The notes beneath the pieces were generated by a model. It did no database searches. It was not told the origin of the DNA and was given only the letters and a program-made list of their open reading frames with translations. This document shows, piece by piece, positions 1 through 41,191 of a DNA stretch of 41,191 nucleotides. The stretch is from Chloroflexota bacterium (lineage in GTDB: Bacteria > Chloroflexota > Dehalococcoidia > Lucifugimonadales > G022566795): the NCBI GenBank assembly GCA_022566795.1, contig JADFIF010000008.1:1-41191 (forward strand), given 5' to 3'. The translations under genes were made by a program, and so were the position numbers. Within the stretch, counting starts at the first letter, position 1, and each line of letters opens with the position of its first letter.

Positions 1-1572
1 CGGCTCCATCTCGATCCAAACATCGGCGTACTGGCCGTGACCGCCCGTTTGACGCACCAACCGACCCTGCACCCTGGAGGCCGAGGTTATCGCCTCTCGG
101 TATGCCACGCGCGGCTTCCCGACGTTGCCCTCTACCTTGAACTCGCGCTTCATCCGTTCGATCAGGACCTCGAGGTGAAGCTCGCCCATACCCGAAATTA
201 CGGTCTGACCAGTCTCCGAGTCGTAGGCCACCTTGAAAGTCGGGTCCTCGTCGGAGAGCTTCCCCAGCGCGTCGACCAGCTTATCCTGATCGGCCCGAGC
301 TTTCGGTTCGATGGCCACCGAAACGACCGGCTCAGGGAAGGTGATCGTCTCCAGCACCACGGGTGAGCTGATCGCACAGATAGTATCGCCCGTCACAGTG
401 TCCTTGAGCCCGACCGCGGCCGCGATCTCCCCCGCGCGCACCTCCTCGACCTCTTCGCGATGCTGGGCGTGCATTCGCACGATGCGGCCCAGACGCTCGC
501 GTGTCCCCTTGGAGGAGTTGAGTACCATCGACCCGGTCTTGGCTGTTCCGGAGTACGCCCGGAAGTACACGAGCCTTCCGATGAAGGAGTCGGTCACGGT
601 CTTGAACGCGAGTGCGGCGAAGGGAGCGTCTTCGCTCGGCCCGACCTCGATCTCCTCGCCGCTTTTGGGATCTTTGCCATGTACGGGCGGGACGTCCAGC
701 GGGGAGGGGAGGTAGTCACCTATGGCGTCGAGCAGCGGCTGTATGCCGCGCGTCCGCAGGGCGCTCCCGCATAGCACCGGCACGAGGCTGTATGCTATCG
801 TCGCCTTCCGCAGGGCGCTCTTGATCTCCGCATTGGAGATCTCCGCATCATCTAGGTACTTGACCATCAGCTCATCGTCGGTCTCCGCGATCTTCTCCAC
901 CATCTGGCCTCGGTAGATGCGAAACTCCTCGATGAGCTCCTCCGGCACCGGGCCCTCGGCGGGCGGATCCGACACCTCGTCGGAGAAGACCAGCGACCTC
1001 TCCTCGACGAGATCGATCACCCCTCTGAAGCTGTCCTCGACTCCGACGGGGATCTGGATGGCGACGGGATTGGCCTGAAGCCGGCGGGCTATGCTGTCGA
1101 TGGTACGGTGGAAGTCGGCGCCGACCCTGTCCATCTTGTTGACGAAGCAGATGCGCGGCACGTGGTAGCGGTCTGCCTGCCGCCAAACCGTCTCTGATTG
1201 AGGCTGTACGCCGGCCACCGCGTCGAAGACCACCACGCCGCCGTCCAGTATACGAAGGCTGCGCTCCACCTCGGCGGTGAAGTCGACGTGTCCAGGGGTG
1301 TCGATGATGTTGATGGTGTAGCCGTTCCACGACAACGTCGTTGCGGCAGACGTGATGGTGATGCCCCTTTCCCGCTCTTGGGCCATCCAGTCCAGCGCCG
1401 TAGTACCCTCGTCGACGCCGCCGATCTTGTAGATTTTGCCCCCGAAAAAGAGCACACGCTCGGACACCGTCGTCTTTCCAGCGTCGATGTGCGCGATGAA
1501 CCCGATGTTCCGGGTACATTTCATTGAAGCCTTGGTCGTCATCTCTTTGGCCGCCGGCCCATTGACTCTCAT
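1..1572 (-). CDS. fusA: Elongation factor G, C-terminus cut by window edge
   Basis: Open minus frame from ATG at 1572 to base 1: [43 protein letters not shown]...[26 protein letters not shown]...[10 protein letters not shown]...VNKMDR. G1-G4 GTPase motifs. Downstream of rpsL-rpsG. Absent from the supplied ORF list because it has no stop in the window. Confidence 0.97.
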
Positions 1573-1580
1573 GCCTCGCT

Positions 1581-2051
1581 CTACCAGCGATAGTGGACGA
1601 ACGCCCTGTTGGCCTCCGCCATCCGGTAAAGGTCTTCGCGCCGTCGGACCGCCGCACCCTGACCGCGGGATGCCTCCAGAAGCTCCTGGGCCAGCCGCTC
1701 GGCCATCGGCCGGCCGCTTCGGGCCCTGGCTCCGTTGACGATCCACCGGAGCGAAAGGGCCAGCCTTCGCTCCTGACGTACCTCGATCGGCACCTGATAG
1801 GTGGCGCCGCCCACTCTTCTCGACTTTACCTCGACCATGGGCGTCGCGTTTCGCACCGCCTGCTCGAACACCTCGATGCCGGGCCGGTGCGCCTCGCGCT
1901 CAGCCTGGTCCAGCGCGGTGTAGACGATGCGCTGCGCCACCGTCTTCTTCCCGTTGAGCATCACCTTATTGATAAACTGGCTCAGCTCGCGGTGCTGGAA
2001 CTTCGGGTCGGGAGGTATCTTTCTTTTCTCAGCTCTTCTTCGGCGAGACAT
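1581..2051 (-). CDS. rpsG: 30S ribosomal protein S7
   Basis: 156 aa, [18 protein letters not shown]...[19 protein letters not shown]...[12 protein letters not shown]...; str operon context. Confidence 0.97.
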
Positions 2052-2059
2052 CGTTGTTT

Positions 2060-2482
2060 CTAGACCAGCCCTGGTGTCTTCTTGGTTCCATACTTGCTTC
2101 GGCCGCGCCTGCGATCGGCCACACCGGCGGTGTCCAGCGCACCGCGAATGATGTGGTATCGAACGCCCGGGAGGTCCCTCACACGGCCCCCCCTCATCAG
2201 CACGACGGAGTGTTCCTGAAGGTTGTGGCCCTCACCTGGAATGTACGCCGTAACCTCCATGCCATTGGTCAGTCGCACCCTCGCCACTTTGCGCAGGGCC
2301 GAGTTGGGCTTCTTAGGTGTCTGGGTCCTGACCTGAATGCAGACCCCCCGCTTTTGCGGAGAGCCCGAGCCTTTGCGGCCTCGGTTCTTCAACGAGTTGA
2401 ACATGTAGCTGAGGGCCGGCGCCTTGTCCTTCCGGCGTCTGGGGTGCCTTCCTTTTCGGACTAGCTGATTCACAGTCGGCAT
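2060..2482 (-). CDS. rpsL: 30S ribosomal protein S12
   Basis: Listed ORF runs to 2704, but the canonical S12 N-terminus [12 protein letters not shown] starts at ATG 2482 (140 aa); [41 protein letters not shown]. Confidence 0.96.
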
Positions 2483-2894
2483 ACCACTAACCTCTAACCG
2501 CTTGCTGGAGGACAAGAGATAACCCGCCACCTCTGGAGGCGACAAACGCAAATTATACAAGCGCCACTTCGCCATGTCAACGCCTCTGAGGGGCACCGTG
2601 GGCGTCCTCGGACGCCGGATCACGGGCTCTGCACTCCCGATAGCGGGGGTCGACGGAGCTCCGTCGACCAGTAACGCTTGATCGACTCGGGCAGCGGCTT
2701 CCATACCGTGCTTTGAATGCGCGATACCCCATCTGCCACAGGGTGGAGACAGTGCCGCAGCTCGGCACGCGGCTGACCGGCGGGCGTCATACCGGTTAGA
2801 GAGGGGCCGCCGAGTGGGAAATGGCAGGGTTTTATTCGCTATTGATCCTGGCGAAGATGCCCGAGGAGGTGGAAGGCAACTCCGGCCTGGCCTT

Positions 2895-3848
2895 TTACGG
2901 CTGAGGCTCAGTTATGTAAATTACGCTTGAGGTTGTGCCGCTTTTCGCCAAGTCAAACTGGTGGACTGCGACGTAGTCAAGGTCCGTGGCCACAACGGCT
3001 TGCCAGAACTCGTTGCCTCCGATGACCAAGGTATCGCTCGCTTCTCCCGTTTGGGTCACCACCTGTATCGAAACTGTGGAAGGTACACGGCCCGACGGCG
3101 GAAAAAGCGACAACAAGCCATCCGGGAGGACCGAGGAGAGATCAACGCTGTAGGCAAAGTCCCATTGAGGAACGACCTGATTCTCCACTGAGATCTCTAT
3201 CGTCCCTTCTTCAACAGGTAGCCCCTGCTCACCTATAACGCTGATGAGAACGGCATTCCCAGGTACCGAGGGAACGTTTCTTTGGTTGGAAGGTGCCCGC
3301 TCAGTCGGTTTTGGATAGACGAGCTCAGAGACCTTGCCGGTCTTCCCAAGGTCAAAAGTGTGAGCCGCGACGTAGTCACGATCTGGGTCAACCGCCTCCC
3401 AGAAGTCGTCGTTCCTGACCACCAACGTGTCGCTCCTCTTTCCGTTGAGTGTTACGACCTGTAAGAGCATCTTTGCAAGGTGACGCCTCGGCGGAGGATG
3501 GATGCCCAATAAGCCACCACCGCCGAACGTTGCCAGGTTCACGGAATAGTTGAAGTCTAAATAGTCGAATGCCCCTTCATTTTCGACCGAGACCTCAATA
3601 GTCCCATCTGTCACAGGCTGTCCCTGTTCGTCGACGACATTGATCAGTAGGTTGGCTCCTGGAAAGGACGGGGTGTTTCCTACTGTCGACGATGCAGTTG
3701 TTGGCAGAGATGTCGGACTAGGAACCACAGACGCCTGAGAGCCGCACGCTACGTGGACGAGCGCCAAGGCTAATGCGGCAGCGCCTATGACAAACATATG
3801 TGACCTATCAGATCCGGTGCTCATGACGGGTAGTGTTCGGCGCAGCAT
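2895..3848 (-). CDS. Putative lipoprotein with two tandem homologous domains, unknown function
   Basis: Hydrophobic N-terminus with lipobox-like LVHVAC|GS; two internally homologous ~110 aa units. Start may be internal (M9 at 3824). Confidence 0.75.
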
Positions 3849-4001
3849 TCCATGATCTCAGTTTACTACTGGGTTTGACCCACAAGGAACGGCACCGCGG
3901 CAGTACTTAAGTCGTGTTTGACAAGGACTTTCGTGCCATTCGCCTAGAGGGCTCTGAGCGGCGTCGGCATGGCCTGCAAGGGCGATGATATAATTCCGCC
4001 C

Positions 4002-4988
4002 ATGCTGGTGATCAACCGACGGGAGGTCGAGTCCCTAATCGACCTGGACGAGCTTGTGGACGCCTTGGCGCCCGCGATGGTGGAGCTGAGCGCGGGCACC
4101 GTGTCGCTGCCACCCCGCATCGCCGCCGACGTCCCGGCCAGGTCGGCCTTCGTCGGCGTCATGCCGACCTACCTGCCGTCCTCCGAATCGCTGGCGGTGA
4201 AGCTGGTTAGCGTCTTCCCCCACAACGACGCTCTGGGGCTCGAGAGCCACCATGCGATGATCGCGGTGTTCGACGCGGGCACGGGCGTCGTCGAGGCCGT
4301 CATGGACGGCAGCCATATCACGGCGACGCGGACCGCCGCGGGCTCCGCGCTGGCGACGCGGCTTCTGGCCCGTGGCGACGCACACGTGTTGGCGCTGCTG
4401 GGCACTGGAGTGCAGGCGCGGGCGCATGCGAGGGCAATTCCCCGCGTTCGGCCGGTTCGGGAGATTCGGGTCGCCGGCCGCAATCGGGAAAAGGCAGTGA
4501 CCGTGGCCCGGGAGCTGTCGGACGAGCTCGGCCTCACGGTGGTGGCAGCCGCCTCCTACGAGGACGCCGCTTCGGGCGCAGACATCGTGTGCACGGCGAC
4601 GCACTCCACCGAGCCGGTGCTGCGCTGGCGGTGGCTCCGGGCCGGCGCGCACGTCAACTCGGTCGGGCTGAATCCGGCGGGCAGGGAGCTGGACGATGAT
4701 ACCGTTGCCAACGCGCTGGTGGTCGTCGAGTCGCGCGACTCGGCGCTCGCGCCGCCTCCGGCCGGAGCCAACGACCTGCTATGGCCCATCCGCGACGGGC
4801 GCATCGCCAAGAGCCACGTGCACGCCGAGGTGGGCGAGCTGATATCGGGCGCGAAGCCCGGACGGACCTCGGCAGAGCAGGTGACGCTGTACAAGTCGGT
4901 CGGTGTCGCGGTCCAAGACGCCGTGGCGGCGAGGCTCGTGCTCGAAAAGGCGCGAGGGCGAGGCATGGGGACCGAAGTGGCGCTCTAA
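4002..4988 (+). CDS. Ornithine cyclodeaminase / mu-crystallin family protein
   Basis: MLVINRREVESLIDLDELVDALAPAMVELSAG...MDGSHITATRTAAGSALATRLLA...LLGTGVQARAHARA...NSVGLNPAGRELDDD; typical family motifs. Confidence 0.9.
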   Translation: MLVINRREVESLIDLDELVDALAPAMVELSAGTVSLPPRIAADVPARSAFVGVMPTYLPSSESLAVKLVSVFPHNDALGLESHHAMIAVFDAGTGVVEAVMDGSHITATRTAAGSALATRLLARGDAHVLALLGTGVQARAHARAIPRVRPVREIRVAGRNREKAVTVARELSDELGLTVVAAASYEDAASGADIVCTATHSTEPVLRWRWLRAGAHVNSVGLNPAGRELDDDTVANALVVVESRDSALAPPPAGANDLLWPIRDGRIAKSHVHAEVGELISGAKPGRTSAEQVTLYKSVGVAVQDAVAARLVLEKARGRGMGTEVAL

Positions 4989-5141
4989 ACGTCGGCGCGA
5001 GCTGTCCGACGAGTGCCCTCTACGTGCTCCGAGCTCAAGAACGTCTCCGGCTGCCATCGCGGCGCACGAGGCCCTTGGCAGAGCGGAGCCGCCGCTCACG
5101 CGAGGCGAAAGGCTTTCGCACGGCCGGCTACACCGTGGCGG

Positions 5142-5375
5142 CTAGCTCTTTTCAGCGCGGCCTCTCGAGATTGCGCTGCTCAGTTCCGCGGCGATCTCGG
5201 ATTCCCGCCGTGCTGCCAGGCGGATGATGGCCCGGGCCATGAGCTGAAGGCTCTCTTCCAGGCGCGACAGGATGCGCTCCAGGCGAAGCATGAACCACAC
5301 GAGTACGATACCCGCTATACCCGCGTTCACAAACGGCGACAGGTCAATCTGCAACGTCCTACCCTCGCATACCAA
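5142..5375 (-). CDS. Small membrane protein (one TM plus amphipathic helix), holin-like candidate at the end of the tail cassette
   Basis: 77 aa: ...FVNAGIAGIVLVWFMLRLERILSRLEESLQLMARAI...; same strand and 23 bp downstream of the tail protein gene. Confidence 0.5.
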   Translation of the reverse strand: MVCEGRTLQIDLSPFVNAGIAGIVLVWFMLRLERILSRLEESLQLMARAIIRLAARRESEIAAELSSAISRGRAEKS

Positions 5376-5398
5376 CTACTTCTCGACCGATCCCGAAA

Positions 5399-7357
5399 CT
5401 ACACCCCCTCCAGCAACAGCTCGCGGGCGACCCTGGTCCAGCCCTCTCCGACCGTCACCCGGTGCCCCTCTACGAAGAAATCGCCGTCGATGCCCATGTC
5501 GCTGTAGGTGACGGTGACTCGGTCCGAGAAGGTCCGCTGGAGGATGAGCATCAGGTTCGCCCTGGAGCCGTTGGACACGACGACGTTGAGCACGGTCTTC
5601 GGGTCCTTCTTGCGCGCAAGTCTGGAATCGGCGGTGGCCTGCGCCACGGCCACCTCGCGGGTCCACCGGGCCTCGATGCTTTTGACGCGCTGGCCGTAGG
5701 TGCTCTTGCTGGTGGCATCCTCGGCAAGCACCAGCAGCGGGTCGTCGAACAGGAAGGCGTTGAGAGTGCGGAGCTTCAGCAGCGTCAGGTACCCGGCCGT
5801 AGCACCGAACGTTACCCTGATGAGAGTCCCCTTGCCGTTGAAGTCGGCGGTGTTAGGGTGGGTTACGGTCAGCTCGCTGGATATGTCCGTGCCCGAGCCA
5901 TCCTGAGCGGTGTTGGCGTCGTAGTCGGTGTTCTCCAGAGGCGTAAGCTGGCCGGCCACGATGTCGTAGTCCTCGGACTCGGCCAGGAAGTCCTTGGTCT
6001 CGTCTGAGGCAAAGGAGGGCTTCTCCTTCAGGGTCCAGGCGGTCTGGAGGCCTTGGGTCGTCGCGTCCCTGATCCTCACGAACACGACGTTCTCGATGTT
6101 CCCCGCTCCGTCGTCCCACACCAGCTCGGAGAAGAAGGCGTTGGCGCCGTCATTCACCTCCTTTATAGTGGCCTGAGACGCCGTATGGGGCCCTCCACTC
6201 CGGTGGGTCCGGTTCTCCAGGCGCCAGTAGCCGTGTCCGTCGACGTAGGCGAACCCATCCTCCTCGTCTTGGAGACGATGGATCTCATCGGTGGCCTGGA
6301 CACCCCAGATGGGCGGGCTGAACAGGCTGGGCACCAGAGTCGTTCCCGAGTCGAGCTGCCGCGAGCCGGAGTCCACGTCGGCGTAGTCGAGGATATCTCC
6401 CAGGATCTCGTCGGACGTTTGCGGCAGCGGGGAGGCCGAGTAGGTGTACAGCGTCACGCTGGTCAGCCGCTCGAGCTCGTCCAGCGCCCGCAGGTAGCAG
6501 TACTGCGCCGACCTGATTGGCCTGGGATGTATCGAGTCGACCGTGCCGAAGAACATCGACACCCACCCACCGAAGGCGTTCCACGCGTGGTCGGCCTGAT
6601 CGTCGCAGAACAGGCCGTGCCTCGTCGCGGTGGTGTTGAAGGATGAGGTCGTGTCCACGATCTCGGTGCTGTCGACGAAGACGCGGATGGACGTGCCGTG
6701 CAGGACGACTTGCAAGAACCTCTTCGAGGCGCTGGGCCAGGTGTAAGCCGCGCTGGCGACCAGGCTGTCGGCCCCGCCATCGACCTTCCGCACCTCGATG
6801 GCCGAGCCCGTGACCCTCGCGTACAGGTAGTCGCTGGTGGTGGAGAACCGAAAGGCGAGACCTCCACGATCGGCAGAGTCGGTCCCGAGGGTAAAGTCGC
6901 AGCCAAGAGATACGTTGGCGTCGAGGAAGTCGACGGTTGCCACGCAATCGCCGTTACCCTGGGTGCTGTCGGTTTCGACGCCCCCGCCGGCGACGATCTG
7001 AAAGCCGCCGAGGTGCTGGGTCCACGCGAACCCCGAGTCGAGGTCGAGAGTATGAGCTGAAAGCGGCGTTCCGCCGGCGTCGGAGAAGCCGTCGTAGGGG
7101 TACGCCGCACGCACCCACGTCTTGCGGCCAGGCTTCAGATTGCCGCTGAGCGGCGAGGACGTGTTGGGCGGGCTGTACTTGTGGTCGTCATTCCTGAGCT
7201 GAAGCTCGAGGCGTGCCGCCTCCAGGTGGCCGCTGGACAGGTCGCGAAAGTGCTCCAGGGTGAGCCCGAGCACATCCGCCGTCACGTCCTCGTTGGCGTC
7301 GGAGAAGTCGCCATCGTCGTTCCAGTCGACCTGAACCAACCACTTAGCCTGGGCCAC
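5399..7357 (-). CDS. Phage tail-like protein (tail tip/hub-like) with LamG-like internal region
   Basis: 652 aa: N-terminus MAQAKWLVQVDWNDDGDFSDANEDVTADVLG typical of phage minor tail proteins; central RFLQVVLHGTSIRVFVDSTEIVDTTSSF resembles a concanavalin/LamG fold. Confidence 0.65.
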   Translation of the reverse strand: MAQAKWLVQVDWNDDGDFSDANEDVTADVLGLTLEHFRDLSSGHLEAARLELQLRNDDHKYSPPNTSSPLSGNLKPGRKTWVRAAYPYDGFSDAGGTPLSAHTLDLDSGFAWTQHLGGFQIVAGGGVETDSTQGNGDCVATVDFLDANVSLGCDFTLGTDSADRGGLAFRFSTTSDYLYARVTGSAIEVRKVDGGADSLVASAAYTWPSASKRFLQVVLHGTSIRVFVDSTEIVDTTSSFNTTATRHGLFCDDQADHAWNAFGGWVSMFFGTVDSIHPRPIRSAQYCYLRALDELERLTSVTLYTYSASPLPQTSDEILGDILDYADVDSGSRQLDSGTTLVPSLFSPPIWGVQATDEIHRLQDEEDGFAYVDGHGYWRLENRTHRSGGPHTASQATIKEVNDGANAFFSELVWDDGAGNIENVVFVRIRDATTQGLQTAWTLKEKPSFASDETKDFLAESEDYDIVAGQLTPLENTDYDANTAQDGSGTDISSELTVTHPNTADFNGKGTLIRVTFGATAGYLTLLKLRTLNAFLFDDPLLVLAEDATSKSTYGQRVKSIEARWTREVAVAQATADSRLARKKDPKTVLNVVVSNGSRANLMLILQRTFSDRVTVTYSDMGIDGDFFVEGHRVTVGEGWTRVARELLLEGV

Positions 7358-7383
7358 TAATTCGCCTCCTGCTGGTGCCTTGT

Positions 7384-7815
7384 CTAGCCACCGACGCCTA
7401 GCCCCCTGCGGCGGTCCTCCGCGAGCAGACGTTTAATCTCCTTCGCCAGCGCTCTGATGGCTCGCTCGTCGTCGAGGAAGATCGTACCGCCCACCAGGTT
7501 GACGTTTACCGTCGAATCACCGGCCAAGCTTGAGGTAGCAGGTCGTGCCGTGGGGATCATCGCCGCGCTCATGGAGGGCCGCCCGCGCACTCGGGCAGAG
7601 GGTGCCTCCGGTGTCGACCCGGCGGTGGGGGCCAACCTCGGGAGGGAACGCAGGGCCGCGTCAGTCTCGGCACGGAGCCGGGTGAGCCGCGCCGACTGCT
7701 CTGGCGCCTCGGCCGCTGGCGGCGCGGATGGCGGAAGCCTTCGCAGGGTTCGCACGACGTTGCCGGCCTCTGCCCGAAGCCGGTTCAACCTCGCAGATGT
7801 TGATTCGCTGCCCAT
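7384..7815 (-). CDS. Short tape-measure-like protein with duplicated N-terminal motif
   Basis: 143 aa; repeats SARLNRLRAEAGNVVRTLRRLPP / SARLTRLRAETDAALRSLPRLAP; C-terminus STVNVNLVGGTIFLDDERAIRALAKEIKRLLAEDRRR resembles tape-measure C-termini; starts 1 nt after the preceding stop. Confidence 0.5.
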   Translation of the reverse strand: MGSESTSARLNRLRAEAGNVVRTLRRLPPSAPPAAEAPEQSARLTRLRAETDAALRSLPRLAPTAGSTPEAPSARVRGRPSMSAAMIPTARPATSSLAGDSTVNVNLVGGTIFLDDERAIRALAKEIKRLLAEDRRRGLGVGG

Positions 7816-7816
7816 A

Positions 7817-8383
7817 TCAGCCGTGCTCCTCTTCGTTCTCGAAGTTCAACGCTCCGCCGCCTTCGACCGCCCGCGCAACAGCGAGGTAGGTGCCCATGCG
7901 CCGCACGATGTCGGCGGGCGTCTCCTGTAGCCTCTGCCAGCTCCAGCCGGTCGCGGCCATCAGGTGGGCCTCGACGAATGCTGCGGGCACTTGGCCCGAC
8001 ATCAGCGCGGCGAAGAGCTCCTCTGCCTCGGCCCGAAGGCTCCGCGTGGCCAGGTATGGTGCGACGCAACGCTTGAACGCCTCCAGCACGGCGATCAGAT
8101 CTTCAGGGTCTCGCGAGGCGATGGCCTCGACACTGGCGGGCCCTGAAAAGCTCCAGCCCGCAGTGAGGGATACCAGCGCTCGGTCGACCAGTTCGTCGCC
8201 GGCGTCGGACCACTCGCTCAGATGGGCCCATGTAGGCCGGACGAAGATATCCCACCAACCGCCCGAGGGCAGCTCGACTCGATATACCTCGCCCACAGGG
8301 CCGGACGGGTCTGACCGCCCGGCAGACCGCTTCGCCCTGGCTGCCCCGCCGCCAAGCGCCTGTCGGCTCCAGCGAAACCGCAT
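7817..8383 (-). CDS. Putative tail assembly chaperone-like protein
   Basis: Listed ORF starts at 8440, but ATG at 8383 (MRFRWSRQALGGGAAR) avoids overlap with the upstream gene; mid-size helical protein between tail tube and tape-measure-like genes. Confidence 0.5.
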   Translation of the reverse strand: MRFRWSRQALGGGAARAKRSAGRSDPSGPVGEVYRVELPSGGWWDIFVRPTWAHLSEWSDAGDELVDRALVSLTAGWSFSGPASVEAIASRDPEDLIAVLEAFKRCVAPYLATRSLRAEAEELFAALMSGQVPAAFVEAHLMAATGWSWQRLQETPADIVRRMGTYLAVARAVEGGGALNFENEEEHG

Positions 8384-8388
8384 CGCCG

Positions 8389-8814
8389 TTAGTAGGCGCC
8401 TCGCGTGACAGTGCCCTCGACCTGCAGCGTTGCGAGCCACTCGATGAGGTTTCCGACGCGGCTCCTGAGCTCATACAGGCTTACCCAACACGTGCCGGAG
8501 TACTTCACGTCGCCGACGGCAGTCCCCTCCGGTCCGTATTCGAAACTCACGGCGGTCGTGTTGGTCCGCAATGGGCCGAGCACGGCGTCGGGACCTGCTG
8601 TAACGGTGTCGTCGAACAGGCCTCGCAGGTTGACCGTCACATCCTCCAGGCCGGGGATGAACTTCGCGCCTGAGTCTCCCAAGGCTGTGACCTCGTTCAG
8701 CAACCTCGGACCCGGCAGCCCGCGGACCTCCGTCAAGTAGGCCGACAGGTCGCGTGGCAGGTCGGCGGTGTCGTTGATTGAGAACTTGGAGACCTTGGAG
8801 TCGAAAAAGGTCAT
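8389..8814 (-). CDS. Phage tail tube-like protein
   Basis: Internal ATG 8814 (MTFFDSKVSKFSINDTADLPRDLSAYLTEVRGLPG...KFIPGLEDVTVNLRGLFDDTV...TAVSFEYGPEGTAVGDVKYSGTCWVSLYE). The ORF extension to 8922 runs through a terminator-like hairpin. Confidence 0.65.
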   Translation of the reverse strand: MTFFDSKVSKFSINDTADLPRDLSAYLTEVRGLPGPRLLNEVTALGDSGAKFIPGLEDVTVNLRGLFDDTVTAGPDAVLGPLRTNTTAVSFEYGPEGTAVGDVKYSGTCWVSLYELRSRVGNLIEWLATLQVEGTVTRGAY

Positions 8815-8852
8815 TGGCAACCTCGTCGCGGCGGGCTTGGCATCGGACCCAA

Positions 8853-8882
8853 CAAAAAAGAGACGGCCCAGAGGGTCCGTCC
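8853..8882 (-). terminator. Intrinsic terminator-like hairpin upstream of the tail cassette
   Basis: Minus strand GACGGACCC-TCT-GGGCCGTC followed by TCTTTTTT (8-bp stem with one bulged A). Confidence 0.65.
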
Positions 8883-8961
8883 CTTCACATTTATGATAGA
8901 ACAAATGTGCGCTATATGTCAAGGCCCATTTGGAAAACGAGCAGGGCCTTTAATTGTCTCT

Positions 8962-9020
8962 CTTGAGCGAAGCGAAGAGTCTCAGCGCCAACCGGGAAGA
9001 GATGCTTCGCTTCGCTCAAG
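8962..9020. repeat. Inverted repeat (REP-like)
   Basis: cttgagcgaagcgaag (8962-8977) and its exact reverse complement cttcgcttcgctcaag (9005-9020). Confidence 0.85.
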
Positions 9021-9244
9021 CATGACACATGGTTCCCCGCGACGCACTTTAAGGGCCCTGGGAGAACGGCGGCTGGCCGCCCGGACCCACCCCGGACAGG
9101 GACAATCCTTCGATCTAGCACGCTGCTACAGTCATCGAACGTGCGGAGATGGGAAGCGTCGGACCGCGACGTGACCTTCGGTCCGGTCATACCGAATCCG
9201 CCGCAAGCGCACCTCCGTAGTAGCTAGCGAGGTCCCCTCCAATG

Positions 9245-9304
9245 GGCGGTGCCTGGTTAGTTGGTGGTAGGTTCGGGTGGACGATGCACTAACCAGGCGC
9301 CGCC
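9245..9304 (+). promoter_or_regulatory. Long stem-loop in leader of PDZ gene
   Basis: GGCGGTGCCTGGTTAGT (9245-9261) pairs with ACTAACCAGGCGCCGCC (9288-9304): 17 bp with one T/G position, 26-nt loop. Confidence 0.7.
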
Positions 9305-9352
9305 TCTTTGCGTTGTAACGGGCGAAACAATCTTGGAGGGAGGCGGTATCCA

Positions 9353-10438
9353 GTGAAGAGACTGAGTGTGGGGGTAGTAGTGGCCTTGGCCGTGATGGCG
9401 CTGACGGCCGTAATCGCCGCGAACGCCGGGACGACGCAGGCGGACCAGGAACGGCAGGCGGCGCAGGCAGAGGTTCAGCCGAAGCTCGGGGACGGGCGAG
9501 GTGCGGAGGGGTCTGGCCAGGGGTCGGGCTTCAAGCGGAACGCCGCCCCAGAGGATAAGGCTCCATTCATCGGCGTTACTCTCGGCGAGCTGCCGGAGGC
9601 GGAGGCGGATGCGCTCGACATTGCGGGCGGCGTGGTCGTGGGACGCGTGCTAGACGACGGCCCCGCGGCAGGCCTGCTCGCTGCGGGCGACGTGATCGTC
9701 TCGGTGGGCGGTGTAGACGTGCTGACTGCCGTCGACGTCGTCCAAGCGGTCCGTGCGGTCGAGCCGGGCGACACGCTATCGTTCACGGTGGTCCGCGATG
9801 GTGTTACGCTGACCGTCGAAGTCGAGGTCGGCGATCGCCCCCACAGAACCATACGGCGCGCTGGCCGCAAAGCTGGGCCGGGCAACCCCGTGCTGAGCTT
9901 GATCCGGCAGCTCGGCAACAGGCTGGCCAAGGCCGAGATAGTGCTGGAGACCGACGACGGCTTCAAGACGTTCAGGGCCGTGGCCGGCACCTTGAGCGAC
10001 CTGAACGTCGACGAACGCACCTTCACGCTGAATCTGGTCGCCGGTGACGGTTCTGAGGCGATTGAATACACGATCTCCGCCGATACCGTGGTCACGACGA
10101 AGCAGAGAGGCACGCTGGCCGGGTTGAACACAACCGACAGGACGCTGGTCGTGGATGTCGATGGCGACGTGAAGCTCGTTCAACAGGGGTACGTCGACGC
10201 CGGGAAGCACTGGCGCGGCCGGCCCTTCGGCGGCCGAGGCCATAACTTCCGGCCGGGCCCCGGCGCGTTCCCTGACATTCAGCGGCGGCTTCGGAGCATT
10301 CTTCCCAGGCTGGAGGGCGCTGGCTTCGACCTGAGGGCGTTCCTCGAGAGGTCGCATGGCGCCTTCGGTGAGGGCTCCGAGAGCCTAAGCGACACGCTGC
10401 GGGACATTATCGGGTCCGGTGAGGGCACAACGCAGTAA
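9353..10438 (+). CDS. Secreted/membrane PDZ-domain protein
   Basis: GTG start at 9353 preceded by GGAGGGAGG; signal-like MKRLSVGVVVALAVMALTAVIAANA; PDZ region IGVTLGELPEAEADALDIAGGVVVGRVLDDGPAAGLLAAGDVIVSVGG. Confidence 0.8.
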   Translation: MKRLSVGVVVALAVMALTAVIAANAGTTQADQERQAAQAEVQPKLGDGRGAEGSGQGSGFKRNAAPEDKAPFIGVTLGELPEAEADALDIAGGVVVGRVLDDGPAAGLLAAGDVIVSVGGVDVLTAVDVVQAVRAVEPGDTLSFTVVRDGVTLTVEVEVGDRPHRTIRRAGRKAGPGNPVLSLIRQLGNRLAKAEIVLETDDGFKTFRAVAGTLSDLNVDERTFTLNLVAGDGSEAIEYTISADTVVTTKQRGTLAGLNTTDRTLVVDVDGDVKLVQQGYVDAGKHWRGRPFGGRGHNFRPGPGAFPDIQRRLRSILPRLEGAGFDLRAFLERSHGAFGEGSESLSDTLRDIIGSGEGTTQ

Positions 10439-10443
10439 GCGGC

Positions 10444-11154
10444 ATGTTTGATGTCTTCAAAAGCCTGAAGCCGCTGCAAATCGGTGTGCTGGTGGCAGTC
10501 CTGTTGGGCGTAGTCGGCGGCACCTACGGCGTCTATACGCTGATCAGCGGCTCGGGGCAGGTAGCTTTGGAAGAGGACCAGCAGTTTGCGCTTCAGGCCC
10601 CGAGCATCGAACGGAAGCCAGGCGACGTAGTAATCGAGTTTGCCGATGGGTCGGTGGCTCGATACCGGGTGAAGGAGGAGCTGGCCAGAGTCAGCGTGCC
10701 GGGCGATGCCGTGGGCGAGACGCCTGACGTGGTCGGCGCGATCGTTTTCAGCGCTGACGGCTCGGTCCAGCCGGGGTCCAAGATCGTGGTCGATCTACGC
10801 ACGCTTCGGAGCGATGAGGCCAGGCGGGATAATTTCCTGCGCCGGAACTCGCTGGAGTCCAACAGATTTCCATTGGCCGAGTTCGTAATACGCGAGGTGT
10901 CGGGGCTGTCCTGGCCGCTGCCCGAAAGCGGCGAGACCGGCTTCCAGCTTCATGGGGACATGACCCTCCACGGAGTGACCGCCCCATTGACGTGGGACGT
11001 CATTGCCAACTTCGGACCCGAGGGCATCACGGGCCGGGCGACCACAAGATTCCAGTTCGGTGACTTCGACATGAGCAAGCCGTCGCTCTTCTTCATCATC
11101 AGTGTGGAAGACGATATGCGACTAGAGGTAGACTTCAAGGCCAATCCGAGCTAG
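10444..11154 (+). CDS. YceI-like domain protein, membrane anchored
   Basis: N-terminal TM; VVDLRTLRSDEARRDNFLRRNSLESNRFPLAEFVIREV...GDMTLHGVTAPLTWDV. Confidence 0.88.
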   Translation: MFDVFKSLKPLQIGVLVAVLLGVVGGTYGVYTLISGSGQVALEEDQQFALQAPSIERKPGDVVIEFADGSVARYRVKEELARVSVPGDAVGETPDVVGAIVFSADGSVQPGSKIVVDLRTLRSDEARRDNFLRRNSLESNRFPLAEFVIREVSGLSWPLPESGETGFQLHGDMTLHGVTAPLTWDVIANFGPEGITGRATTRFQFGDFDMSKPSLFFIISVEDDMRLEVDFKANPS

Positions 11155-11224
11155 TTAGCCAAGGCTCCGATTAGCATAAGGTCTCCGCGCCGCGGCTAGG
11201 GAGCAGCCCGGCGCCGGGGGTACT

Positions 11225-11256
11225 AAGGCCCCGCCGAAAGGCGGGGCCTTCCCTTT
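11225..11256 (+). terminator. Intrinsic terminator
   Basis: AAGGCCCCGCC GAAA GGCGGGGCCTT followed by cccttttg: 11-bp perfect stem, GAAA loop. Confidence 0.9.
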
Positions 11257-11366
11257 TGTGATGCGGCAATGAGCTCGGCATCCGGCCGGCAGCTATACGT
11301 CCAGCGCCAAACCTTCTACAATTCACCCCAAGCCCACGCAGAACAGCTCAGATGCAGGAGTGTCTT

Positions 11367-12047
11367 ATGGGATGGTTTCGCCGCATAAGCACTAGCAGGC
11401 CGGTCCTTCGGCTCATCTACTATGTCTGGGTCGCGTTCCCGTATCCTGTGCGCAAGCCGCTGACGGCTGCTGGCATCTTCGGGGTGCTGGCGATGAAGAA
11501 GGTGGCCGGCGTCAATAGACAGAACAAGCCGACGCCGATGAAGGACCTTGGCAACCTCTCCTTCTGGGGGGTACCCGAGGTCGACATCGATCGCTACTCC
11601 CTCGAGCTGATGGGCGAGATCGACAAGCCGTTACGCCTGTCCCTCGCTGAGCTACGGAACATGGATTCCGAGGAGCGCCCCATCCGCATGGACTGCGTCG
11701 GCGGGTTCCGAAACAACTCGTCGATGAAGGGGGTGCGACTATCCACCCTCTTCGAGAGGGCACAGCCCACCGCTGCCGCCGAGTCCGCAGTCTTTCACTG
11801 CGCCGATGGCTACTACACCACCCATCGCCTCGACGACCTGGCGTCGTCGGATGCCTTCATGGCCTACGAGATCAACGGACAGCAGATCGACCGGTTCGGA
11901 TACCCGCTCAGGCTCGTAGCTCCCGAAACGTACGGATACAAGTGGGCCAAATGGGTGGTCCGAATCGAGCTTGTCACCGGCTTTCCCAAAGGCTACTGGG
12001 AGCAAAAGGGCCTGCCAAGCCGCGGCAGAGTCGGCGATCTGTGGTGA
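11367..12047 (+). CDS. Molybdopterin-dependent oxidoreductase (sulfite oxidase-like fold)
   Basis: MDCVGGFRNN (candidate Mo-ligand Cys), SLAELRNM, VFHCADGYYTTHRLDDL, APETYGYKWAKWVVRIELV; listed ORF starts at 11352. Confidence 0.85.
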   Translation: MGWFRRISTSRPVLRLIYYVWVAFPYPVRKPLTAAGIFGVLAMKKVAGVNRQNKPTPMKDLGNLSFWGVPEVDIDRYSLELMGEIDKPLRLSLAELRNMDSEERPIRMDCVGGFRNNSSMKGVRLSTLFERAQPTAAAESAVFHCADGYYTTHRLDDLASSDAFMAYEINGQQIDRFGYPLRLVAPETYGYKWAKWVVRIELVTGFPKGYWEQKGLPSRGRVGDLW

Positions 12048-12163
12048 CGCGAGGCCTTCAAACTGAGCCAGGGCCACCCTGACCTGTTCCCCGTCCGGCA
12101 GTTAATGTATAATTGCTTTTCGTCGATGCCGCACGGGCAATTTTGAGACGGGGGGGCAGGTGA

Positions 12164-12535
12164 TTGAATGCACTAGGTACGCATCTGTTGTTGGATCTGA
12201 AGGAGTGCAACTCGGGGCTTCTGGACGATTTCAGCTTCATCAAAAAGGCGATGTTGGACGCGGCGGGCGAGGCCGGGGCAACCATCGTGGGAGAGAACTT
12301 CCACAAGTTCGATCCGCTTGGAGTCACGGGGATAATCGCCATTGCGGAGTCCCATCTATGTATACATACGTGGCCCGAGCACGCATACGCGGCAGTTGAC
12401 ATATTCACCTGTGGCAGCAACTTCAAGCCCCATAAGGCCGCTGAGCGGATCATCGAGAGCCTGCAGTGTGCGCAGCCCCAAGTCACTGAAGTCCAGCGGG
12501 GCATTATCTCAGAGCTGACAGCATCGTCGGTGTGA
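12164..12535 (+). CDS. speD: S-adenosylmethionine decarboxylase proenzyme
   Basis: TTG start; MNALGTHLLLDLKECN...AIAESHLCIHTWPEHAYAAVDIFTCG; overlaps speE. Confidence 0.93.
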   Translation: MNALGTHLLLDLKECNSGLLDDFSFIKKAMLDAAGEAGATIVGENFHKFDPLGVTGIIAIAESHLCIHTWPEHAYAAVDIFTCGSNFKPHKAAERIIESLQCAQPQVTEVQRGIISELTASSV

Positions 12536-13467
12536 TGTCGCATCCATCCACCGAACCTCCCGAAGGCCACTGGAACTACGAGAACATTACCCCCGACCTG
12601 ATACAGGCGGAGCGGATCAACCAGGTGCTGTTCAAGGGCACCACGGCCTTCCAGGATGTCCAGATCGTCGACGCGGCCTGCTTTGGCCGCAGCCTTGTGC
12701 TCGACGGCAAGACCCAGTCGACAGAGGTCGACGAGTTCGTCTACCACGAGACGCTGGTCCATCCGAGCTTGCTGGCGCATCCTGCCCCGACGCAGGTCCT
12801 GATCGCCGGGGGCGGCGAGGGCGCCACGGCCCGGGAGGTGCTGGCTCACTCGTCCGTGAAGCGATGCGTCATGGTGGACATCGACAGCGAGGTCGTGAGC
12901 CTCTGCCGTCGGTATCTGCCGAACCACCATCGGGGCGCCTTCGAAGACCAACGGCTGGAGCTGCACCACCGCGACGCCCTGGCCTTCCTTCAGGAGACGC
13001 CCGACCGGTTCGATGTAGCCATCATCGACGTTCCGGACCCGCTGGAGGGCGGCCCTGCGCACGCCCTCTTTACCCAGGAATTCTACCTTCTGCTCAGAGA
13101 CCGCTTGAAGCCGGACGGCCTCATGGTTGCCCAGTCGGGGCCCACGGGCCCCGCCTTCTACCAGCAGTGCTTTTCGGCTGTGACGAAGACCGTGGGCTCG
13201 GTCTTCCCAAAGGTTTCCTACTGCGAGGCCTTCATCCCTTCGTTCGCCTCCACATGGGGATTCGTCATCGGCTCGCTGGGCCCGGACCCGGCCTCGCTCT
13301 CGGCGCAGCAGGTCGACGCGCTGATAGCCGAGCGGGTGAAAGCCCCCTTGCGCTTCTACGACGGCATAACCCACCTCGGCATCTTCTCGGTGCCCAAGTT
13401 CCTGCGCCAAGCCGTCGCCGCGGAGACGCGGGTCATAACCGAGTCAGCCCCGCTCTTCGTCGTCTAG
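12532..13467 (+). CDS. speE: Spermidine/polyamine aminopropyltransferase
   Basis: QSTEVDEFVYHETLVHPSLLAHPAPTQVLIAGGGEGATAREVLAH...VDIDSEVV; 4-nt overlap with speD. Confidence 0.93.
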   Translation: MMSHPSTEPPEGHWNYENITPDLIQAERINQVLFKGTTAFQDVQIVDAACFGRSLVLDGKTQSTEVDEFVYHETLVHPSLLAHPAPTQVLIAGGGEGATAREVLAHSSVKRCVMVDIDSEVVSLCRRYLPNHHRGAFEDQRLELHHRDALAFLQETPDRFDVAIIDVPDPLEGGPAHALFTQEFYLLLRDRLKPDGLMVAQSGPTGPAFYQQCFSAVTKTVGSVFPKVSYCEAFIPSFASTWGFVIGSLGPDPASLSAQQVDALIAERVKAPLRFYDGITHLGIFSVPKFLRQAVAAETRVITESAPLFVV

Positions 13468-13609
13468 CCAGTCGCCGTCGCACCATGGACCGCCAACCTG
13501 CGCGCCATTGGGCGGTTCCGGCTGGCTCGGGATACCGCGGCCGGGCCCGCCAACCTCCAAGCCAAGTGAGCGTAACGGCGCCGCCCCCGGTGTTATAATC
13601 GCCAAGACG

Positions 13610-15859
13610 ATGGCATCCGATATCCTCGAAGGACTGAACCCCAAGCAGCGCGAAGCCGTCGAGACCATCGACGGCCCCCTGCTGATCGTCGCCGGCCCCG
13701 GCAGCGGCAAGACTCGCGTCATTACGCACCGCATCGCCTACCTGGTGCGGGTCTGCGGAGTGCGGCCGCACCGAATCGCCGCCCTGACCTTCACCAACAA
13801 GGCCGCGCGGGAGATGCGCCTGCGTCTCGGCGAGCTTCTCGGCCTCGCGGTCAAGGACCTGACCGCGGGGACCTTCCACGCCTTTTGCGCCATGATCCTG
13901 CGCCGCGAGGGCGAGACCATCGGTCTCGACCGAGACTTCGCCATCTACGACGACGCCGACCAGGTCGACCTGATCAAGCGCAGCATGAAGGAGCTGGAGA
14001 TCGACCCCAAGCGCTTCGCGCCCAGGGCCGTCCTCTCGGCCATCTCCAGCGCCAAGAGCGAGCTTATCGGAACAGAGGGCTTCGGTCTGCGGCGGGAGAC
14101 CTACTTCGACGAGGTCGTGCTGAGAGTGTACGAGCGCTACCAGGAGCTCTTGGCCCAGAGCTCGGCGGTCGATTTTGACGATCTGCTCTTCAGGACCCAC
14201 TCCCTCTTCGAGCGCTACCCGGAGGTCGCCGACAAGTATCAAAACCGCTACGTCCACTTCATGATAGACGAGTTCCAGGACACCAACGTGGCGCAGTACG
14301 CCATCGCCAGACAGATGACCAAGGCCTACCGCAACCTCTGCGTGGTGGGCGACCCGGACCAGTCTATCTACTCTTGGCGTAACGCCGACATCCGCAACAT
14401 CCTGAGCTTTCAGCAGGACTACCCCGAGTCCAAAGTCATCGCTCTGGAGGAGAACTACCGCTCCACTCAGACCATCCTCGACGCGGCCCGAAAGGTCATC
14501 GTTCCTAACACTCAGCGGGTCGAGAAGGACCTGTGGACCAACAATGGCAAGGGCGTACCCATCGTAGTCAACGAGGGATACAACGAGCAGGAAGAGGCGC
14601 AGTTCGTCGTCAGCGAGATACAGAACCTGACGGGGCAGGGGCTCAAGGGCGGCGGTAAGGCCGGCTGCACCCTGGGCGAGGTAGCCGTCATGTACAGAGT
14701 GAACGCCCAGTCCAGAGCCCTGGAAGAGGCGTGCCTGCGATATGGAATGCCCTACCAGGTCGTCGGCGGCCTCAAGTTCTACCAGCGGCAAGAGGTCAAG
14801 GATGTCGCGGCGTACCTGCGCCTCGTTGCCAATCCCAACGACGACGTCGCCCTGACCAGAGTGGTCAACGTGCCCTCCAGAGGGATAGGCCAACGCACTC
14901 TGGATGAGCTGACCCGGATGGCCCGGGCGGCCGAAACGTCGCTGTTCTCCGCCATCGGCCGGGTGGCCGGCGCCAGGGACGAGGGCACGGAGCTTCCGAT
15001 GACGCCGCGGGCGGCCAGATCGCTGATCGACTTCCGAAGGCTGATCGAGGGGCTGGCCGAGCAGCGCGACTCGGTGGACCTGGTCGAGCTCATCGACCTG
15101 GTACTCGAGCGCTCCGGATACAGGCGCCACCTGGAGGAAGAGGCCGACCGAGGCGAAGAGCGGCTGGAGAACATTCAGGAGTTCCGAAGCGCCGCCCGCG
15201 ACTTCCTGGAGCTGGGAGTCCAGGAGGCTCTGACCGCGTTCCTGGAGAACGTCAGCCTGGTCAGCGACATCGACTCGTTCGAGGAAAGGCCGGACGCCAT
15301 CACGCTGATAACCCTGCATCAGGCGAAGGGGCTCGAGTTTCGCGTGGTGTTCATCGTAGGCATGGAGGAGGGAATCCTGCCTCATCAGCGCTCCATCGAC
15401 AGCGGAGACCCCGCCGAGATGGAAGAGGAGCGACGGCTCTGCTACGTCGGCATTACCCGGGCCAAGGAGCGTCTGTATCTGCTGCGGGCCTTCCGCCGAG
15501 GATTCCGCGGTGGATCGATGCCCAGCATTCCTTCGAGATTTCTCGCCGATATCCCCCAAGACCTGATCGTCGCGCCGCCTCGGCCTGCCGCCAGGGCCAG
15601 CGCCTCCGCCGGCTGGACCCGCGCCGCCACTGCCGCCAGGCGGCGGGGGGAGGACGAGGCAGGTGCGGGCAACGGCGCTACACCAGCGCAGGCTCCCGGC
15701 ATCGCCACGGGCGACAAGGTGCGCCACGCCAAGTTCGGCGACGGCATAGTCATGGCGTGCGACCCGTCCGGCGACGACTATCGGGTGACAGTGGTCTTCG
15801 GCGAGGAGCACGGTATAAAGCGGCTGCTGCTGGGCTTTGCGAACCTCGAGAAGGTTTGA
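13610..15859 (+). CDS. pcrA: UvrD/PcrA-family ATP-dependent DNA helicase
   Basis: MASDILEGLNPKQREAVETIDGPLLIVAGPGSGKTRVITHRIAYLV...IDEFQDTN...VGDPDQSIYSWRNAD...TLHQAKGLEFRVVFIVGMEEGILPH; C-terminal VRHAKFGDGIV. Confidence 0.95.
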   Translation: MASDILEGLNPKQREAVETIDGPLLIVAGPGSGKTRVITHRIAYLVRVCGVRPHRIAALTFTNKAAREMRLRLGELLGLAVKDLTAGTFHAFCAMILRREGETIGLDRDFAIYDDADQVDLIKRSMKELEIDPKRFAPRAVLSAISSAKSELIGTEGFGLRRETYFDEVVLRVYERYQELLAQSSAVDFDDLLFRTHSLFERYPEVADKYQNRYVHFMIDEFQDTNVAQYAIARQMTKAYRNLCVVGDPDQSIYSWRNADIRNILSFQQDYPESKVIALEENYRSTQTILDAARKVIVPNTQRVEKDLWTNNGKGVPIVVNEGYNEQEEAQFVVSEIQNLTGQGLKGGGKAGCTLGEVAVMYRVNAQSRALEEACLRYGMPYQVVGGLKFYQRQEVKDVAAYLRLVANPNDDVALTRVVNVPSRGIGQRTLDELTRMARAAETSLFSAIGRVAGARDEGTELPMTPRAARSLIDFRRLIEGLAEQRDSVDLVELIDLVLERSGYRRHLEEEADRGEERLENIQEFRSAARDFLELGVQEALTAFLENVSLVSDIDSFEERPDAITLITLHQAKGLEFRVVFIVGMEEGILPHQRSIDSGDPAEMEEERRLCYVGITRAKERLYLLRAFRRGFRGGSMPSIPSRFLADIPQDLIVAPPRPAARASASAGWTRAATAARRRGEDEAGAGNGATPAQAPGIATGDKVRHAKFGDGIVMACDPSGDDYRVTVVFGEEHGIKRLLLGFANLEKV

Positions 15860-15943
15860 GCCGCTGACTAGCGGGGCGCGACCGGAGGTTTGGCTTGGGG
15901 GCTCGGGAGCAGACAGAAGGGTCGCTCCCGGCGCAAAACTTTC

Positions 15944-15972
15944 TTGACACCAAACGACCCCAATCGTAAACT
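15944..15972 (+). promoter_or_regulatory. Sigma70-type promoter
   Basis: TTGACA (15944-15949), 17-nt spacer, TAAACT (15967-15972), upstream of the MaoC pair. Confidence 0.7.
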
Positions 15973-16105
15973 TGCCAGCGACCTGACCATCCACCAGTGC
16001 CTGCCCAACGACGCGATGGGCTCCAGGCTGAGACCCATACCGTGGGCCTGAAATCGACCTGCGGGGATGGCGACCCCAGCCGCTCAGCACTGTCGAGGAG
16101 TGCCA

Positions 16106-16573
16106 ATGACGCAACAGTCTGCCATTTCCCAGGAGATGCGAGACGGCGTGGGCGTCGAGTCGGATCCTCTCAGCCACAAGGTCGAGTTGGGAGCGATCAT
16201 CAAGTTCGCGGAGGCCATAGGCGATCCGAACCCGATCTTCAACGACGAAGAGGCCGCTCGCAAGACGCGCTACGGCGGTATCGTGGCGCCCCCTACGTTC
16301 CTGCGCTCCATGCGCGCCGGGCCTGCCAAAGTAGAGGTGCGAAGCCCTTACGGCGCAGCCCTCGATGGGGGCAGCGAGTGGGAGTACTTCGAGCCGGCAC
16401 GAGCAGGCGACACCATCACCGTCACGACCAAGGTCGCGGACATCTTCGAGCGGCCCGGCCGGCTCGGCAACATGCTCTTCATCATCAGAGAGACCAGGTA
16501 TATAAACCAGTTTGGCCGGCTTGTGGCCGTCCAGCGGGGCACCGGCATCAGCTATCAGCCGCCGGAAGGGTAG
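16106..16573 (+). CDS. MaoC-like / FAS1-like N-terminal hot-dog dehydratase subunit
   Basis: ELGAIIKFAEAIGDPNPIFNDEEAARKTRYGGIVAPPTFLRSM; typical MaoC N-subunit. Confidence 0.85.
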   Translation: MTQQSAISQEMRDGVGVESDPLSHKVELGAIIKFAEAIGDPNPIFNDEEAARKTRYGGIVAPPTFLRSMRAGPAKVEVRSPYGAALDGGSEWEYFEPARAGDTITVTTKVADIFERPGRLGNMLFIIRETRYINQFGRLVAVQRGTGISYQPPEG

Positions 16574-16614
16574 AAGTCAACAGTCACGCAGTGCACCGCC
16601 AGCGGAGGAAGATC

Positions 16615-17046
16615 ATGTCCGAGCAACTTTACTTCGAGGACGTCGAAGAGGGGATGGAGCTGCCGACGGTCGAGAAAAACCCGACGACGCAGCAGCTAGT
16701 GAAGTACGCCGGCGCGTCTGGAGACTACTATCAGATCCACTACGACCAGGAGTTCGCCAAGGCGAACGGACTGCCAAACGTCATCCTGCACGGCGCGCTG
16801 AAGAACGCGTTCCTCGGGCACCTCATGACCAACTGGGTGGGCGAGCACGGGATGCTTAGGAAGCTGAGCGCCCAGTATCGAGGCATGGACGTTCCAGGCA
16901 CTCCCATCTACGCCAAGGGTGTGGTGACCAAGAAGTACGTCGAGAACGGCGAGAACCTCGTCGAGTGCGACATCTGGCTGGAGAATCACAAGGGCGAGAA
17001 GACTACGCCCGGGTCGGCCCTGGTGGCGCTGCCGGCGAAGAAGTAG
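16615..17046 (+). CDS. MaoC-like hot-dog dehydratase, catalytic subunit
   Basis: KYAGASGDYYQIHYDQEFAKANGLPNVILHGALKNAFLGHLM; D/H hydratase motif; 42 bp after the first subunit. Confidence 0.88.
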   Translation: MSEQLYFEDVEEGMELPTVEKNPTTQQLVKYAGASGDYYQIHYDQEFAKANGLPNVILHGALKNAFLGHLMTNWVGEHGMLRKLSAQYRGMDVPGTPIYAKGVVTKKYVENGENLVECDIWLENHKGEKTTPGSALVALPAKK

Positions 17047-17160
17047 GCGGCGCGCCCCCCGCTGGCCGACGCCATCTTCGTCAATAGGCTATTTGGTCGC
17101 TATTCCTGCCTGCGACCTCCGCTGTTTTGCCCATGAAGTGACTATCTCAAGACCCCGTCC

Positions 17161-17230
17161 GGGGAGTCCAGAGGGGCTGACCCCTCAGGCAGGGGGTCTG
17201 GGGGACGCGCCCCCAGGAACAAAAAAACCC
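17161..17230 (+). repeat. Diverged copy (E) of the intergenic repeat family
   Basis: ggggagtccagaggggctgacccctcaggcagggggtctgggggacgcgcccccagg aligns with copy C ggggagtgcagaggggctaagcccctttgccgggagtctgagggtgtccctcaga. Confidence 0.65.
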
Positions 17231-17295
17231 TGAGGGCGGGCGGGTGGTAATAAGGCATGTGCCTTTTGAGATGGCTTCTAAATCGGGAGTTGCCG

Positions 17296-18063
17296 GTGTC
17301 GGCGCAGCTGTTCGATCTGACCGGTAAAGTCGCAATCGTCACCGGCGGCAACGGCGGCATCGGCCTCGGCATCGCAAAGGGGTTGGCGCGGGCTGGGGCA
17401 GGCGTCGTCGTGGCCGCTCGTAACCGAGAGAAGACGAGCGCCTCCGTGCGAGAGCTTCAACAACTCGGCGGCAGAGCAACCGGAATCTCGACAGATGTTG
17501 CCGACGAGGCGTCGGTGGCGGCGATGGCCAAGGCGGCGGTTGACGAGTTCGGCCGAATCGACATCCTCGTAAACAACGCCGGCATCAGCATCCGCAAGCC
17601 TCCTCAGGATTACACGGCCGACGAGTGGCGCAAGGTCGTCGACGTCAATCTTACGGGCTCGTTTCTGTGCGCGAGAGAGGTATACCCCCACATGGTAGAG
17701 GCCGGTGGAGGTAAGATCATCAACATCGGGTCCATGACGTCCATCTTCGGGAGCGACTGGGTGGCGGCGTACTCCGCCAGCAAGGGTGGGGTGGTCCAGC
17801 TCACCAAGAGCCTCGCCATCGCCTGGGCGAAGGACAACGTCCAGGTCAACGCCATCCTTCCCGGCTGGATACACACCGACCTCACCGCGCCTATCAAGTC
17901 CGATTTCCCCGACCGTTACGACTTCATAAGCGCGCGCATTCCTCTGGGCCGGTGGGGAGAGCCGGGGGAGATGGCGGGCACCGCAGTCTTCCTGGCCAGC
18001 GCTGCCTCAGACTACGTCACCGGAGTTGCCATCCCAGTCGACGGTGGCTACACCGCGTTCTGA
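17296..18063 (+). CDS. SDR family oxidoreductase
   Basis: KVAIVTGGNGGIGLGIAKGLA...NNAGIS...YSASKGGVVQLTKSLAIAWA...PVDGGYTAF; probable GTG start at 17296 (listed ORF 17257). Confidence 0.93.
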   Translation: MSAQLFDLTGKVAIVTGGNGGIGLGIAKGLARAGAGVVVAARNREKTSASVRELQQLGGRATGISTDVADEASVAAMAKAAVDEFGRIDILVNNAGISIRKPPQDYTADEWRKVVDVNLTGSFLCAREVYPHMVEAGGGKIINIGSMTSIFGSDWVAAYSASKGGVVQLTKSLAIAWAKDNVQVNAILPGWIHTDLTAPIKSDFPDRYDFISARIPLGRWGEPGEMAGTAVFLASAASDYVTGVAIPVDGGYTAF

Positions 18064-18199
18064 CTCGCCTACGTCGCGGGTTACAACCAGCGCGGCATCG
18101 TCTGCATGCGGGTTGCCACTCAAATGGACTCGCACCTTTCGCCCCGAATTCGCACCTAAGGTGGTGGCGGTGTCGTGCCCGTTGGAAGCAGTGGCGTAG

Positions 18200-18415
18200 C
18201 AGGCTGATGAAAAATGGGGAGTGCAGTCCCGATCCGTCGGGATTGCCAGGAGTCTGAGAGCCTGCCCTGAGCATCGTCGAAGGGGTGTCCCTCAGATACA
18301 AAATTCTTCCCTTTCCTCGCTCGAAAGGGCACCAGAGAGCCTGCCCTGAGCAAAGCCTGTGGTGAGCTTGTCGAACCATCGAAGGGGATAGTCGAAAGAG
18401 TTTTTCAGCACCCTG
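18200..18415. repeat. MITE-like intergenic repeat copy A
   Basis: Ends caggctgatgaaaaa and tttttcagcaccctg (reverse complement cagggtgctgaaaaa; 13/15 match); shares internal segments with copies B and C. Confidence 0.8.
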
Positions 18416-18435
18416 TTGAGCGAGGAGCGTGAGAG

Positions 18436-18672
18436 ATGGCGAAAAGGGCAACGGGCGGAGGGCGGCGAGGTGGTAGCGCCACTGACCAGCCCGGTTCGAG
18501 GACCTGGGCATTCTCGCTCTTCTGGGCGGCGCTGGTCGTCGGCGTAGCCATCGTGGCCAGCGCCACGATCAACCCGCTGTTCGGCCGCTTCGTCCACTGG
18601 GACTGGATGGCAGGCATTGCTCCAGTCGGGTTCGTGACGATGGCGTTGGCCTTTCGTCGGCGCTGGGTGTGA
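18436..18672 (+). CDS. Small two-TM membrane protein, unknown function
   Basis: 78 aa: ...TWAFSLFWAALVVGVAIVASATINPLF...WDWMAGIAPVGFVTMALAFRRRWV; purine-rich RBS region; lies between repeat copies A and B. Confidence 0.55.
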   Translation: MAKRATGGGRRGGSATDQPGSRTWAFSLFWAALVVGVAIVASATINPLFGRFVHWDWMAGIAPVGFVTMALAFRRRWV

Positions 18673-18909
18673 GCAGAGGACCGCGCGCCAAGCGCCAGGG
18701 AGTGAGGCCATAGCCTGTCAACAACCCAGCCTCGGCTCTGGCGTTCTTCCCTCCTCCGAGAGACCAGCCGAGCCCTTTTCGCAAGCCCCCATCCCACCCA
18801 CAGCGCAAGTATTGCGGGCCCGGTGAGCGTGCTGTAACATCGGCCATGCGGACGTTGAGGCCTGAAAGCGGATGGACTGCGACGCAGGGCGTGGCGGGCG
18901 CACTGGAAA

Positions 18910-19074
18910 GCTGTAGAAAAACGGGGAGTGCAGATCCCGACAAGTCGGGATTGCCGGGAGTCTGAGAGCCTGCCCTGAGCATCGTCGAAGGGGTGTCCCT
19001 CAGATACAATTCCCCCCCTTTTCACACTCGAAAGGGCGCCAGAGAGATGGTCGTAAGAGTTTTTCGGCGCCCTA
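18910..19074. repeat. MITE-like intergenic repeat copy B
   Basis: gctgtagaaaaacggggagtgcag...tccgacaagtcggga-type hairpin...gagtttttcggcgcccta; same layout as A and C. Confidence 0.8.
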
Positions 19075-19104
19075 CTAGCAAGCCTGTGTACCGGAGCTGA
19101 TTCC

Positions 19105-20286
19105 ATGGTGGACTTGCTGTTAAAGGGCGGCGAGGTCGTCGACCCCTCCCAGAGCCTTCGCGGCAACCTCGATGTGGCGATAACCGGCGGCGCCATCTCT
19201 CAGGTCGCTCCCGACATCAACGCGGCCGACAGCGCTCGGGTCGTGGATGTCACGGGAAAGCTGGTCGTGCCGGGGCTCATCGACCTGCACTGCCACATCT
19301 ACGACGGGGTCAACCAGACCGGCGTTAGACCGGACCTGGCCGGAGTCCGGTCGGGTGTCACGACGCTGGTAGACGCCGGCAGCGCGGGCTGCTTTACATT
19401 CGGTGGCTTCCCGAGATACGTCGTGCCCGAGGCGAAGACGCGCATCCTCTGCATGCTCCACATCTCGAGGACCGGCCTGAACTACCAGCCCGATCTCTCC
19501 CGACGCGAGGACATAGACGTCGATGAGACCGTCCGCGTGATCGAGTCCAATAAGCCCCTTATTCAGGGAGTGAAGCTGAGGGCGGTTGGGCCCGCCGTGC
19601 CGACCATGGGCATCGAGATGGTTCGGCTGGCCAAACAGGCCGCCAATGGCGGTGGGGTGCGGCTCATGGTCCACATCGGCGATCGCATGGCGCCGGTTGG
19701 CGGCCCGACGCTCACCCGCGAGCTGCTGCCGCTGCTGGAGCGCGGAGACATCATAACCCACCTGTTCAGCGGCAACCCCGGCCGTATTTTGGACGACGCG
19801 GGCAGGGTGCTGCCAGAGCTGATGGACGCCCAGGAGCGTGGCGTCTTCCTCGACACCGCCCACGGACGGCAAAACTTCAGCTTCGATCTTGCGAAAAGGG
19901 CCTTGGACCAAGGCGTGAAGCCTCAGTCCATCAGCACCGATCTGACGATTCCGGGACGGGCCAACACCGTTCACAGCATGACGGAGATGCTGTCGCGCTT
20001 CCTGGCTCTAGGCTTTCCCCTGGAAGACGTTATCCGCATGGCGACCGTGAATCCGGCCTCGGCCCTCGGGATGGATGGTGCTCTCGGCAGCCTGGCGGTT
20101 GGACGCGCCGCCGATGTAACCGTGCTGGAGGAGCACACAGGCGACTGGGTCTTCCACGACACCGAGGGGCAGACGCTTGCCGGCTCCAAGGCGCTCGTCC
20201 CGGTCCTGACGGTCAAAGAAGGCGAAGTCTTCACGCCGGACTGGGGGCCCCGCCCGTGGGGATGGCTCCCCGACACCGCGTCTTAG
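19105..20286 (+). CDS. Amidohydrolase/deacetylase family (dihydroorotase-like) metallohydrolase
   Basis: DLLLKGGEVVDPSQSLRGNLDVAITGGAISQV...GLIDLHCHIYDG...MATVNPASALGMDGALGSLAVGRAADVTVLE. Confidence 0.88.
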   Translation: MVDLLLKGGEVVDPSQSLRGNLDVAITGGAISQVAPDINAADSARVVDVTGKLVVPGLIDLHCHIYDGVNQTGVRPDLAGVRSGVTTLVDAGSAGCFTFGGFPRYVVPEAKTRILCMLHISRTGLNYQPDLSRREDIDVDETVRVIESNKPLIQGVKLRAVGPAVPTMGIEMVRLAKQAANGGGVRLMVHIGDRMAPVGGPTLTRELLPLLERGDIITHLFSGNPGRILDDAGRVLPELMDAQERGVFLDTAHGRQNFSFDLAKRALDQGVKPQSISTDLTIPGRANTVHSMTEMLSRFLALGFPLEDVIRMATVNPASALGMDGALGSLAVGRAADVTVLEEHTGDWVFHDTEGQTLAGSKALVPVLTVKEGEVFTPDWGPRPWGWLPDTAS

Positions 20287-20287
20287 C

Positions 20288-20534
20288 AGAGCGCTGACAA
20301 ACTCTTTTGTTTGGCCCCCCTCTCGACCTGGCGTTCGAGGCATGATTGTGTGGTTCCGCAGAGTCGTGGTTTGAGGTTCAGGGCGCTTTGCCTGAGGGAC
20401 ACTCGTTCGGCGACGCTCAGGGCAGGCTCCCTTCGATGGTTCCTCAATCCCTTGCTGCGCTCGAGGACAGGGCTCACCGCAGGCTTTGCTCAGGGCAGGC
20501 TCTCAGACTCCCGGCGATCCCGACTTGTCGGGAT
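20288..20534 (-). repeat. Inverted, expanded and truncated repeat copy D
   Basis: agagcgctgacaaactctttt matches the right terminus in inverted orientation; then ctgaggacact-type stem, REP-like units, ctcagactcccggcg, tcccgacttgtcggga. Confidence 0.65.
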
Positions 20535-20647
20535 TGGCGGGGGTACTGGGGGATGGTTCGGTGCGTGGCAGATCACGAGTGCGTCCCCAATGCGGGGCAG
20601 ACATTATGACGCAGCTTTCCGCATCAGGTAATAGCTAAGGGGCAGGG

Positions 20648-21334
20648 CTATCCCGCTGACTTTCCCCCCAGCACGGAGTAGACGCGGGGCGCGCGCCGGC
20701 CTAGCCACGACATGAGATGGACGTGAGCCCAAATCACGCCCATCAAGAGGGGCAGGCTTACCAGGTAGCCGCCGGCGACGTCGGCGGGCCAGTGGTCCTT
20801 GTCGATGATTCGCGCGGGTCCCATGGCGATTACGATGATGGCCGGGACGGAAACCATCACGGCGGAAAGCCAGAATCTCGGCAGGTGCCGAGAAGCCAGA
20901 TATGCCAGGAGGCCGAACACCAGCACCGCGTAGACGACATGGCCGCTGGGGTAGCTGCTGGATCCCCTTACCGCAAGAGTCCAGGCCAGGTCGTCCGTCG
21001 GCCTTGGACGATAGGGGAACTCCGCGAGCCTAACCACAAAGGTTAGCCCTCCGGCGACCAGGAGCGTCAGAGCCGCGTAACGGCCCCACGCTCGCCACAC
21101 GATTGGGAGCAGTGCGAAGAAGATCAGAGGGGCCAATCGACCGTCAAGGCCGACACCCAGCGCCTCGGATATGTCGACGGCGACGGGCAGGGGGTCCTCC
21201 GCCAACCACCGTGCGACAGCCAGCTCGCCAGGAAGTAGGTTCGAGCCCTGGACAAGCACCGTGAGGGCCGTCGCCGCACCGGCCAGCGAGACGAACCCAA
21301 GGGCCCACCACCGACTCCGACCGAGAGGGCACAC
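20648..21334 (-). CDS. PAP2 family phosphatase (membrane)
   Basis: PYRPRPTDD...SSYPSGHVVYA...RIIDKDHWPADVAGGY; multiple TMs. Confidence 0.88.
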   Translation of the reverse strand: MCPLGRSRWWALGFVSLAGAATALTVLVQGSNLLPGELAVARWLAEDPLPVAVDISEALGVGLDGRLAPLIFFALLPIVWRAWGRYAALTLLVAGGLTFVVRLAEFPYRPRPTDDLAWTLAVRGSSSYPSGHVVYAVLVFGLLAYLASRHLPRFWLSAVMVSVPAIIVIAMGPARIIDKDHWPADVAGGYLVSLPLLMGVIWAHVHLMSWLGRRAPRVYSVLGGKSAG

Positions 21335-21337
21335 CTC

Positions 21338-22672
21338 TTATCGAATGCGCTGGGTGACCGTCCGCGTTGCGTTCACAAGGGTGTCCACATCCTCCTCGGT
21401 CGTCAAAGTGTTGAGCGCGCCGGCTGCCCCGGTCTGCAACAGGATGCCTTCGTTGAGAAGCCCGGTGAACAGCGCCTTCTTCATCTGACGGTCCCCGCGG
21501 ATGACCGAGCGGTAGTCGGTGATCTCGTCTGAGGTGAAGTGAATTCCGAACAGCGAGCCGACGCCGGTCACCTGGGCCGGCACGTCGAGCTCGCCGAAAA
21601 CGGCCCGCAGCTTCTCTCGCAGCATCTCGCCAAGGCGGTCGAAGCGTTTGTACACCTCAGGCGTCAGGTGGTTGACCGTGATCTCGCCCGCCACCATGGT
21701 CATCGGGTTGGCGTTGAAGGTCCCGGCGTGGCCAATAACGGCGCCTCCCTCGCTCGGGTCGTAGAGCGCCATTATATCTTCGCGGCCGCCGAAGGCGCCA
21801 ACGGGCATGCCGCCACCGATGATCTTGCCCAGCGCCGTAATGTCCGGCACGACGTCGAAGCGGTCCTGCGCTCCTCCCGGGGCTACCCGGAGACTCTGCA
21901 CCTCGTCGAAGATGAGCAGTATGCCCAGCTCCTCCGTCAGCGCCCGCATGCCTTGCAGGAAGCCGATGTCCGCCGCGAGATACCCGAACGAGGAGGCCAC
22001 GGGCTCCATGATGACGCAGGCGAGCTGGTGGCGGTGCTCCCTGACGATGCGCTCCGTGCCCTCCAGGTCATTGTAGGGCAGCACGATGACGTCCTCGCCG
22101 ACGCTTGGAGGCTGGCCCGGAAACTCCGGGATCGCCGTCGGGCCGCGCGGGTCGAGCTTTTCGGCCGGGGGGTGAACGCTGACCGACGCGTACTCGTGGG
22201 AGCCGTGATATCCGCCCTCGAACTTGGCGATCTTGTGTTTGCCGGTGAATGCTCTGGCGACGCGGATGGCGTTGAGGGTCCCCTCGGTCCCCGAGTTGGT
22301 GAACCTGACGGTGTCCATCGACGGGATCCTGTCGCACAGTATCTTCGCCATGCGGATCTGGGACTCGGTCGGCCCGCTAAAGGCCGTCCCCCTCGACGCC
22401 TGCCCTTGGAGCGCCTCGACGACTTCGGGATGGGCGTGGCCTATGATCAGGCTGGTGGCGTTGATCATGAAGTCGAGGTAGCTATTGCCGTCGACGTCGT
22501 GGATGTAGTGTCCCTGCGCGTGATCTATGAACGTGGGGTAGGGGTCGAAGTACGACGTTCCGCGCGAGCTGCCCCCCGGGAGGTACTGAGTAGCTTGCTC
22601 CTGCAGCGTCTTGGACTTGGGTGTCCTGGTCTGATACTGCTCGATCTCGCGTTGAAGCTGGGCTGACGGCAT
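21338..22672 (-). CDS. Class III aminotransferase (glutamate-1-semialdehyde aminomutase-like)
   Basis: YLPGGSSRGTSYFDPYP...FTNSGTEGTLNAIRVARAFTGKHKIAKFEGGYHGSHE...LIFDEVQSLR...ALGKIIGGGMPVGAFGG; start at ATG 22672. Confidence 0.9.
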   Translation of the reverse strand: MPSAQLQREIEQYQTRTPKSKTLQEQATQYLPGGSSRGTSYFDPYPTFIDHAQGHYIHDVDGNSYLDFMINATSLIIGHAHPEVVEALQGQASRGTAFSGPTESQIRMAKILCDRIPSMDTVRFTNSGTEGTLNAIRVARAFTGKHKIAKFEGGYHGSHEYASVSVHPPAEKLDPRGPTAIPEFPGQPPSVGEDVIVLPYNDLEGTERIVREHRHQLACVIMEPVASSFGYLAADIGFLQGMRALTEELGILLIFDEVQSLRVAPGGAQDRFDVVPDITALGKIIGGGMPVGAFGGREDIMALYDPSEGGAVIGHAGTFNANPMTMVAGEITVNHLTPEVYKRFDRLGEMLREKLRAVFGELDVPAQVTGVGSLFGIHFTSDEITDYRSVIRGDRQMKKALFTGLLNEGILLQTGAAGALNTLTTEEDVDTLVNATRTVTQRIR

Positions 22673-22800
22673 CTCTCGATCTCCTTGGGATACTCGCGCG
22701 CCGAAGCGACGGCTCCGCATAAGCTACATCGACCGTGCACCCGCCGTCAATCGCTGGCGGGATTAGATACGTGACGCACCTTGAGAGACTTGGCCCTCTT

Positions 22801-23205
22801 TCAGACCCGCAGCAAGAGCGTGAGTAGGCCCGCTAGGAAGATATTCAATAACAGGAAGACAAGCGTGGCCTCTGGGCTTACCACAAACGCGTACAGCGTA
22901 TAGAAGTCGCTCCTGCCTTGATTCAGGACGATCTGGGTATCCCCCGTTGACGTAAACACGAAATGCGTCATTTCGTATTTCAGGGTTTCTCCAACCGCTA
23001 AGTTACTTACATCTACTGGAAAAGACACGTGGGTATTGTCTGAAAACTTTATCGCGAACGTTAGGTTGGTGGGTGTGTCCTCTCTTATTCTTTTTATGAA
23101 GAGATGGAATGTGGTGCGAAACGCTTGAAAGTACAGCGGGAAATGAGTCCACCTCCGCAACCACCAGGCCCGGTCGGATGTATATATGGACTTGCGGTAA
23201 CTCAA
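22801..23205 (-). CDS. Unknown protein with C-terminal TM helix, downstream of the TA pair
   Basis: 134 aa ...VVSPEATLVFLLLNIFLAGLLTLLLRV; 37 nt after the toxin stop, same strand. Confidence 0.5.
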   Translation of the reverse strand: MSYRKSIYTSDRAWWLRRWTHFPLYFQAFRTTFHLFIKRIREDTPTNLTFAIKFSDNTHVSFPVDVSNLAVGETLKYEMTHFVFTSTGDTQIVLNQGRSDFYTLYAFVVSPEATLVFLLLNIFLAGLLTLLLRV

Positions 23206-23242
23206 GTCTTCGCGCCGCTGGCAATGTACCGTCCTTGCATAG

Positions 23243-23617
23243 TCAGAGCTTCTTGTCGGTGCGCCCGCGTGGGTAGAGATAATAGGCGAACGGACGAGGC
23301 ACCAACATGTCTATGGTCTCGAACCAATCCATCTTGCCGAGTAGCAGCCTCAGAGTCTTGGGCAAATTCTCCTCACCGCTCGTAAGAAACACGATTCCGA
23401 CTCGTTCACGCACGATTGTATCTCGCTCCTGGGGTACTTCGAGCATTTTCTTGTTACAGCTAAGGACGATCCATGCATGTCTGCCAGCGTGAGTTAACCA
23501 CTGAACGTCTGGCGTGCTAAGCCATCCCTTTTTGGCCAAGGACATCGCTTCAAAGCCAACCAGTTCTAAGGCTTGCGGGATACCTGTACCGATATCCTCG
23601 TCGCACAAGAGAATCAA
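23243..23617 (-). CDS. PIN-like toxin (VapC45-like)
   Basis: MILLCDEDIGTGIPQALELVGFEAMSLAKKGW...IVLSCNKKMLEVPQERDTIVRERVGIVFLTSGEENLP; start overlaps antitoxin stop by 4 nt. Confidence 0.78.
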   Translation of the reverse strand: MILLCDEDIGTGIPQALELVGFEAMSLAKKGWLSTPDVQWLTHAGRHAWIVLSCNKKMLEVPQERDTIVRERVGIVFLTSGEENLPKTLRLLLGKMDWFETIDMLVPRPFAYYLYPRGRTDKKL

Positions 23618-24321
23618 GCAGCGACTCTGTCCGCGTAGCGCAGCACTTGCTCGACGATGGCGGGCTGTAACTGAAGGTCGCTGGCGATGAAGTCAATCAA
23701 CTGGCCACCATCTTTCCAACGTTTGTGAATAGCTCCAACCGTGACCCTCCTATCAGGGATAGTAGGCAGTCCTGCGCTAAACTTAGGGTCGATGACGATC
23801 GGAACCGTACGCCCTACAGGGAACCAACGAGAAACAAGCTCGCGTTCATCGAAGTCGAAGGTTTCAATGGCGGTGACAACATGCCCTGGCAGAGTTAACT
23901 GGCCAGATTCAGGATTCAACACGACGAACTTGCCTCCGGGTTCGGCGGCTTCAAACTCGGCGAGAATGCGCGGGCCATCTGAAGCGAATTTGAGACGCGC
24001 AAATGGGTAATTGGGTTCCCAAGCTCGCCGCGCGTACTCGTGTGCTCTACGCACGCGCTGTAGGCTAATACTCCGCTTTCGGAACTGACCGGCGACATAG
24101 ATTTCGGCCAGTTGTAGAAATGACACTTCAATGTTGCTGTCACGTGGCTGTTCTTTAGGTTCCTCGAAAACTGGAGCCATATGGCTAGTCGGTGTCTCAT
24201 AGCCATATAGCCATCTCCGAACAGTCGAAGACGAGACATGAGCAAGGCGAGCAGCTTCTGGAACTGTGTAGAGGGGACCAGTCCGCCAGCCATTCGAGGC
24301 TAATAGGTTCTCATTAGACAT
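23614..24321 (-). CDS. Antitoxin with MerR-like HTH and C-terminal DUF433-like domain (VapB45-like)
   Basis: ATG 24321 with upstream GGAGGGA; YTVPEAARLAHVSSSTVRRWLYGY helix-turn-helix; C-terminal IPDRRVTVGAIHKRWKDGGQLIDFIASDLQLQPAIVEQVLRYADRV. Confidence 0.8.
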   Translation of the reverse strand: MSNENLLASNGWRTGPLYTVPEAARLAHVSSSTVRRWLYGYETPTSHMAPVFEEPKEQPRDSNIEVSFLQLAEIYVAGQFRKRSISLQRVRRAHEYARRAWEPNYPFARLKFASDGPRILAEFEAAEPGGKFVVLNPESGQLTLPGHVVTAIETFDFDERELVSRWFPVGRTVPIVIDPKFSAGLPTIPDRRVTVGAIHKRWKDGGQLIDFIASDLQLQPAIVEQVLRYADRVAA

Positions 24322-24526
24322 GGCCAAAGTCCCTCCGTGAGTCGCGACGGTCCCCGCAGTCGTCAGCCGGCCTCCCGCCAACTAGCTGAATCGTGCTGAA
24401 CAGTGCACAGAACGTTTGTGCTTTTTCTGCTCCTGAGACATCATACCGGATTTCACCCCGACCGGGTGGATTTCGACTTGCCTCCCAGCGAGTCGGCGGT
24501 AGCGATTGGTCCTCACGCTCACTTGG

Positions 24527-25396
24527 CTAATGGGCCTTCTTCTTGCGAAGCGCCGCCAGCACCTCGTTGAGGCTGCCGGAGCGGAAGCCGTCGAGGTCCA
24601 TCGTCACGTAGGAGTAGCCGATGGACCTGAAGTACTCGGTAACGCGGGTCCGAACGTCCTCTTCGGTCAACGTTATGAAATCCTCGGGCTCGACCTCGAT
24701 GCGTGCGATCGTGTCGTGGTGGCGGACCCTCAGCTGCTTGATGCCGAGCCCGTGCAGAAACTCCTCTGCCTTGGCGATGCGCGTCAGCGCTTCCACCGAC
24801 ACGGGGGTGCCGTACGGGATGCGCGAGGAGAGACACGCCTGCGCTGGCTTGTCCCAGGTCGGGAGGTTCATGTCCCTGGACAGCGAGCGGATCTCCGCCT
24901 TGGAGAGCTCCGCTTCGACCAGAGGGCTACGAACGCCGTACTGCTTGGCCGCCTTCTGGCCGGGCCGGAAGTCGCCAAGGTCGTCCGTGTTCGTGCCGTT
25001 GGCGACCCACGCGAACCTCCCGTCAGCCGTGTAGCGCGCCAGGTGCGTGTAGAGCTCGTCCTTGCAGAAGAAGCAGCGGTTGGGGTCGTTGGCCTGGTAG
25101 TCCTCTCGCTCGACCTCCTGCGTCTCGATGACCTGGTGGTTCAGCCCGATGCGCTCCGCCAGCTCGATGGCTTCGCGTAGCTCGGAGGGCGCCAGGCTCG
25201 GTGACTTGGCGGTGACGGCGAGCGCCTTCGCACCGAGGACGCCGTTTGCGGTCGCGGCCAGAAACGCGCTGTCGACGCCTCCAGAGTACGCGACGATGAC
25301 CGAGCCCATCTCCTCCACGACGGCCCGAAGCGTCTCGAGCTTTTGCCTCGTCTCCGCAGTCGGGGTCTCGATGGATGGCTGGCTATCGGTTGCCAC
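24527..25396 (-). CDS. larE: ATP-dependent sacrificial sulfur transferase LarE-like
   Basis: VAYSGGVDSAFLAATA, NRCFFCKDELY, ANGTNTDDLGDFRPG, QACLSSRIPYG. Confidence 0.9.
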   Translation of the reverse strand: MATDSQPSIETPTAETRQKLETLRAVVEEMGSVIVAYSGGVDSAFLAATANGVLGAKALAVTAKSPSLAPSELREAIELAERIGLNHQVIETQEVEREDYQANDPNRCFFCKDELYTHLARYTADGRFAWVANGTNTDDLGDFRPGQKAAKQYGVRSPLVEAELSKAEIRSLSRDMNLPTWDKPAQACLSSRIPYGTPVSVEALTRIAKAEEFLHGLGIKQLRVRHHDTIARIEVEPEDFITLTEEDVRTRVTEYFRSIGYSYVTMDLDGFRSGSLNEVLAALRKKKAH

Positions 25397-25530
25397 GCTC
25401 GCCTCCCGGCTCTTTCTCGCTGGCGCGCGCTCACTGCAGGCGCTAGCGCCGCCCAGCTACTCAAGTCGTCGTCGCGGTACCTTTCGATTGGCCTCGCCTA
25501 TCGCTCATGGTGAGGCCTTCGGCAAGGTCG

Positions 25531-26421
25531 CTACTCGGCCATCATGGCCTCGATGATGGCCCTCATCTCCCCTGCATAGCAGTCGTAGGAGCGGTTCTGA
25601 TACTTCAGGACCCGTTGGGACTCCACCGTATCGTACCAGTCCATCCAGCCGGGCGAGTCGCGATACACCGCTTCATCGGCGGGCGCTCCGACGAAGTCGT
25701 AGAAGTCCGAGGCGTAGTCCCTGCCCCTGCGCTGCCACGTCGGCCCTCCCGCGATGTTGAATACCCTCCCCGCCGCGTCGGGATTCTCGGCCGACGCATA
25801 GAGCGCGTCGACGACATCGTCTCGATGCACCATCTCCACGCGCTGATCGGGTAGGAACGGCCAGGCTTCGGGGGGCTCGAGGAACGCGGGCACCGCGATA
25901 CCCGCTATGCGAAGAATTACGGTCTTCAGGTCCGATGCCAGCACGACTCGCTCCGCGGCTATCTTGCTCTCGGCGTAGATGTCGATGGCGCTCTGGGAGT
26001 GGTCGACACCTATCGGGGGGTCCTCGCAAGAGGTATCGCCGTAGGTGCTTATGGATGAGGGGAAGACCAGCGTCGCGTCGCTGCTTACCTGCTCCAGGGC
26101 CTTGACCATAGTCTCAGTCCCGCCGACGTTCACGTCGAGTGTGCGGTCGCGGTCTCGCTCGCTATTGGGTGGTAGCAGGGCCGCCAGATGCACGATAGCG
26201 CTCACGCCCTCGGCTGCGGCCGCCACCGCGTCGTAGTCGGTCACGTCGCCCTTTACGATCTCGACACCCGTCCGGCCTCCGATGGCTGAGAAATCCATCG
26301 TTGGGAGGTCGAAAACAACGACACTCCGGCCCTCACCCAGGAACCGCTCGGCCAGGCGCACCCCAACGCTGCCCGCGCCGCCCGTAATCAGGACGGGCCC
26401 TTCGGCATCGCTCGGGGTCAC
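25531..26421 (-). CDS. NAD-dependent epimerase/dehydratase family
   Basis: VLITGGAGSVGVRLAERFL...VHLAALLPP...YAESKIAAERVV. Confidence 0.88.
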   Translation of the reverse strand: MTPSDAEGPVLITGGAGSVGVRLAERFLGEGRSVVVFDLPTMDFSAIGGRTGVEIVKGDVTDYDAVAAAAEGVSAIVHLAALLPPNSERDRDRTLDVNVGGTETMVKALEQVSSDATLVFPSSISTYGDTSCEDPPIGVDHSQSAIDIYAESKIAAERVVLASDLKTVILRIAGIAVPAFLEPPEAWPFLPDQRVEMVHRDDVVDALYASAENPDAAGRVFNIAGGPTWQRRGRDYASDFYDFVGAPADEAVYRDSPGWMDWYDTVESQRVLKYQNRSYDCYAGEMRAIIEAMMAE

Positions 26422-26741
26422 GTCAGGGTGGTCCCCTTCATGCCGGCCTTCTCGATGACGTTCTGCGCGCTGCTGATGAGCCGCTGCATCCCCGGTCCAA
26501 AACTATCCCAATCGTCCTTCTCACGCAGCGCCAGCAGGGACTCGGCATCCCGGCTGCATGCGCGGGTCACAGGGATGCTGGGCATCGTCTTGAAGAAGAA
26601 GGTGCCGCTGACTTCGCCAAACTTGGCGACGATCTCGGTAATGGATTCTTCCCATGCCCGGTTCCGAGCACCTAGCCCGTCTGCGATCTTCTCGCAGACG
26701 GCAACGGTCTCATCGAGCATCTCCTGGCCGGATTGCGGCAT
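26418..26741 (-). CDS. Hypothetical protein
   Basis: 107 aa; stop overlaps the epimerase start by 4 nt (ATGA-type coupling). Confidence 0.6.
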   Translation of the reverse strand: MPQSGQEMLDETVAVCEKIADGLGARNRAWEESITEIVAKFGEVSGTFFFKTMPSIPVTRACSRDAESLLALREKDDWDSFGPGMQRLISSAQNVIEKAGMKGTTLT

Positions 26742-26776
26742 GTAGCAGCTCCTCGCTCACGCGCTGATGGCCCACT

Positions 26777-28213
26777 CTAATCGTCGTCGGCGGGGGCTAG
26801 AATCTCCTCCTCGACCTCAGCATGGTAGCCGTTCGTCGAGTGCTCGTAGTGTCGCTTCATGGCCTCGAGATCGACCTCGTCGTTGCGTGCGAACCCCTTG
26901 CCGTCATGTCGGTCGTAGGGGAACGGCGTGAACTTGTCGAAACGGTCTGCGAACCGCTGCCGGCTGGCCCTACGGTCGTACGGGAACCGGTACTTGGCGC
27001 CGTCGGCGGGCTCGACGTCCACCAGCGAGTAGTCGCGGCTCCCCAGCCCGATTTCGTGGCCGGTATTGATACTGGCGACCTCGCTCTGCCCGTGGAACGT
27101 CGCTGCGGCGGCCTCGAACTTGCGGTCGCCGGCGTGGTGTGCCTCCATGAGCTCCGCCGCCGAGCCCAGAATTCCTACAGATTCCTTCGCCTTGTCGACG
27201 CATGCCATGTCAATGGCCACCGCGTCTGTGCTGGCGAACACGCCCAGGTGCGGAACGATGGGGACGTCGGCGTGGTTGGCGCAGTCGCACCGCGGAGACA
27301 CGTCGATGGCCATGTTGATGTAGCCGACCTTGTCCCGCCCCACGGCCTTTTCGACGCCCAGGCAGGCGTCGGCGATGGCAACGTCCACCGCGTCGAAGTT
27401 GATCGGTGGGATGTCGAGTATGCCACGAGGCCCCATGACTCCGAAGCAGCCCAGGCAGGTGGTGCACTTCTCGCGCTCCCACTCCAGCTCGTCGTTCTCG
27501 TTGATGTGATACAGCTTGAAGGGGCAGCAGTCCTCGAGTATCTCCCAGTCGGGAGTCTCAGCCTTGCCCTTGAACGCCTCCGGATGGAAGTTGGCTGCCG
27601 CACCCAGGCCGTAGTTGGGATGGCCGCCCATGTGCACGTTTAGCTTGCCTCGCTTGGACTGGGCGCCGATGCCGAGGTTCTTCAGCGCCCCGCCGATGAC
27701 GCCCATGGCGTGGCCCTTGAAGTGCGTCAGGGCGATGAGGACGTCGGCGGCGGCGATGGCCTGCGCCACGTATGCCTCCTTCAGCAGGTACCCTTCCGGA
27801 AGGTCGACGCGGAAGTCGCTCGTGCCGATGAAGCCGTCGGCGCAGATGAACGGGCAACCCAGCGTCGCCGAGGTGTAGCCATTCCGTTCGGCGGTGAGCA
27901 ATATGTCCAGCTCCGAGGAGCGCGAGCCCCACGGCGAATATGTGGACGTGGTCGTGTCGCAGACGAAGGGCCTGCCGCCCAGCTCCTTGACTCGGTCGGC
28001 CAGCGCTCGGGCGTAGACGGGGCGCAGGTAGGCCGTGTTGTTCCACTCGCCGCAGTGGATTTTGATGGCCACCATGTCGTTCGGCTTGATCATCTTGTCC
28101 AGCTCGGCGGCGTCGAACACCGTCAGCATCTTCGCTACCAGGCTTGTCTCCGTCGACTCCGAGTGGGCGTCCATGTAGTAGACCTTCGACCTAGCCATCC
28201 GTGCCTCCCTCAA
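26777..28213 (-). CDS. DUF362 domain-containing iron-sulfur protein
   Basis: MVAIKIHCGEWNNTAYLRP...FKGHAMGVIGGALKNLGIG...KCTTCLGCFGVMG; start may be ATG 28198. Confidence 0.85.
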   Translation of the reverse strand: MREARMARSKVYYMDAHSESTETSLVAKMLTVFDAAELDKMIKPNDMVAIKIHCGEWNNTAYLRPVYARALADRVKELGGRPFVCDTTTSTYSPWGSRSSELDILLTAERNGYTSATLGCPFICADGFIGTSDFRVDLPEGYLLKEAYVAQAIAAADVLIALTHFKGHAMGVIGGALKNLGIGAQSKRGKLNVHMGGHPNYGLGAAANFHPEAFKGKAETPDWEILEDCCPFKLYHINENDELEWEREKCTTCLGCFGVMGPRGILDIPPINFDAVDVAIADACLGVEKAVGRDKVGYINMAIDVSPRCDCANHADVPIVPHLGVFASTDAVAIDMACVDKAKESVGILGSAAELMEAHHAGDRKFEAAAATFHGQSEVASINTGHEIGLGSRDYSLVDVEPADGAKYRFPYDRRASRQRFADRFDKFTPFPYDRHDGKGFARNDEVDLEAMKRHYEHSTNGYHAEVEEEILAPADDD

Positions 28214-28462
28214 GATGATGCAGCCCAGTGCTAGCGGCCGTATGACGCGCGACCGTCAGTTTCGCTGGCCGCCGGCGGGCTCAAACCGACGATACGCCAG
28301 AATAGGTCGAGAGTAGCATCGAAACTGCCACGTTGTCAATGAGTCGTACACCCTTCGCGCCCGTCTCCCAAGGCGTAGATTCCATTCCTGACCCGTTCCC
28401 GTTAGAATGGTCCCGACCCCGGATTCGAGGTGACTCCGCCCGCCGGCGCGAGGTAGCTGAGC

Positions 28463-29323
28463 ATGAAAGTTGACCGCCTGCCCATGAACCCTATCATCCG
28501 TCCGCACATGGATGGGCGTATGGGGCACAACATCAACGGCCCCTCGCTCATACGGGTGCCGGATTGGCTGCCGAACCCCCTGGGAAAATACTACCTCTAC
28601 TTCGCCCACCACAGGGGCGACTACATTCGGCTTGCTTACGCCGATGAGCTCGGCGGGCCCTGGAAGATGCACGAGCCGGGGACTCTGCGCTTGGAGAGCG
28701 CCCACTGCATCGATCACGTGGCATCGCCCGACATCCACGTCGACGAGGAAAACCGCACGATACGCATGTACTACCACGGGGTGTCCTCCGAGGGCGGGCA
28801 GCGGTCGCACGTGGCCCTGTCCGACGACGGTATCGGCTTCACCGCCCACCCGGAGCCGCTCGGAACCCCTTACTTTCGAGCCTTCACGTGGCGGGGCAGC
28901 CACTACGCCCTGGCTATGCGCGGAATTTTCTTCCGGTCCCCGGACGGACTCCGAGGTTTCGAGACCGGCCCAACTCTATTCTCTCCCCATATGCGCCATC
29001 TGGCGGTGCGGATCGTCGGGGAGACGCTGCACGTCTTCTACTCCAATGCGGGCGATTGCCCGGAGCGAATCCTCCACGCGGCGGTAGAGATGGGAGACGA
29101 TTGGCTGAAGTGGACGGCCTCGGAGCCCGACCTGGTCATCGAGCCCGAAGAATCCTACGAGGGCGCCGCGCTGCCGCTAAAGCCGTCGGTGAGAGGCTTG
29201 GCGCCCGAGCCCGTAAGAGAGCTCCGGGACCCCGCGATATTCGAGGAGGACGGGCAGGTCTATCTGCTATACTCGGTAGCCGGCGAGCAGGGAATAGCGA
29301 TCGCCCGTCTTTCGGGCCCGTAG
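28463..29323 (+). CDS. GH43/GH130-like beta-propeller protein
   Basis: NGPSLIRVPDWLPNPLGKYYLYFAHHRGDYIRLAYADELGGPWK...ASPDIHVDEENRTIRMYYHG...ELRDPAIFEEDGQVYLLYSVAGE. Confidence 0.7.
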   Translation: MKVDRLPMNPIIRPHMDGRMGHNINGPSLIRVPDWLPNPLGKYYLYFAHHRGDYIRLAYADELGGPWKMHEPGTLRLESAHCIDHVASPDIHVDEENRTIRMYYHGVSSEGGQRSHVALSDDGIGFTAHPEPLGTPYFRAFTWRGSHYALAMRGIFFRSPDGLRGFETGPTLFSPHMRHLAVRIVGETLHVFYSNAGDCPERILHAAVEMGDDWLKWTASEPDLVIEPEESYEGAALPLKPSVRGLAPEPVRELRDPAIFEEDGQVYLLYSVAGEQGIAIARLSGP

Positions 29324-29442
29324 GCTTGCGGCGAGGCTGACCGCCCAAGGTCGCCCGGGCCCGCTGGAGCCCTCTGGCGGGAGCGCATCGAGGACCTCCA
29401 ATTTCGGCGCAGAAGGTAACGACACACGTACATCGCGTCACC

Positions 29443-30249
29443 GTGGGCGAGGGCGCCTTCGTCGGCGTCTACGCGCCCAACGTCTATCTGGTCCTGGGCG
29501 ATGGTAAGGCCGCCTTCATCGACACGGCCTACGGCAAGGACGATGAGGTCAGGGCGCAGCTTGGGGCCTGGGAAGCCCTGGGCAGCCCTCCGGTAGCAGG
29601 CATAATTCTCACGCACCGGCACGGTGACCACATCGGCGGCGCGGTGCGGCTGCACGAGGCGACCGGCGGACCGATTCTTACGAGTTACGAAGAGCGAGCA
29701 GCGGTAGACGCCGGCCTAACAGGCGGCAAGGTCGGCAGGGTTGTCCGGTCCGGCGATACGCTCGACCTGGGCGGCACTACGCTGGAGTTCATTGAGACTC
29801 CCGGCCATACGCTGGGCAGCCTGTGCATCTATCTGCGTGAGGACAGCGTGCTGTTCAGCGGCGACATGATCCTCGGCACGGGGACCACGGTGATCAGTCC
29901 AGACCACGGAGACATGCGCCTGTACATCGAGTCGCTACGCGGGCTGCTGGACTACCACGCGGCCGTCATCGCTCCCGGTCACGGCCCCGAGATTTATGCG
30001 GCCAACGCCAAGATTCAGAGCCTGATAGACCATCGCCTGGACCGGGAAGCCCAGCTCCTGCGCCTCATCGGTGAGGGCAAGCACACCATCGGAGAGCTGT
30101 TTCAGGCCGTATACCCCGAGCTTCATCCCGGGCTCCACGACACGGCTCGCAGTCAGATACGAGCTCATTTGAACAAGCTCGAGCAGGACGGCGGGGTCCA
30201 GATGAACAGGGAAGGGCTCTGGTCTGTCAGAGAAAGTCGCCCATCTTGA
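29443..30249 (+). CDS. MBL-fold metallo-hydrolase (LACTB2-like)
   Basis: ILTHRHGDHIGG, ETPGHTLGSLCIYL, FSGDMILG, APGHGP, C-terminal winged-helix-like region. Confidence 0.9.
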   Translation: MGEGAFVGVYAPNVYLVLGDGKAAFIDTAYGKDDEVRAQLGAWEALGSPPVAGIILTHRHGDHIGGAVRLHEATGGPILTSYEERAAVDAGLTGGKVGRVVRSGDTLDLGGTTLEFIETPGHTLGSLCIYLREDSVLFSGDMILGTGTTVISPDHGDMRLYIESLRGLLDYHAAVIAPGHGPEIYAANAKIQSLIDHRLDREAQLLRLIGEGKHTIGELFQAVYPELHPGLHDTARSQIRAHLNKLEQDGGVQMNREGLWSVRESRPS

Positions 30250-30280
30250 TACGCGAAGTTGTGCCCTCGAGGAGCCCCCC

Positions 30281-31594
30281 ATGACCTTCCCAAACGCAAG
30301 CCTGTTCCCCGAAACGGCGTCGGTCAACGCCGCCGGTCGCCTGGAGATCGGCGGCTGCGACACGGCCGACCTGGCGGTCGAGTTCGGCACGCCCCTGTAC
30401 CTGTTCGACGAGGATACGCTCAGGGGGATGTGCCGGGAGTTCGTCGGCGAGTTCACGCGGCGATACGATAATACGAGGGTAGCCTACGCCGCCAAGGCGT
30501 TCCTCAATCCGGCCATAGCAATAGTGATCAAAGATGAGGACCTGGCGCTGGACGTCGTGTCGGGCGGCGAGCTGGCGGTGGCTGCCGCGGTGGACTTCCC
30601 GCCCGACCGCGTCTACTTCCACGGCAATAACAAGACTCCAGACGAGCTTCGCATGGCCCTCGACTTCGGCATCGGCCGGGTCGTCGTCGACGGCTTCTCC
30701 GAGCTGCAGCTTCTCGACTCGCTGGCTCGCGAGAAAGGCGTCGTTCAGGACGTGATGCTCCGGCTGTCGCCCGGTGTCGATCCGCACACTCACGCGCATA
30801 CGACGACCGGCACCCTGGACAGCAAGTTCGGAATACCCATAGAGACGGGCGACGCCGCTCGCGCGGTACATGACGCCGTGCGAGCGCCCAACCTCAAACT
30901 GATAGGGCTGCACTTCCATCTCGGCTCGCCGATATTCGAGCTTGAGCCGTACTCGATCGCCATCGACACCGTCCTGACCTTTGCCGCCGAGCTCGTGCGG
31001 GACGGCCTGGAGCTCGAGGAGTTCAGCCCCGGAGGCGGCTTCGCCATCGGCTACGTCACGGAGCAGCCTCCTCCGCCTATCGCCGACTACGCCGAGGTGA
31101 TCACCTCCATGCTGAAGCGGCGATGCGACGACCTTGGCTTGGCGCGTCCCAGACTCGTCGTCGAGCCGGGGCGCTCGATCGTCGGACGCGCCGGAGTCGC
31201 CCTCTACACAGTCGGTGCGATCAAGGATATTCCGGGGGTGCGCAAGTACGTGTCGCTGGACGGAGGCATGGGCGATAACATTCGCCCGGCGCTCTACGGC
31301 GCGGAGTACGAGGCGGTGCTCGCAAACCGCACCTCCGACGGGCCCAAGGAGACGGTCACTCTGGCCGGAAAATTCTGCGAGTCCGGCGATTTCCTCATAC
31401 GAGATATCGCGCTGCCCTCCCTGGCCTCCGGGGACCTTGTGGCCATGCCGTCGTCGGGCGCCTACGCTCCCGCCATGGCAAGCAACTACAACCTGAATCC
31501 TCGGCCCGCCATGGTCATGGTCAAAGACGGCACGGCCCGGCTCATTCGACGGCGCGAGAGCTACAAGGACATGATGCTTTCCGACATCTTCTAA
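30281..31594 (+). CDS. lysA: Diaminopimelate decarboxylase
   Basis: YAAKAFLNPAIA...ALDVVSGGELAVA...HFHLGSPI...EPGRSIVGRAGVALYTVGAIK...ICESGDFL-type motif CESGDFLIRD. Confidence 0.94.
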   Translation: MTFPNASLFPETASVNAAGRLEIGGCDTADLAVEFGTPLYLFDEDTLRGMCREFVGEFTRRYDNTRVAYAAKAFLNPAIAIVIKDEDLALDVVSGGELAVAAAVDFPPDRVYFHGNNKTPDELRMALDFGIGRVVVDGFSELQLLDSLAREKGVVQDVMLRLSPGVDPHTHAHTTTGTLDSKFGIPIETGDAARAVHDAVRAPNLKLIGLHFHLGSPIFELEPYSIAIDTVLTFAAELVRDGLELEEFSPGGGFAIGYVTEQPPPPIADYAEVITSMLKRRCDDLGLARPRLVVEPGRSIVGRAGVALYTVGAIKDIPGVRKYVSLDGGMGDNIRPALYGAEYEAVLANRTSDGPKETVTLAGKFCESGDFLIRDIALPSLASGDLVAMPSSGAYAPAMASNYNLNPRPAMVMVKDGTARLIRRRESYKDMMLSDIF

Positions 31595-31635
31595 GCTGGA
31601 CCCACCGTCCCGCGAGGGGAGCTCGTCTATTAGCG

Positions 31636-31796
31636 GCTGCGGAAAAATGGGGAGTGCAGAGGGGCTAAGCCCCTTTGCCGGGAGTCTGAGGGTGTCCCTC
31701 AGACACAAATTCCCCTTTCCTCACTCGAAAGGGCGCCAAAGAGCCTGCCCTGAGCATCGCCGAACGGGATGGTCGAAAGAGCTTTTCAGCGCCCTA
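31636..31796. repeat. MITE-like intergenic repeat copy C
   Basis: gctgcggaaaaatggggagtgcagaggggctaagcccct...gagcttttcagcgcccta; abuts the stop codon of the VanZ-like gene. Confidence 0.8.
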
Positions 31797-32264
31797 TCAG
31801 GCCAAACGAGAGGCTCTTCTGTCCCCGACGTGCCGGATCAGCGCGAAGGTGGCCACCAGCGCAGTCAGCGCCAGCGCTGCCCCCAGGAAGTCGTACCCGA
31901 GGTCGATGCTGCTGGCGGTGCGCCCCGGAACGAACGCCTGATGCAGCTCGTCGAGCGCTCCATACCCGGCCGCCACGGCCGCGGCCGTGGCAACCAGCCA
32001 GCGCTGGCGCCATCTGAGGTGCACTGCCAGCACACGGTACGCCAGCACCGCCAGTACCGCGAAGGCCCCGGTGTGGAACCTGAACTCCGCCAGGTCGAAG
32101 CTGTAGGAGTCTGGCACCAGCAGGAACATGAACATGTGCTGCGTCGCCGGCCCCGTGTTGGCCGATGAGCCGGAGCTGCTATATATCAGGGCGCCCCACA
32201 CGACCATCGGCGCCCAATGGAGCAAGAGCGCCACGTAGCTGAGTTGCCGTGCGGTCGATGCCAC
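31797..32264 (-). CDS. VanZ-like family membrane protein
   Basis: GALDELHQAFVPGRTASSIDLGYDFLGAALAL; four predicted TMs. Confidence 0.82.
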   Translation of the reverse strand: MASTARQLSYVALLLHWAPMVVWGALIYSSSGSSANTGPATQHMFMFLLVPDSYSFDLAEFRFHTGAFAVLAVLAYRVLAVHLRWRQRWLVATAAAVAAGYGALDELHQAFVPGRTASSIDLGYDFLGAALALTALVATFALIRHVGDRRASRLA

Positions 32265-32427
32265 TGCTGCCTCTTCGGACCGAGCCCGGCCCCGTAATTC
32301 GATGAGAGCAGGCAGTCCAGCGGTGCGGCCCGGCGCGCGCCTGCCTTACACCTGAGTGCTGGTGTGGTTCTTCGCCGGCTTCAACTATAATGCGCTGCAT
32401 CACACTCAGCCAGAACACGAGGGTCGC

Positions 32428-33813
32428 ATGGACGAATTTATCTACGGCTCCGCCGCCTCTCTGGCGCTAGCCATTCGGCAAAAGAAAATCTCTGCCGTGG
32501 AGGCTGTCGCGGCATTTCAGGCCCGCATCGGCGAGGTCAACGACAGGCTTAACGCCGTCGTGCAGCACACCGGAGATCGAGCGGAGGCGGAGGCGCAACA
32601 GGCCGACGACGCGTTGGCCCGCGGCGAGATCAGGGGCCCCCTGCATGGCGTGCCAATCACGCTCAAGGACTCCATAGACACGGCCGGCGTGGTGACGACC
32701 GGCGGGACAAAAGGCCGCGCCGGCTTCGTTCCAGACGAGGATTCGGCCGTCGCGTCGCGCCTCCGTGCCGCGGGAGCCATTCTTCTCGGCAAGACGAATA
32801 CTCCCGAGCTGACGCTGGCGGGCGAGACCAACAACCTGATCTACGGCCAGACCAACAACCCATACGATCAATCGCGCACCCCCGGGGGCAGCAGCGGAGG
32901 CGCCGGCGCGATCGTGGCCTCCGGAGGCTCTCCGCTGGACATGGGCAGCGACACGGGAGGAAGTATTCGAATCCCGGCACACTTCTGCGGAATCGCCGGC
33001 CTCAAGCCTACGTCGGGCCGCGTGCCTCGTACCGGGCACATCGTTCCTTACGGACTCGGCGCCATCGACTCGCTGACGCAGATCGGCCCCATGGCCCGGT
33101 TCGTCGAGGACCTGGCGCTGGCTCTGCCCATCATCTCCGGTCCCGACTGGCGCGATCCGGCCATCGTGCCCATGCCGCTGGGCGACCCGGCCGCCGTGCG
33201 GATCGACGGCCTGCGGGTGGCGATGCACACGGATAACGGCGTTCTCGCACCCACCGTCGAGACGATCGAGGTAGTCGAAGCTGCCGCTACGGCGCTTGCG
33301 GCGCTGGGAGTGGCCGTCACCGAGAGGCGTCCCGATGTCCTGAAGATGGTGCCCGATCTCAACGCCAGCGGCGCCGATGGCCGCGCGTGGACCCAGCGAC
33401 TTCTCGACAAGGCCGGTACGACTGAGAAACACCCGTGGCTCCAGCGGCGATTCGACGAGGCCGAGCCCCTCTCGACGGCCGAGTTCACGGCCCTCCTCGA
33501 GAGACTCGACTCGTACCGAAGCGACATGCTCGCCTTTATGGAGAGCTACGACGCCATCTTATGTCCGGCCAGCGCCTTCCCGGCGCCTGAGCACGGAGGT
33601 ACCTTCTCAGAAGGCGCCCGCCACGCCTTCACCTACACCAGCGCGTACAACATGACCGGCTGGCCGGCCGCCGTCGTCAGGGGAGGCACCTCGCCCGAGG
33701 GACTTCCCATCGGCGTCCAGGTCGTGGCGAGGCCGTGGCGCGAAGACGTCGCACTGGCGCTAGCCCAACGCCTGGAGGCCGCCCTGGGCGGCTGGCAGCG
33801 CCCGCCCCTCTAG
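32428..33813 (+). CDS. Amidase signature family enzyme
   Basis: GVPITLKDSIDTAGV...RTPGGSSGGAGAIVASGGSPLDMGSDTGGSIRIPAHFCGIAGLKPTSGRV. Confidence 0.93.
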   Translation: MDEFIYGSAASLALAIRQKKISAVEAVAAFQARIGEVNDRLNAVVQHTGDRAEAEAQQADDALARGEIRGPLHGVPITLKDSIDTAGVVTTGGTKGRAGFVPDEDSAVASRLRAAGAILLGKTNTPELTLAGETNNLIYGQTNNPYDQSRTPGGSSGGAGAIVASGGSPLDMGSDTGGSIRIPAHFCGIAGLKPTSGRVPRTGHIVPYGLGAIDSLTQIGPMARFVEDLALALPIISGPDWRDPAIVPMPLGDPAAVRIDGLRVAMHTDNGVLAPTVETIEVVEAAATALAALGVAVTERRPDVLKMVPDLNASGADGRAWTQRLLDKAGTTEKHPWLQRRFDEAEPLSTAEFTALLERLDSYRSDMLAFMESYDAILCPASAFPAPEHGGTFSEGARHAFTYTSAYNMTGWPAAVVRGGTSPEGLPIGVQVVARPWREDVALALAQRLEAALGGWQRPPL

Positions 33814-33817
33814 CCGG

Positions 33818-34732
33818 GTGATCGAGCGTCGCGAGGTCGAGCCCGCGGCCTGGTCTGCGTTTCCGGGGCAGCCCATCCTCGGCATTCGCCAGCTTCCCAA
33901 AGGGTTTGACTTCGAGGCCTACCGGGTAGACCTCGAAGAGTCAGGGCCGGTGGTGTTCCGCGGGCAGCGCGACTTCGTCTCCTCCTACCAGGGCCCGTTC
34001 GACTTCGGACGTGTCCTGCTCGGCGAGGTCCGCTTCTACGAGCGTTTGTCTCAACTGCCGGTGCCAAGGACGCTGCACTTCGAGCCGGACCCGTCGAAGC
34101 TCGGCTTCTCCTACGCTTTCTTCACCTACCTGCCGGGGGCGGCCGATTTCCGACCTGCTCGTCGGCGCGACCCAGCAGGCCAGGGACGGCGTTTTCTTCG
34201 AAGCAGGGCGTCTGCCGGGCCTCGTGCATTCGGAGCCGGTGGAGCACATCGACCGCCTCAGCGACGAGTCCCGCGAGAGCTGGGGCGCATACATGAGGCC
34301 GAGACTGCGCCGGCGACTGGCGCCTCACCAGAGCCGGGGACTCCTAGACTCCGCCGAGACCGAGCTGCTGGTGGGATGGGCTTCGCGGCTGCCGTTGACG
34401 ACGCCTCGGCTGCTGCACATGGACTTTCGTCCGGTGAACCTGCTCGGCGAGGCCGTGGGAGAGTCGATCGAAATCACGGGGGTGGTGGACGCGGCCAATT
34501 GCCTCGCGGGAGACCCGGCGTTCGATCTGGCCCGCCTGGAAGAGGGTCAGGGTCTCGAAGGCGTTACGAGCAGGTAGCCGGCGCCGTAGACCGGCACACG
34601 GACGCATACGGCCTCTACCGGCTGGAAACCGCCGCGCTGCTGGCCAGCGTGTACGAAAATTCGCCCGAAGGCGGCCCCCGACAACGCCGACTGCTAGAGC
34701 TCAAGAACGCGCTGGTGGAGTCTCTGAGATAG
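33818..34732 (+). pseudogene. Aminoglycoside phosphotransferase-like kinase with two compensating frameshifts
   Basis: APH-like N-part in frame 33818 up to ~34140, catalytic part (LLHMDFRPVNLL...GVVDAANCLAGDPAFDLARLE) in frame 34011-34577, C-part (YEQVAGAVDRHTDAYGLYRLETAALLASVYE) back in frame 33818. Confidence 0.7.
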
Positions 34733-34830
34733 CCCGCCCCGCGCCTGCGCCTCCGGCTACGGGCCCGCAGCAGCCTGCACACTCTCCTATAATAGATTTC
34801 ACACCAGGCTGAGCAAGGAGGCATAGGCGG

Positions 34831-35766
34831 TTGGCGGTGTACTACTTTGGCGGCGGACCCGGATGGCGGGCAGGGGGCTCGTTGCCCGGGACCGGTCGAA
34901 GGCCCGTCGTAACCTACGCTCTGCTGGCGATCAACCTGGTCGTGTGGCTGGCGATGGAGTTCGAGGGCCGCTCCCGAGGGGGCTCGGAGAGTCCCGAGGT
35001 GCTGCTCCAGTTCGGCGCCATGTTCGGACCGCTGATCGCGAGCGGGGAGTACTGGCGTCTCTTCACCGCCATGTTCCTCCACGTCGGGATCCTGCACCTC
35101 GCCTTCAACGCCTTTGGACTGTTGATCTTCGGACGGCTGGTCGAGGGCATATACGGCCCGGTGCGGTTTGCGCTCATCTACCTCCTGGCGGGCCTCTTTG
35201 GCAGCGTCGCCAGCTACCTGCTGAACTCGATCGCCATAGGCGCTGGAGCGAGCGGTGCGATATTTGGCGTGCTCGGGGCTTTGGCCGCTTTCTTCCTGGC
35301 CCGACGCGAGATGCTCGGCGAAATGGGCCGCCAGAACCTCACCGGCCTCGCGGTCATCGCCGCGTTCAACCTCATTTTCGGCTTCACGCAGCCGGGTATA
35401 GACAACTGGGCTCACATGGGAGGGCTGGCGGGAGGCTTCGCCATCGGCATGGCCCTCGCCCCGAACTACCGGCGCGTGGATGACGTCTTCGGACTCGGTG
35501 GTCGGGTGGTTGACGTGAACTCCCTGGCGCGGAGCTTTTGGGTCGTCCCCGTCGCCGTGGTCCTACTGTTCGGTGGCACGGCTCTGGGGAACTCGAGGAT
35601 GCCCGATGCCCAATCGCATATCGAGAGCGCCGAGCGCCACCGGTTGAACGGAGACCGCGAGGCGACGTTGAGGGAGCTCAGAGCAGCCATCGAGGCGGCC
35701 ACCAGGACAGGGGACACCGAGGCGCTGACCAGGGCTCTTGCGGTCCTACGAAGCCTCGGGCGGTAG
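34831..35766 (+). CDS. Rhomboid family intramembrane serine protease
   Basis: EYWRLFTAMFLHVGILHLAFNAFGLLIFG...GAGASGAIFGVLGA...AHMGGLAGGFAIG; TTG start after AAGGAGG. Confidence 0.92.
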   Translation: MAVYYFGGGPGWRAGGSLPGTGRRPVVTYALLAINLVVWLAMEFEGRSRGGSESPEVLLQFGAMFGPLIASGEYWRLFTAMFLHVGILHLAFNAFGLLIFGRLVEGIYGPVRFALIYLLAGLFGSVASYLLNSIAIGAGASGAIFGVLGALAAFFLARREMLGEMGRQNLTGLAVIAAFNLIFGFTQPGIDNWAHMGGLAGGFAIGMALAPNYRRVDDVFGLGGRVVDVNSLARSFWVVPVAVVLLFGGTALGNSRMPDAQSHIESAERHRLNGDREATLRELRAAIEAATRTGDTEALTRALAVLRSLGR

Positions 35767-35820
35767 ACCCGGCGGATCAGCTCGCCTTGTTAGCCGACTG
35801 ACCGAGAGGGCAAGTAAGGG

Positions 35821-37104
35821 CTAGGCTGTCTTTTGATTTACTGAGGGCATGAGAAGCTTCTCGCCGGCGTTAGTCTCCAACGACACTGGCGCGTTGCCGA
35901 GGATCGCGTCGGCATCCACCAAGCACTTGCCAACGTCGCTCATGCTGGGAAGCTCGTACATCACATCCAGGAGGGTCTGCTCGAGTATCGTGCGCAGCCC
36001 ACGCGCGCCGGTCTTGTGCATGAGTGCGCGTTCGGCCGCCGCGTCGAGAGCCTCCTCGGTAAACTCCAGCTCGACTTTTTCCATGGCGAACAGGGCCTGG
36101 TACTGCTTGATAAACGCGTTCTTAGGCTCTGTGAGGACTTTAATCAGCGCGGCCTTGTCCAGGCTCCTCAGGCTGACAGCCACGGGAAGCCGTCCCACGA
36201 ACTCCGGGATGAAACCATACTCCAGGAGGTCGTCCGCATCGAGGCGTTCCATCACGTCGTCATCCTGAGGGGAGCCGCCCCATCGAGATGACAGCCCGGG
36301 CCGGAAGCCGAGGGAGCGTTTGTCTTTCAGCACCCGCCGCTCGACGATCTCTTGCATCCCTTCGAACGCGCCGCCGCACATGAACAAGATGTTGTCCGTC
36401 TTGATCTGCAGGAAGTCTTGGTGGGGGTGCTTGCGCCCTCCCTGGGGTGGTACGTTGGCAACGCATCCCTCGATTATCTTCAAAAGCGCCTGCTGCACGC
36501 CTTCGCCCGAGACGTCGCGCGTAATGGATGGGTTGGGGCTCTTGCGTGCGATCTTATCGATCTCGTCGATGTAGATTATGCCCTGCTCCGCCTTGGAGAC
36601 GTCGAAGTCGGCCGCCTGTATCAGACGAAGGAGGATGTTCTCGACATCCTCCCCGACGTAGCCCGCCTCTGTGAGCGACGTGGCGTCCGCGATTGCAAAG
36701 GGTACGTCCAGCACCCTCGCCAGGGTCTGCGCCAGGTGGGTCTTGCCCGACCCCGACGGCCCGAGCATGAGTATGTTGGCCTTTTGGAGCTCGACGTCGT
36801 CGTGCCTCTGGTTGGACCAGACGCGCTTGTAGTGGTTGTAGACGGCCACGCTGAGTACCTTTTTGGCCCGCTCCTGGCCAACCACGTACTCCTCGAGGCG
36901 CTCGTAGATCCACTTGGGGTTCAGGCCCTTGCGGACTGCGCTGGAGGCTTCCTTGACCTGAGGGCTCTCTTCCGCAATGATCTGCTCGCACAGCGACACG
37001 CACTCATCGCAGATGAAGACCTTATCCGGCCCGGCGATGAGACGCTTCACCTGCGCCTGCGCCTTGCCGCAGAAAGAGCACTGGTACTCGGCTCGGTCGG
37101 TCAT
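35821..37104 (-). CDS. clpX: ATP-dependent Clp protease ATP-binding subunit ClpX
   Basis: Zinc finger [18 protein letters not shown]...[42 protein letters not shown]. Confidence 0.96.
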
Positions 37105-37136
37105 CGGACCGCCAACCCCCGTCTACAGGTTCTTAC

Positions 37137-37754
37137 TCAGCTTGCCTCGACGCCGACGCGCGCGGAGGTCAGGATCTCATCGATCAGACCATACTCCTGA
37201 GCCTGTTGCGGGCCGAGGTAGTAGTCGCGGTCGGTATCATGAGCTACTTTCTCGACCGATTGCCCTGTGTGCTCGGCGATAATGCCCCGGATGGTCTCTT
37301 GCTGGCGGATCATCTCTCGTGCCTGGATCTCGATGTCCGACGCTTGGCCCTGTGCGCCCCCAAGCACCTGGTGCATGTGGATGGTCGAGTTCGCCAGCGC
37401 ATACCGTTTTCCCTTCGCTCCCGCGCAAAGTAGCACCGTGCCCATGCTGGCGGCCAGCCCCACGCATATGGTCGACACGTCAGGGCGCACCAACCTCATC
37501 GTATCGTATATCGCCAGGCCTGCGCTGACAACACCTCCGGGACAGTTGACGTAGAGGCTGATGTCCCGCTCCGGGTCTTCGCGGTCGAGGTAGAGTAGCT
37601 GGGCGATGATCGCGTTAGCCACTTGATCGACGATGGGAGACCCGAGAAAGATGATGCGCTCCTTCAGGAGAAGCGAGTAGATATCGTACCCTCGCTCCCC
37701 CCGGGGGCCGCTCTCGACCACCATCGGGATCAGACCTTCAGGTCTGTGGATCAA
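37137..37754 (-). CDS. clpP: ATP-dependent Clp protease proteolytic subunit
   Basis: [31 protein letters not shown]...[31 protein letters not shown]. Probable TTG start at 37754 after AAGGAGGTG; longest ORF reaches 37856. Confidence 0.9.
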
Positions 37755-39138
37755 CTGCGTCACCTCCTTCTGGTGTTGCATCGGCTGGTGTTGCATCGGC
37801 TGGTGTTGCATCGGGTTCATCGTCTGAGGCGTGTTCGGGCTCTTGTCCCTGAGCATTCTCAGAAGCCGCCTCGCCCTTGGCTATTGCGACGAGCCTGTCG
37901 ATGGTCCTTTCGACCAGCAGCGATCGTCGCAGCGAGCCCCTGAGCTCGTCCGAGTCCTCGACTTGAGGGGCCCCTTCACGGGACTCGCTCAGCATCTCGC
38001 TCACTTTTTCTTCGACCTCTTCATCCGACACCGTCATGTCTTCGGCCTCTGCCACCCTGGTCAGCAAAAAGGTACGCTTGAGCCTTCCGATGGCCTCATC
38101 TTGCGTCTCGGTCCGCATCTCCTCGGCGGTCTTGCCCAAGGAGCGCAGATAATCGTCCATCCTAACGTTGATCTGGCTCAGCACCCGCGCCTGGTCGTCC
38201 TGAATGTGCTCGGCCTCATGCTCGACCATCAGCGGCGAGAGCTCTACCTCGGCGCCGTCTACCAGCGCCTGCAGCACCGCGTCTCGGTAGCGTCGATCGG
38301 AGGCTTGCTCGGCCTCGGTGGCGAGCTCTTTGTTTACCTCTTGACGGAGCGCATCCAGGCTCTCGTGTCCATCGCCGACACCTTTGGCGAACTCGTCGTC
38401 GAGCTCGGGGAGGATACGCTCTTTGATCTCGCTCGCCGTCACGGTGAGCCCTACCCGCCCGCCCGCGATAGTCTGGTCCATGAAGTCCGCGGGCAGCTCC
38501 AACTCGAACGCTTTGGCTGAGCCGCTCTCGATCCCCACAAGCTGCTGGGAAAAGCCTGGGAAGGGCCGAGTGCTGTCTTCGTCGACAAAGTAGACGGCGT
38601 TCTGCTCGTTCAGTACTGTCCGGCCGGCGACGGTCCCGACGGCGGCCATCGTAATGAGATCGCCCGCCTGGACTGGCCGGTCCACCGGCTCCCAGGCCGC
38701 CATGCTTTCTCGAAGCTGCTCCAGCCGTTGGTCGACATCCTCCTCCGTGACCTCCACGGGCTCCACCGGAATCCGGATGTCGGTGTACGAGGCGAGGTCG
38801 ATCTTTGGGACGAGAGGAACGGTGGCCTTCAGGGAAAAGGGGCTGATTTCGACGAGCTCGAGCCTCGGAAGACCGGCGGCGTCCAACTCCTGCTCGGAGA
38901 TCGCCCGGTCAGTAACCTCCGGCAGCATCGTGTCCAAGACCTCGTTTATGAGGCCTTCTCGGCCCACCACCTGCTCGACGCGCCAGCGTGGGGCCTTGCC
39001 TTTGCGGAAACCCGGCACCGAGATTCGCTGAACGACCCGCCTGTACCCCCGGTCGAGGTACGGTCCCAAATCATCGTCCTCTAGCTCTATGAGCAGGACG
39101 GTTTGACGGTCCACGACCTCTTCCTGAGTAATTTTCAC
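37738..39138 (-). CDS. tig: Trigger factor
   Basis: [31 protein letters not shown]; PPIase and C-terminal domains; upstream of clpP-clpX. Confidence 0.94.
37771..37815 (-). repeat. 15-bp tandem repeat, 3 copies
   Basis: tggtgttgcatcggc x2 + tggtgttgcatcggg, encoding (ADATP) in tig and (MQHQP) in the clpP frame. Confidence 0.95.
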
Positions 39139-39245
39139 AGCGGCTCCAGCGAACTCTGCCGAGTCGAGGCATCAGCCCTTATCGGGACTCTGCTCGGAAC
39201 GGTACTCCTACTCACCCGATGCGGCAATGCGCCACACGGAAATAA

Positions 39246-39296
39246 AACGCCCAAACTCCTGCTCCAACGGGAGCGGAACTCAGGCCCTCGGGCGTT
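39246..39296 (-). terminator. Terminator-like nested hairpin upstream of tig
   Basis: Minus strand AACGCCC...TCCGCTCCCGTTGGAGCAGGA...GGGCGTT followed by TTATTT. Confidence 0.5.
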
Positions 39297-39786
39297 CAGG
39301 CCAAGCCTGTAGCCGTTGGTCTCAGAGACACGACCCCACCCGTCGGCATCCAGCGCCTCTGCCCTCGGCAAACGCTCCGTCTGATTATATCACGGGGGGT
39401 GACATGGGAAAAGAATCCGTTCACTCTGGAGCCTCCTTGCTATAGGGGCCTGATGAACGGTGGAGATACTGAGGTTCAGGGCCTTCCGGTGGCCTCGGAC
39501 ACAGACTCCTCTCCTGGCGTAAAAGGGGCCGGATCGGTGGGTCCAACTGCTCTTCAGCCCTCCGCTAGAAGCCCCGCTCTGGTTGAAAGATACGTCTGCT
39601 GCGCCCGTCGATGGGCCAAGGGGAACCCGCGCTGAAAACGGCCACTGGCCACGGGCTGCGGATGGCTTCACGAAGGGCCTCCGGGTGATGTTGCCATCTA
39701 GCTGGGCAAACTTGACACGCGCGGCGCTGGTTGGTTACGATTCACGGTGACAGTGCCGGATGGACACTCTGATCTGAGGGTCGAGG

Positions 39787-40173
39787 ATGTCGGAGAGGTA
39801 TCAGAGGGAGATCGAGGAGATCCTGGAAGAAGCCGGCGATCTTGTGCCAGCCAAACCCCGCCTCGGAGCGCGACCCGGTTTCTGGCGCCTAATCCGGGCG
39901 TACATTGGCCAGTCTCTCCGCGGCAACCGATGGTCGCTCTCCCCCGGTCGCGTGATGCTCATTGCCGTGTTGTTGCTGTTGGCGGCGCTGGTCCTCCGGG
40001 GCGCGCTGCCGGGTATCGTGGGCCCGCTGGCATGGGCGGGGCTGCTCCTGTTCATCGTCGGTTACGGGCTCTTCTTCGTTAAGCCGCCCAAGATCGAAAA
40101 GCGGTGGCGAGGCCAGACCGTCGAAAGCGGCGGCGAGTCGCTCTGGACGAGACTCCGACGCCGTATGAAATAG
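39787..40173 (+). CDS. Small membrane protein, unknown function
   Basis: 128 aa with two TMs: VMLIAVLLLLAALVLRGALPGIVGPLAWAGLLLFIVGYGLFFVKPPK. Confidence 0.7.
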   Translation: MSERYQREIEEILEEAGDLVPAKPRLGARPGFWRLIRAYIGQSLRGNRWSLSPGRVMLIAVLLLLAALVLRGALPGIVGPLAWAGLLLFIVGYGLFFVKPPKIEKRWRGQTVESGGESLWTRLRRRMK

Positions 40174-40308
40174 GCTGGGACGCCGCCACTTCCGCCCGTC
40201 GATAGCACAGCCCCCTGTGCAGCACACGTCCCTCACCGGCCACCCGTAGGTGCGCCGACCGCTCCCTACGCTCCGTCGGCCTCCGCTGTAGATTCCGTCG
40301 GCAACAAA

Positions 40309-40346
40309 AGCAAGAGGGCCTCGCCCCTCGGCAAAGCCCTCTTGCT
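40309..40346. terminator. Terminator-like hairpin between convergent genes
   Basis: AGCAAGAGGGC (40309-40319) / GCCCTCTTGCT (40336-40346), 11-bp perfect stem. Confidence 0.7.
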
Positions 40347-40366
40347 GTCGTTACGCGACTACCGCC

Positions 40367-41191
40367 CTAAACGGCGCACTCGCCCTCGCCGCGCTCCAGC
40401 TTGTAGATGACGGTCTTGTCCCAGTCCATGTAGCTGTCGATGGTCTCGCGGCTGAGCTCTGGGACCTCAGCCAATTCCGCCAAGATGGGCTCGATGCTCT
40501 CGACGCCCACCCGAACGACGAAGTCCTTGAACTGCTCGCCTTCGTTTCGCTCGTCGCGGTAGTGGGAAAGAATCTTCTTCAAGGCGTCTGGCATACGCTT
40601 GGCGGGAACCTTCGTCTTGACCCGCAGACCTATCCGATCGTCTCCGTCGCCGTAGCTTCCGCCGAGGAACAGCTCGTAGGCCGGTACCTGTCCGCCGGGA
40701 CCCTTCATGGCCGCGCCGTGGAATCCGATGTCGGCAATGTGGTGTTGTCCGCAGCCGTTGGGGCAGCCGCTCATCTTCACGTGCATCTGCTGTATCAAAG
40801 GGTCATCGTCCGTGTCGAACTCCGCCAGCGCATCGCCGACTGCCCTTCCAAGACCCATGGACGAGGTAATCCCAAGCTTGCAGCTATCGGTCCCCGGGCA
40901 TGACACCACATCCGACAGCTGATGCGCTCCGCGGTCACCCAGGCCGATCTCGCCCAGCTGCTGCCAAACCTCGTAGAGGGCCTTCTCGGGCACCCATCTC
41001 AACGCCAGGTTCTGCTGATGCGTAATGCGGACGCGGCCCCCCGCGTACTTGCGAGAGAGCGTGGCCAGCTGATGGAACTGCTCACCCTGGATATCCCCGA
41101 GGGGCAGCTTGACCGTCACGGCTCTGTAACCGTCCTGCTTCTGAGGCTCAACGTTGCTGGCCAGCCACCGATCGAATTCAGCATCCTGGCC
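40367..41191 (-). CDS. Nitrite/sulfite reductase (siroheme, 4Fe-4S), N-terminus cut by window edge
   Basis: Frame open to base 41191 (GQDAEFDRWLASNVEPQKQDGYRAVTVKLPLGDIQGEQF); RITHQQNLALRWV; CPGTDSCKLG and SGCPNGCGQHHIADIGFHG cluster motifs. Confidence 0.9.
   Translation of the reverse strand, partial: GQDAEFDRWLASNVEPQKQDGYRAVTVKLPLGDIQGEQFHQLATLSRKYAGGRVRITHQQNLALRWVPEKALYEVWQQLGEIGLGDRGAHQLSDVVSCPGTDSCKLGITSSMGLGRAVGDALAEFDTDDDPLIQQMHVKMSGCPNGCGQHHIADIGFHGAAMKGPGGQVPAYELFLGGSYGDGDDRIGLRVKTKVPAKRMPDALKKILSHYRDERNEGEQFKDFVVRVGVESIEPILAELAEVPELSRETIDSYMDWDKTVIYKLERGEGECAV

Follow-up and report, generated by a model that had tools for sequence, protein, structure and literature searches.

The window, i.e. 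the whole stretch of DNA that was analyzed, is the entire contig C135 of genome G000 (41,191 bases), derived from a 2.77-Mb MAG in 189 contigs. The MAG is fragmented, 85% complete and has 4% contamination, yet near-complete genomes agree with it. Five ORFs on the minus strand at positions 5142-8814 are present and intact, separated by gaps of 5, 1, 26 and 44 nt, and lie between host-type genes on both sides as listed.

3969-4988, plus strand: ornithine-cyclodeaminase-like gene, flank of the block
5142-5354, minus strand: one-helix membrane protein, 70 aa, holin candidate (start TTG; topology and position)
5399-7357, minus strand: tail hub or tip protein, 652 aa (start GTG; predicted structure)
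6623-6940, minus strand: lectin-like domain (CBM66 or laminin-G type) inserted in the hub, about residues 140-245
7384-7815, minus strand: predicted tape-measure stub, 143 aa (start ATG; conserved C-terminal motif)
7817-8383, minus strand: tail assembly chaperone-like protein, 188 aa (start ATG; position and homology)
8389-8814, minus strand: major tail tube protein, 141 aa (start ATG; PHROG match and homology)
9308-10438, plus strand: PDZ gene, flank of the block

The five ORFs showed a GC3 bias of the coding type, and the 652-aa frame exceeded the longest ORF obtained in 200 block shuffles (maximum 382 aa). These results are in agreement with the preliminary description of an isolated five-gene tail-like cassette between host genes. 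The small protein proposed there was also found, although the start at position 5375 yielding 77 aa was replaced with that of the homologues yielding 70 aa. No terminase, portal, capsid or integrase was recognized among the other ORFs when the translations of the window were read. Since the window is one contig of a MAG in 189 contigs, the head genes had to be sought on other contigs.

Searches of Pfam returned nothing significant for any of the five proteins. Their initial assignment as tube, chaperone, short tape measure, tip and one-helix protein proved essentially right. The tube protein matched the major tail protein family PHROG_10528 (8.3e-31), was approximately 30% identical to major tail proteins of Arthrobacter phages and shared 65-76% identity with its counterparts from other families and from the viral contig L002. 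A search of the PDB with the tube profile gave no match. The 188-aa protein is 41-52% identical to its relatives, and the first ∼110 residues align with an ORF of 112-128 aa located just after the tube gene of related phages. It matched no named family and, therefore, is called a chaperone because of its position and homologues. The last ∼40 residues of the 143-aa protein are conserved (VNVNLxGGxIFLDDERxxRxLAKEIKRLIxEDRRRG) and align with the extreme C-terminus of a 592-aa protein encoded on phage contig L003 (three-sequence search, domain i-E 6e-4), itself matching PHROG tape measure proteins (1e-32). Judged by this alignment, the 143-aa protein is a shortened tape measure, hereafter the stub.

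The AlphaFold2 model of the 652-aa protein, obtained with 31 sequences, had a pLDDT of 93.7 and a pTM of 0.89; an earlier run with seven sequences (pLDDT 37) was useless. Comparison of the model with known structures by Foldseek identified the tail/hub protein 3d37, hubs of baseplates and VgrG, Mu gp44 (1wru) and T4 gp27, confirming for this protein the tail fold that structure prediction had been proposed to reveal. The sequence matched phage proteins (up to E 5.7e-71), with no match among annotated phages. The closest structure to the inserted domain in Foldseek was levanase CBM66 (TM-score of about 0.68 by target length), and a weak match to neurexin and levanase CBM66 was obtained for the same residues at the sequence level. 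The 70-aa protein has one predicted membrane helix with an N-terminal hydrophobic stretch (Kyte-Doolittle 1.92), and tail loci of the window type keep it immediately behind the hub. No match to Pfam or PHROG was found for it, and its relatives were without a family even at E 10. The topology and position make it a holin candidate. Thus, the statement that the window contains no lysis gene may be wrong with respect to this putative holin. Neither an endolysin nor a small terminase was identified for the element.

The recurrence of the block was investigated in related genomes. Relatives of the hub with 54-73% identity were found in five of 58 other genomes of the order, each belonging to a different family, and named records with a close hub were MAGs of Dehalococcoidia or Chloroflexi. 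The full order of tube, chaperone, stub, hub and membrane protein was found in G010, G033 and G039, the first carriers read that have long contigs. The neighbors were ordinary host genes, namely recA and lepA in G010, purA in G033 and others in G039, as anticipated in the proposal that the five genes would recur between different host genes. Near-complete genomes likewise contain the block alone, surrounded by host genes. The hub gene of G030 contains an internal TGA, and a few element genes of relatives carry stops.

An HK97 capsid of one family was found elsewhere in the genome of all six carriers first identified, and G010 contains an additional second, different capsid. In the window genome the search for capsid and terminase genes was successful with contig C2 (L038, 9287 bases), which encodes terminase, portal, protease, capsid, two small genes, adaptor and tail terminator, and where the head locus ends beside the gene for ribosomal protein L25. 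Matches to PHROG were obtained for the terminase (9e-36), portal (8e-86), capsid (3e-20) and terminator (4e-15). The best solved relative of the portal is the RcGTA portal Rcc01684 (E 1.5e-35). The Walker A, Walker B and acidic nuclease residues of the terminase (TerL) are kept in nearly all of 25 sequences. The capsids of G033, G039, G055 and the viral contig L002 share 75-80% identity with that of the window genome.

In relatives the parts form up to three loci, located up to hundreds of kb apart. The genes for protease, capsid, adaptor and terminator of G033 lie between the ATP-synthase operon and purM, and terminase and portal constitute a further separate locus in G033, G039, G087 and others. 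On the single 2.69-Mb contig of G033, the tail is at 26 kb, the head at 44 kb and TerL-portal at 2518 kb. Several genera of family f41 have head and tail in one cluster with terminase-portal at a distance of about 15 kb (G200) to 490 kb (G203). No adaptor or terminator was detected in G022. The window block is, then, one module of a split machine, and the suggestion of a GTA fragment encoded at dispersed loci is supported by capsid, portal and terminase genes at other loci of the same genome that are inherited together with it. An ∼800-bp repeat shared upstream of the GTA genes in G010 was considered as a common regulator and dropped, since the repeat also occurs far from GTA loci.

Among 250 genomes of the order, capsid was found in 79, terminase in 89, portal in 88 and all three in 67. 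The genes co-occur over these genomes (capsid-portal 70, capsid-TerL 70, portal-TerL 80; Fisher P < 1e-33), and portal and capsid are usually single-copy. Portal and terminase were present in all 14 listed genomes of genus g78. In a sample of 393 genomes of the class, a capsid match was obtained for 16, of which only three lie outside the order. Genomes with the hub contained the capsid in 31 of 32 and the portal in 30 of 32. These counts bear on the idea that the block encodes a tail device functioning alone, either a tailocin or an injection apparatus, to which the presence of tail genes alone in the window and a hub fold common to contractile injection systems would lend themselves. Tailocins are headless and have no head or packaging genes, whereas nearly every genome with the hub also has the capsid; furthermore, head and tail share one cluster in f41, no sheath or baseplate genes were seen, and a stub or no tape measure would be odd for a long-tailed killer. 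A stand-alone device, including the domesticated mini-tail mentioned in the preliminary description, is therefore hardly credible.

The genes of the element are under purifying selection. Median pairwise dN/dS values by group were 0.09-0.23 for the capsid, 0.08-0.22 for the portal, 0.14-0.27 for the hub and 0.10-0.28 for the tube. Overall, capsid and portal gave values of about 0.1 in most groups and the remaining genes values of about 0.1-0.33; all genes, including that for the 70-aa protein, were well below 1. The dN/dS check proposed for the block thus gave medians of about 0.1-0.3, indicating selection that is not relaxed. This result agrees with the earlier remark that the intact frames argue against simple decay.

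The element is also inherited vertically and has diversified with the host. Distances between gene sequences were congruent with those of rpoB (Mantel r 0.66-0.90, all P 0.001), an analysis from which genus g78 was left out because of an aberrant rpoB and which gives weaker congruence when that genus is included. Of the bipartitions of the rpoB tree, 16 of 21 were common to the portal, compared to at most two in shuffles, and 12 of 22 were common to the capsid. Capsid distances were about 1.15 times those of rpoB; i.e., the rate of divergence of the capsid is similar to that of RNA polymerase beta. Flanking genes are also shared. The neighbors of the tail locus within genus g31 of family f31 are the same and 80-93% identical, four f41 genomes, belonging to three genera, have an FAD-oxidoreductase gene next to the cluster, a homologue of the PDZ gene of the window adjoins the tail locus in G089, and the head locus of G022 adjoins the L25 gene as in G000.

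Contigs resembling phage genomes were encountered when IMG/VR was scanned with the capsid, yielding 76 loci of which several were phage-like. Phage contigs L003, L160, L166, L169, L173 and L195 encode homologous terminase, portal, protease, capsid, adaptor, terminator, tube, chaperone and hub proteins in the same gene order as the element, as far as each contig reaches. They differ from the element in that the genes are contiguous and apparently viral, with capsids 44-66% identical. The element descends from tailed phages. The phage tape measure is 592-641 aa where complete, in contrast to 143 aa for the stub of the window. Tape-measure length sets the length of the tail and, by this logic, the tail of the element should be much shorter than that of the related phages.

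The existence of these phages raises the question of whether the loci are old prophage remnants, left repeatedly by a phage lineage specific to the order, an explanation that would also account for the lineages that have lost parts and for the few genes with stops. Related true phages exist, and prophages that diverge in close step with their hosts could produce some of the same signal. Against remnants are dN/dS values well below 1 in all genes, congruent trees, shared flanks, the same order of the block in several families and the portal in 14 of 14 listed members of g78. Reading of the flanks revealed isolated modules only, with no contiguous phage genome with integrase or attachment sites, and no relaxed selection was found. 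Repeated deposition of remnants is consequently very improbable, and the recent prophage remnant initially considered is rejected because the trees are congruent with rpoB, flanks are shared, dN/dS is about 0.1-0.3 and the block recurs in other families.

The tail is not uniform across the order. Neither chaperone nor stub is located between tube and hub in genus g31 of f31 and in the tail-bearing f41 genomes. The chaperone was absent genome-wide in the genomes of these groups that were searched for a copy moved elsewhere, a search for which the stub is too short. Families f19, f29, f4 and f10 and several genera of f41 retain capsid, portal and TerL, with no full hub and mostly no tube detected; the tail in these lineages has been replaced, has diverged or has been lost. 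The head genes of these lineages are still constrained where measured.

Gene transfer agents (GTAs) are particles that move bacterial DNA between cells. The block is probably the tail module of a GTA-like element that is endogenized and vertically inherited in an order of the Dehalococcoidia (Chloroflexota), with the other modules at one or two other chromosomal loci. Six criteria define GTAs (Kogay et al. 2022, PMC9662315). Three of these are evident from sequence: proteins derived from tailed phages (Caudoviricetes), as indicated by the PHROG matches and hub fold; complete endogenization, often at multiple loci, as indicated by three loci in near-complete genomes; and vertical inheritance with host co-diversification, as indicated by rpoB congruence, bipartitions, flanks and mostly single-copy genes. 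The term GTA-like is used since the other three, namely that the own genome is not or not fully packaged, that the cargo is mostly random host DNA and that it is delivered to other cells, are beyond sequence. Complete packaging of its own genome by an element with loci up to hundreds of kb apart is implausible.

From this gene content we infer the formation of a particle, packaging of host DNA, release and delivery. The loci would be expressed together and the capsid would assemble on the portal, after which the terminase, with ATPase and nuclease residues intact, would fill it with DNA. This DNA is likely to be that of the host since the genes of the element are too dispersed for packaging as a unit. 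The tube, kept short by the stub, and the hub with the lectin domain would then be added to the head. The small membrane protein may assist in lysis, and the lectin domain may bind sugars of the recipient cell.

Selection and inheritance show a benefit to the host but not which one. Thus, a domesticated phage-derived particle with a DNA-packaging head could have been selected for a role other than gene transfer, such as altruistic lysis, a decoy or protective export of DNA, and the reduction or loss of the tail fits a particle with no need for efficient delivery of DNA. However, terminase, portal, protease, adaptor, terminator and a lectin-bearing hub are kept in the lineage of the window, the set expected for DNA delivery, which makes a role other than transfer unlikely. 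If the element is indeed GTA-like, the distribution of tail genes suggests, as a tentative and rather doubtful extension, an ancient, order-wide lineage of Chloroflexota GTAs that loses the tail stepwise, from a tape measure of phage length to the stub (∼40 conserved residues), to no chaperone or tape measure, to no detectable tube or hub, with capsid, portal and terminase under purifying selection. Packaging of host DNA would then have been kept with a minimal or absent tail. To our knowledge, no GTA with a minimal or absent tail has been described.

The element resembles the alphaproteobacterial type I GTA (RcGTA, Rhodogtaviriformidae) in that the HK97-type genes for head and packaging follow the classic order, inheritance is vertical and the loci are dispersed. 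It differs in that it belongs to a different phylum, the PDB matches of the capsid are phage capsids and not the RcGTA capsid, the main structural genes are divided among as many as three loci, and the tape measure is about 80-143 aa or absent. The structural genes of the Brachyspira GTA (VSH-1 or BhGTA) are endogenized in separate chromosomal segments, according to Stanton et al. 2009 as cited in PMC11841831. The divided genome is similar to that of the element, although the phylum is different and the likeness is one of gene layout; furthermore, function is proven for VSH-1/BhGTA, whereas the element is known from sequence alone. The Bartonella GTA (BaGTA) is derived from phages, has genes outside the main cluster and lies near an active replication origin of viral derivation (PMC9662315). 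Compared by description only, the element shares with it the phage derivation and genes outside the main cluster.

Proven GTAs are reported from few lineages, namely Alphaproteobacteria, Brachyspira, Desulfovibrio and Methanococcus (PMC11841831), and recent reports concern Oscillospiraceae and Ruminococcaceae of the gut (PMC12946183). No report of a GTA from Chloroflexota, searched also as Chloroflexi, SAR202, Dehalococcoidia and sponge, was found among the open-access papers searched, although reports could exist in other papers. If the GTA-like reading is true, it extends GTAs to Chloroflexota, where roughly one in three genomes sampled from one order of the Dehalococcoidia would have such a system, and offers a way for uncultured bacteria to exchange genes. 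It would further be possible to investigate why hosts keep GTAs by comparing lineages in which the tail is full, reduced or undetectable. The isolated 'phage fragments' of MAGs can belong to conserved split machines, and viral collections can contain such chromosomal loci, of which L002 is an example.

Genes for the capsid and portal of the GTA-like element, usually accompanied by the terminase, are present in genomes G202, G207, G224, G230, G061, G064, G098 and G003 of the order, and neither a tail tube nor a tail hub gene was detected genome-wide in any of them. The retained head genes are under purifying selection where measured. The gene content suggests that in these carriers the tail may be absent, replaced or strongly diverged. 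Head and tail genes of GTA type are contiguous in contig L002 (positions 1-10673), labelled 'viral' in IMG/VR, which also contains the short tape-measure stub. This contig is probably a bacterial GTA-like locus, or a near ancestor of one, rather than an ordinary phage.

G010, G003 and members of genus g49 carry several copies or fragments of the large terminase, with up to 8 matches. Of the G010 copies, two have 2.7 kb in common, a stretch that includes a dispersed repeat of ∼800 bp. The positions of these terminase copies, and of three other head or terminase-portal loci described below, are as follows.

L081 6222-8860 and L082 5779-8371 (also genomes G064, G059-G063 and G003), multiple large-terminase copies or fragments
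L077 11709-14721, G033 terminase-portal locus near comEA/comEC-like genes
L078 68-7728, G039 terminase-portal locus with duplicated block
L064 6800-11954, G005 head locus with capsid/adaptor fragments

The comEA/comEC-like DNA-uptake genes lie shortly downstream of the G033 terminase-portal locus; in Rhodobacter, GTA recipients use DNA-uptake genes. The G039 terminase-portal locus adjoins rpoB/rpoC and lies alongside a duplicated block containing a second C-terminal portal fragment. In the G005 head locus, several duplicated capsid/adaptor fragments lie next to the intact capsid gene.

The host reference gene rpoB puts genus g78 on a long branch, at odds with the family placement of the genus. 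These rpoB genes lie within open frames of 1530-1556 codons (L112, L114, L115, L117 and L118).
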